Assembly: GCA_947166135.1 (NCBI GenBank)
Contig: CAMVDB010000012.1
Span: 1 to 39,291 of the forward strand
DNA length: 39,291 nt
Direction: 5' to 3'
Source of the DNA: an uncultured Clostridia bacterium
Lineage (GTDB): Bacteria > Bacillota > Clostridia > Oscillospirales > Acutalibacteraceae
Every line of letters begins with the position of its first letter. Position 1 is the first letter of the stretch. The notes below the pieces were generated by a model, which saw nothing but the letters and a program-made list of their open reading frames with translations, did not search any database and was not told the origin of the DNA. Shown here in pieces: positions 1-39,291 of this stretch. The translations under genes and the position numbers were made by a program.

Positions 1-1162
1 TGTAATCCCAGTCGCCGAGGGCGCGGAAGTCGTCGTTGCGGTCGCCGAACCAGCCGTCATCCATGACGAACAGCTCGACGCCGAGATCCTTGCCGGCTTT
101 CGCGAGGGAGACGAGACTGCCCTCGGAGATATTGAAGTAGGAGGCTTCCCAGGAGTTGAGCAGGATGGGGCGCTCCTTCTGCGCCCACTCGCCGCGCAGG
201 ATGTGCTCGCGGACGAAGCGGTGCATGTTGCGGGTCTGACCGCCGAAGCCCAGCTCCGTATAGGTCATGACCGCTTCGGGCGTTTCAAGGCTTTCGCCCT
301 CTTCCAGCAGCCAGCGGAAGCCGAAGGGGTTGACGCCCTGTACCACGCGGGTCTTGAAGAAGGCGCTGACTTCTGCGGAGGCGTAGTGGTTGCCGCTGTA
401 GATGAGGTTGAAGCCGTAGACGGCGCCGATATCCTCGCTCGCGTCGGGACGGTGGAGCATGAAGAAGGGATTCGTGCGGTTGGAGGAACAGCCGACACGG
501 CTCTCGATGATGTATTTGCCGCGATTGGGGACGACGGTGGTCTTATCCATCTCGCGTGCCCACGCGCCGTGGAAGGCGGTGACAGCCCAGCCGTGATCGG
601 GCAGATCGAGCTGGTTCGAGAGCAGGCGCTCTACCTCAACAGGCTCCTTGCCGCCGTTGGTCAGCTTCGCGGAGCGCGTGATCACGTCGCAGTCGGGATA
701 AATGTAATAGTGAACCTCTAAGGTCAGCGCGTCGTCAGCGAGGGTTAGCGTGAGATGCTCGACCTTGCCGTCGGCGCTGTAGGAGCCGGGCAGGCTGTCG
801 AACGCGCGCTTTTCATCCGTGATCGTATAGCTCTTGTAGAGAAAATCGGTGGTACGCGATCCGTCCGCGCGGACGAGCTCGATGAACGGCTCGCGCACGT
901 CGCCGTGACCCACGCCGGAGCACTCCAGACAGATATCCTCCAGCGAGGTGGTGTTGTGCTCCTCGGAGTAGACGATCACGTTGCCGGGCTCGAACTCGCG
1001 CTTCTGGCGAAGGGCGAAGAGCTCGTCGAGCGACTCACCGTCGATGTAGGAGCCGTAGTAGAGGTGCTCGGGATGACCCGAAGGGGTGATCGCGATCGCA
1101 TACGCGGTATGATCGGTCTGCAGGAGGAAAGCGTCCTGCTCGCCGCTGAGTTTTTTAATCAC
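1..1162 (-). CDS. alpha-galactosidase, GH36 (N-terminal part; runs off the window)
   Basis: This is a cytoplasmic-type GH36 alpha-galactosidase that would remove terminal alpha-galactose from melibiose or raffinose-type sugars. About 387 codons are present: the N-terminal beta-sandwich domain and the entry into the catalytic barrel. Near residues 335-385 the family signature NSWEASYFN is followed by DDGWFGDRNDD. The catalytic aspartates lie beyond the edge and cannot be checked. It starts at GTG 1162, preceded by AGGTGA on the minus strand. No signal peptide is visible. It lies 13 bp downstream of the GPH symporter stop, so the two are almost certainly co-transcribed, pairing uptake with hydrolysis. 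The family call is very firm. Exact substrate is inferred. Confidence 0.93.
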   Translation of the reverse strand, partial: MIKKLSGEQDAFLLQTDHTAYAIAITPSGHPEHLYYGSYIDGESLDELFALRQKREFEPGNVIVYSEEHNTTSLEDICLECSGVGHGDVREPFIELVRADGSRTTDFLYKSYTITDEKRAFDSLPGSYSADGKVEHLTLTLADDALTLEVHYYIYPDCDVITRSAKLTNGGKEPVEVERLLSNQLDLPDHGWAVTAFHGAWAREMDKTTVVPNRGKYIIESRVGCSSNRTNPFFMLHRPDASEDIGAVYGFNLIYSGNHYASAEVSAFFKTRVVQGVNPFGFRWLLEEGESLETPEAVMTYTELGFGGQTRNMHRFVREHILRGEWAQKERPILLNSWEASYFNISEGSLVSLAKAGKDLGVELFVMDDGWFGDRNDDFRALGDWDY

Positions 1163-1175
1163 TTATATCACCTGA

Positions 1176-2594
1176 TCATTTCTTGTTTTTCTTCTCGATG
1201 GTCGCCATGATCTTCTTCTCATTGTAGAAGCTCAGGATGATGGCACCGAGGGTGCAGAACGCGACCGCGACCCATCCGACGATGGTCATGCCGGTGACGG
1301 AGGCGGTGATGTCGTTGCTGTTGGTGTTCTGGGTGGTGCCGATGATTGCAAGAGAGGTGAAGACGAGCATCGCGAGAGACTGGCCGAACTTCATGGCGAA
1401 GGTACGCGCCGCAAAGAACATGCCCTCGCGGTTCTCGCCGGTCTCGATACCGTCAGCCTCGGCTACGTCAGCGACGATAGACTGAGGAATGATGCCGAGC
1501 AGCGCCATCGGGAATGCCGCGATCACGCAGATCAGGATACCGAAGATCATACCGGGGATGGAGCTGTTGCCGTGCTCAGCGGTACCGAGGATACCGATCA
1601 GCGCCGCGATGACGTAGGCGAGCGCAAGACCGAGGAAGCCTGCGATGACCAGCTTCTTCTTACCGAACTTCTTGACCATCTTGGATACGAAGGGATAGAA
1701 GCACGCCGAAAGTACGGTCATGCCGCCGAGGAAGTACATGGTGAATGCCTCGCTGATATTCATGGAGACTTTGACGAAGAACGGCAGACCCGTCTGGAAG
1801 AGGGTCAGACCGACCCAGTACATGATGTCGGAGCCGACGAATGTACGGAAGCTCTTGTTCTTAAAGGTAGCGCCCAGCGACTTGAGCATATTGACATTGG
1901 AGGGCTTGGTATCGACGAATTCCTTCTCCTTGAGGCAGAAGGTGGGGATCAGCATGCAAATGCAGGAGATGACCGCCAGCACGATGAAGCAGATGCGGTA
2001 GCTCCACGCAAAGCCCACGCTGCCGCGCAGGAAGCCTGCGAAAACGAAGGGGGTGTAGGCGAGCATCGTGCCCGCGAAGAAGGTCAGCGAGATCGCGGTA
2101 GAGATATACATACGGTCGTCCTGAGTCTTGCCGAATTCGGAGATCAGCGCGTTATAGGGTGTGCAGTACATGGTCATGAACAGGTAGAACAGGACGATGA
2201 ATACCGAGATCCACGCGATGTTCCAGCCGCTGATCATGTTTACGGGAGCACAGAACAGCAGAACGGTCACGACAGAAAGCGGGATCGCCGCGTACTGCAT
2301 GAAGGGGATACGTCTGCCGCGCTTGTTGGTGCTACGGTCGGACAACGAGGCGATCCACGGGTCGGTCACCGCGTCGAATACACGCGACAGCGCGGTGATC
2401 AGTCCCAACACAGTCAAGAAGCCGCCGATCACAAGACCGGGGGTGATGTACTGGATCGCGCCGTTCTCACTGATATCCGCCTGCGTCGGCAGATAGAAGG
2501 TGACGAACCACGCGCTGATGATGCCGCTGAGGGTCGACCATCCGAGCTGACCGACAGCGAAGATTCTCATTTGTTTCTTGGTTAAGCGTTTCAT
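1176..2594 (-). CDS. GPH-family sugar:cation symporter (MelB-like MFS)
   Basis: This 472-residue, roughly 12-helix transporter belongs to the glycoside-pentoside-hexuronide family, which takes up sugars with Na+ or H+. The diagnostic stretch is RVFDAVTDPW at residues 71-80, followed by a basic loop (KRGRR). Asp74 and Asp78 match the cation-site aspartates of MelB. A longer reading upstream exists, but ATG 2594 has a GGAGGA site at the right distance and the N-terminus then matches the family. It is placed directly before the GH36 gene, so the likely substrate is an alpha-galactoside such as melibiose or raffinose. The family is clear. The substrate is inferred from the neighbour. Confidence 0.93.
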   Translation of the reverse strand: MKRLTKKQMRIFAVGQLGWSTLSGIISAWFVTFYLPTQADISENGAIQYITPGLVIGGFLTVLGLITALSRVFDAVTDPWIASLSDRSTNKRGRRIPFMQYAAIPLSVVTVLLFCAPVNMISGWNIAWISVFIVLFYLFMTMYCTPYNALISEFGKTQDDRMYISTAISLTFFAGTMLAYTPFVFAGFLRGSVGFAWSYRICFIVLAVISCICMLIPTFCLKEKEFVDTKPSNVNMLKSLGATFKNKSFRTFVGSDIMYWVGLTLFQTGLPFFVKVSMNISEAFTMYFLGGMTVLSACFYPFVSKMVKKFGKKKLVIAGFLGLALAYVIAALIGILGTAEHGNSSIPGMIFGILICVIAAFPMALLGIIPQSIVADVAEADGIETGENREGMFFAARTFAMKFGQSLAMLVFTSLAIIGTTQNTNSNDITASVTGMTIVGWVAVAFCTLGAIILSFYNEKKIMATIEKKNKK

Positions 2595-2639
2595 GTTTTT
2601 CCTCCGAAAAATGATTTTGCTGTTTCTGCGGAACTGCCG

Positions 2640-2667
2640 CATATAGTGTTTGTTATTACGAGGACAA
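2640..2667 (-). promoter_or_regulatory. possible sigma-A promoter for the GPH symporter and GH36 genes
   Basis: Reading the minus strand, TTGTCC is followed after 16 nt by TATATG, with the first start codon 46 nt further on. Both boxes deviate from consensus. The genes could instead be read through from the upstream GT-like gene, since no terminator is obvious between them. Confidence 0.35.
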
Positions 2668-2747
2668 GGGGAGAACCGTTTCCGGCGAGGAAGCCGATAA
2701 AAAGGTCAAATTCCTGCCCTTACCATGAGCGGCAATACGCCGATCGT

Positions 2748-4214
2748 TTACTGATTCTTCTTATTCATGGCGAGCTTGACTACCTCGTAGGCGCCGTCGT
2801 AGAGACCCGCGATTTTGTTCGCCTTGATACGGTCGCACATGTACTTTAAGGTGTCCTCCTCCTCGAGGAAGAGCTTCACCATCTGCAAGGTGTGCGGGAT
2901 ATCCTCACACTCGAGCGTGCCGTCGCCCATCTCGGCGGAGTGGATCGCGCCCCACTTCTCATGGCCGCCGATACGCTTCAGGAACAGCTTCGGAACGGGA
3001 TAGAACGCAAGCTCTGAGGGCTTGGTCAGCAGGACGTCACAGGAGCGCATAAGGAGGTTCGTGCAGTATACCGCCTCAAAGATGTTCTCATGCCAGAAGG
3101 CGTGTACGCCCTCGACAGCGCTGTCGAGCGCCTCCTGAGCGAAGCGGTTGGTGTCGTCCCAGTCGTTGAAGTGGGTGGTGGAGAGCGCCTCGAGACCGCT
3201 GATCTCGCCGACCAGCTCATCCCATACCGCGCGGTAGTCGCCGACGTTGACATACAGCGCCGCCTTCTTCGCCTTGACGGCGGGGAGCAGATACTTGATG
3301 ACCGCGGCGAACAGCTCGCGCTGAGCACCCGCGCCGCCGATGGTCAACAGGAAGCGCATCGGTTCGCCGTTCTTCTTGCGGTTCATGCGCGCGTCGCAGT
3401 CGCGCTCGATATTCGCGACCAGCTCGTGGTCGATATAGTGTCCGGTATAGACCAGATCCCCGGCGGGCATGGGGTTGAGGATCTCTTTCTTTTTAAAGCC
3501 GTTGAGGATACGGTAGCCCATATAGCTCTGGTGGGTCTGGATAGTGTGGGTCGCGCCCTCCGCGAGGTGCAGCGCCATCGGCCAGTTATCGGGGATCGCG
3601 TTGACGACGTACTTCATCCCCGCGTGGATCGCCGCCTGAGCCGGCCATACGTGGGTACCGATCAGCGGGATATCCTTCGGGACGCTGTGGAACACCGGCG
3701 CCATCAGCTCGGCGTTCTTCTGGTCGGCGGCATTGTAGGAAAGCTGACGGAAGCCTTCGTAGTTCATCGGCTCCCATACGAGCTTGTTGAAGAGCTTGAT
3801 CTTCTGGCTCAGGCGTGAGCCGAGACTGTACAGATCGTTCTGCGCACTGATGACCTTGGTGCAGGTGGTGTCCTTGTAGGAGTTGAGGTCCATCCAGTAG
3901 GGGGTGTAGCCCAACGCGTGAGCGGCGGACGCCATGGCGATGGAGATACGGTAGTGACCGAAGCCCATACGGATGTTGCCGACGATGATGCCTTTCTCGG
4001 TATCGAAGGGGATCTCGCTCTCGCCCTCATTGACGCGGATATCCATAACGCCTAAGGGCGCATGCAGGGTCGCGTTCTCAACGACCTTAGCGGCGTAGGG
4101 CTTCTTGCTGTCGTCGCCGTATTTTTTCAGATATTTCTTTTTGCTCTGGAGCGCCTTTTTGTAGTCCTTTGCGCTCATTTGGTTGCCGAAGATGATCTTG
4201 CTTTTTTCTGCCAT
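2748..4214 (-). CDS. GT-B-like glycosyltransferase-fold protein of unknown function
   Basis: This 488-residue soluble protein has no named function that I recognise. Its layout resembles two-domain GT-B enzymes such as MurG and MGDG synthase. There is a glycine-rich acceptor-type loop GFGHYR at residues 84-89, an inter-domain segment, a second Rossmann-type start IGGAGAQ at 292-298, and a nucleotide-sugar-like LTKPSELAFYPVPK at 396-409. The first 40 residues are strongly basic (KKKYLKKYG), which could help it sit on membranes or anionic polymers. ATG 4214 follows a GAGGAGG site. It lies upstream of the GPH symporter and GH36 on the same strand, so it may share their operon. The fold is inferred from motifs only. 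Donor and acceptor are unknown. Confidence 0.6.
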   Translation of the reverse strand: MAEKSKIIFGNQMSAKDYKKALQSKKKYLKKYGDDSKKPYAAKVVENATLHAPLGVMDIRVNEGESEIPFDTEKGIIVGNIRMGFGHYRISIAMASAAHALGYTPYWMDLNSYKDTTCTKVISAQNDLYSLGSRLSQKIKLFNKLVWEPMNYEGFRQLSYNAADQKNAELMAPVFHSVPKDIPLIGTHVWPAQAAIHAGMKYVVNAIPDNWPMALHLAEGATHTIQTHQSYMGYRILNGFKKKEILNPMPAGDLVYTGHYIDHELVANIERDCDARMNRKKNGEPMRFLLTIGGAGAQRELFAAVIKYLLPAVKAKKAALYVNVGDYRAVWDELVGEISGLEALSTTHFNDWDDTNRFAQEALDSAVEGVHAFWHENIFEAVYCTNLLMRSCDVLLTKPSELAFYPVPKLFLKRIGGHEKWGAIHSAEMGDGTLECEDIPHTLQMVKLFLEEEDTLKYMCDRIKANKIAGLYDGAYEVVKLAMNKKNQ

Positions 4215-4330
4215 ATTGCTGCCTCCTCGCAGATGGGGAAAGAGAAAATCAGGGCGGAAACTTTCACACTTTCATTCGTTAATGTGTGAAAAACGCACGG
4301 ATTTCTCCATTGAAATTTTATACATATTAA

Positions 4331-4359
4331 ATAATAACACAGAAGGTCGAAAAAGACAA
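4331..4359 (-). promoter_or_regulatory. sigma-A promoter of the GT-like gene
   Basis: On the minus strand TTGTCT is separated by exactly 17 nt from TATTAT. Transcription would start near 4324, leaving a leader of about 110 nt before ATG 4214. Confidence 0.6.
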
Positions 4360-4519
4360 TTCGCTTTATGGATAGTTTTTAGCGGCTTTTCTATTCATAA
4401 TACACAAAAGATGCGTGAATCCCGGTGCGCCATACTTCGTCGACGGATGAATTATCTGCGCAATTCGGTCGCTGCCTGAGATAGCTGTATCCTGCCGGGC
4501 TTGATGTTGTACTGTCACA

Positions 4520-4548
4520 TTGACTTTCCCCTTCTCATAGAGTATAAT
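4520..4548 (+). promoter_or_regulatory. sigma-A promoter of bioY
   Basis: TTGACT and a perfect TATAAT are separated by 17 nt, about 35 nt upstream of the bioY start. Confidence 0.8.
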
Positions 4549-4581
4549 TACTATTGATAATTTGGAAAGAGGTATGTGTTT

Positions 4582-5136
4582 ATGTCTGCAAATTCCCATG
4601 ACAGCAACAAGCCGCGCACAGCGGTCAAGGATATGGTCTTTACCGCCATGTTCGCCGCGCTGATCGCGGTATGCTCGATCATCAGTATCCCCATCGGCGA
4701 GGTTCCCGTCACCCTCCAGACCTTTGCCGTTTGTCTGACCGCCGCGATGCTCGGATGGAAGCGCGGAACGCTCGCTGTTTTCATCTACATCCTGCTCGGT
4801 GCGATCGGCGTGCCCGTATTCGCCGGAATGTCCGGCGGTATCGGGATCCTTGCGGGTCCGACCGGCGGCTATATCATCGGCTTCATCCTCACCTCCCTGA
4901 TCGTCGGCTTCGCGGCTGACCGCCGGGGTCGTAAGGCGCTCCCGCTCGCGATCGCGATGGTCGCGGGTGTACTCGCGTGTTATGTGACGGGTACGATCTG
5001 GTTCATGGTCGTGACCGGCATGGGACTTGTCGAATCCCTCATGCTCTGCGTGGTACCGTTTCTCCTCTTTGATGCGGCGAAGATCGCGCTTGCGGTGCTT
5101 CTGTCGAACCGCCTGTCGAAGGTCGTCAACCTGTGA
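4582..5136 (+). CDS. bioY: biotin transporter BioY (ECF S component)
   Basis: This is a 184-residue integral membrane protein of about six helices. BioY is the biotin-binding S component of energy-coupling-factor transporters. It works alone or with a shared EcfA-EcfA'-EcfT module, which is not in this window. Family hallmarks are the IPIGEVPVTLQTF stretch near residue 37 and GPTGGYIIGF near residue 93. I chose ATG 4582 because an AAGAGG site ends 9 nt before it. The in-frame GTG at 4576 is only 3 nt from that site. No biotin synthesis genes are nearby, which fits scavenging. It overlaps the next gene by 4 bp. Confidence 0.95.
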   Translation: MSANSHDSNKPRTAVKDMVFTAMFAALIAVCSIISIPIGEVPVTLQTFAVCLTAAMLGWKRGTLAVFIYILLGAIGVPVFAGMSGGIGILAGPTGGYIIGFILTSLIVGFAADRRGRKALPLAIAMVAGVLACYVTGTIWFMVVTGMGLVESLMLCVVPFLLFDAAKIALAVLLSNRLSKVVNL

Positions 5137-5510
5137 GTGAGTTGAAGCTGCGCCCTCATCACGTGTTGTGTATGCTATTTTATGAGGGTAAGGGGTATAA
5201 TGAGGACTTTGTCCGGAATATGGATGAAGTATGCGGCGTGCCGGTCGACGACCTGCGCGTCTTTTTGACCGGGGGCTGTGATGAGATCTGCGCCGCCTGT
5301 CCCCACAGGCTCGGTGACCGTTGCGATCATGATGAGAAGGTCTCGGCGATCGACTGCCGAACGCTGGAGCAGCTGGGACTGACCGTCCCCGCGGAAATCG
5401 ATTGGCGGGAGCTGTCGGCGCTCGCGCACGAGCGGATCATCCGCGCGGGGAAGCTGCGTGAGGTCTGCCGCGACTGTCAGTGGATAACGATTTGTGATAA
5501 AGAGAGCTGA
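5133..5510 (+). CDS. DUF1284 domain protein, cysteine-rich
   Basis: This 125-residue soluble protein matches the DUF1284 family, with its N-terminal LRPHHVLCMLFYEGKGY signature at residues 6-22. It carries ten cysteines, including C49, C53, C56 and C64 in the middle and C112, C115 and C121 at the end. The spacing suggests a metal or iron-sulfur cluster, but this has not been shown for the family to my knowledge. The GTG start at 5133 overlaps the bioY TGA (GTGA), so translation is probably coupled. mntP follows 6 bp after its stop. Function is unknown; the operon links it to membrane import and export of small nutrients. Confidence 0.85.
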   Translation: MSELKLRPHHVLCMLFYEGKGYNEDFVRNMDEVCGVPVDDLRVFLTGGCDEICAACPHRLGDRCDHDEKVSAIDCRTLEQLGLTVPAEIDWRELSALAHERIIRAGKLREVCRDCQWITICDKES

Positions 5511-5516
5511 TTAACC

Positions 5517-6089
5517 ATGTGGTTATTCGTCTTCAACTCAATATTGCTCGGCGTAGGACTGGCGATGGACGCCTTCTCGGTATCGATCGCGAACGGACTC
5601 TCCGAGCCCCGGATGCGCCCCGTGAAGAGCGCCGCCGTAGCGTGCACCTACAGCGTGTTCCAGTTCATGATGCCGATGCTCGGGTGGCTTATGGTGCGCA
5701 CGGTAGTTTCCTGGTTCGGGGTCATCGAGCGTTTCGTGCCGTATATCGCGCTGATCCTGCTCCTGTACATCGGGATCAAGATGATCGTTGACTGTCTTAG
5801 AGGCGGGGAAGAGGAGACTCGCCGCCTGACCGTGGGTGTTCTTTTGGTGCAGGGAGTGGCGACTTCGATCGACGCGTTGTCGGTAGGCTTCACCATCGCC
5901 GCATACGAGCTGCCCATGGCGCTGCTCGCCTCGCTGATCATCGGCGCCGTGACCTTCGCGATCTGTTCGGTGGGGCTGTGGATCGGCAGGCGCTTCGGCG
6001 GTATCTTCAAGCACGCCGAGGCGGTCGGCGGCGTTATCCTCATCATCATCGGAATCGAGATCTTCGTGAAAAACGTATTTTTCGGATAA
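5517..6089 (+). CDS. mntP: manganese efflux pump MntP
   Basis: This 190-residue, six-helix membrane protein is of the MntP (YebN) family, which exports Mn2+. The two internally related halves are visible. Each has an acidic membrane motif, MDAFSVSIANG at residues 17-27 and SIDALSVGFT near 117-126, as in the family. It is third in the bioY operon, with a GAGAG-type ribosome site 10 nt upstream. Many mntP genes have their own Mn-sensing yybP-ykoY leader. There is none here because the gene lies 6 bp behind its neighbour. A strong terminator follows. Confidence 0.95.
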   Translation: MWLFVFNSILLGVGLAMDAFSVSIANGLSEPRMRPVKSAAVACTYSVFQFMMPMLGWLMVRTVVSWFGVIERFVPYIALILLLYIGIKMIVDCLRGGEEETRRLTVGVLLVQGVATSIDALSVGFTIAAYELPMALLASLIIGAVTFAICSVGLWIGRRFGGIFKHAEAVGGVILIIIGIEIFVKNVFFG

Positions 6090-6120
6090 CCGTTCTGTTT
6101 ATTCAGGGCGGTTCTTTTTT
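6088..6120 (+). terminator. intrinsic terminator of the bioY-mntP unit
   Basis: A 10-bp stem with two G-U pairs (AACCGTTCTG against CAGGGCGGTT) and a 6-nt loop is followed by CTTTTTT. It begins inside the mntP stop codon. Confidence 0.85.
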
Positions 6121-6126
6121 GCCTTG

Positions 6127-6155
6127 TTGACAGCCCTGCGCCTGTGTGATAATAT
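6127..6155 (+). promoter_or_regulatory. sigma-A promoter of the surface-polymer operon
   Basis: A perfect TTGACA is followed after 17 nt by TAATAT. A better TATAAT lies 3 nt further, at an unusual 20-nt spacing, so the exact -10 box is uncertain. Confidence 0.55.
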
Positions 6156-6213
6156 AATGATGTATGACTATATCCTCTTGTCACGAACAGGATAAGGAAA
6201 GGAAATTTCAGCT

Positions 6214-6954
6214 ATGATCACTGCGATGTTATTTGCCGGCGGTAAGGGCGCGCGGATGAAGTCCGTCGACCTGCCCAAGCAGTTTTTAGAGGTCGGCGGC
6301 AAGCCGATCATCATCCACACCATGGAACACTTCGCCTATCATCCTCAGGTCGACCATATCGTCGTCGCCTGTAAGGAGGACTGGATCGATTACCTCGAGG
6401 AGCTGATCGAGAAGTTCAACGTCCCCAAGGTCAAGTCCATCGTCCCCGGCGGCGCGAACGGCTTCGATTCTATTCACAACGGTGTCGTCGCGACCCACGA
6501 GTTCTCCCGCAATCCCGAGGATCTGATCCTGATCTGCGACGGCGTGCGTCCGATGCTCTCCGAGAAGCTGATCTCCGACTGTATCAGCCACACCAAGGAG
6601 CATAAGACCGCCGTACCTGTCACCCCGTCTATCGACAGCCTGCTCTACAGCGAGGACGGCGAGACCTGCGGCAAGAGCTACCAGCGCTCAACCATGTATA
6701 TTACCCAGGCGCCGCAGGGCTACACCATGGAGCGCATTCTCTGGGCGCACGATCAGGCGTACAAGCGCGGCATCCTCAACCCAGTATCCTCCAGCGAGCT
6801 GTTCATCGAGCTGGGCGAGAAGGTACATATCTTCCTCGGCGAACGCTTCAACATCAAGGTCACGACCCCGGAGGATCTGACCGCCCTGCGTTCCCAGTAT
6901 TACTATGAGAATTATAAGAAATTTGCGAAGGAGGAACTGAAATATGGCTTATAA
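6214..6954 (+). CDS. IspD/TarI-family cytidylyltransferase (probably makes a CDP-polyol)
   Basis: This is a 246-residue nucleotidyltransferase. The CTP-binding loop AGGKGARMK at residues 8-16 with PKQF at 21-24 is typical of IspD, TarI and LicC. CDGVRP at 108-113 and KVTTPEDL near 214 complete the family pattern. The enzyme would join CTP to a sugar- or polyol-phosphate, releasing pyrophosphate. It sits 11 bp overlapping an epimerase/dehydrogenase and just before a CDP-glycerol glycerophosphotransferase, so a teichoic-acid-like role (TarI-like, CDP-ribitol or related) is more likely than isoprenoid synthesis by IspD. The ribosome site is AAGGAAAGGAAA. Family certain, substrate inferred. Confidence 0.9.
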   Translation: MITAMLFAGGKGARMKSVDLPKQFLEVGGKPIIIHTMEHFAYHPQVDHIVVACKEDWIDYLEELIEKFNVPKVKSIVPGGANGFDSIHNGVVATHEFSRNPEDLILICDGVRPMLSEKLISDCISHTKEHKTAVPVTPSIDSLLYSEDGETCGKSYQRSTMYITQAPQGYTMERILWAHDQAYKRGILNPVSSSELFIELGEKVHIFLGERFNIKVTTPEDLTALRSQYYYENYKKFAKEELKYGL

Positions 6955-8017
6955 GGTACAGGACTGCGTCAAAAAGAGCATATATACCAACCTGCTGGAT
7001 ATCGCAGAAGCCCCCATCTCATGGGACAAGCTCAGGGGCAAGACCCTGCTGCTGACCGGTGCGGGCGGCTTCATCGGCTACTATATGACCTGCGGCATCC
7101 TGCTGCGCAATGATCTCTACGGTGACAACATCAAGGTGCTGGCGCTGGAGCGTTTCGGCGACTTCGCGCGCAAGCGCTTCGGTCATCTTCTCGAGCGTGA
7201 CGACGTCGAGCTGATCGAGCAGGATATCACCGTTCCGATACAGGCGGAGCGTGCCGACTTCGTGATCCATGCCGCCTCTCAGGCGAGCAACATCGAGTTC
7301 GAGCGTGATCCCGTCGGTACCATCAGCGCGAACCTCGGCGGTACCGTCAACGCGCTGAATTACGCCAAGGACAGCGGCGCTGAGGCGGCGCTCGTCGTAT
7401 CATCCCTCAAGGTCTACGGCGCTCTGTATACGGGCAAGCCCTATATCGAGGAGGACGACACCGGCTACGTCGACTTTACCTCCTACAAGAGCTGTTATGC
7501 CGTCGGAAAGCGCGCCGCCGAGACCATCGCCGCGAGCTATATCAAGGAGTACGGCATGAACGTCCGTATCGTCCGCCCGAGCTATATTTTCGGTGCGAGC
7601 CGTCTGGATGACGACCGTGTATGGGCGCAGTTCATCGCGAATATCGTACGCGGTCAGGATATCCTCTTGAAGAGCAACGGCGCGACCAACCGCTCCTTCT
7701 GCTATGTGACCGATACCGTTACCGCTATGCTGCACGTTCTGCTCGACGGCGAGAACGGTGTGCCTTACAATATCAGTAACGAAGCCTCCAACACCACCAT
7801 CCGCGGTTTTGCGCAGGCGGCTTGCGAGGTGTTCCCCGAGCGTAATATGAAGCTCGCGTTCGCGAATCCCGAGGACGAGATCATGCCCGAGCCTTCGCCG
7901 AACGATCCGACCCCCGAGATCATGGATAACAAGCGTATCCGTTCGATCGGCTGGGAGCCGAAGGTCGACCTCAAGGAAGGCATCCGCCGCGCGGTAGCCA
8001 TTCTGGAGGAAGATTGA
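6944..8017 (+). CDS. NAD-dependent epimerase/dehydratase (extended SDR)
   Basis: This 357-residue extended short-chain dehydrogenase has the nucleotide-binding TGAGGFIG at residues 38-45. The catalytic pair is Y185 and K189 in YAVGK, with serines at 153-154. It overlaps the cytidylyltransferase by 11 bp, behind a GAAGGAGGAA site. Members next to TarI-like enzymes probably reduce or epimerise a sugar that becomes the CDP-linked polymer unit. Here it takes the position that the zinc-dependent TarJ reductase holds in ribitol clusters. The substrate cannot be read from sequence. UDP-sugar or CDP-sugar epimerase is the alternative. Confidence 0.9.
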   Translation: MAYKVQDCVKKSIYTNLLDIAEAPISWDKLRGKTLLLTGAGGFIGYYMTCGILLRNDLYGDNIKVLALERFGDFARKRFGHLLERDDVELIEQDITVPIQAERADFVIHAASQASNIEFERDPVGTISANLGGTVNALNYAKDSGAEAALVVSSLKVYGALYTGKPYIEEDDTGYVDFTSYKSCYAVGKRAAETIAASYIKEYGMNVRIVRPSYIFGASRLDDDRVWAQFIANIVRGQDILLKSNGATNRSFCYVTDTVTAMLHVLLDGENGVPYNISNEASNTTIRGFAQAACEVFPERNMKLAFANPEDEIMPEPSPNDPTPEIMDNKRIRSIGWEPKVDLKEGIRRAVAILEED

Positions 8018-8102
8018 TTTTTGCTGAACCGTTCCGACGGTTCATTCATTTGATTATCAGCGCCGCGCGGGTCAGCGATGCGGCGAATTCGGAGATGGTT
8101 GT

Positions 8103-9812
8103 GTGATTTATCTGAAGGACGCCTCATGGGAGAGGATCCACCTGACCCTGACGCTTGACCTCGGTCAATATGCGGAAAAGCCTGAATCTCTTCGCTTCTA
8201 CCTCGCTGATCTTTCGGGGAAGGTCGAATCGCAGCTTCGGTTCATCGACCGCGACGGGGCGCTTGTCCGTCTCTCTCTGAACGTGACGAACAACGGCATC
8301 GACCGCTGTGTGGAGAACGGTACCTACCGCGTCCTCGCCTTTGACGGTGCGGGCGATCCCGTCGCCGTGCTGTATGAGGGCTCGTTCGAGACGCTCTCCC
8401 GCTATGGACGGAATTTTGTCTATAACGGTTCAAAGGGCGTTTATTCCGTCAGCTTCATGGTCGATGAGTTTACCGACCTTCCCGAGCTGAGGCTGATCTT
8501 TCTGAATACAAAGAGCATACCCGCTGATGAGGGCGACATCTATCGTAAGGCGGGCTTCTCCGCAAGGCTCAAACGCTTCATCGGGAGAGCCACCGACAGG
8601 GTCAACGTCGCGTTTCAGCGGGCGGTCTATGGCTGCGTGAGGGCATTTCGATTCCTCAGAAAGCCCCACATTCTTTTCCTGTGCGAGAAGAGGGACGTCC
8701 TGTCCCCGAATATGCTGGCGGTGTACGACCGTCTGATCGAGCGCGGGATGGATAAACGCTTCAAGATCAAAACCTCCCTGCGTAACACGGAGAGCAGGAG
8801 CTATTCCAAGCTGTCTACCGCCGGTATGATCGCGAAGATCGCAAAGGCGGATATCATCCTCGTCGATGACTACGTCCCCGCTTTCAACAGCGTCAGGCTC
8901 GCCGACAGCGTCAGGGTGATCCAGCTCTGGCACGCCGGCGCCGGCTTCAAGGGCGTCGGCTACGCGAGATGGGGACACTTCGGCTGTCCCGCTCCCTACT
9001 CCGCCCACCGCCGCAATGATTTTGCGATCACCGACTCCATGGCGATCCGTGAGTTCTTTTCCGAGCCCTTCGGCTTGCTCGAGGAGCAGGTCATCCCCAC
9101 CGGTATGCCTCGTATGGATGCGTATCTTGACGAGGCTAACCGCGAGAAAATGGAGCAGGCGCTTTATGAGAGCTATCCCGACTTTAAGGGAAAGCGAGTC
9201 ATCCTCTTCGCGCCGACCTACCGCGGCCGCAACCGCAAGACGGCGTATTATCCATACGAGCTGATCGATTTTGAGGCGCTGTACCGTTATTGCGAGGATA
9301 CAGACTCCGTGGTGCTGTTCAAGATGCATCCGTGGGTACCCGGCGAGGTGGAGATCGCGCCGCGATACCGCGACCGTTTCTTCTCTATGAACGCCTATCC
9401 CAACATCAACGATCTGTTCTATATCACCGACCTCTTGATTACCGATTATTCTTCGTGTATCTATGAGTTTATGCTGATGAAGAAGCCGATGCTGTTCTTC
9501 GCCTTTGATCGGGAGCGGTATTCCGTTTCCCGCGGGTTCCACCGCGACTATGCCTCCAATATCCCCGGAAAGCTGTGTACGACCTTCGACGAGGTGCTCC
9601 GTGCGATGCGCGAGGAGGACTACGAGTTCGATAAAGTCGAGCGTATGCTTCCGCAGTATTTCGATCATGCCGATACCGGAAGCTGTGACCGCGTTATCGA
9701 CTGGCTGGTGCTCGGTGAACTTCCCAAGGAGTATGCAGACGCTTTGCAAAAGCGCCGCGAAGAAATTTCGAAGGCACGGACGCTGAAGTTCCCGCCCGTA
9801 TCTTCCGTGTAA
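8103..9812 (+). CDS. CDP-glycerol glycerophosphotransferase family protein (TagB/TagF-like)
   Basis: This 569-residue protein has an accessory N-terminal domain (about 1-190) and a GT-B polymerase domain (about 195-545). Family residues seen are QLWHAGAG with His277, APTYRG, KMHP with His409, and ITDYSS with Asp448. These enzymes transfer glycerol-phosphate or ribitol-phosphate from a CDP donor to build or prime teichoic-acid chains at the inner membrane face. It starts at GTG 8103 with GGAGATGG upstream, 85 bp after the epimerase. Together the three genes form a donor-synthesis and polymerisation unit. The family is sure. Whether the polymer is wall teichoic acid, capsule or lipid-linked is open. 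Confidence 0.93.
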   Translation: MIYLKDASWERIHLTLTLDLGQYAEKPESLRFYLADLSGKVESQLRFIDRDGALVRLSLNVTNNGIDRCVENGTYRVLAFDGAGDPVAVLYEGSFETLSRYGRNFVYNGSKGVYSVSFMVDEFTDLPELRLIFLNTKSIPADEGDIYRKAGFSARLKRFIGRATDRVNVAFQRAVYGCVRAFRFLRKPHILFLCEKRDVLSPNMLAVYDRLIERGMDKRFKIKTSLRNTESRSYSKLSTAGMIAKIAKADIILVDDYVPAFNSVRLADSVRVIQLWHAGAGFKGVGYARWGHFGCPAPYSAHRRNDFAITDSMAIREFFSEPFGLLEEQVIPTGMPRMDAYLDEANREKMEQALYESYPDFKGKRVILFAPTYRGRNRKTAYYPYELIDFEALYRYCEDTDSVVLFKMHPWVPGEVEIAPRYRDRFFSMNAYPNINDLFYITDLLITDYSSCIYEFMLMKKPMLFFAFDRERYSVSRGFHRDYASNIPGKLCTTFDEVLRAMREEDYEFDKVERMLPQYFDHADTGSCDRVIDWLVLGELPKEYADALQKRREEISKARTLKFPPVSSV

Positions 9813-9853
9813 GATCATCTGCTATTGATAAAAAGTTAACACTTTGAATTTGT

Positions 9854-9883
9854 ATAACCGCCTTGCTTTTTGCAGGCGGTTAT
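9854..9883. terminator. perfect hairpin without a U-tract, between polymer operon and dockerin gene
   Basis: ATAACCGCCT and AGGCGGTTAT form an uninterrupted 10-bp stem, extended internally by TGC/GCA. Neither strand has a T-run after it, so it may be a weak or factor-assisted terminator. Confidence 0.45.
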
Positions 9884-9997
9884 GTTAGTATTAAGGCAGC
9901 AAATATCCGCACGCTTTTTCGCCTGACCGACAACTGTTTATGTACGAAAAGCTGCGGGTTTTCTGTTATCTGTAATTTTTACCAAGGGGGAGTTAAA

Positions 9998-11161
9998 ATG
10001 AAAAGGATCCTGTCCGTGATACTATGCGTGATGCTGTTGATGACCGCTTCTGTACAGGGGTTCGCCGCGACGGTCGATATCGCTGCTTCGGGTGATGATT
10101 ATGTGTACATCAATATCTACCTGTATCCCGACTCGGAGAGTCCGATCGCCGGCGCGCAGTATAAGCGGGGTGATGTACCGACCCGTCCTGATGACCCCGG
10201 ACGTGAGAACATGGCTTTTATTGACTGGTATACATCTCCGGCGTTTACGACCCGCTTTGATTTCAGTGTACCTCTGTATGAAGATACGGCGATGTATGCG
10301 CGCTTTGTCCCGAAAGACCGGGTGATCGGCGTGAATGTGTTTGAGGGTCCCGACGCTCCGGAGCCGACCTTCGGATATCTGCTTGCAAAGGGTGATTATG
10401 CCGAGTATCAGGGTGAGCCCGACGTCCCCGACGGGATGACGTTCCTCGGCTGGTATTCCGATCGTGAGCTGACGCAGGAATTCGATTTTTCACAGCCGGT
10501 GTATGATTATGTGTGCCTGTTCCCGCGTATCGCGGCGGACGAGAATATCATCTATGGTGAACTGTACCTCTACGCTGACAGCGAGTTTCCGACCGCCGGC
10601 TTTGCTCTTGAAAAGGGCGATCTTTGTCCTGTTCCCGCCGATCCCGGCAGGGAGGACGAGGCGTTCGTCGGCTGGTATACCGACCGCGCGCTGACAGAGC
10701 CCATGGATTTTACCAAGCCCGTGTACAGCGACTTTGCGCTTTTCCCGAAATTTGAGAAGATCCATCACCATGATCTGGTGATGGTGGATATCATTCGGGC
10801 TACCGATACACGCGACGGCTGCAAGGCGCACCTGGAATGTACGACCTGCGGCAAGTGGTTCGAGCCCATCTACACCGCGCTGGTCGAGATCGAGGATCAC
10901 GATTCACTGATTGTCCCCGCGAGAGGTCCCTATCTGCTCGGCGATGTGGACGGTGACGGTGAGGTGGATATTACCGATGTGACGAAGCTGCAGCGCTATC
11001 TCAGCAAGATCAAGCTCAGCGGAGGCTTCTGCCGCGGAGCGGCTGATGTGGATGAAGACGAGGAGATATCTGCTATTGACAGTGTCTTTATCCAGCGCTA
11101 CAACGCTTTGATACATACGCCGTATGCTATCGGAGAGCCGGTAGTTCCGTCGATTAAGTAA
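9998..11161 (+). CDS. secreted protein with three InlB-type B-repeats and a C-terminal type I dockerin
   Basis: This 387-residue protein starts at ATG 9998 behind AAGGGGGAG. An earlier in-frame ATG at 9863 has no ribosome site. Residues 1-24 are a signal peptide (cleavage after GFAA). Three repeats of about 70 residues follow (roughly 36-103, 108-178, 185-252), each with a G/DWY core such as FLGWYSDRELTQEFDF, typical of Listeria-Bacteroides repeats. A CTTCGKWF motif lies at 281-288. Residues 313-372 are a type I dockerin with two Ca-binding loops, DVDGDGEVDITD and the more acidic DVDEDEEISAID. Dockerins dock onto cohesins of cellulosome-like scaffolds, so this is probably an extracellular or wall-attached adhesion part. 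No enzyme domain is present. Confidence 0.9.
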   Translation: MKRILSVILCVMLLMTASVQGFAATVDIAASGDDYVYINIYLYPDSESPIAGAQYKRGDVPTRPDDPGRENMAFIDWYTSPAFTTRFDFSVPLYEDTAMYARFVPKDRVIGVNVFEGPDAPEPTFGYLLAKGDYAEYQGEPDVPDGMTFLGWYSDRELTQEFDFSQPVYDYVCLFPRIAADENIIYGELYLYADSEFPTAGFALEKGDLCPVPADPGREDEAFVGWYTDRALTEPMDFTKPVYSDFALFPKFEKIHHHDLVMVDIIRATDTRDGCKAHLECTTCGKWFEPIYTALVEIEDHDSLIVPARGPYLLGDVDGDGEVDITDVTKLQRYLSKIKLSGGFCRGAADVDEDEEISAIDSVFIQRYNALIHTPYAIGEPVVPSIK

Positions 11162-11176
11162 GCATAGATCAAAATA

Positions 11177-11213
11177 AAAAAGCACTTCTGACCGAAATCA
11201 GAAGTGCTTTTTT
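11177..11213. terminator. bidirectional terminator between dockerin gene and SDR gene
   Basis: An 11-bp perfect stem (AGCACTTCTGA/TCAGAAGTGCT) has A-rich sequence before and TTTTTT after, so it can stop transcripts from both converging genes. Confidence 0.92.
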
Positions 11214-11271
11214 GACGTCGTTGTGCGGGAAAATTGTATGGTTAGCCCGCGAAGATCAATATAATAGATCG

Positions 11272-12069
11272 TTATTTAGAGTAGATCAGGCCGACGAGGT
11301 AGTTGCTCAGACGGCGGGGGAGGAGCTTTGTGAGGATCGAGATCGCCTTGTAGCTGATCCCGATTGCCTTCATGGGACGGGTACGCTTCTTCATCGCGAG
11401 CTTCGCGATGTAAGCTCCCGCCTTGTCGGGGCTCATGCCGCCGCGCTCGTCCTTTTCCATCGTTGCGACCGATCTTTCGATCCGCCCGCTGTAGATATCG
11501 TTGCCGCTGTCGGACTTCTTCCTCGCGTCGGTAAAGCCGGTGGCGATATCCCCGGGCATCACCGCGCACACGCTGATCCCGTAGGGGCGAACCTCATTCT
11601 GCAGGGCAAGCACATAGGCGTTGATCGCCGCCTTACTCACGCTGTACCACAGTTGGAAGGGGATCGGCAGGATACCCGCGATCGAGCTGACGCTGACGAT
11701 CCGACCGCTTTTCCTCTCACGCATATAAGGGAGGATCGCACGGGTGACGTTGTCCATGCCGTAAAGGTTCAGCTCCAGCTGTGCGTGTGAATCGGCGCTG
11801 TCGGTCATCTCGGCGGCTCCCGAGATGCCGTAGCCCGCGTTGTTGACGAGGATATCGATCTTCCCCTCGCGGGAGATGACCTCGTCGATCGCTTTTTTTA
11901 CCTGCTGTTCATCGGTGATGTCGGCGGCCAGGTGGCTGACGCCCTCGGGCGGGTTATCCCTGCGGGAGAGCTCGTACACGGTACAGCCCTTTGCGGCGAG
12001 CGCCCGAGCGGTCGCTCTGCCGATGCCGCTGCTGCCGCCTGTTACGACGGCGATTCTATGATCGTTCAT
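11272..12069 (-). CDS. SDR-family NAD(P)-dependent oxidoreductase; candidate 3-ketosphinganine-type reductase
   Basis: This 265-residue classical short-chain dehydrogenase has the cofactor motif TGGSSGIG at residues 10-17, NNAG at 76-79, and the catalytic Ser129, Tyr142 and Lys146. Its ATG overlaps the TAA of the alpha-oxoamine synthase by one base (TAATG), so the two are translated together. An alpha-oxoamine synthase makes an amino-ketone and the SDR is well placed to reduce that ketone. This is the logic of serine palmitoyltransferase followed by 3-dehydrosphinganine reductase. The family is certain. The specific substrate is inferred entirely from the partner. A general short-chain alcohol dehydrogenase is possible. 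Confidence 0.88.
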   Translation of the reverse strand: MNDHRIAVVTGGSSGIGRATARALAAKGCTVYELSRRDNPPEGVSHLAADITDEQQVKKAIDEVISREGKIDILVNNAGYGISGAAEMTDSADSHAQLELNLYGMDNVTRAILPYMRERKSGRIVSVSSIAGILPIPFQLWYSVSKAAINAYVLALQNEVRPYGISVCAVMPGDIATGFTDARKKSDSGNDIYSGRIERSVATMEKDERGGMSPDKAGAYIAKLAMKKRTRPMKAIGISYKAISILTKLLPRRLSNYLVGLIYSK

Positions 12070-13241
12070 TACTTTTCAAGCAGAACCTTGGCGATGATCG
12101 AGACTGCCTCGTCGATGAGGTCCTCGGTCAGGGTCGCCATGTAGCTGGTGCGCAGGAGACACTCGTTCGGTGCGGTCGCGGGGGGCAGAACGGGATTGAC
12201 GTAAACGCCCGCCTCGTAGACCTCCTTCGCCTTGCGCAGGGTATTCTCCATCGAGTAGGTGTAGATCGGTACGATCGGGGTGTTGCTCTCGCGGATCTTC
12301 AAGCCTGCCTTGCGCAGACCGTCTCTTGCGTGGGCGGAGAGGGCATTCAGCTTTTCGGGCAACTCGGGATGCGCCTTGAGGTGTTTTAATGCTGTCAACG
12401 CGACCGCACAGCATGCGGGCGGCATGGATGCCGAGAAGATGAACGGGCGGGAGTTGTGGCGCACATAATCGCATACCTTGTGCGAAGCCGCCATATAGCC
12501 GCCTAAGGAGGCGAGAGACTTCGAGAAGGTGCCCATGATGATGTCGACCTTATCCTCGAGATCGAAGTAGCTCGCGGTACCTCTGCCGCCTTCACCGATC
12601 ACGCCTAAGCCGTGCGCGTCGTCGACCATGACTCTCGCGCCGTATTTCTCAGCAAGCTTGCAGATCTCGGGGAGCTTGGCGATATCGCCGCCCATCGAGA
12701 ATACGCCGTCGGTAACGATCAGGATGCCGGCTGTCTCGGGTATCTTTTGCAGGATCCTTTCGAGATCCGCCATATCGTTGTGCTTGTAGCGCTCCATCTT
12801 GCCGTAGCTCAGCTTACAGCCGTCGTAGATAGAGGCGTGGTTCTCTCGGTCGCATACGACGTAGTCGCCTCTGCCGACGATGGCGCTGATAATGCCAAGG
12901 TTACTCTGGAAGCCGGTCGAGAAGGTGACCGCCTCGTCCATGTGGACGAACTCGGCGAGCTCCTGCTCGAGCTCCAGATGCATGCGCAAGGTACCGTTGA
13001 GGAAGCGTGAGCCCGAGCAGCCGGAGCCGTACTGCTCCAGCGCCTTGATGCCCGCTTCTACGACAGAGGGCTCAGTGGTCAGTCCGAGGTAGTTGTTGGA
13101 GCCCAGCATGATGCGGCGCTTACCCTCCATGATGACCTCTACGTCCTGACGGGTCTCCAGCGCGTGAAAGTAGGGGTAGATCCCCATCCGGCGAAACTCA
13201 TCAGCCAGCGTGAAGCGTTCACACTTTTCAAAAATATCCAT
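12069..13241 (-). CDS. PLP-dependent alpha-oxoamine synthase, serine palmitoyltransferase-like
   Basis: This 390-residue enzyme of the BioF/KBL/HemA/SPT family condenses an amino acid with an acyl thioester. It retains NNYLGL at 49-54, GSGCSGSRFLNG at 72-83, His135, the PLP-binding VDDAHGLG at 206-213, and the Schiff-base Lys241 in GTFSKSLASLGG. The C-terminal half, with FIFSASMPPA, NTPIVPIY and GVYVNPVLPPA, reads from memory more like Bacteroidota serine palmitoyltransferases than KBL or BioF. Its partners are an SDR ketoreductase (1-base overlap) and a divergent acyl-ACP thioesterase, supporting a long-chain acyl substrate. The ribosome site is GAGGGAAG. Alternatives are glycine C-acetyltransferase, BioF, or a cysteate acyltransferase of sulfonolipid synthesis. 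Confidence 0.88.
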   Translation of the reverse strand: MDIFEKCERFTLADEFRRMGIYPYFHALETRQDVEVIMEGKRRIMLGSNNYLGLTTEPSVVEAGIKALEQYGSGCSGSRFLNGTLRMHLELEQELAEFVHMDEAVTFSTGFQSNLGIISAIVGRGDYVVCDRENHASIYDGCKLSYGKMERYKHNDMADLERILQKIPETAGILIVTDGVFSMGGDIAKLPEICKLAEKYGARVMVDDAHGLGVIGEGGRGTASYFDLEDKVDIIMGTFSKSLASLGGYMAASHKVCDYVRHNSRPFIFSASMPPACCAVALTALKHLKAHPELPEKLNALSAHARDGLRKAGLKIRESNTPIVPIYTYSMENTLRKAKEVYEAGVYVNPVLPPATAPNECLLRTSYMATLTEDLIDEAVSIIAKVLLEK

Positions 13242-13298
13242 TTAACTTCCCTCATTTTCTTTGGTTTGGGGTTTGTGCAGAAAAATATACCGCAGAAT

Positions 13299-13327
13299 AT
13301 TTTACATGATAATTCGCTATGTGTCAA
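13299..13327 (-). promoter_or_regulatory. sigma-A promoter of the alpha-oxoamine synthase/SDR operon
   Basis: On the minus strand a perfect TTGACA is 17 nt from TAAAAT, giving a leader of about 50 nt. Confidence 0.82.
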
Positions 13328-13346
13328 GAAAAACGCGGTTTTATCA

Positions 13347-13375
13347 TTGATTATGAGCAAAAAACGTGTTAAAAT
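13347..13375 (+). promoter_or_regulatory. sigma-A promoter of the acyl-ACP thioesterase
   Basis: TTGATT is 17 nt from TAAAAT. Its -35 box lies only 19 bp from the -35 box of the opposite promoter, so one regulator could control both directions. Confidence 0.77.
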
Positions 13376-13396
13376 AATCACAAAAGGAGGGGTATT

Positions 13397-14113
13397 ATGA
13401 AACTGATTAAGGAGGCGGTCGTACCCGCCAGTATTTGTGATTCCAACGTGAAATTAGCCGTCAAGGGCACCTTCGACCTGGTGCAGGACTATCTGACCGA
13501 GATGATGGGCGAGCTGCATATCGACGGCGTGACCCTTCGCCGTGAGTACGGCTGTGTGTGGATCTTCACCCGCAACCGCGTCGAGATCGACCGCGAGCTC
13601 GACTGGATGGAGTCGTATACCGCCGAGAGCTATATCTCCTCTGCCAAGGGTGCGAAGATGACCGTCGATACCGTATTAAAGGACAAAACGGGCGCGATCT
13701 GCGTCTATTCTCGTATCGAGATGTGCGCGCTCGACCTTAAGACCCAGCGTATCCGCCGTATCCGTGACGTCGGCATCACCTCGGATACCCATGTCGAGTC
13801 TCCCGAGCGGGAGATCGCATTCAGCCGCCTGAAGCACGAGGGACTTACCGATCTCGAGACCCGCGTCGTCAAGTCGGGCGATATCGACTTTGTCCAGCAT
13901 ACCAACAACGTGTCCTACGTCCGATTCATCATGGATACCTATTCGGTCGCCGCGCTGCGTGAGCGTCCCGTCAGAACCATCGAGGTGCGATACGCGGGAC
14001 AGACCCACGAGGGCGATATCCTCACGATCCGTAAGGCGCAGCAGGACGGACGGGAGCTCTTTGACGTCGTTCTGGGCGATACCGTCGCCGTGGAATGTGA
14101 GATTACCCGCTGA
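13397..14113 (+). CDS. acyl-ACP thioesterase (double hot-dog)
   Basis: This 238-residue protein of the bacterial FatA/FatB-like family releases free fatty acids from acyl carrier protein. The two hot-dog halves are about 1-135 and 145-238. The catalytic region lies in the second half: Asp164, His168, Asn170 and Asn171 in DIDFVQHTNNVSYV. ATG 13397 is preceded by AAAGGAGG at ideal spacing. It is divergent from the alpha-oxoamine synthase/SDR pair across a 155-bp shared promoter region. It could supply or recycle acyl groups for that pathway, or tune membrane fatty acids independently. Family assignment is firm. The link to the neighbours is inference. Confidence 0.92.
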   Translation: MKLIKEAVVPASICDSNVKLAVKGTFDLVQDYLTEMMGELHIDGVTLRREYGCVWIFTRNRVEIDRELDWMESYTAESYISSAKGAKMTVDTVLKDKTGAICVYSRIEMCALDLKTQRIRRIRDVGITSDTHVESPEREIAFSRLKHEGLTDLETRVVKSGDIDFVQHTNNVSYVRFIMDTYSVAALRERPVRTIEVRYAGQTHEGDILTIRKAQQDGRELFDVVLGDTVAVECEITR

Positions 14114-14133
14114 ATGGATATGTGATTCAGCGC

Positions 14134-14171
14134 AAATAAAAACACCCGCTTTCACGCGGGTGTTTTTATTT
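14134..14171. terminator. bidirectional terminator between thioesterase and ybeY-like gene
   Basis: A 16-bp perfect inverted repeat with a CACCCGC/GCGGGTG core is flanked by A5 and T5 runs, so it works on both strands. Confidence 0.92.
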
Positions 14172-14174
14172 CAG

Positions 14175-14642
14175 CTAAAAGCCGCTGTAATCGGCAAGCG
14201 GGGGAAATCCCATCTGACCCATTACTGCCGCTTCTCCCATCATTTGCGCGTCCTTTGCTTTCTGGTCGGTATAGTAATGACCGAGCAGATTGAACACGCC
14301 GTGGACAGAAGCGTAAACCATGCCCATTTCAAACGGACGATCATAGACCTTAGTGAGCTCTAAAACACGTTCTATCGAGATGATGAGCTCTCCCAAGCTC
14401 TCTTCTCCGTCCTGCGACGGAATCGCGATAACCTCAGGCGCCTCAAAGTTACTTGCGCGTTGTGCGCTGTGGGCGTTGAGGATTTCGTTATCCGCAAAAA
14501 CGACGGAGATCGTAGTCTGTTTGTCATACAGCTTATGCAACAGAGCGGCATGACAACTGCGTCTGACGAGCATTCGGGTACCCGAAGGGATCTTAATTTT
14601 CGACTGGTTGTTGTCGATGATAACCTTAAGATTACTTGCCAT
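14175..14642 (-). CDS. ybeY: YbeY-family protein with degenerate metal-binding site
   Basis: This 155-residue protein lines up along its length with YbeY, the metal-dependent endoribonuclease of 16S rRNA 3'-end maturation and ribosome quality control. Family features kept are the LGELIIS strand near 83-89, Arg62, and the helix SVHGVFNLLG. The catalytic motif H-G-x-x-H-x-x-G-Y-D-H is broken: His114 is kept, the second His is Asn118 and the third is Tyr124. The upstream TDVLSFP motif is also changed to APEVIAIP. It therefore probably cannot bind zinc in the usual way. It has its own promoter and GGGAGG site. It may be a non-catalytic paralogue, with a canonical YbeY elsewhere. Confidence 0.8.
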   Translation of the reverse strand: MASNLKVIIDNNQSKIKIPSGTRMLVRRSCHAALLHKLYDKQTTISVVFADNEILNAHSAQRASNFEAPEVIAIPSQDGEESLGELIISIERVLELTKVYDRPFEMGMVYASVHGVFNLLGHYYTDQKAKDAQMMGEAAVMGQMGFPPLADYSGF

Positions 14643-14672
14643 GTTATCGCCTCCCTTGCTTGTGTGTCGTTT

Positions 14673-14701
14673 ATTGTAACATAGAAAAAGAGTTTTGTAA
14701 A
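14673..14701 (-). promoter_or_regulatory. sigma-A promoter of the ybeY-like gene
   Basis: On the minus strand TTTACA is 17 nt from TACAAT, with a leader of about 25 nt to ATG 14642. Confidence 0.65.
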
Positions 14702-14863
14702 CATTAAACGAAACAGAAAAGCAAAATTTGGCGAAAACTTACATAATTTTCATGCGTTTTTAGATAAATTAACGTCGAAAAAACGCCGTTTTTTCCCATT
14801 AATAAGCCATTTATCGCGTATGCATATGTATTAACGTACCCCGTTTACGAAATTTTCTGGGTA

Positions 14864-15020
14864 TTGTTAATATTTTCTATATTAGTTTATTATCTGTTTT
14901 ATGTAATATGCACCTGTCGAAATGTCGCATAACCACACCACATAAAGCAAGTTTTCAGATGATCGCGTTTTATGTGTCTTGCTATGAAAAAAACCTGCCG
15001 TTTTTGTTGGCAGGTTTTTG
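14864..15020 (+). ncRNA. candidate intergenic small RNA with own promoter and terminator
   Basis: A promoter-like TTGTTA and TATTAT (14864-14893, 18-nt spacer) points into about 120 nt without a convincing coding frame, ending in a strong hairpin with T-run. Inside, CACATAAA (14939-14946) can pair with TTTATGTG (14969-14976), and GCAAG just after the first arm can pair with CTTGC just after the second, giving two competing structures. No gene lies downstream on this strand, so it would be a stand-alone RNA. This is inference. The AT-rich promoter could be chance and the terminator may serve only degV. Confidence 0.3.
14985..15020. terminator. terminator downstream of degV (works on both strands)
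   Basis: AAAAACCTGCC and GGCAGGTTTTT form an 11-bp stem with T-runs on both strands. It follows the degV stop on the minus strand. Confidence 0.88.
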
Positions 15021-15082
15021 GATTCATAATAAAGAGACGTTTAGATCAGCCGGAGGTCTCGTGTTTTGGATTATGTATCGTT

Positions 15083-15940
15083 TTATTTCGTCATGAAGAA
15101 CAGGGCGAAGGTGCCCGGTCCGCAGTGGGAGGTGATGACGCAGCCTGCGGTTGAGACGATGATCTCATCGCAGTCAATCAGCTTCTTGAGCTCCTTCTTA
15201 TAGTACTTGCGATCCTTTTCGCTGATATCGCAGGTCATATGCAGGATGATACGTCGCGTATCAATGACGTCCTTGTATTCGTCGAGCCGTTCCTTGAGGT
15301 ATTTCAGACGGCATGCCTCATCCTTGCCGCGGTACTTCTTCGCGACGGTCATCGCGCCGTCGTTGATGACGATGGTGGGCTTGATATTCAGCAGATTCGC
15401 ACCCAGCAGCGATACGCTCGAGCAGCGGCCGCCCTTGTGGAGGAATTCCAGCTGGCTCAGCAGGAAGCTGCCGACGTTCTTCTCGATCAGGTCGCTGACG
15501 AGATCACAGATGCGGTTCGGCTTGAAGCCCATCTCACGGAACTCACACGCTCGGATCGCCAGCAGCGTCATACCGCTCGACAGCACGCGGCTGTCGATCA
15601 CGTGTACTTTGCCGCCGAATTCCTGTGAGGCGATCACAGCGTTCTGGTAGGTAGAGGACATATCGGAACAGAACGCGATATGGATGATCTCCTCAAAGCC
15701 CTCGTCAAATATCTCCTTGAAAAAGTTCAGATAGCCGTCGGGCGTTACCGCGGAGGTCGAGGGCAGCTCGCCGCGCTCCTTGTAGCGGTTGAGGATATCC
15801 TCGGGGGTGATGTCGACGCCGTCCGCGTAGTCCTCGTCGTTATACAGTACGTGCAGCGGAGCAATGCGGATATCATATTTTTCAGCGACAGAAGCGGGCA
15901 TATCCGCCGTGCTGTCGGTGGTGATCATCAGTTTAACCAT
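15083..15940 (-). CDS. DegV family fatty-acid-binding protein
   Basis: This 285-residue cytoplasmic DegV protein binds a fatty acid between two alpha/beta domains. In Firmicutes such proteins (FakB) present fatty acids to the kinase FakA for phosphorylation and phospholipid synthesis. The N-terminal TTDSTADMP at 7-15, the SGT-like SSTYQNAV, the DSR of VHVIDSRVLSSG and FLHKGGR follow the family. I chose ATG 15940. In-frame GTG codons at 15949 and 15955 are possible starts, since the ribosome site is weak (AAAGTGAG). It has its own promoter and terminator. No fakA is in the window. It could use fatty acids released by the nearby thioesterase, which is speculative. Confidence 0.92.
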   Translation of the reverse strand: MVKLMITTDSTADMPASVAEKYDIRIAPLHVLYNDEDYADGVDITPEDILNRYKERGELPSTSAVTPDGYLNFFKEIFDEGFEEIIHIAFCSDMSSTYQNAVIASQEFGGKVHVIDSRVLSSGMTLLAIRACEFREMGFKPNRICDLVSDLIEKNVGSFLLSQLEFLHKGGRCSSVSLLGANLLNIKPTIVINDGAMTVAKKYRGKDEACRLKYLKERLDEYKDVIDTRRIILHMTCDISEKDRKYYKKELKKLIDCDEIIVSTAGCVITSHCGPGTFALFFMTK

Positions 15941-15971
15941 CTTTTTCACACTCACTTTCTTTATCACGGTG

Positions 15972-16000
15972 ATTTTACCACGACGGCTATGGCTTGTCAA
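15972..16000 (-). promoter_or_regulatory. sigma-A promoter of degV
   Basis: On the minus strand TTGACA is exactly 17 nt from TAAAAT, about 30 nt before the start codon. Confidence 0.82.
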
Positions 16001-16008
16001 GCGTACGG

Positions 16009-16037
16009 TTGCGCTTTTAGGATAAATATGTTACTAT
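16009..16037 (+). promoter_or_regulatory. sigma-A promoter of the Nudix gene
   Basis: TTGCGC is 17 nt from TACTAT, about 30 nt upstream of ATG 16067. It is divergent from the degV promoter, 9 bp away. Confidence 0.55.
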
Positions 16038-16066
16038 TTAAAGTAAGAGAACACCGGAGGGTACTT

Positions 16067-16555
16067 ATGAGTTATTGTGAAGAATGCGGCGCTGAGCTTA
16101 CTGACCGTTATCTGGAGAATGAGGGGATCATCCCTTACTGCAACAGCTGTAAGGCATACCGCTTCCCGAAGTACAACGTAGCGGTCAGCATCATCACTGT
16201 TGATGATATCAACCGAAAGATCCTGCTGATCAAGCAGTACGGTCGCGACAGCTTCATCCTTGTTGCGGGCTATGTGAATAAAGGCGAATGTGCCGAGCAT
16301 GCCGTCGCGCGGGAACTGAGAGAGGAAACGGGGCTTGCAGCGGGTGAGATACGGTATAACCGTTCCGAGTACTTCGCGCGAAGCAATACCCTGATGCTCA
16401 ACTTCACCTGCCATATACAGGGCGATCCCGCTGTTTCTCTGACCGATGAAGTGGATGAGGCTCAGTGGTTCGGTTTCGAAGAAGCGCGGGTAAATATCCG
16501 ACCCGACAGCCTGGCGCAGCGATTCTTGAACGCTTGGCTGGACGAACAGAAATAA
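16067..16555 (+). CDS. zinc-ribbon Nudix hydrolase
   Basis: This 162-residue hydrolase acts on nucleoside diphosphates linked to another group. An N-terminal zinc ribbon (Cys4, Cys7, Cys25, Cys28) precedes a perfect Nudix box at residues 68-90 (G-x5-E-x7-REL-REE-TGL). The ribbon plus Nudix order recalls NADH pyrophosphatase NudC, but the protein is shorter and lacks the large NudC N-terminal domain, so the substrate is open. ATG 16067 follows CCGGAGGG. A longer in-frame reading upstream crosses the promoter region and the divergent degV gene and is not credible. It is a single-gene unit ending in a hairpin. Confidence 0.93.
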   Translation: MSYCEECGAELTDRYLENEGIIPYCNSCKAYRFPKYNVAVSIITVDDINRKILLIKQYGRDSFILVAGYVNKGECAEHAVARELREETGLAAGEIRYNRSEYFARSNTLMLNFTCHIQGDPAVSLTDEVDEAQWFGFEEARVNIRPDSLAQRFLNAWLDEQK

Positions 16556-16561
16556 ATTACG

Positions 16562-16595
16562 AAGGGCTGCCGCGGCAATTGCCGTGACAGCCCTT
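16562..16595. terminator. hairpin between converging Nudix and AGCS genes
   Basis: A long stem, AAGGGCTG-CCGCGGCA against TGCCG-TG-ACAGCCCTT, has a tiny loop. T-runs are poor on both sides, so it probably stops both transcripts weakly. Confidence 0.65.
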
Positions 16596-16622
16596 CATTA
16601 TATACCAAAAGTTGATATCCGC

Positions 16623-18146
16623 TTATTGCATCTCATTGTCGCCGGACTTGATATCCTGCTTGAACTCTTCGTTCATATCGGGATAGGCGGAGAGCATCGG
16701 CTCGACGTCGACGCCCTTTTTGCGGTCGAAGTAGTTCTTCGTAATCTTCGCGACAAGTCCGCTCAGCGCGACCAGACAGATCAGGTTCGGCAGCGCCATC
16801 AAGCCGTTACAGGTGTCGCTGATATCCCATACCACCTGGCTGTGGATCGTTGCGGAAACAGCGATCAGCACGACATAAAGCACCTTGAAGATGGTGACGG
16901 GGATCTTTCTCTTCTCTTCCTTCATGAAGCCGAAGAAGAACTCCACGCCCTTCTCGCCGTAGTAGGACCACGCGATGATGGTGGTGAAGGCGAACAGCGG
17001 CAGGATGATCGAGAAGGTCGCCGTGCCGAAGGCGCCGAAGTTGTCGGAGAACATCGACATCGACATGACGCTGTCGTTCATATCGGGGCTGAGCTTGGTG
17101 ACGTCGTTGGTGGTCAGGAACATCAGCGCGGTCAGGGTGCAGATGATGAAGGTGTCGAAGAAGATCTCGAACACGCCCCACAGACCCTGCTTGACGGGCT
17201 CGCGGGTCTCGGACGCGGAGTGAGCGATGACGGAGGAGCCCAGTCCCGCCTCATTAGAGAATACGCCGCGCGCCATGCCTTTCTTGATGACGGTCGCGAA
17301 GGTGAAGCCCAGGATACCGCCGCCGGCAGCCTGGAAGCTGAATGCCTTGGAGAAGATCAGACCGAACGCCTGACCGATGCGGTCATAATGCATGCCGATG
17401 GAGATCAGCGCCAGAATGATGAACAGGAGCGACATGAAGGGTACCAGCATGGACGCGACCTTGCCGATACGCTTGATACCGCCGATAATGATGGTCGCCG
17501 CGATCGCTGCAACGATGATGCCGATGATCAGCTTGACGGTCTCGGCGTTGTCGGCGGAGCCGGTCACCCGCGCAAAGGTCTCAGCCAGCGCGCCGGAGAT
17601 CTTGTTCGTCTGGACGCCGCTCATGCCGATCGCCGCTAAGATACAGAAGACGGAGGCGACATACGCCAGCCACTTCCATTTCAGACCGTAGGCGATATAG
17701 TAGAAAGCGCCGCCCGCGAGGTTGCCCTTGCTGTCCTTCTTACGGAAGTACAGACCCAGAACGTTCTCGGCGTAGTTGGTGACCATGCCGAAGAAGGCGG
17801 AGACCCACATCCACAGCACCGCGCCGGGACCTCCCGTGAGGATCGCCGCGACGACGCCGATGATGTTGCCGGTGCCGACGGTGCCGGAGATCGCGGTCGA
17901 GAACGCCTCGAACTGACTGATGGACTGCACTCTGCCGTCCTTTTGTTTTTTCTTACCCAGACTCTTGAAGGTCGGGACGATGGTGGTGTTCAGTGATTCG
18001 CCGAACTTGCGCACCTGCAGGAAGCGGGTGCGGATAGTCAGCAGCAAGCCTGTACCGAGGATCAGGATGATGGTCGGCCATCCCCAGACATAGCTGTTGA
18101 TCACGCCGTTGATCTCTTCAACGGATTTGAGAAAACTTTCCCACAT
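16623..18146 (-). CDS. alanine/glycine:cation symporter (AGCS family)
   Basis: This 507-residue membrane protein has about eleven helices and takes up alanine or glycine with Na+. The family signature is FEAFSTAISGTVGTGNIIGV at residues 79-98. A second conserved stretch, GVFSNEAGLGSS, lies in the middle. The gene is preceded by a glycine riboswitch with a terminator, making glycine the likely transported amino acid. ATG 18146 has a GAGGAGG site. It stands alone as a transcription unit converging on the Nudix gene. Transport family is certain. Glycine preference follows from the riboswitch. Confidence 0.95.
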   Translation of the reverse strand: MWESFLKSVEEINGVINSYVWGWPTIILILGTGLLLTIRTRFLQVRKFGESLNTTIVPTFKSLGKKKQKDGRVQSISQFEAFSTAISGTVGTGNIIGVVAAILTGGPGAVLWMWVSAFFGMVTNYAENVLGLYFRKKDSKGNLAGGAFYYIAYGLKWKWLAYVASVFCILAAIGMSGVQTNKISGALAETFARVTGSADNAETVKLIIGIIVAAIAATIIIGGIKRIGKVASMLVPFMSLLFIILALISIGMHYDRIGQAFGLIFSKAFSFQAAGGGILGFTFATVIKKGMARGVFSNEAGLGSSVIAHSASETREPVKQGLWGVFEIFFDTFIICTLTALMFLTTNDVTKLSPDMNDSVMSMSMFSDNFGAFGTATFSIILPLFAFTTIIAWSYYGEKGVEFFFGFMKEEKRKIPVTIFKVLYVVLIAVSATIHSQVVWDISDTCNGLMALPNLICLVALSGLVAKITKNYFDRKKGVDVEPMLSAYPDMNEEFKQDIKSGDNEMQ

Positions 18147-18199
18147 GTGTTTTATACCTCCTCTTGTATCGTGTGATATGTGTCGGTCAAAAGCGCAGT

Positions 18200-18440
18200 T
18201 TGTATTTGTTTGTATTTGTCGGAAATAAAGAAAAGAGCCGTTGTAAAACGACTCTCAGGCACGATAACGGATGCCGTACCACGCAGCTCAACATCCTTCC
18301 TCCGTCCTTTTGCCTGAGAGATTGACGCGGCGAGCCGCGCTTGCACCTTCGGCATCCATCCGCATGACGTGTAAACTGCGCCGCGATGGAATTCTCCGGA
18401 GTGCCGTCCTCACGCGGTCAAGCTGCTGTTACCAATATAT
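18200..18440 (-). promoter_or_regulatory. glycine riboswitch (single aptamer) with terminator
   Basis: Reading the minus strand, the aptamer (about 18405 down to 18293) shows the conserved GGAGAA, GCCGAAGGTGCAAGC and CTCTCAGGCAAAAGGACGGAG of the gcvT class. The switch element TGCCTGAGAG (18252-18261) is an exact 10-nt complement of the aptamer core CTCTCAGGCA (18311-18320) and shares three bases with the terminator stem at 18235-18254. Free RNA can form the anti-terminator. Glycine binding holds the core and allows termination. This predicts an OFF switch, suitable for an importer. No second full aptamer was found. Confidence 0.9.
18226..18254 (-). terminator. glycine riboswitch terminator
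   Basis: GAGTCGTT pairs with AACGGCTC (one G-U) around a 4-nt loop, followed by TTTTCTTTATTT on the minus strand. Confidence 0.85.
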
Positions 18441-18493
18441 GAGTGTTCGCTCTTCTGCATGATTCATCCGACACATATTCTGTTCCAAAAGGT

Positions 18494-18521
18494 ATTATAC
18501 CACCTTGTACAAAAAATGCAA
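18494..18521 (-). promoter_or_regulatory. sigma-A promoter of the riboswitch/AGCS unit
   Basis: On the minus strand TTGCAT is 16 nt from a perfect TATAAT. The leader is about 340 nt and contains the riboswitch. Confidence 0.65.
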
Positions 18522-18530
18522 TAGTTTTTG

Positions 18531-18559
18531 TTGACTTTCTAAAGATTATGACGGATAAT
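18531..18559 (+). promoter_or_regulatory. sigma-A promoter of the FliB-like gene
   Basis: TTGACT is 17 nt from GATAAT, about 50 nt upstream of GTG 18613. It is back to back with the AGCS promoter. Confidence 0.6.
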
Positions 18560-18612
18560 GAATAATAATTGATAGTACACGGCAACCGTTTATTTTTTGA
18601 AGGAGTTTTTCC

Positions 18613-19536
18613 GTGAAGCATTTGTACCCCTCCTATTATGAGAAGTTCCGCTGTATCGCCGCTGCGTGTCCCGACTCCTGCTGTCAGGGCTGGGATGTGG
18701 TGATCGACGAAAAGACCGAGGCGTTTTACAACTCTGTAAAAGGTGATTTCGGCGATAAACTGAGGAATGCGATCTATACCGATCCCGACGGCGACCGTGT
18801 GTTTCGCTTGGCTGATGAGAAGAAATGTCCTTTCTGGGGCGATGATAAGCTCTGTGATATCTACAGGACGCTCGGTGAGGAGCACCTGTGCCTGACCTGC
18901 GCGATGTTCCCGCGTATCACGATGAATTATACGACCTTTGCGGAGCATACCCTCGCGCTCGCCTGTCCCGAGGCGGCGCGGCTGATCCTCGCCGGGGATC
19001 ACGCCTATACCCGCTTTGATGCGACAGAATTCGTCCCGTGTGACGCTTACGACGCGGAGATCATGTCGTTTCTGTTACAGACGCGAGGTGAAGCGGCACG
19101 GATTCTTGCGTCCGATCAGCCGCTTGAACAAAGGCTCCGTGATCTGCTTGACTTTGCCGACAGGGCACAAAGCGCGCTGACGGGGGAGTCATCCGTTTTT
19201 GATGCTCCGGATTTAACCGAGATCTACGGCGGCTTGGAGTATATCGACGAGGATAGCCGCACCCTGATCGTAAACGCGGTTGAAAGCACACCCGATCTGA
19301 GCACGCATGAAAGAAAACTGACCAACCTTTCGCTCTATTATCTCTACCGCTATTATCTCGGCGCGGTCGACAGCCTCGACGTGCTCGCTCCCGTACGCTT
19401 TGCCGTCTGCTCCGTACGGGTGATCGCGGCGCTCTCTCAGCAGCGGGAGATCACCGACGTCGCTCAGCTCTACTCCAAAGAGATCGAACAGAGCTATGAG
19501 AACATGGAGCGCTTGACGGAAGCGCTCGGTCTTTGA
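18613..19536 (+). CDS. FliB-like Cys-rich protein (flagellin lysine-N-methylase family)
   Basis: This 307-residue protein has the N-terminal pattern of FliB, which methylates lysines of flagellin in enterobacteria. It has clustered cysteines C14, C19, C23, C24, C72, C81, C93, C96 and C118, with the motif CLTCAMFPR at 93-101. Such cysteines are expected to hold an iron-sulfur cluster. It is shorter than FliB of about 400 residues, and no flagellar gene is in the window, so another protein may be the substrate. GTG 18613 has an AAGGAG site 7 nt upstream. The nitroreductase follows closely, probably in the same transcript. Confidence 0.82.
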   Translation: MKHLYPSYYEKFRCIAAACPDSCCQGWDVVIDEKTEAFYNSVKGDFGDKLRNAIYTDPDGDRVFRLADEKKCPFWGDDKLCDIYRTLGEEHLCLTCAMFPRITMNYTTFAEHTLALACPEAARLILAGDHAYTRFDATEFVPCDAYDAEIMSFLLQTRGEAARILASDQPLEQRLRDLLDFADRAQSALTGESSVFDAPDLTEIYGGLEYIDEDSRTLIVNAVESTPDLSTHERKLTNLSLYYLYRYYLGAVDSLDVLAPVRFAVCSVRVIAALSQQREITDVAQLYSKEIEQSYENMERLTEALGL

Positions 19537-19571
19537 GTTATCAGAATCAACCTATTGAACAGGAGGTCATT

Positions 19572-20225
19572 ATGACAGACATGGAAGCGATCAAGGCGCG
19601 CCATTCGGTACGCGCTTATCAGAACAGACCCATCACCCCCGAGCTTGTCGAAAAACTTCGGGTACGCATCGCCGAGCTGAACCGCGAATATGATCTGCGC
19701 ATGCAGTATATCGAGCCTGCGGGCGAGGTGTTCGGCGGACTGGCGTCAAAGCTGACCGGCTGGAGCTGCGTGCCCGCTTATATCGCTGTCGTCGGCAGGA
19801 AGCGCGACGACCTCGACGAGATCTGCGGCTACGCGGGCGAGAAGCTCGTGCTGTATGCCCAGACGCTGGGGCTCAATACCTGCTGGGCGGGTATCTTCAA
19901 GCGCAAGCGCTGTACCGCAGAGATCGGGGAGGATGAGCGATTGGTGCTCTCGATCGCGATAGGCTACGGTGTAGATCAGGGCACTCCCCGCCGCTCCAAG
20001 AGCGCTGAGGATGTGACGGATGTGAAGGAAATGCCGCAGTGGTTCCGCGACGGGATCGAAGCGGCGTTGCTTGCGCCTACGGCGATCAATCAGCAGAAGT
20101 TCTTCTTTACCTTCGACGGCGATACGCCATCGGTCAGGGTCAGCGCCAACGGTCCCTTCGTCAAGCTCGATCTCGGCATCGTCAAGTGCCATTTTGAGAT
20201 CGCTTCGGGCAGAAAAATCAATTGA
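19572..20225 (+). CDS. nitroreductase-family flavoprotein
   Basis: This 217-residue member of the putative TM-nitroreductase group binds FMN and would reduce quinones, nitro compounds or flavin-like substrates with NAD(P)H. The start IKARHSVRAYQNRPI is the classic FMN-phosphate site. The C-terminal LLAPTAINQQKFFF matches the family's second FMN contact. I chose ATG 19572, which has a perfect AGGAGG 5 nt upstream. A longer reading to a TTG at 19533 would overlap the previous gene with no ribosome site. It lies 35 bp behind the FliB-like gene. The physiological substrate is unknown. Confidence 0.92.
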   Translation: MTDMEAIKARHSVRAYQNRPITPELVEKLRVRIAELNREYDLRMQYIEPAGEVFGGLASKLTGWSCVPAYIAVVGRKRDDLDEICGYAGEKLVLYAQTLGLNTCWAGIFKRKRCTAEIGEDERLVLSIAIGYGVDQGTPRRSKSAEDVTDVKEMPQWFRDGIEAALLAPTAINQQKFFFTFDGDTPSVRVSANGPFVKLDLGIVKCHFEIASGRKIN

Positions 20226-20236
20226 GATCATAAAAT

Positions 20237-20265
20237 AACAGCGCTTCCGCATCGGGAGCGCTGTT
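20237..20265. terminator. terminator between nitroreductase and lipoprotein genes
   Basis: AACAGCGCT and AGCGCTGTT form a 9-bp stem with CC/GG inside. The minus strand continues TTATTTTATG, so it best ends the lipoprotein transcript. Confidence 0.75.
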
Positions 20266-20282
20266 GTCGGTTATATAAGATT

Positions 20283-20801
20283 TTACGGTTCCGCTGTCAC
20301 GGTACCCTGATTGAGCCACTTGCGCATGATAACTTTGATGTTGCCGAACATCATCGAGCCGTTCTCGGGCATATTGCCGCTCGTGACGCGGGTGTAGCCG
20401 CCCTTGCCGTCGGGGAACTTGCAGACATAAGCCTTCCCGCTGATCGCGATCCCCTGACGCTTGTTCCATCGCGCCATGCCGCTCTTTCTCACCGCGGTCA
20501 GTATCTCCCGGGCGCCTTCGATCGGGATGAGGTATCGCGTGATCGTTTCGTCGTCCGTCCCGCCTTCTGCGATCTCCTCGAGCGTCGCCTGCGTGTCGGA
20601 GTAGGTGTACAGCACGAGTTCGTAGTACGGCTGCTTCATCGGCGTGCCGACCGTCTGCTCGAAATAGTCGATCAGCATGGTGTCCTTCTCCGCGTCCAGA
20701 TAGGTCTCGATATCGAATTGTCCCTTCAGGGAGCAGCCGAAAAGCCCGAGCATGATCATCACCGCCGTTAAAAATATCGTAAATCCGCGAACCTTTTTCA
20801 T
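20283..20801 (-). CDS. hypothetical lipoprotein
   Basis: This 172-residue protein has a lipoprotein signal: basic start, hydrophobic core and lipobox LFGC with Cys23. It should be anchored on the outer face of the membrane. The mature part is about 150 residues, mixed alpha/beta by appearance, with a glycine-rich, positively charged end. No domain is recognised. ATG 20801 has a CGGGGA site. It stands alone next to the degenerate 20.8-21.6 kb region and has ordinary composition, so it is probably a resident gene. Confidence 0.8.
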   Translation of the reverse strand: MKKVRGFTIFLTAVMIMLGLFGCSLKGQFDIETYLDAEKDTMLIDYFEQTVGTPMKQPYYELVLYTYSDTQATLEEIAEGGTDDETITRYLIPIEGAREILTAVRKSGMARWNKRQGIAISGKAYVCKFPDGKGGYTRVTSGNMPENGSMMFGNIKVIMRKWLNQGTVTAEP

Positions 20802-20839
20802 GTTGAATCCCCGCTTTACGTTTTATTGGCATAAGCATA

Positions 20840-21119
20840 ACATATCGTTCGGAGTGTGTAAAGGTTTTTCTGATCCTGCGCGATATCCACCTTTCCGATA
20901 AGGCTGAACAGCTGTATAAGACGGACAAGGGGCTCGCTACAAATATCAAGAATATCCTCAACCGTTGGCAGAATCAGCCGATGGAAAGCGATACAGTCAA
21001 TCAAATCAAGAGCGTATATCCTTTGGATGATACTGTGTTGCGAATCAAGGACGCCGCAGAAAAAGGTAAATTAGTTGTGATAGATGAAAAAAAGCTGAGA
21101 ATATGCTTGCCACCATAGG
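20840..21119 (+). pseudogene. open fragment without a start, remnant of an unidentified gene
   Basis: One frame stays open for about 90 codons up to the TAG at 21117-21119, but has no usable start or ribosome site. The readable part is helical and charged, with GLATNIKNILNRW and KGKLVVIDEKKLRICLPP. It has no family I recognise. It overlaps the next fragment in a different frame. I take it as the decayed end of a gene from a mobile element. Confidence 0.45.
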
Positions 21120-21330
21120 AGTCCAACCCTCCGAGGTGTCAAGGATTCTCAACCTTGCACAAGATAGCTTATCACAATCCGCTGATAAAGTCAAGCGTCA
21201 ATCCCGCTCCGACGCCGAATACCTCTCCGCGGTCGAGCGCGGCGATATGGAAATCGCTCAGCGCATGGTTGATGAAGCGGCGGAAAAAATCTGTCGGATT
21301 TGCAGTGAGAATGGTGTGATATATTTTTGA
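21103..21330 (+). pseudogene. truncated fragment of a phage/mobile-element polyvalent-type protein
   Basis: The 75-codon frame contains SDAEYLSAVERGDMEIAQRM at residues 36-55, followed by VDEAAEK. From memory this precedes C-terminal toxin-like or linker domains in large phage and conjugative-element proteins. Here it stops shortly after that motif. No ribosome site precedes the ATG. A diverged copy of its upstream part recurs at 21565-21607. It is most likely a relic and not a working gene. Confidence 0.5.
21169..21211 (+). repeat. diverged direct repeat, copy 1
   Basis: This 43-bp segment, starting TTATCACAATCCGCTGATAA, is matched at about 37 of 43 positions by 21565-21607. It encodes the QSADKVKRQSRS part of the fragment at 21103-21330. 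Confidence 0.75.
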
Positions 21331-21488
21331 CTTTGTTTCGATTTGATTTGAGAAAGAAAAGACGACCTGTCAGTGATCGCCGGGAACGCGAGCCCCGGTA
21401 ATATAACAGAATCGTCAATTCAATAATAAATGAGATATTAATGCTTTGTAGGGAGTTCGATATCCTCAAACGCTTGCAAATCATTTAT

Positions 21489-21559
21489 TATCAGCACCGA
21501 GAATATATCTGGTAGAGCAAAAAGCTCCGCGCCAGTTGCACAAATTCTCAGTGCTGATA
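21489..21559. repeat. inverted repeat/hairpin in the decayed region
   Basis: TATCAGCACCGAGAAT (21489-21504) and ATTCTCAGTGCTGATA (21544-21559) pair over 16 bases with one G-U or mismatch. The enclosed 39 nt contain CTGG/CCAG and a GAGC-aaaaa-GCTC tip, giving a three-tier hairpin. There is no T-run after it. Confidence 0.6.
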
Positions 21560-21564
21560 GTAAT

Positions 21565-21607
21565 TTACCACAATCCGCCGATAATGTCAAGCGTCGCTCT
21601 CGCTCCG
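21565..21607 (+). repeat. diverged direct repeat, copy 2
   Basis: This is the second copy of the 43-bp segment at 21169-21211. Its frame reads QSADNVKRRSRS and ends in unrelated sequence just before the promoter of the NifU-like gene. Confidence 0.75.
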
Positions 21608-21656
21608 GAACTGCCGGTTTTTCGCCGATTTATTGGCATTTTCCATCAAGATTGTA

Positions 21657-21685
21657 TTGACTTATCACGGCTGTTCGTCTATAAT
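21657..21685 (+). promoter_or_regulatory. sigma-A promoter of the NifU-like/GGGtGRT operon
   Basis: TTGACT is 17 nt from a perfect TATAAT, with a leader of about 65 nt ending in AAAGGAGGAC. Confidence 0.85.
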
Positions 21686-21756
21686 GAACATAAGCATAGT
21701 CAGATCATCGGAACAGTTGATTTGGCACTTGTTTCATTCTAAAGGAGGACAAGCTT

Positions 21757-22449
21757 ATGAATTACACAGCAGAAGTAATGAATATGTGCCCCGTAGCGAA
21801 GGGCGCGTATCACGGTCCTGCTCCCATCCCCGAGGAGGGTCAATGGGTACAGGCGAAGGAGATCAAGGATATCTCCGGCTTTACACACGGCATCGGCTGG
21901 TGTGCACCCCAGCAGGGCGCCTGCAAGCTCACCCTGAACGTTAAAGAGGGCATCATCGAAGAGGCTCTGGTCGAGACCATCGGCTGCTCCGGTATGACCC
22001 ACTCCGCCGCGATGGCGTCCGAGATCCTGATCGGCAAGACCCTCTTAGAGGCGTTGAACACCGACCTCGTATGTGACGCGATCAACACCGCTATGCGCGA
22101 GCTGTTCCTGCAGATCGTCTACGGCAGAACCCAGAGCGCCTTCTCCGAGGGCGGCCTGCTCGTCGGCGCTTCCATGGAGGATCTCGGTAAGGGTCTGCGT
22201 TCTCAGGTGGGTACCATGTTCGCTACCCGCGAAAAGGGTCCCCGTTACCTCGAGATGACCGAGGGCTACTGCTCTCAGATCGCCCTGAACAAGGACAACG
22301 AGATCATCGGTTACGAGTTTATCAGCTTCGGCAAGATGATGGACTTCATCAAGGCGGGTATGGACGCCAACGAAGCGATCGAAAAGGCGAAGGGTCACTA
22401 TGGTCAGTGGGATAACGCTGCCAAGTATATTGACCCCCGCAAGGACTAA
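21757..22449 (+). CDS. NifU/IscU-like iron-sulfur scaffold domain protein, partner of GGGtGRT
   Basis: This 230-residue protein contains a NifU-N/IscU-like core. GACKLTLNVKEGIIEEALVE (54-73) and IGCSGMTHSAAMASEILIGK (75-94) correspond to two of the scaffold's cysteine regions (Cys56 and Cys77). Other cysteines are C11, C49, C106 and C172. The C-terminal half after about 125 has no domain I can name. It is followed 14 bp later by the GGGtGRT gene in one operon, a pairing I know from many Clostridia. An iron-sulfur or metal-binding role is likely but not demonstrated. Strong promoter, strong ribosome site and biased codons suggest high expression. Confidence 0.85.
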   Translation: MNYTAEVMNMCPVAKGAYHGPAPIPEEGQWVQAKEIKDISGFTHGIGWCAPQQGACKLTLNVKEGIIEEALVETIGCSGMTHSAAMASEILIGKTLLEALNTDLVCDAINTAMRELFLQIVYGRTQSAFSEGGLLVGASMEDLGKGLRSQVGTMFATREKGPRYLEMTEGYCSQIALNKDNEIIGYEFISFGKMMDFIKAGMDANEAIEKAKGHYGQWDNAAKYIDPRKD

Positions 22450-22463
22450 GGGAGGTGCACAGT

Positions 22464-23459
22464 ATGGCTTTATTTGAAAACTACGACAGACGTATCAATA
22501 AGATCAACGGCGTTTTAGCCGAGTACGGTATCGCCTCCGTTGAGGAGAGCCGTGAAATCTGTAAGGCAGCGGGCTTCGACCCCTATGAGATCACCAAGGG
22601 CATCCAGCCCATCTGCTTCGAGAACGTATGCTGGGCTTACTGTGTAGGCGCTGCTATCGCCCTGAAGGCAGGCGCTAAGAACGCTGAGGAAGCTGCGCGC
22701 TACATCGGTATCGGTCTGCAGAGCTTCTGTATCGACGGCTCCGTTGCCGAGAACCGCAAGGTCGGTATCGGCCACGGTAACCTCGCCGCGATGCTGCTCA
22801 GTAACGAGACCAAGTGCTTCGCGTTCCTCGCGGGTCACGAGTCCTTCGCAGCCGCTGAAGGCGCGATCGGTATCGTCCGCAACGCGAACAAGGTTCGCCA
22901 GCAGCCCCTGCGCGTTATCCTGAACGGTCTCGGTAAGGACGCCGCTCAGATCATCTCCCGTATCAACGGCTTCACCTATGTACAGACTCAGTTCGATTAC
23001 TTCACCGGCGAGCTGAAGATCGTTAAGGAGACCGCTTACTCCGACGGCGAGCGCGCGAACGTCCGCTGCTACGGTGCCGACGACGTCCGTGAGGGCGTTG
23101 CGATCATGCACAAAGAGGGCGTTGACGTCTCCATCACCGGTAACTCCACCAACCCCACCCGCTTCCAGCATCCCGTTGCAGGCACCTACAAGAAGGAGTG
23201 CAACGAGCAGGGTAAGAAGTACTTCTCCGTTGCTTCCGGCGGCGGTACAGGCCGTACCCTCCATCCCGATAACATGGCTGCGGGTCCCGCTTCCTACGGC
23301 ATGACCGACACCATGGGCCGTATGCATTCCGACGCTCAGTTCGCGGGCTCCTCTTCCGTTCCCGCTCACGTTGAGATGATGGGCTTCCTGGGCATGGGCA
23401 ACAACCCCATGGTCGGCGCTACCGTCGCAGTCGCTGTTGCTGTTCAGAACAGCCTGTAA
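22464..23459 (+). CDS. GGGtGRT protein (conserved, function unknown)
   Basis: This 331-residue soluble protein has the name-giving motif SGGGTGRTLHPDNMAAGPAS starting at residue 258. Cysteines C33, C51, C56, C60, C89, C118, C202 and C246 and conserved HGN and GHESF loops suggest a metal or cofactor site. The glycine-rich C-terminus ends in a hydrophobic helix. ATG 22464 has GGGAGG upstream. An in-frame GTG at 22455 lies inside the ribosome site. Codon choice is strongly biased, like highly expressed genes. No activity is established to my knowledge. With the NifU-like partner, redox or iron-sulfur chemistry is a reasonable guess. Confidence 0.9.
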   Translation: MALFENYDRRINKINGVLAEYGIASVEESREICKAAGFDPYEITKGIQPICFENVCWAYCVGAAIALKAGAKNAEEAARYIGIGLQSFCIDGSVAENRKVGIGHGNLAAMLLSNETKCFAFLAGHESFAAAEGAIGIVRNANKVRQQPLRVILNGLGKDAAQIISRINGFTYVQTQFDYFTGELKIVKETAYSDGERANVRCYGADDVREGVAIMHKEGVDVSITGNSTNPTRFQHPVAGTYKKECNEQGKKYFSVASGGGTGRTLHPDNMAAGPASYGMTDTMGRMHSDAQFAGSSSVPAHVEMMGFLGMGNNPMVGATVAVAVAVQNSL

Positions 23460-23480
23460 GGATCAAATATTCCAATAACA

Positions 23481-23509
23481 AAGGCTCCGGTTTATTCCGG
23501 AGCCTTTTT
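23481..23509 (+). terminator. terminator of the GGGtGRT operon
   Basis: AAGGCTCCGG and CCGGAGCCTT form a perfect 10-bp stem with a 6-nt loop and a T5 run. Confidence 0.93.
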
Positions 23510-23569
23510 GCGTTTGAAGAAGCAAGCTTTCCAAATGCCTGTTTTTTCAGTTAAAATGTGGGTTTTCGG

Positions 23570-23598
23570 TTGACTGACAAGGCGGTTTATAGTATCAT
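23570..23598 (+). promoter_or_regulatory. sigma-A promoter of the galT operon
   Basis: TTGACT is 17 nt from TATCAT. The leader is about 100 nt, with no catabolite-repression (cre) site that I could identify with confidence. Confidence 0.65.
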
Positions 23599-23702
23599 GA
23601 AAATGAACGTATGCCCGACGGCGAACGCTTGCCGATCGGGAGAGATAATCGCCCTGCGGCGTCCCGAAGCGCCCGGCAAAATCCACATAAAGGAGCAGTA
23701 TT

Positions 23703-25193
23703 ATGATTTGCAAAGACATCCAACGACTGATCGAATATTCGGTCAAGAACGCTCTGATCACCCGCGACGACGAGCTGGTCGTCCGTAACATGCTGATGGA
23801 CGCGCTGCATGTTTGTGACTGGCAGGACGAGCCCGTCGACGGCACTGACGCCGAGATCGACGAGATCCTGCTTCCGCTGATCGACTACGCCTGCGCGAAC
23901 GGCGTGATCGAGGACACCACCGCCAACCGCGACCTGTTCGATACCAAGCTCATGGGTATCCTGACCCCGATGCCGCGCGAGATCATCCGAGATTTTTGGG
24001 AGCAGTATCGTGAATCGCCGAAGGCGGCGACGGACTGGTACTTCGATATCAGCCAAAAGCTGAATTACGTCCGTGCCGGAAGGATCAGAAAGGACGTCAA
24101 GTGGACTTATGAGTCCGAATTCGGCACGCTTGACATTACCATCAACCGCTCAAAGCCCGAGAAGGATCCCCGCGATATCGCCAAGGCGGGCGCCTCCGCC
24201 TCCGTCGCGTATCCGAAGTGTCAGCTTTGCGCCGAGAATATGGGCTACGCCGGTCGTCAGAACCATCCCGCGCGCCAGAACCTGCGCCCCATTCCCATCA
24301 CGATCAACGACGGCGACTGGTACCTGCAGTATTCGCCCTACGGCTACTACAACGAGCACTGCATCGTCTTTAACAGCAAGCATATCCCGATGGTCATCGA
24401 CGCGGCGGTATTCCGCAAGCTTTTTGACTTCATCGGTCAGTTCCCGCATTACTTTGTCGGCTCCAACGCCGATCTCCCCATCGTCGGCGGTTCGATCCTC
24501 TCTCACGAGCATTTTCAGGGCGGTCACTACACCTTCGCGATGGCGAAAGCGCCCGAGGAGCACAGCTTCACCCTGTCCGATTATCCCGAAGTCCATGCCG
24601 CGACGGTCAAGTGGCCGATGTCGGTGATCCGTCTGCGCAGCGCCGACAAGGCGCAGCTTTCACAGGCGAGCGCCGTGATCCTCAAGGCGTGGCGTGCTTA
24701 TACCGACGAGAGCGCGAACATCTTCGCTTTAACCGACGGCACGCCTCATAACACGATCACTCCGATCGCGAGGATGAAGGACGGGCTGTTCGAGTGCGAT
24801 CTGGTGTTGCGCAACAACATCACCTCCGAGGACAGACCCCTCGGCGTGTATCATCCGAACCCCACCCTTCACCATATCAAGAAGGAGAACATCGGTCTGA
24901 TCGAGGTCATGGGTCTGGCGGTACTGCCCGCACGCCTCGCGACCGAGCTCGAGGCGGTCAGGGACGCCCTGCTCAGCGGCGCCGATCTCTCAAAAAATCC
25001 GCAGACGGCGAGTCACGCCGCGTGGGCGGCTGAGTTCATGCCGCGCCATCCCGAGTTCTGCGCCGAAAACGCGATGGAGATCATCCGCGCCGAGGTCGGA
25101 GCAGTGTTCGAACAGGTTCTTTGTGACGCAGGCGTATTCAAGCGTGACGAAGAGGGACAGGCGGCGTTCATGCGCTTCATCAATTCTCTGTGA
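23703..25193 (+). CDS. galT: UDP-glucose--hexose-1-phosphate uridylyltransferase, class II GalT
   Basis: This 496-residue enzyme of the Leloir pathway exchanges galactose-1-phosphate with UDP-glucose to give UDP-galactose and glucose-1-phosphate. Its length and start (ICKDIQRLIEYSVKNALI) are those of the Firmicutes class II family. The HEHFQGG motif at residues 268-274 holds the His region corresponding to the class I HxH active site. Neither galK nor galE is adjacent. It is the first gene of an operon with a GH2 beta-galactosidase 18 bp downstream. This fits galactose released by that enzyme and by the GH36 enzyme at the other end of the window. The ribosome site is AAAGGAG. Confidence 0.95.
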   Translation: MICKDIQRLIEYSVKNALITRDDELVVRNMLMDALHVCDWQDEPVDGTDAEIDEILLPLIDYACANGVIEDTTANRDLFDTKLMGILTPMPREIIRDFWEQYRESPKAATDWYFDISQKLNYVRAGRIRKDVKWTYESEFGTLDITINRSKPEKDPRDIAKAGASASVAYPKCQLCAENMGYAGRQNHPARQNLRPIPITINDGDWYLQYSPYGYYNEHCIVFNSKHIPMVIDAAVFRKLFDFIGQFPHYFVGSNADLPIVGGSILSHEHFQGGHYTFAMAKAPEEHSFTLSDYPEVHAATVKWPMSVIRLRSADKAQLSQASAVILKAWRAYTDESANIFALTDGTPHNTITPIARMKDGLFECDLVLRNNITSEDRPLGVYHPNPTLHHIKKENIGLIEVMGLAVLPARLATELEAVRDALLSGADLSKNPQTASHAAWAAEFMPRHPEFCAENAMEIIRAEVGAVFEQVLCDAGVFKRDEEGQAAFMRFINSL

Positions 25194-25211
25194 TCAATCA
25201 GTGAGGATTTT

Positions 25212-27623
25212 ATGCGACAGATACTACATATAAATAATGACTGGGAGTTCACTCCCGCATTTGATATCGCGTTCTTACGCGGAGAGGGCAATGCGGAGGC
25301 GGTGCGCCTGCCGCACACCTGTAAGGTCACGCCCTATGACTATTTTGACGAGAGCATCTACCAGATGGTCTGCGGCTACCGCAAGCGGCTCGACCTGAGC
25401 GCACGCGGCGATCGCAGAGCGTTTATCTGCTTCGGCGCGGCGGCGCATTACGCGCGGGTCTATCTCGACGGCGAGCTGATCGGCGAGCACAAGAGCGGCT
25501 ATACCGCCTTTGAATTCGAGCTCGTTACCGATAATCCCTCGCCGCTGCTGGTCGTGGAGCTCGATACCCGCGAGAACCTGAACTTCCCGCCCTTCGGTAA
25601 GGTCATCGACTACCTGACCTACGGCGGACTCTACCGCGAGGTAAGGCTCGAGTACCGTGAGCAGAGCTATATCGACGATGTGTTCGCCAAGCCCTCGATC
25701 CCCGATACCATCCGCGTCACTCCGCGGATGAACCCGAAACTCGTAGCGGGTCTGACCTTTGAGGGTACGGTCAACTGCGAGATCGACCTCGTCGGCGAGG
25801 CTGATGAGATCCGCCTGTCATTAACGGAAAAGGGCGGAAAAACCGCTCTCGCTGAAGCGACCTTTGCAGTCGGCAGTGATTATACGCTGAAGGTGCCCCG
25901 CGTCCATCTGTGGGATCCGCTCTCTCCCGCTCTGTATGAGCTGAAAGCCGAGTTGATCAGGGGCGACATCGTGATCGATACGCTGACCCGCAGAGTCGGT
26001 TTCCGCCGTGCGGAGTTCAGAAAGGACGGCTTCTTCCTCAACGGCAGACGTTTCAAGCTGCGCGGCCTGAACCGCCACCAGTCCTATCCCTACGTCGGCT
26101 ATGCGATGCCGCGCTCCATGCAGCGGATGGACGCCGATCTGTTGAAGGGAGAGCTCGGCTGTAACGCCGTTCGCACCTCCCACTATCCCCAGTCGCACCA
26201 CTTCATCGGGCGCTGTGACGAGCTCGGTATGCCCGTCTTTACCGAAGCGCCGGGCTGGCAGAATCTCGGCGATGACGAGTGGAAGGACGTCGGCGTAGAA
26301 GCGGTCAGGGAGATGGTGCGCGAGTACCGCAACCATCCCTCGATCATCCTCTGGGGCGTTCGTATCAACGAAAGTCCCGACGACCATGACTTTTATGTCA
26401 GGACGAATGAAGCCGCACGCAGCCTCGACCCGACCCGCGCCACCGGCGGCGTTCGCTGTCACAAGAACAGCGAGCTGCTCGAGGATGTCTATACCTATAA
26501 TGATTTTGTACACGACGGCGTACAGCCCGGCTGTGAGCCGAAGAGGGCAGTCACCTCTGATGTTGAGAAAGCATATCTTGTGTCGGAGTACGGCGGACAC
26601 ATGTACTCCACCAAGGCGTATGACGATGAGGAACACCGCCTCGAGCACATGCTCCGTCACGCGCGCACGCTCGACGCCGTCGCCTCCTACGACGATATCG
26701 CAGGTTCCTTCGCGTGGTGCATGTTCGATTATAACACCCATAAGGAGTTCGGCTCCGGCGACCGTATCTGCTACCACGGCGTATGTGATATGTTCCGTAA
26801 CAAGAAGCTTGCCGCTGAGCTCTACGCGATCCAGGACAGCGATCAGCCGATCCTGCAGCTGAGCTCCTCCATGGATATCGGCGACCACCCCGCCACCAAC
26901 CGCGGACGCGTCTATATTCTCACAAACGCCGACAGTGTGCGCTTCTATAAGAACGATTCCTTTATCCATGAATATACCCACGAGGGAACGGAGTTCCCGC
27001 ATCTCAAGTTCCCGCCCATCGAGATCACCGATTATATCGGCGACCGGATCGCCGAGAATGAGGATTTCACCCCGAAGCAGGCGGAGTATGTCAAGGATAT
27101 CCTCAACGAAAGCTCCCGCTTCGGCATGAACAATCTTTCCGTTGACGCCAAGGGTAAGGCGGCTTACCTGATGATGCGTTACGGGATGGATCACGACGCC
27201 GCCTACCGCCTGTACGGTAAGTACATCGGTAACTGGGGCGACAAGAGCACCGTGTTCCGCCTCGAAGCCTATAAGGACGGCAAGCTCGTCAAGGAGCTGC
27301 GCGTTTCTCCGTTCGAGAAGCGCGTCCTGACCGCACAGGTCGACCATACCGAGCTTGTCGAGGCACAGACCTACGACGTCGCGGCGGTGCGTATCCGCAT
27401 GACCGACCAGAACGGCAACGATATGCCGTACTTCTTCGGCGCTGTCAATGCTCAGGTCAGCGGCGATATCGAGCTGATCGGCGAGTCTCCCGTCATCCTG
27501 CGCGCGGGTATGGGCGGCGTGTATGTCCGTACCGTCGGTACGGCGGGGGAGGGCACCCTCACCCTGAGCGCGGAGGGCTGTGACAGCGTGACTGTGCGCT
27601 TTTGTATCGAGGTCAAGGTATGA
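25212..27623 (+). CDS. glycoside hydrolase family 2, probable beta-galactosidase
   Basis: This 803-residue cytoplasmic enzyme has the GH2 layout: sugar-binding sandwich (about 1-165), immunoglobulin-like domain (about 170-275), catalytic barrel (about 280-560), then an extra C-terminal region with beta domains. LRGLNRHQSYPYVG marks the barrel entry. The acid/base is Glu387 in GVRINES and the nucleophile is Glu459 in VSEYGGHMY. There is no signal peptide. It lies between galT and a C_GCAxxG_C_C gene, whose ATG overlaps its TGA. galT upstream supports beta-galactosidase over beta-glucuronidase or beta-mannosidase. The C-terminal region resembles the DUF4982-type tails of gut GH2 enzymes only loosely. 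Confidence 0.9.
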   Translation: MRQILHINNDWEFTPAFDIAFLRGEGNAEAVRLPHTCKVTPYDYFDESIYQMVCGYRKRLDLSARGDRRAFICFGAAAHYARVYLDGELIGEHKSGYTAFEFELVTDNPSPLLVVELDTRENLNFPPFGKVIDYLTYGGLYREVRLEYREQSYIDDVFAKPSIPDTIRVTPRMNPKLVAGLTFEGTVNCEIDLVGEADEIRLSLTEKGGKTALAEATFAVGSDYTLKVPRVHLWDPLSPALYELKAELIRGDIVIDTLTRRVGFRRAEFRKDGFFLNGRRFKLRGLNRHQSYPYVGYAMPRSMQRMDADLLKGELGCNAVRTSHYPQSHHFIGRCDELGMPVFTEAPGWQNLGDDEWKDVGVEAVREMVREYRNHPSIILWGVRINESPDDHDFYVRTNEAARSLDPTRATGGVRCHKNSELLEDVYTYNDFVHDGVQPGCEPKRAVTSDVEKAYLVSEYGGHMYSTKAYDDEEHRLEHMLRHARTLDAVASYDDIAGSFAWCMFDYNTHKEFGSGDRICYHGVCDMFRNKKLAAELYAIQDSDQPILQLSSSMDIGDHPATNRGRVYILTNADSVRFYKNDSFIHEYTHEGTEFPHLKFPPIEITDYIGDRIAENEDFTPKQAEYVKDILNESSRFGMNNLSVDAKGKAAYLMMRYGMDHDAAYRLYGKYIGNWGDKSTVFRLEAYKDGKLVKELRVSPFEKRVLTAQVDHTELVEAQTYDVAAVRIRMTDQNGNDMPYFFGAVNAQVSGDIELIGESPVILRAGMGGVYVRTVGTAGEGTLTLSAEGCDSVTVRFCIEVKV

Positions 27624-28072
27624 CGGATCACGGCAGTCTCGCGGAGGAATACTTCCGACAGGGTTATAACTGTGCCCAGAGTGTGTTGTTCGCGTTCTCC
27701 GATCTTACGGGACTCGACGGCGATACCGCCCTGCGGCTGAGCTCGTCCTTCGGCGGCGGCTTAGGCAGATTGCGCGAGGTCTGCGGCGCTGTCAGCGGCG
27801 CTTCGATGGTGCTCGGGCTGTTGAAGGGTTATTCCGATCCCGATGACCGCGAAGCGAAGAAGGCGCATTATCATCTGATACAGGAGTTTGCGCGTCGGTT
27901 TCGCGAGGAGCAGGGCTCAATCGTATGTCGCGAGCTGCTCTCGGGCGTGCAAAAGACCGACGGCGGCGATCCCGAGGAACGAACGGCGGCGTATTACAGG
28001 AAGCGCCCCTGTCCCGAACTCTGTCGACGCGCGGCACAGCTCGTTGATGAAATGCTGACAGATTTTTCATAA
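27620..28072 (+). CDS. C_GCAxxG_C_C family protein, possible redox protein
   Basis: This 150-residue protein matches the small family named for its cysteine pattern. Cys18 is in YNCAQSVL, Cys55 starts CGAVSGASMVLG, Cys103 is in VCREL, and Cys131 and Cys135 are in CPELC. The family is thought to bind a metal or act in redox chemistry, with no firm function. Its ATG overlaps the GH2 stop (ATGA), so translation is coupled. An in-frame GTG start further upstream lies within GH2 and is unlikely. Why it is tied to galactoside breakdown is unclear. Confidence 0.9.
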   Translation: MTDHGSLAEEYFRQGYNCAQSVLFAFSDLTGLDGDTALRLSSSFGGGLGRLREVCGAVSGASMVLGLLKGYSDPDDREAKKAHYHLIQEFARRFREEQGSIVCRELLSGVQKTDGGDPEERTAAYYRKRPCPELCRRAAQLVDEMLTDFS

Positions 28073-28077
28073 ACGTA

Positions 28078-28109
28078 AAGGGGCTGAGAAGATCAGCCCC
28101 TTCTATATT
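28078..28109 (+). terminator. terminator of the galT-GH2 operon
   Basis: AAGGGGCTGA and TCAGCCCCTT form a 10-bp stem around a 5-nt loop, followed by a T-rich CTATATT tail. Confidence 0.85.
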
Positions 28110-28142
28110 ACAGGATTGTTATTGAAAATACTACCGAATCGG

Positions 28143-28171
28143 TTGCAACCTTCATCCGAAAATGCTACAAT
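28143..28171 (+). promoter_or_regulatory. sigma-A promoter of the YdcF-like gene
   Basis: TTGCAA is 17 nt from TACAAT, about 25 nt before the start codon. Confidence 0.68.
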
Positions 28172-28196
28172 GATAAGGTAAATTTATGGGAACGGT

Positions 28197-29705
28197 GTGA
28201 GCCAAATGACGAAAAATACACGCGTGAAGAAACGGCAAAAAATCAAACGTCGTTTTATCTTTCTTAATATCCTCGCGGTCGTTCTTATCGTTTTCGGGAT
28301 CCGTTATATGGATATCGTGGGCGATCATTATGATATGCATTCATTCACTTATTTTACCGATGAGGCCGGGCCGGATTTCAACGACACCAAGGTCGCTGCC
28401 GAGCCCGAAGGTGTGGTGCGTGTTGAGTCGCTGGAGCTTTCCGATGAGCAGGAGCTGATTATCAAGCTGAGCTCCGTAAAAAAAGGCAGCGCCGACATTA
28501 CGATAACGACGTACAATGAGGAAGGAAAGCCCAACCGTATAGAAAACTCTCATGTGGATGTCACCATGACGGGCGCGATCATCGAGCACAGGGATTATTA
28601 TACGAATTTCAGCGGGTACGAGGTCGTCATATGGCTGTTCCTCGGCTATATCGCGGCGGTACTCGTCGTGATGCTGTACTCCTTCTACGAGTGTTACAAA
28701 AAGAGCGATTACTCCTATTCGATGGTTGCTTACGGCGGTATCTCGCTGTTTCTCGCTGTACTTCTCGCGATCACCGTCTATAAGTGGATGAACAACGTGG
28801 TCGGCTCCTTCTCGGCGCTGGTCAGCTTACTGACGGAGACGGGCGAATGGTTCCTTGTCCTGATGTTGCCGGTCATGCTGGTGATGGCAGTGGCGCTGTC
28901 GGTCAGCAATATCTGGCTGCTCCGTCACGAGGGCTTCCGTCCAGTGAACGCGCTGGGTATCGCGATCAGTGTTGTGTGGCTTTTGGCGTTGGTTTTTTCG
29001 CTCAATTACAGACTTTTCCATATTAATCTTCTTGAAAACACGACGTTGATATGGCATATTCGCAACATCATGAGCTTCGTCGTGACCTACTTCGAGTGCA
29101 TGCTTCTTTCTACCTCAGCCTGTGCCTTTATCTCTACACGACACACCCCGCCGCTCGACCGTGATTATATCATTATCCTCGGCTGCGCGATCCGCAGGGA
29201 CGGAACACTCACGCCGCTGCTGCGCGGACGAGTCGACAGCGCGCTGAGCTTTGAGAAGAAGCAGTTTGAAGAGACCGGTAAGCACGCGCGCTTCGTTCCC
29301 TCCGGCGGTCAGGGCAGTGACGAGATCATCTCCGAGGGCGAGGCGATGGAGCGCTACCTGATCGAGCAGGGCGTCGAGCCCGAGCGCATCGTGCGCGAGG
29401 ACAAGAGCGTGAACACCTTCCAGAACATGCAGTTCTCCCGTGATCGCATCATGGACGATACCGATGATTTTGAGGAGCAGAAGATCGCTTTTTCCACCAC
29501 GAACTACCATATTTTCCGCGGCTATATCCTCGCGAACAAAAACGGCTTCAAGGCGCAGGGCATCTCCGCTAAGACAAAGTGGTATTTCTTCCCGAATGCC
29601 TTTATTCGCGAGTTTATCGGCTTGCTGTTTGACCAGAAGATCCGCCATCTGATGATCATTGCGCTGATCGCCGCGATCGTTGTCGGAGTCGCCTATATCC
29701 TGTAG
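28197..29705 (+). CDS. multi-pass membrane protein with YdcF/SanA (DUF218) domain
   Basis: This is a 502-residue protein. A basic N-terminus precedes a first helix (about 23-40). An extracytoplasmic-looking segment follows (about 45-140), then five further helices (about 142-305), a YdcF-like domain (about 320-475) and a last helix. Family signs are DYIIILGCAIRRDGTLTP, FVPSGGQGSDE and the SVNTFQNM loop. SanA/YdcF proteins affect envelope integrity and may bind nucleotide-linked cofactors, but no reaction is settled. The start may be GTG 28197 (GGGAACG upstream) or ATG 28206. It is a single-gene unit between two terminators. Confidence 0.88.
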   Translation: MSQMTKNTRVKKRQKIKRRFIFLNILAVVLIVFGIRYMDIVGDHYDMHSFTYFTDEAGPDFNDTKVAAEPEGVVRVESLELSDEQELIIKLSSVKKGSADITITTYNEEGKPNRIENSHVDVTMTGAIIEHRDYYTNFSGYEVVIWLFLGYIAAVLVVMLYSFYECYKKSDYSYSMVAYGGISLFLAVLLAITVYKWMNNVVGSFSALVSLLTETGEWFLVLMLPVMLVMAVALSVSNIWLLRHEGFRPVNALGIAISVVWLLALVFSLNYRLFHINLLENTTLIWHIRNIMSFVVTYFECMLLSTSACAFISTRHTPPLDRDYIIILGCAIRRDGTLTPLLRGRVDSALSFEKKQFEETGKHARFVPSGGQGSDEIISEGEAMERYLIEQGVEPERIVREDKSVNTFQNMQFSRDRIMDDTDDFEEQKIAFSTTNYHIFRGYILANKNGFKAQGISAKTKWYFFPNAFIREFIGLLFDQKIRHLMIIALIAAIVVGVAYIL

Positions 29706-29741
29706 CAAAGCGTTGCCGGCTTAATATTCGAAATATAACAA

Positions 29742-29802
29742 AACACCCCTTTGGCTGTGCCGTGCCGTAAATGCCGGCTGTACCGAAGGGGTGTTATTTT
29801 TT
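29742..29802. terminator. bidirectional terminator between YdcF-like and rhodanese genes
   Basis: AACACCCCTT and AAGGGGTGTT form a 10-bp outer stem around 34 nt that hold a second small stem. ATTTTTTG follows on plus and TTTTGTT on minus. Confidence 0.85.
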
Positions 29803-29812
29803 GTTGGATGGA

Positions 29813-30223
29813 TCAGTCCTTCACGACCTCGCCGGGCCAGTCGATGATCCCGCCGAACTCCGCGACGTTGAGGTAGCCCCGGTCGGCGAGCTTCTGTGAG
29901 GCTTCCTTGCTGCGTCTGCCGCTGCGGCAGTAGACGAGGATCAGCTGCTCCTTGTCGGGCAGCTCCTTCAGATCGGCTGTCTCGATCTCTTCGTTCGGGA
30001 TGCAGATGGCGCCCTTGATATGACCTTCGGCAAATTCCTCGCGGGTACGAACATCCAGGAGGATGTAGCCCGTCTCGGTCTCGATGATCTGCTTCGCGAT
30101 ATCCATCGTGATCTGCCGGTAGGTGCGGGCGGTTGCTGTCGGTTCTGTTTTGTTCTGTGATCCGCACGCTCCCAGCGTAAGTATCAGCAGAATGCTCAGT
30201 AATAATGCGGTGATCCTTTTCAT
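29813..30223 (-). CDS. rhodanese-domain lipoprotein
   Basis: This 136-residue protein has a lipoprotein signal (lipobox LGAC, Cys20) followed by a single rhodanese domain, about residues 35-133. The active-site loop is CRSGRRS with Cys99 at 99-105, and Asp57 in LLDVRTREEF fits the family. It would handle sulfur or persulfide, or thiols, outside the membrane. The substrate is unknown. ATG 30223 follows AGGAG. A TATAAT lies at about 30329-30334 on the minus strand, without a good -35 box. It is a single-gene unit. Confidence 0.93.
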   Translation of the reverse strand: MKRITALLLSILLILTLGACGSQNKTEPTATARTYRQITMDIAKQIIETETGYILLDVRTREEFAEGHIKGAICIPNEEIETADLKELPDKEQLILVYCRSGRRSKEASQKLADRGYLNVAEFGGIIDWPGEVVKD

Positions 30224-30438
30224 GAGTACGCTCCTGTCATTTATTAACTTTATATGCCTGCTCAGTTTGTTGCTTCGCTACAACGAGCGACGGCTGTGTC
30301 TAATGTGCGCAAAGCACGCTTTCTTGTGATTATAGCGTAAAACGGAAGAAAAGGAAAGCTTTTTTCCTAGACTGATACTATGCATATTATACAAAGTTTC
30401 AGCGGATTTTTTGGCGGGCTTCACCTATGTGAAATCGC

Positions 30439-30467
30439 TTGCACTATATCGTTCTTTTCGATATAAT
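30439..30467 (+). promoter_or_regulatory. sigma-A promoter of the iron alcohol dehydrogenase gene
   Basis: TTGCAC is 17 nt from a perfect TATAAT, 32 nt before the start. Confidence 0.78.
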
Positions 30468-30498
30468 GAATCCATAAAACTATGCTAGGAGGAAACTT

Positions 30499-31665
30499 AT
30501 GTTAGGAAATTTCTGTTACCATAATGCGACAAAGCTCTATTTCGGCGACGATTCGCTGCAGTATCTCAACGAGGAGCTCCCGAAGTACGGCAAGACCGTC
30601 CAGCTGATCTACGGCGGCGGTTCCGTCAAGCGCAACGGCATCTATGACGCGGTCGTCGAGATTCTCAAGGCGAACGGCAAGACCGTCGTCGAGGATGCGG
30701 GCGTTATGCCCAATCCGACGGTCGAGAAGCTCCGCGAGGGCGTGAGTATCGCCCGCGAGAACCACGTCGATCTGCTGCTGGCGATGGGCGGCGGCTCCTG
30801 CTGCGATTACGCCAAGGCGGTCTCGGTCTCCGTCCACTGTGACGACGATCCTTGGGAGAAGTATTATGTCCGCTTTGAAGAGCCCGACTGCGAGATCGTT
30901 CCCGTCGCGTGCATCCTCACCATGGCGGGTACAGGCTCCGAGATGAACGCCGGCGCCGTCATCACCAATCATGAGCAGAAGCTCAAGATCGGTCATGTGT
31001 TCGGTGAGGAAGTCATGCCGAAGTTCTCGATCCTCAACCCGAAGTTCACCTTCAGCCTGCCCAAGCGTCAGATGGTTGCGGGTATCTACGATATCTTCAA
31101 CCATATCTGTGAGCAGTATTTCTCCGGTGAGGACGATAACACCAGCGATTATCTCGCCGAGGCGCTGATGCGCTCGGTTGTCCACAGCTCCCTGATCGCG
31201 GTGGAGAACCCCGAGGATTATGAAGCCCGCTCCAACATCATGTGGACGGCTACCTGGGCACTCAACACCCTGATCTCCCGCGGCAAGAGCACCGATTGGA
31301 TGGTACACATGCTGGGTCAGGCGGTCGGAGCAGTGACCGACGCGACCCACGGTATGACGCTCGCGGCGGTCTCTCTGCCGTATTACCGCACGATCATGCC
31401 CTACGGTGAGAAGAAGTTCGCCCGCTTCGCGACCGAGGTCTGGCGCGTCAATCCCGAGGGCAAGAGCGACCGCGAGCTCGCCGAGGCGGGTCTCGAGGCG
31501 CTTGAGAACTGGATGAAGCAGATCGGCGTTGCGATGAACATCACCGAGCTCGGCGCGAGCGAGGATGTGATCGAGGATATCGCCGACGCGACGATCATTC
31601 TCGACGGCGGCTACAAGGTGCTGACCCGCGGCGAGGTCGTCAGGATCCTGAGAGAGAGCCTGTGA
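30499..31665 (+). CDS. iron-containing alcohol dehydrogenase (BdhA/YqhD-like)
   Basis: This 388-residue cytoplasmic dehydrogenase is of the Fe-type family, close to butanol dehydrogenases. The NAD(P) loop GGGS is at 97-100, with TMAGTGSE near 143-150. The metal-binding histidines come from the FNHICEQY and HMLGQAVGA/THGMTLA stretches. It reduces aldehydes to alcohols in fermentation, disposing of NAD(P)H. Preference for NADPH (YqhD group) or NADH cannot be told. It has its own promoter, a strong AGGAGG site and a terminator. No partner genes are adjacent. Confidence 0.93.
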   Translation: MLGNFCYHNATKLYFGDDSLQYLNEELPKYGKTVQLIYGGGSVKRNGIYDAVVEILKANGKTVVEDAGVMPNPTVEKLREGVSIARENHVDLLLAMGGGSCCDYAKAVSVSVHCDDDPWEKYYVRFEEPDCEIVPVACILTMAGTGSEMNAGAVITNHEQKLKIGHVFGEEVMPKFSILNPKFTFSLPKRQMVAGIYDIFNHICEQYFSGEDDNTSDYLAEALMRSVVHSSLIAVENPEDYEARSNIMWTATWALNTLISRGKSTDWMVHMLGQAVGAVTDATHGMTLAAVSLPYYRTIMPYGEKKFARFATEVWRVNPEGKSDRELAEAGLEALENWMKQIGVAMNITELGASEDVIEDIADATIILDGGYKVLTRGEVVRILRESL

Positions 31666-31684
31666 TCCGTTATTGAAAAGATCA

Positions 31685-31724
31685 CCCCCGAAAAGTGAGA
31701 CGGACTTGCCTTTCGGGGGCTTTT
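31685..31724 (+). terminator. terminator of the iron alcohol dehydrogenase gene
   Basis: CCCCCGAAA and TTTCGGGGG form a 9-bp stem with a 17-nt loop, then CTTTTG. Confidence 0.85.
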
Positions 31725-31731
31725 GCGATAC

Positions 31732-31760
31732 TTGAAAAAATCGCGATTTTATGCTATAAT
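31732..31760 (+). promoter_or_regulatory. sigma-A promoter of the C39-like peptidase gene
   Basis: TTGAAA is 17 nt from a perfect TATAAT, directly behind the preceding terminator. Confidence 0.77.
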
Positions 31761-31801
31761 GCAAATGGTATTTGACAGAAAACAAATGATAGAGTGATAC
31801 T

Positions 31802-32578
31802 ATGAAGAAACAAACCATCCGCATCATCGCTGCCGGCGCGGCGGTCGTCGTGCTTCTCGCGGCGGGAACGGCGATCGGACTGAGCAGCCGACAGTCTGCA
31901 ACAAAAGCGACTCCGGATACGGCGGTCGTCGCGACCGAAGACCCGATGCCGTCCTCCTACATGATCGAGGGCGTTCCCGCGAAGCAGCAGGACGAGCTCA
32001 AGGCGGGCTGTGAGACCCATGCCGTAACGGCGCTGCTCCAGAGCTACGGCTACGATATCGACGAGTTCGGTTTTGCGAATAATTATCTCGACGTCCACTA
32101 TGTTTTTGATGACGGCGAGGGACATATGTACGGCCCCGATATGAACTCGGGCTTCGCCGGTACCGCTTACGCAGGCTGGGGCATCTATGCGCCCGCGATG
32201 GCGAAGTGCATGAATCATTATCTCTCCGACGTCAAGTCGAAACAGAAGGCGGTCGCCTATGAGGGCGGTACCCTCGCCGATCTGTGCCGCGAGTATATCG
32301 TCAACGGTACGCCTGTGGCGGTATGGGCGACGACCGATATGCAGGAGCCCGTTCCGCATGATACCTGGGAGGTCAATTACGTCGACGAGAACGCCAAGTA
32401 TAAGATGGGCGATTCGTTCACCTGGCCGCTGCACGAGCACTGTCTGGTGCTTGTCGGTTATGATGAGCGGGAGTACTACTTCTCCGATTCCGTCGCCGGC
32501 ACCACCTCGCATTTTGAGAAAGCGCTTTGTGAAAAGCGCTTTGAACAGCTCGGCAGCCAGTATATCGTATTGGAATAA
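31802..32578 (+). CDS. secreted or membrane-anchored C39-like cysteine peptidase
   Basis: This 258-residue protein has one N-terminal hydrophobic segment (about 8-27), acting as signal or anchor, and a short Ala/Thr-rich linker. The peptidase C39_2 fold spans about 50-258. The likely catalytic Cys70 lies in KAGCETHAVTALL, His213 in HCLVLVGYD, and an Asp in the SDSVAG turn. This group is papain-like. Some members act on cell-wall peptides or leader peptides, others are uncharacterised. No ABC transporter or bacteriocin gene is near, so a wall or surface role is more likely than bacteriocin export. The ribosome site is weak (GAGTGAT). Confidence 0.85.
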   Translation: MKKQTIRIIAAGAAVVVLLAAGTAIGLSSRQSATKATPDTAVVATEDPMPSSYMIEGVPAKQQDELKAGCETHAVTALLQSYGYDIDEFGFANNYLDVHYVFDDGEGHMYGPDMNSGFAGTAYAGWGIYAPAMAKCMNHYLSDVKSKQKAVAYEGGTLADLCREYIVNGTPVAVWATTDMQEPVPHDTWEVNYVDENAKYKMGDSFTWPLHEHCLVLVGYDEREYYFSDSVAGTTSHFEKALCEKRFEQLGSQYIVLE

Positions 32579-32600
32579 AGGGTAAAGTATAGAATAGAGC

Positions 32601-32631
32601 AAAGGGATCGGCATGCCGTCGATCCCTTTTA
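32601..32631 (+). terminator. terminator of the C39-like peptidase gene
   Basis: AAAGGGATCG and CGATCCCTTT form a 10-bp stem ending in TTTT. Confidence 0.85.
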
Positions 32632-32666
32632 TGCTGATATGATCTCAAAAACGCATCAGCAAAAGC

Positions 32667-32681
32667 TCAAGTCCCTTTCGG
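32667..32681 (+). repeat. inverted partial copy of the tRNA-Arg 3' end
   Basis: TCAAGTCCCTTTCGG matches 14 of 15 bases of the T-arm/acceptor end of the tRNA (CCGGAAGGGACTTGA, 32745-32759) in opposite orientation. It may be an attachment-site relic or part of a larger hairpin with the tRNA end. Confidence 0.5.
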
Positions 32682-32700
32682 CTTGCAGATTATAGGTAAA

Positions 32701-32738
32701 ATAATAACGGATACACCTTTTGGTGTATCCGTTATTAT
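32701..32738 (-). terminator. 17-bp perfect hairpin terminating tRNA-Arg
   Basis: Arms 32701-32717 and 32722-32738 are exactly complementary around a TTTT loop. The minus strand continues TTATTATTTTACC. Its first base is the last base of the tRNA CCA. Confidence 0.85.
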
Positions 32739-32814
32739 GGCGCGCCGGAAGGGACTTGAACCCCTGACCTACTGGTTCGTAGCCAGTCACTCTATCCAGC
32801 TGAGCTACCGGCGC
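32738..32814 (-). tRNA. trnR: tRNA-Arg, anticodon ACG
   Basis: All four stems can be read: acceptor GCGCCGG/CCGGCGC, D-stem GCTC/GAGT, anticodon stem ACTGG/CCAGT with loop CTACGAA, and T-stem AGGGG/CCCTT with loop TTCAAGT. The 77-nt gene encodes its own discriminator G and CCA. Anticodon ACG (inosine after editing) reads CGT, CGC and CGA arginine codons, which are abundant in these genes. The promoter is at 32877-32905. Confidence 0.97.
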
Positions 32815-32876
32815 GTATCTCCGATGTGCCGATGTGCGGCACAGGGTATGTAAACGGCTTATCTGCCGTAATTGAT

Positions 32877-32905
32877 ATCATATCACACTTCTGTCGAAAA
32901 ATCAA
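32877..32905 (-). promoter_or_regulatory. sigma-A promoter of tRNA-Arg
   Basis: On the minus strand TTGATT is 17 nt from TATGAT, about 60 nt before the mature tRNA. Confidence 0.65.
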
Positions 32906-33021
32906 GTAAAAGATTACACCTTTTTGCAAAAAGATTTTTGGCAGAGTGTACAATGGCGGGATATAAACGGTTATTTATATACCATATCATTCAGTGTGTC
33001 CCTTGGATCGCACAATATTCT

Positions 33022-33780
33022 TTAATTCAGCCCCAGCCCTTCGACGATCAGCTTGATCGCCAGATCCATCTTCACGGGATCGGTGAAGCGGTGATCCGCG
33101 TTCTCGACGGTGTGGAAGGTGATCCCGTTCTCTTCGGCGAAGAACCAGTCGGTATCGTGGTCGATGATCTCGTCCTTGTCGCCGTGGATGATCGTGATAT
33201 CAGCGGCGTATGGAGAGAAATCCCATGTCGTGATGTCCGCCTTCTGCAGATCGGTCAGGAAGTCGCGCGTCAGACGTATCTTGCGGTCGAAGCCGACCTG
33301 AGCGGGTCTGCCTTTCTCGATCGTTTCGATCTCGTCGGACGTGATGATGCGTGAGGTCAGGCTCTCGTACATGTTGACGGCGGGACAGCGCAGTACGGTC
33401 TTTTTGAACGGACTGCCGTGTTCGTAGATGTATTTGAGGTACAGGTAGCCGCCGAAGCTCGTCGCCGTGCCGTAGAGCTCCTCGGTTCGGAATCGCTTGC
33501 GAATATAGTCGAGCAGTACGCTCAGATAGTGATCACAGACCTCCAGACGCAGCTGAGGGGAGGCGTCGTCGCCGTGACACGGCCAGTCGAAGGTGATCAG
33601 GGCGATGTTCTTGTTGCGCTTGAGCATACGCGCCGCGAGCCTTGAGGCGGCGCGGGTGTCCTTATGTCCGCCGAAGCCGCTGCCGAACAATACGGTTCGC
33701 TTGATACTGCGCATATCCTCGCAGTAGATTTTACAGTGAATGCTGACGCCCTGTTCGTTTACGCTGAAAAACTTTTCCAT
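33022..33780 (-). CDS. alpha/beta hydrolase
   Basis: This 252-residue soluble hydrolase shows an oxyanion-type strand VLFGSGFGGHKD at 30-41. The nucleophile Ser108 lies in TATSFGG, an acidic residue in HGDKDEIID, and the catalytic His in ENADHRF near the end. It probably cleaves esters or acyl-peptides. It has no signal peptide. I chose ATG 33780 with a GGGAGG site. The frame continues upstream through the divergent promoter region but without a ribosome site. It is divergent from the lipoprotein gene. The substrate is unknown. Confidence 0.9.
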   Translation of the reverse strand: MEKFFSVNEQGVSIHCKIYCEDMRSIKRTVLFGSGFGGHKDTRAASRLAARMLKRNKNIALITFDWPCHGDDASPQLRLEVCDHYLSVLLDYIRKRFRTEELYGTATSFGGYLYLKYIYEHGSPFKKTVLRCPAVNMYESLTSRIITSDEIETIEKGRPAQVGFDRKIRLTRDFLTDLQKADITTWDFSPYAADITIIHGDKDEIIDHDTDWFFAEENGITFHTVENADHRFTDPVKMDLAIKLIVEGLGLN

Positions 33781-33804
33781 AACTGCCTCCCTTGCTCTGT
33801 GTGG

Positions 33805-33833
33805 ATTATAGCATATCGACCGCTTTGATGCAA
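33805..33833 (-). promoter_or_regulatory. sigma-A promoter of the alpha/beta hydrolase
   Basis: On the minus strand TTGCAT is 17 nt from a perfect TATAAT, about 25 nt before ATG 33780. Confidence 0.75.
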
Positions 33834-33855
33834 GCGCATACATACAGAGATCGCC

Positions 33856-33885
33856 TTGACAAGCGTGATTAGGATGTGCTATCAT
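33856..33885 (+). promoter_or_regulatory. sigma-A promoter of the 33.9-kb lipoprotein gene
   Basis: TTGACA is 18 nt from TATCAT, 31 nt before the start. Confidence 0.68.
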
Positions 33886-33916
33886 CATATTATCAGCTGA
33901 AAACGGAGGTATTATT

Positions 33917-34402
33917 ATGACAGCAAAAAGAGTATTCGCGATCATCGCTCTATGCTTGATGACGGTCGCCCTTCTCACGGCATGCGGCGATAAAAAGGTG
34001 ATCACGCCGGAAGATTTTTCACAGAAGGCGACTGCTGACGATATGCAGATCGGCGACGCGACTGAACAGTATGCTCAGTACGATCATATCGTTAACGTTA
34101 CCGTCGCGAAACACTCCGATGGCTGGCAGGTCGAGCTGCTGACCTCGAAAGATGCGGAGACAGCCATTGGTATGTTTGAAAGCAACAAAGAGGACTTTGA
34201 GAATACCGGTTCATCCGCTACGGAGGATCAGACGGGGTCGGCTTATTCTCAGATCAATGTCGGCAACAGCAATGTTTATTCTGCCGAACGCGGCGGAAAG
34301 TTCCAGTACCTTTGCCGCGTTGATAATACGCTTCTTTATGCCAATATAGATATGCAGTATAAGGACGCAGCTCAGGATTTTATAAAGAAGATCGGTTATT
34401 AA
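33917..34402 (+). CDS. hypothetical lipoprotein
   Basis: This 161-residue protein has a lipoprotein signal with lipobox LTAC (Cys23). The mature domain of about 135 residues is acidic and polar, with a helix-rich start, and ends QYKDAAQDFIKKIGY. I recognise no family. Small proteins of this type in Clostridia often sit outside the membrane as binding or sensory domains, but no evidence here is specific. The stop codon TAA (34400-34402) lies inside the left arm of the palindromic element at 34399-34578. The insertion may have altered the original C-terminus. The ribosome site is ACGGAGG. Confidence 0.85.
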   Translation: MTAKRVFAIIALCLMTVALLTACGDKKVITPEDFSQKATADDMQIGDATEQYAQYDHIVNVTVAKHSDGWQVELLTSKDAETAIGMFESNKEDFENTGSSATEDQTGSAYSQINVGNSNVYSAERGGKFQYLCRVDNTLLYANIDMQYKDAAQDFIKKIGY

Positions 34403-34578
34403 GTAGACACTGATTAATTCGGGTGTACAAATTGTGTCAGTAGATTTTTCGTCAGTTTGGACAAATAATCAGTTCGCATACTGACGTATGGGTACTGATT
34501 TTTGGGCAAAATGGCGGAAAAGATACAAGCAAGTTGTATACCCAGCTGTCAGGCGTGAATTAATCAGTGGCTACTTAA
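34399..34578. mobile_element. 180-bp palindromic MITE-like element
   Basis: Terminal arms 34399-34420 (TTAAGTAGACACTGATTAAT plus TC) and 34557-34578 are complementary at 21 of 22 bases. Self-complementarity continues inward with gaps (GGGTGTACAAATTG against GGGTATACAACTTG, then a longer stretch) to a central CATAC-tgac-GTATG tip at 34477-34490. The entire unit can fold into one long hairpin. It contains no gene. It sits between the lipoprotein gene and its terminator, with the gene's stop codon inside its edge. No clear target duplication is visible. Confidence 0.75.
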
Positions 34579-34582
34579 GTAA

Positions 34583-34616
34583 AAAAGCGAGGCGTTTCTG
34601 CTTCGCTTTTCTTTCT
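34583..34616 (+). terminator. terminator after the palindromic element
   Basis: AAAAGCGA and TCGCTTTT form an 8-bp stem around 12 nt, then CTTTCT. It probably was the lipoprotein gene's original terminator. Confidence 0.72.
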
Positions 34617-34622
34617 GCATAC

Positions 34623-34651
34623 TTGACAAAAGAGCTTCCGGGGATTATTAT
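34623..34651 (+). promoter_or_regulatory. sigma-A promoter of the TPP-riboswitch operon
   Basis: TTGACA is 17 nt from TATTAT, ending 13 nt before the riboswitch aptamer. Confidence 0.8.
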
Positions 34652-34664
34652 AGTAGCGGAAAAC

Positions 34665-34811
34665 ACCACGGGGGTGCCTGCGCGAAAGCCGGCTGAGATT
34701 GGGATAGACGCTTCCCTGACCCTTGGCACATGTTGCCTGTACCTGATACGGATAATGCCGTCGTAGGGAGCTGTAAGAGATTTAGCGCCATGCGATCGCG
34801 TGGTGCTTTTT
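34665..34811 (+). promoter_or_regulatory. TPP riboswitch (THI element) with terminator
   Basis: The aptamer (34665-34772) has the conserved ACGGGGGTGCC, GGCTGAGA, GACCCTT and ACCTGATACGGATAATGCCG followed by TCGTAGGGAG. A terminator hairpin follows at 34784-34811. This is the arrangement of a transcriptional OFF switch: thiamine pyrophosphate binding favours termination before the thiamine-transport genes. Confidence 0.95.
34784..34811 (+). terminator. TPP riboswitch terminator
   Basis: AGCGCCATGCG pairs with CGCGTGGTGCT (two G-U pairs) and is followed by T5. Confidence 0.82.
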
Positions 34812-34840
34812 ACTTTATATTATGATTTGGAGGTAGTATT

Positions 34841-35137
34841 ATGAACGCAAGCGTAGCGATCCAGACCTTACCCGAGGCTAAGAACGATGAGGAGCTGATC
34901 CGTATCGTCGACGAGGTCATCGCCTATATCAAGAGCACGGGGCTCAAGTGCTATGTCGGTCCCTTCGAGACCGCGATCGAGGGCGATTACGACGAGCTGA
35001 TGGATATCGTCAAGGAGTGCCAGCATATCGCGATCCGCGCAGGCGCGCCGTCGGTGCTGGCGTATATCAAGGTCGATTACCGGCCGGAGGGGGATGTGCT
35101 GACCATTGAGCGCAAGGTTACGAAGCACCATCAGTAA
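34841..35137 (+). CDS. thiamine-binding protein of the MTH1187/YkoF-like family
   Basis: This 98-residue protein is a one-domain ferredoxin-like fold of the family that binds thiamine or its pyrimidine part (HMP) in the cytoplasm. Typical features are the start ASVAIQTLP, KSTGLKCYVGPFETAIEGDYDEL in the middle, and VDYRPEGDVLTIERKV at the end. It is the first gene behind the TPP riboswitch and overlaps the permease start by 32 bp. It may buffer imported thiamine or HMP or regulate the transporter. It has an ideal GGAGG site. Confidence 0.93.
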   Translation: MNASVAIQTLPEAKNDEELIRIVDEVIAYIKSTGLKCYVGPFETAIEGDYDELMDIVKECQHIAIRAGAPSVLAYIKVDYRPEGDVLTIERKVTKHHQ

Positions 35138-35888
35138 GGCAGCTTTCCCCGTCGCGGCGCTGGTTCTGCTCTTCGCCGCGTGGCAGCTGATCTGTACCGT
35201 CGGAAATATCCCGAAGTATATGCTGCCGTCGCCTGCCGATGTATTCGCCGCCTTCAAGGCGGATTGGCGGCTGATGCTCAGCCATGCGAAGGTCACGCTG
35301 CTCGAGACCTTCATCGGCTTGTTCTTCGGTATTCTGATCGGCTTTTTGATGGCGGTGGTGATGGATCGATTCTCCGTTATCCGGAAGATGATCTATCCGC
35401 TGGTGGTTATAAGCCAGACCATCCCCACGGTGGCGATCGCGCCGCTGCTGGTTATATGGATGGGTTATCAGATGCTGCCGAAGATCGTGCTGATCATCTT
35501 AGTCGTCTTTTTCCCGATCACGATCAGTCTTCTCGAGGGCTTTTCGTCCGTGGACGCCGATACGGTGAACCTGATGCGCTCGATGGGCGCGAGCAGGATG
35601 CAGATCTTCCGCTATGTGAAGCTGCCGAACTCACTGGGGCAATTCTTCTCCAGTCTGAAGATATCGGTTTCCTACGCGGTTGTCAGCGCGGTAGTATCCG
35701 AGTGGATCGGCGGAACCGAGGGACTCGGCTGTTACATGACCCGCGTGCGCAAGTCCTTCTCATCGGACAAGATGTTTGCGGTGATCATCCTGATCTCCGT
35801 GCTGAGCCTGATCCTTATATGGCTGACAACGGTACTGCAGCACGCGTGCATGCCGTGGGAGAAGGTCAACAGCGAACAAAAACGTTAA
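35106..35888 (+). CDS. thiX: ABC transporter permease, thiamine/HMP type (ThiX-like)
   Basis: This 260-residue permease has about six helices and an EAA loop, LMRSMGASRMQIFRYVKLPN, near residues 158-177. Proteins with this N-terminus (IPKYMLPSPADVF) belong to the SsuC/TauC/ThiX group. The start is inferred to be TTG 35106, because an in-frame TGA lies at 35100-35102 and no ATG or GTG follows before the first helix. A GGAGGGGG stretch lies 12 nt upstream inside the previous gene. With the next two genes it forms a complete importer under TPP control. Confidence 0.92.
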   Translation: MSARLRSTISKAAFPVAALVLLFAAWQLICTVGNIPKYMLPSPADVFAAFKADWRLMLSHAKVTLLETFIGLFFGILIGFLMAVVMDRFSVIRKMIYPLVVISQTIPTVAIAPLLVIWMGYQMLPKIVLIILVVFFPITISLLEGFSSVDADTVNLMRSMGASRMQIFRYVKLPNSLGQFFSSLKISVSYAVVSAVVSEWIGGTEGLGCYMTRVRKSFSSDKMFAVIILISVLSLILIWLTTVLQHACMPWEKVNSEQKR

Positions 35889-35927
35889 TCAGCAATTATA
35901 CTGAATGAATTATTTGGAGGTATTGAT

Positions 35928-36962
35928 ATGAAAAGATTTTTTGCAATACTACTCGCCTGCGTCTTGATGCTGGCGGTATTTACCGGCTGCGGCGCACAGA
36001 AGCCCGCCGAGAACAAGGCGACTGCCGATTCCGCTGCGACTGCGGATACAGCCGCTAAAACGAAGATCACCTTCGTACTGGACTGGACGCCCAACACCAA
36101 CCACACCGGTCTGTACGTTGCTCAGGAGAAGGGCTTTTTTGATGAAGCGGGTCTCGATATCGAGATCGTTCAGCCGCCCGAGGACGGCGCCGAGATGCTC
36201 GTAGGCTCCGGCGGCGCCCAGTTCGGCGTATCGTTCCAGGATTCGATGCTCCCCGCCGTAGCGGGTGACAATGCGATGCCCATCGAGGCGGTCGCCGCGG
36301 TGGTTCAGCACAACACCTCCGGCATCATCTCCCTCAAGGGCAAGGGCATGGATACCCCCAAGGGCATGGAAGGTAAGAAGTACGCGACCTGGGATCTGCC
36401 GATCGAGAAGGCGACCCTCAAGCAGGTCGTCGAGGCTGACGGCGGCGACTTCAGCAAGGTCGAGCTGATCCCCTCTACCGTGACCGATGAGGTATCCGCG
36501 TTACAGTCCGAAGCCGTGGACGCGATCTGGGTATTCTACGGCTGGGCAGGCGTCGCGACCGAGGTTGCGGGTCTTGAGACCGACTACTTCGCGTTCAAGG
36601 ACATTGATCCCGTATTCGATTATTATACTCCCGTTATCATCGGCAACACCGATTGGATGAAGGCGAATCCCGACGCGACGAAGGCCTTCCTTTCCGCGCT
36701 GAAGAAGGGCTACGAGTACGCGATCGAGAGTCCCGAGGACGCTGCGGAGATCCTGCTCAAGAATGCTCCCGAGCTCGACCGCGAGCTCGTTATCGCGAGC
36801 CAGAAGTACCTCTCCAAGGAGTACAAGGCGGACGTCGAGCGTTGGGGCTACATGGATCCTCAGCGTTGGAACGCGTTCTATAACTGGATCAACGAGAACA
36901 AGCTCTTCACCGCTGAGATCGCCGAGAACACCGGCTTTACCAACGAATATCTCCCCGAGTAA
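35928..36962 (+). CDS. thiY: ABC substrate-binding lipoprotein, thiamine-precursor type (ThiY-like)
   Basis: This 344-residue lipoprotein has lipobox FTGC (Cys21) and an Ala/Thr-rich linker. The NMT1/THI5-like binding fold starts near 47. The stretch LDWTPNTNHTGLYVAQEKGF at 50-69 is the hallmark of ThiY proteins, which bind formylamino-pyrimidine or HMP precursors. It captures the substrate outside the membrane for the permease before it and the ATPase after it. Its TAA overlaps the ATPase ATG (TAATG). The ribosome site is GGAGG. Precise ligand (thiamine, HMP or FAMP) is undetermined. Confidence 0.94.
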   Translation: MKRFFAILLACVLMLAVFTGCGAQKPAENKATADSAATADTAAKTKITFVLDWTPNTNHTGLYVAQEKGFFDEAGLDIEIVQPPEDGAEMLVGSGGAQFGVSFQDSMLPAVAGDNAMPIEAVAAVVQHNTSGIISLKGKGMDTPKGMEGKKYATWDLPIEKATLKQVVEADGGDFSKVELIPSTVTDEVSALQSEAVDAIWVFYGWAGVATEVAGLETDYFAFKDIDPVFDYYTPVIIGNTDWMKANPDATKAFLSALKKGYEYAIESPEDAAEILLKNAPELDRELVIASQKYLSKEYKADVERWGYMDPQRWNAFYNWINENKLFTAEIAENTGFTNEYLPE

Positions 36963-37714
36963 TGGCAACGCTGGAAGTCAGAGATCTGACCTTTGCCTAC
37001 AACAATACCCGCAACATCCTCGAGAACATCAACCTCACCGTGAACGATGGCGAGCTGGTGTGTCTTCTGGGTGTGAGCGGTGGCGGCAAGACCACGCTGT
37101 TCAACATCATCGCGGGGCTCTTGAAGCCTCAGCAGGGGCGGGTGTTGATCGACGGCGAGGATATCACCGGACAGACGGGCAGGGTCAGCTATATGCTGCA
37201 GAAGGACATGCTCCTGCCGTACCGCACGGTCGAGGATAATATCGCTCTGCCGCTGTTGATCAAGGGCATGAATAAGAAGGAAGCCCGCAAGATCGTTCGC
37301 GGGAACACCGAGCGCTTCGGTATCGCGGGCAGAGAGAAGAAGTACCCCGCCCAGCTCTCGGGCGGTATGCGCCAGCGTGCCGCGCTGCTGAGGACGTACC
37401 TGTTCTCGGCGGATGTCGCTCTCCTGGACGAGCCGTTCAGCGCGCTGGACACCATCACCAAGAGCGCCATGCACCGCTGGTATCTTGATGTGATGGAGAA
37501 CATCAAGATGTCGACCGTGTTCATCACTCACGATGTGGATGAGGCGATCCTGCTCTCCGACCGTATCCTTCTGCTCGGCGGCAGACCCGCGACCCTTACC
37601 GATGAGATCGTTATTGACGAGCCGAAGCCGCGCAGCAGCGACTTTGTGCTGACCGACCGCTTCCTGCAGTACAAGAGGCGGATCATCTCGAAGATACAAG
37701 CTCCCGAAGCCTGA
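36962..37714 (+). CDS. thiZ: ABC transporter ATPase, thiamine/HMP type (ThiZ-like)
   Basis: This 250-residue ATPase is complete. It has Walker A GVSGGGKT at 37-44, Q-loop Gln80, signature LSGGMRQR at 132-139, Walker B DVALLDE at 151-157 and H-loop His190 in FITHD. It energises the ThiX permease. The start overlaps the ThiY stop by one base, with no separate strong ribosome site, so translational coupling is expected. It is the last gene of the TPP-controlled operon. Confidence 0.95.
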   Translation: MATLEVRDLTFAYNNTRNILENINLTVNDGELVCLLGVSGGGKTTLFNIIAGLLKPQQGRVLIDGEDITGQTGRVSYMLQKDMLLPYRTVEDNIALPLLIKGMNKKEARKIVRGNTERFGIAGREKKYPAQLSGGMRQRAALLRTYLFSADVALLDEPFSALDTITKSAMHRWYLDVMENIKMSTVFITHDVDEAILLSDRILLLGGRPATLTDEIVIDEPKPRSSDFVLTDRFLQYKRRIISKIQAPEA

Positions 37715-37725
37715 TTCGGATATGG

Positions 37726-37755
37726 AATACCGTCCGCTTATGCGGGCGGTATTTT
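37726..37755 (+). terminator. terminator of the thiamine-transport operon
   Basis: AATACCGTCCGC pairs with GCGGGCGGTATT (one G-U) around TTAT, then TT and GCGTTTTG. Confidence 0.85.
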
Positions 37756-37769
37756 GCGTTTTGCGGATA

Positions 37770-37798
37770 TTGCAAAAAATCGGTGCATAGTATATAAT
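37770..37798 (+). promoter_or_regulatory. sigma-A promoter of the metallophosphoesterase/CYTH operon
   Basis: TTGCAA is 17 nt from a perfect TATAAT, 28 nt before the start. Confidence 0.77.
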
Positions 37799-37826
37799 GA
37801 TAGAAAATTATTACGGAGGTGTGAGT

Positions 37827-38636
37827 ATGTCGAAGACTGTGGTAACGCGCTATACGGTCGACAGCGGGCTGCATTTGTCGCGACCGGTTCGTATCGCGCA
37901 TGTATCCGATATACACGAGCGACCCTGCGACGATATCCTCGCGCTGATCCGTCGCGAAAAGCCCGATCTGATCATGATAACGGGCGATACCTTTGAGCGC
38001 TATGATAACCGTCCTCAGTACGAGACGGAGCACCGACCGATCAAGCGCCTGATCGTCACTCTGATCCATTACGCAAACTATCTACTGACAAAGCTGACTC
38101 CTCAAAAGGATAAGGCGAATATCGAGAATGTCCGGCGCTTCTTAGAGGGAGCGACAGAGCTCGCGCCGGTCTATATGAGCCTCGGCAACCATGAACAGCA
38201 GCTGATCGACGACGATTATCTTTTGCTCGGTAAGCTCGGTGTGACCCTGCTGGATAACGCCGATACGCCCGTACAGGTGCGGGATTTTTCTTTCATCCTC
38301 GGCGGCATGTCCGTCTGGGATTATGAAGAATGGCTGCCGACTTATCTGAGTAAAAGCGGCTATAAGCTGCTGATGTGCCACCGTCCGAACGAGTACTTCG
38401 ACCATATCGAGGATTCGGATGTCGATCTGACCCTCTCCGGTCATACCCACGGCGGTCAGATCAGGATAGGGAAGAAGGGCAGGGGCTTCTTCGTCCCGGG
38501 ACAGGGCGTATTCGGAAGATTTGCTCACGGCAGGTTCAGCGACGGCAGACTGATCATATCGGCGGGCTGCTCCAATACCGCCGCCTGTCCGCGATGGTTC
38601 AATCCCCGTGAGCTCGTGATAACGGAGGTGAAATAA
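37827..38636 (+). CDS. metallophosphoesterase (calcineurin-like, YkuE-type)
   Basis: This 269-residue phosphoesterase has the five metal-binding motifs in order: Asp28-x-His30 in HVSDIHE, GDTF, GNHE, a central CHRP and GHTHGGQ. The order and spacing match YkuE-type membrane-associated or secreted enzymes, though only a weak hydrophobic start is seen here. I chose ATG 37827, 7 nt behind ACGGAGG. The in-frame GTG 37821 is too close. The CYTH gene overlaps its stop by one base. The substrate (lipid, nucleotide or phosphoester) is unknown. Confidence 0.92.
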   Translation: MSKTVVTRYTVDSGLHLSRPVRIAHVSDIHERPCDDILALIRREKPDLIMITGDTFERYDNRPQYETEHRPIKRLIVTLIHYANYLLTKLTPQKDKANIENVRRFLEGATELAPVYMSLGNHEQQLIDDDYLLLGKLGVTLLDNADTPVQVRDFSFILGGMSVWDYEEWLPTYLSKSGYKLLMCHRPNEYFDHIEDSDVDLTLSGHTHGGQIRIGKKGRGFFVPGQGVFGRFAHGRFSDGRLIISAGCSNTAACPRWFNPRELVITEVK

Positions 38637-39160
38637 TGGAAAAATTTGATATCAATAAAGCACCTCTGGAGATCGAGCGGAAATTCCTGATCCGGTATCC
38701 CGATATCGACGCGCTGCGGGAGATGCCCGGCTACCGCGTCGTTCATATCGAGCAGACCTATCTGTCCGCTGACATCGACTTTAAGGGCGGCAGGATCCGC
38801 CGCATCACCGACGGAGCTTCCACCCGCTATGTATATACGTTTAAGGAGCGGTTGAGCGATATGACCCGCTTTGAGTTTGAACGCGAGATCGGTGAAGCAG
38901 AGTATCTGGAGCTTTTGTCCCGCCGTACCCCGAACACCGTTAAGATCGAGAAGGACAGGCATATCTTCGATTACGCCGGCCTGACCTACGAGCTGGATGT
39001 ATATTCCTTCTGGGATGATCAGGCGACGCTGGAGGCGGAGGTCGACAGCGAGGATACGCCCATCCCCATCCCGCCGTGTGTGGAGCTGATCCGCGAGGTC
39101 ACCCACGACCGCCGCTATAACAACTCGCAGTTAGCAAATAACAAAGGAATCATAGAGTAA
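38636..39160 (+). CDS. CYTH domain protein (inorganic triphosphatase/adenylate cyclase-like)
   Basis: This 174-residue CYTH protein binds triphosphate-containing substrates inside an eight-stranded tunnel. The signature E-x-E-x-K is Glu12, Glu14 and Lys16 in LEIERKFLI, and further tunnel residues are in RIRRITDG, YVYTFKE and FEFEREIG. Stand-alone bacterial CYTH proteins of this size are usually tripolyphosphatases or nucleoside triphosphatases. Its ATG overlaps the preceding TAA (TAATG), so it is co-translated with the phosphoesterase, suggesting work on the same phosphorylated compound. It has no own ribosome site beyond GGAGG inside the previous gene's end. Confidence 0.93.
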   Translation: MEKFDINKAPLEIERKFLIRYPDIDALREMPGYRVVHIEQTYLSADIDFKGGRIRRITDGASTRYVYTFKERLSDMTRFEFEREIGEAEYLELLSRRTPNTVKIEKDRHIFDYAGLTYELDVYSFWDDQATLEAEVDSEDTPIPIPPCVELIREVTHDRRYNNSQLANNKGIIE

Positions 39161-39163
39161 ACG

Positions 39164-39195
39164 AACAGCGCCCCGTAAGAGGCGCTGTTTTATTA
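39164..39195 (+). terminator. terminator of the phosphoesterase/CYTH operon
   Basis: AACAGCGCC and GGCGCTGTT form a 9-bp stem with an 8-nt loop, then TTATT. The remaining 96 bases to the window end are AT-rich and hold no gene I can see. Confidence 0.85.
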
Positions 39196-39291
39196 TGGGT
39201 TATATGTGTTTGTTAGGATCGCCTCTATACCGTCTTTAATACTAATCCTTGATAAAAAGATTTAATCAGATATTAGTGATAAATTTCGCAG

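Follow-up and report, generated by a model that had tools for sequence, protein, structure and literature searches.

The window, a stretch of 39,291 nucleotides from an uncultured Clostridia bacterium (a Gram-positive with relatives in rumen and gut), carries a gene for an alpha-oxoamine synthase (AOS) resembling serine palmitoyltransferase (SPT), followed by a gene for a classical SDR; this unit is divergent from an acyl-ACP thioesterase gene. The locus comprises the following features:

11176-11213, minus strand: terminator-like 17-pair stem-loop with T-run, 3' of the SDR gene (sequence scan)
11272-12069, minus strand: classical SDR, 265 aa, 3-ketosphinganine-reductase-like (ORF; Pfam adh_short)
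12069-13241, minus strand: SPT-like AOS, 390 aa (ORF; Pfam Aminotran_1_2)
13299-13327, minus strand (read 13327 to 13299): promoter-like site of the AOS-SDR unit, TTGACA-17-TAAAAT (11/12 consensus matches)
13347-13375, plus strand: promoter-like site of the thioesterase gene, TTGATT-17-TAAAAT (9/12 consensus matches)
13397-14113, plus strand: acyl-ACP thioesterase, 238 aa (ORF; Pfam Acyl-ACP_TE N- and C-terminal domains)

The layout described by the sequence-only reading is confirmed in every detail, including (i) the overlap of the AOS stop codon TAA with the SDR ATG by the single base 12069 (TAATG), (ii) the divergent thioesterase gene, and (iii) the 19 bp between the two -35 boxes (13328-13346). 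The scanned region contains five promoter-like sites, compared with 2.0 +/- 1.6 in shuffled sequences, and three terminator-like sites, compared with 2.4 +/- 1.5. A TTGACA-17-TARAAT site in the AOS direction is found again in nine of 10 relatives, some of them very near each other, and this recurrence despite an intergenic region that varies from 144 to 232 bp argues that the site is more than a chance match; the tenth relative (L054) displays only 9/12 matches. In the thioesterase direction, a site is present in nine of the 10 relatives and missing from L047.

Animals, fungi and a subset of Gram-negative bacteria are the familiar sources of sphingolipids. As judged by profile scores, phylogeny and diagnostic residues, the AOS is SPT-like over its whole length and not a KBL, BioF or ALAS enzyme; the SPT likeness noticed at first sight thus stands, while its restriction to the C-terminal half does not. 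The NCBIfam profiles score 523.6 bits for SPT-CFB, 397 for SPT-BetaP, 378.7 for KBL, 373 for BioF and 250.8 for ALAS, and the comparison with solved structures yields 406 bits for the Sphingobacterium SPT, gap-free over 384 residues, followed by the Sphingomonas-type SPT (294), KBL (256) and cysteate-C-fatty acyltransferase (225). The phylogenetic tree, comprising 61 rows, several reference rows of which are long-branched, places the AOS within a 28-row Clostridia clade (support 100/99; two rows carry other MAG labels) that is sister to Bacteroidota SPT (96/90), with the SPT side split from KBL, BioF and ALAS/HemA (97/95); the AOS does not cluster with KBL or BioF, the outcome that would have counted against the sequence-only reading. 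Among 16 SPT-clade proteins of other phyla, themselves mostly assigned by sequence, 12 columns are fixed in 15 or more and absent from eight KBL, BioF and HemA proteins; the AOS fits 11 of these SPT-diagnostic columns, including A244-S245, directly after the PLP lysine. The catalytic set H, D, H, K and R of the Sphingobacterium enzyme is present as H135, D207, H210, the PLP lysine K241 and R364, and these five residues are identical in the 16 SPT-clade, 27 Clostridial, eight KBL/BioF/HemA and one alphaproteobacterial proteins compared.

The SDR displays the glycine-rich motif TGGSSGIG at position 10 and the YxxxK motif, as YSVSK, at position 142, and so satisfies the definition of a classical SDR. 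KdsR (3-ketodihydrosphingosine reductase, NF049977) is the top of its 228 NCBIfam matches, at 240.6 bits, below the cut-off of 400, and is likewise the top family for the partner SDRs of three other loci (L071, L084 and L089). Ten SPT-negative genomes encode relatives with 44-58% identity, and in the six of these that were scanned no sphingolipid genes were found among the neighbours of the SDR, so that belonging to this SDR family does not in itself mark the pathway.

Across the loci compared, gene order identifies the AOS-SDR pair as a conserved module in Clostridia. Of 57 loci, 39 have an SDR next to the AOS. It lies downstream in 31 and is divergent in eight (one of these at 1 kb), the divergent ones sharing just 30-40% identity with the window SDR; 12 of the 57, all with enough flank, have no SDR beside the AOS. 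Twelve further loci were fetched class-wide; two duplicate loci among the 57, and in seven of the remaining 10 an SDR lies next to the AOS, in downstream, upstream or divergent order. Co-occurrence follows the same pattern in the family sample of 200 genomes, with the SDR in 10 of 11 SPT-positive and 10 of 189 SPT-negative genomes (Fisher 9e-11), at a threshold chosen post hoc from the list (11/11 vs 23/189 at 150 bits); by genus, the counts are 7/8 vs 8/127 (4e-7). One genome (G001) contains both genes on separate contigs. The flanks of the AOS in other Clostridia include MarR, transporters, phosphorylase, GtrA, XdhC, DUF3810, Usp and cytidylate kinase, among others, and these flanking genes are mostly unrelated to one another (20 proteins scanned). 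An apparent 755-aa AOS fusion (L094) was discarded, since the extra length is only a reading frame left open ahead of the probable start codon.

The thioesterase, in turn, was considered as a third member of this module and ruled out, being kept in close relatives only. Of the 12 loci that share the wider gene order of the window and have enough upstream DNA, all except L053 and L055 have the thioesterase gene as divergent neighbour of the AOS (10 of 12), and it is missing from five loci whose AOS is 84-85% identical (L059, L061-L064). At E<=1e-25, the one match among the 200 family genomes is in the genome of the window itself, the 10 other SPT carriers of the sample giving none. Membership of the thioesterase in the module is not supported; it is a neighbour restricted to a narrow clade.

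Of the 391 class genomes sampled, 49 carry SPT-like genes, across 17 family codes, and members of the clade also occur in Caldicoprobacter species, among them C. guelmensis and C. faecalis, strains of which are in culture. The distribution is patchy: a congeneric genome with a completeness rating of 100% (G185) is without SPT. At 523.6 bits the AOS falls short of the 640-bit cut-off of NF047600 (SerpalmtaseCFB), and is consequently not filed as a CFB-type SPT; this cut-off is reached in none of the 391 class genomes, the top score being 596.7, and part of the clade is annotated in databases as 8-amino-7-oxononanoate synthase. With such scores and labels, current annotation hides these SPT-like genes.

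The sequence-only interpretation is correct in the main. The tree, the profile scores, the diagnostic columns and the conserved pairing back its core claim, that this Clostridia genome encodes an SPT-type synthase and an SDR of the ketosphinganine-reductase type; the pair probably represents a Clostridial SPT-type synthase and its ketone-reducing SDR, a conserved module on a route to sphinganine. The analysis establishes the gene structure, the phylogenetic position, the active-site residues and the conserved pairing; the substrates, products and lipid of the pair we infer. In the proposed mechanism, (i) the PLP on K241 of the AOS would bind L-serine, the presumed substrate, (ii) the AOS would join serine to a long-chain acyl group supplied as a CoA or ACP thioester, with release of CO2, to form 3-ketosphinganine, and (iii) the SDR, with a nicotinamide cofactor, would reduce the ketone to sphinganine. 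Basic residues after the second strand of an SDR are taken as a sign of NADPH, and the presence of SRR at this site suggests NADPH as the cofactor. The nine AMP-binding matches in the genome make acyl-CoA possible as the acyl donor. Later steps, N-acylation to dihydroceramide and addition of a head group, would, if they exist, be encoded elsewhere.

The search for a ceramide-synthase-like acyltransferase, put forward with the first description of the locus, disclosed a single candidate, a tandem-GNAT, bCerS-like gene on a separate contig (G000:C25:6743-7867), beside FakB and PlsX. The gene is a homologue of SPT-adjacent genes, and the SPT loci of Zixibacteria, Nitrospirota and Planctomycetota have a GNAT-like and/or epimerase-like gene adjoining SPT. 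The candidate does not clearly track SPT in the genomes compared (3/11 vs 9/189, p 0.02; by genus 2/8 vs 8/127, p 0.11), and similar operons also occur in SPT-negative genomes. A more far-reaching scheme, in which about one-eighth of class genomes, among them Caldicoprobacter and Ruminococcus-like species of the rumen, produce true sphingolipids in the eukaryote-like order, SPT and a coupled ketosphinganine reductase giving sphinganine and this being acylated by the tandem-GNAT ceramide synthase with acyl groups from the FakA-FakB/PlsX acyl-phosphate system encoded beside it, is unlikely.

Several other products of the same chemistry deserve consideration. The long-chain amino alcohol might become a small secreted or signalling product instead of a membrane sphingolipid, which differs from the sphinganine route in the later steps only; the patchy distribution and the want of an established ceramide synthase speak for this doubtful option, although a presence in 49 of 391 genomes over 17 family codes fits a basic lipid at least equally well. 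An SPT-fold enzyme using alanine, glycine or another small amino acid would instead give 1-deoxy or modified sphingoid bases. The five catalytic residues are common to all AOS types compared and do not fix the amino acid, and Spt is able to use alanine according to PMC11334938; nevertheless, serine is the substrate of the top-scoring enzymes of solved structure, and the SPT-diagnostic columns are kept, A244-S245 among them, which makes this variant rather improbable.

The suggested alternative of a cysteate acyltransferase and a 3-ketocapnine reductase producing a sulfonolipid (capnine) base shares the reaction type, and PMC11211663 counts reductase-like homologues in Firmicutes and Firmicutes_A by a loose search. 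The alternative is disfavoured, and very improbable, in view of the 225 bits of the solved cysteate enzyme, below KBL (256) and far below the Sphingobacterium SPT (406), a comparison made by score, outside the tree, and of a scan of six window proteins (9863-16000) that showed no cysteate synthase. Finally, an ordinary glycine C-acetyltransferase or 8-amino-7-oxononanoate synthase beside an unrelated SDR would accord with the database names of some clade members, and a housekeeping role is conceivable because the AOS is the sole clear one detected in its 93%-complete genome; the tree position, the profile scores, the absence of a tdh or bio gene among the same six proteins and the conserved coupling to a KdsR-like SDR are contrary to this reading and leave it hardly any probability.

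Regarding the preferred SPT-type pair, a prior paper already states that sphingolipid synthesis may extend to smaller Gram-positive groups, so that the locus would constitute a Clostridial branch, without a name so far, of something already known. Among the titles and abstracts listed, a capped selection in which most subscription journals are missing, none reports sphingolipid synthesis by Clostridia, and neither an enzyme assay for the Clostridial clade nor lipid data were found. Sphingolipids of the gut are commonly ascribed to Bacteroidota, with effects on host immunity and metabolism credited accordingly; if Clostridia of rumen and gut make sphingoid bases, their source, chain types and loads would need rethinking. 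The SPT-SDR pairing provides a concrete candidate gene for the ketone-reduction step in a Gram-positive, and the presence of the same pair in other Clostridia, including named species, makes the idea directly testable.

Compared to known systems, KBL-Tdh and BioF share the fold and PLP chemistry of the AOS, but fall outside the SPT clade, with 31-37% identity. The cysteate acyltransferase and 3-ketocapnine reductase of sulfonolipid synthesis have the AOS plus SDR logic in common with the pair (PMC11211663); the solved cysteate enzyme is a much more distant match to the window synthase than SPT is, and that paper found the sulfonolipid reductase genes away from cfat. The Caulobacter-type Spt-bCerS-CerR pathway, in which acylation precedes reduction, begins with the same enzyme type (PMC11087976), whereas here the bCerS-like gene lies on another contig and no CerR-like match in the window is better than E 0.03. 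BT_0972, the Bacteroides thetaiotaomicron 3-ketosphinganine reductase, which was expressed in E. coli BL21 along with BtSPT in PMC9278070, and KdsR resemble the window SDR as classical SDRs with YxxxK and the glycine-rich motif; the top KdsR matches in three Bacteroidales genomes score 124.6, 90.5 and 83 bits, so that orthology between the Bacteroides reductase and the Clostridial SDR is improbable. The closest counterpart of the AOS is the Bacteroidota/Sphingobacterium SPT (NF047600; PDB code, 3a2b): the AOS is 49-55% identical to Bacteroidota and other SPT-clade proteins compared, and preserves the catalytic and most diagnostic residues, while forming its own clade (100/99) below 640 bits. 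The three Bacteroidota sphingolipid genes are not clustered, as described in PMC11334938, whereas the Clostridial SPT often adjoins its SDR.

The α-oxoamine synthase (AOS) of the window scores best as a serine palmitoyltransferase (SPT) among the NCBIfam models, with 523.6 bits to the CFB-type SPT model (NF047600), followed by a second SPT model (397), KBL (379), BioF (373) and ALAS (251). Among solved structures, the best match is the Sphingobacterium SPT (406 bits, gap-free over residues 4-387), ahead of (i) the Sphingomonas-type SPT (294 bits), (ii) KBL (256), (iii) a dual BioF/KBL enzyme (242), (iv) the cysteate-C-fatty acyltransferase (225) and (v) the BioF structures (at most 195). The PLP- and substrate-binding residues, located by the residue numbering of the Sphingobacterium enzyme, are present but common to the KBL, BioF and HemA proteins compared. 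A mostly unassayed reference set of 16 SPT-clade proteins of other phyla yields twelve diagnostic columns, each fixed in 15 or more of the set and absent from eight KBL/BioF/HemA proteins; the AOS carries the SPT letter in 11 of these columns.

In the sequence-only reading, the C-terminal half of the synthase looked closer to SPT than to KBL or BioF. A careful 61-row tree places the AOS on the SPT side, with KBL, BioF and ALAS beyond a 97/95 split. The enzyme lies inside a 28-row Clostridia clade (support 100/99), two rows of which carry the MAG labels Izemoplasmatales and Paludibacteraceae, with the Bacteroidota SPT as sister (96/90) and SPT-like proteins of Nitrospirota, Planctomycetota and Zixibacteria in the wider group; the deepest joins are uncertain, and long branches occur among the reference rows in several cases. 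A second tree, computed quickly with five long-branch references removed and Caldicoprobacter added, retains the Clostridial clade (SH-aLRT 99).

The reported gene arrangement is confirmed, including the one-base overlap of synthase and short-chain dehydrogenase/reductase (SDR) and the 19 bp separating the -35 boxes:

11272-12069, reverse strand, SDR
12069-13241, reverse strand, AOS
13397-14113, forward strand, acyl-ACP thioesterase

The window is one entire contig of 39,291 bases in a 2.04 Mb genome (95 contigs, 93% complete). The nearest named relative found, the MAG uncultured Ruminococcus sp. RUG13059 (RUG presumably denoting rumen), has a collinear locus and a 98% identical AOS. Since TTGACA-17-TARAAT recurs in nine of ten relatives despite differing intergenic lengths, the AOS promoter is probably real. 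Immediately downstream of the AOS-SDR pair, in convergent orientation, 9863-11161 (forward strand) encodes a protein with Listeria-Bacteroides repeats and, at its C terminus, a type I dockerin. On the reverse strand, 14175-14642 encodes a YbeY-like protein (Pfam 54.7 bits; TIGR00043 34.5 bits against a cut-off of 45); the place of the usual metal-binding motif reads HGVFNLLGHYYTD, so that two of the three histidines of the YbeY consensus seem lost, and the protein is possibly a degenerate paralogue.

SPT-like proteins (at least 455 bits to NF047600) occur in 49 of 391 class genomes spanning 17 family codes, part of them placed in the tree; none of the 391 reaches the NCBI cut-off of 640 bits, and at the same E-value limit one of 14 control genomes, Bacteroides ihuae, is positive. 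Clade members are present in Caldicoprobacter faecalis and C. guelmensis, the latter annotated as 8-amino-7-oxononanoate synthase; either transfer or misbinning may explain those in MAGs labelled Paludibacteraceae (locus L089) and Izemoplasmatales (L078). The E. coli record NZ_OL790696.1 (4.8 Mb, classed as a plasmid) contains, at L192 3001-4164 where no gene is listed, an AOS that groups with the alphaproteobacterial SPT-like protein of Roseomonas. Within the family, 11 of 200 genomes hold SPT orthologues (at least 54% identity), and four additional AOS (36-38% identity) group with KBL, with BioF or without resolution.

The SDR contains TGGSSGIG and YSVSK, and KdsR, the 3-ketodihydrosphingosine reductase model, tops its 228 NCBIfam matches at 240.6 bits (runner-up 211.6), below the cut-off of 400; KdsR also leads for the partner SDRs of the distant loci L071, L084 and L089 (223-288 bits). 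Because KdsR scores no higher than 124.6, 90.5 and 83 bits in three Bacteroidales genomes, the SDR is probably, by sequence, not an orthologue of BT_0972 of Bacteroides thetaiotaomicron, which PMC9278070 shows to be a 3-ketosphinganine reductase.

Across 57 Clostridial-clade loci, the SDR directly follows the AOS in 31, with -1 to 64 bp between the aligned ends, and is divergent from it in eight, once at a distance of about 1 kb; 12 have none within reach and six further loci are cut. A class-wide sample of 12 loci, ten after removal of two repeats from the 57, shows it downstream in two, upstream in one, divergent in four and not adjacent in three; one of these three has no more than about 360 bp of upstream sequence. 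SDR relatives close enough to reach 44% identity and 220 bits (a threshold picked after the fact) occur in 10 of 11 SPT-positive versus 10 of 189 other family genomes (Fisher 9e-11), and in 7/8 versus 8/127 genera (4e-7), a counting that leaves some relatedness in; at 150 bits the figures are 11/11 versus 23/189. One SPT-positive genome (G001) carries the two genes on separate contigs. Both genes are patchy: a genome of the window's own genus (G185) has neither at the thresholds used. AOS and SDR form a module. The thioesterase was rejected as a member, with a match at E≤1e-25 in one of 200 family genomes. Two SPT-negative relatives (L253 2313-3323 and L256 694-1482) have a close SDR homologue adjoining a gene for an Rce1-like CAAX protease.

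Regarding N-acylation, SPT loci of Zixibacteria, Nitrospirota and Planctomycetota neighbour a GNAT-like protein of about 370 aa and/or an epimerase-like protein of about 325 aa, likely bCerS and CerR going by the description in PMC11334938. The window's genome encodes a 374-aa homologue of the former, its gene overlapping FakB before and PlsX after; FakA precedes FakB by 178 bp:

L159 5742-10588 (G000:C25), FakA - FakB/DegV - tandem GNAT - PlsX

This run, which sets the GNAT gene among those for fatty-acid kinase and phosphate acyltransferase, is also retained in SPT-negative relatives. By profile search, 27 of 41 SPT-positive genomes hold the GNAT-like protein at full length; in the family sample it occurs in 3/11 SPT-positive versus 9/189 SPT-negative genomes (p 0.02; by genus 0.11). 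Given these values and similar operons without SPT, it is only a candidate ceramide synthase. For a CerR-like protein, the window offers no match better than E 0.03. At L089 6502-10010, the gene run HAD hydrolase, PlsC-type acyltransferase, AOS and SDR may point to an acylation further along the pathway. Elsewhere in the window's genome, G000:C20:8879-12898 holds two AMP-binding matches; each falls in an open frame of 1983 aa, and together they probably represent a single NRPS-like gene.

One published account already allows that some lesser Gram-positive groups might produce sphingolipids. According to PMC11334938, MAGs from 38 phyla encode Spt-like proteins; its main text lacks the words Firmicutes, Bacillota and Clostridi-. 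PMC11211663, using a loose search, tallies homologues resembling 3-ketocapnine reductase among Firmicutes and Firmicutes_A. Among the titles and abstracts listed in literature searches, none reports Clostridial sphingolipid synthesis. The Clostridial synthase, to which the reductase partner gives a testable route, thus represents no new kind of system and is an unnamed, well-defined branch of a known kind of enzyme.
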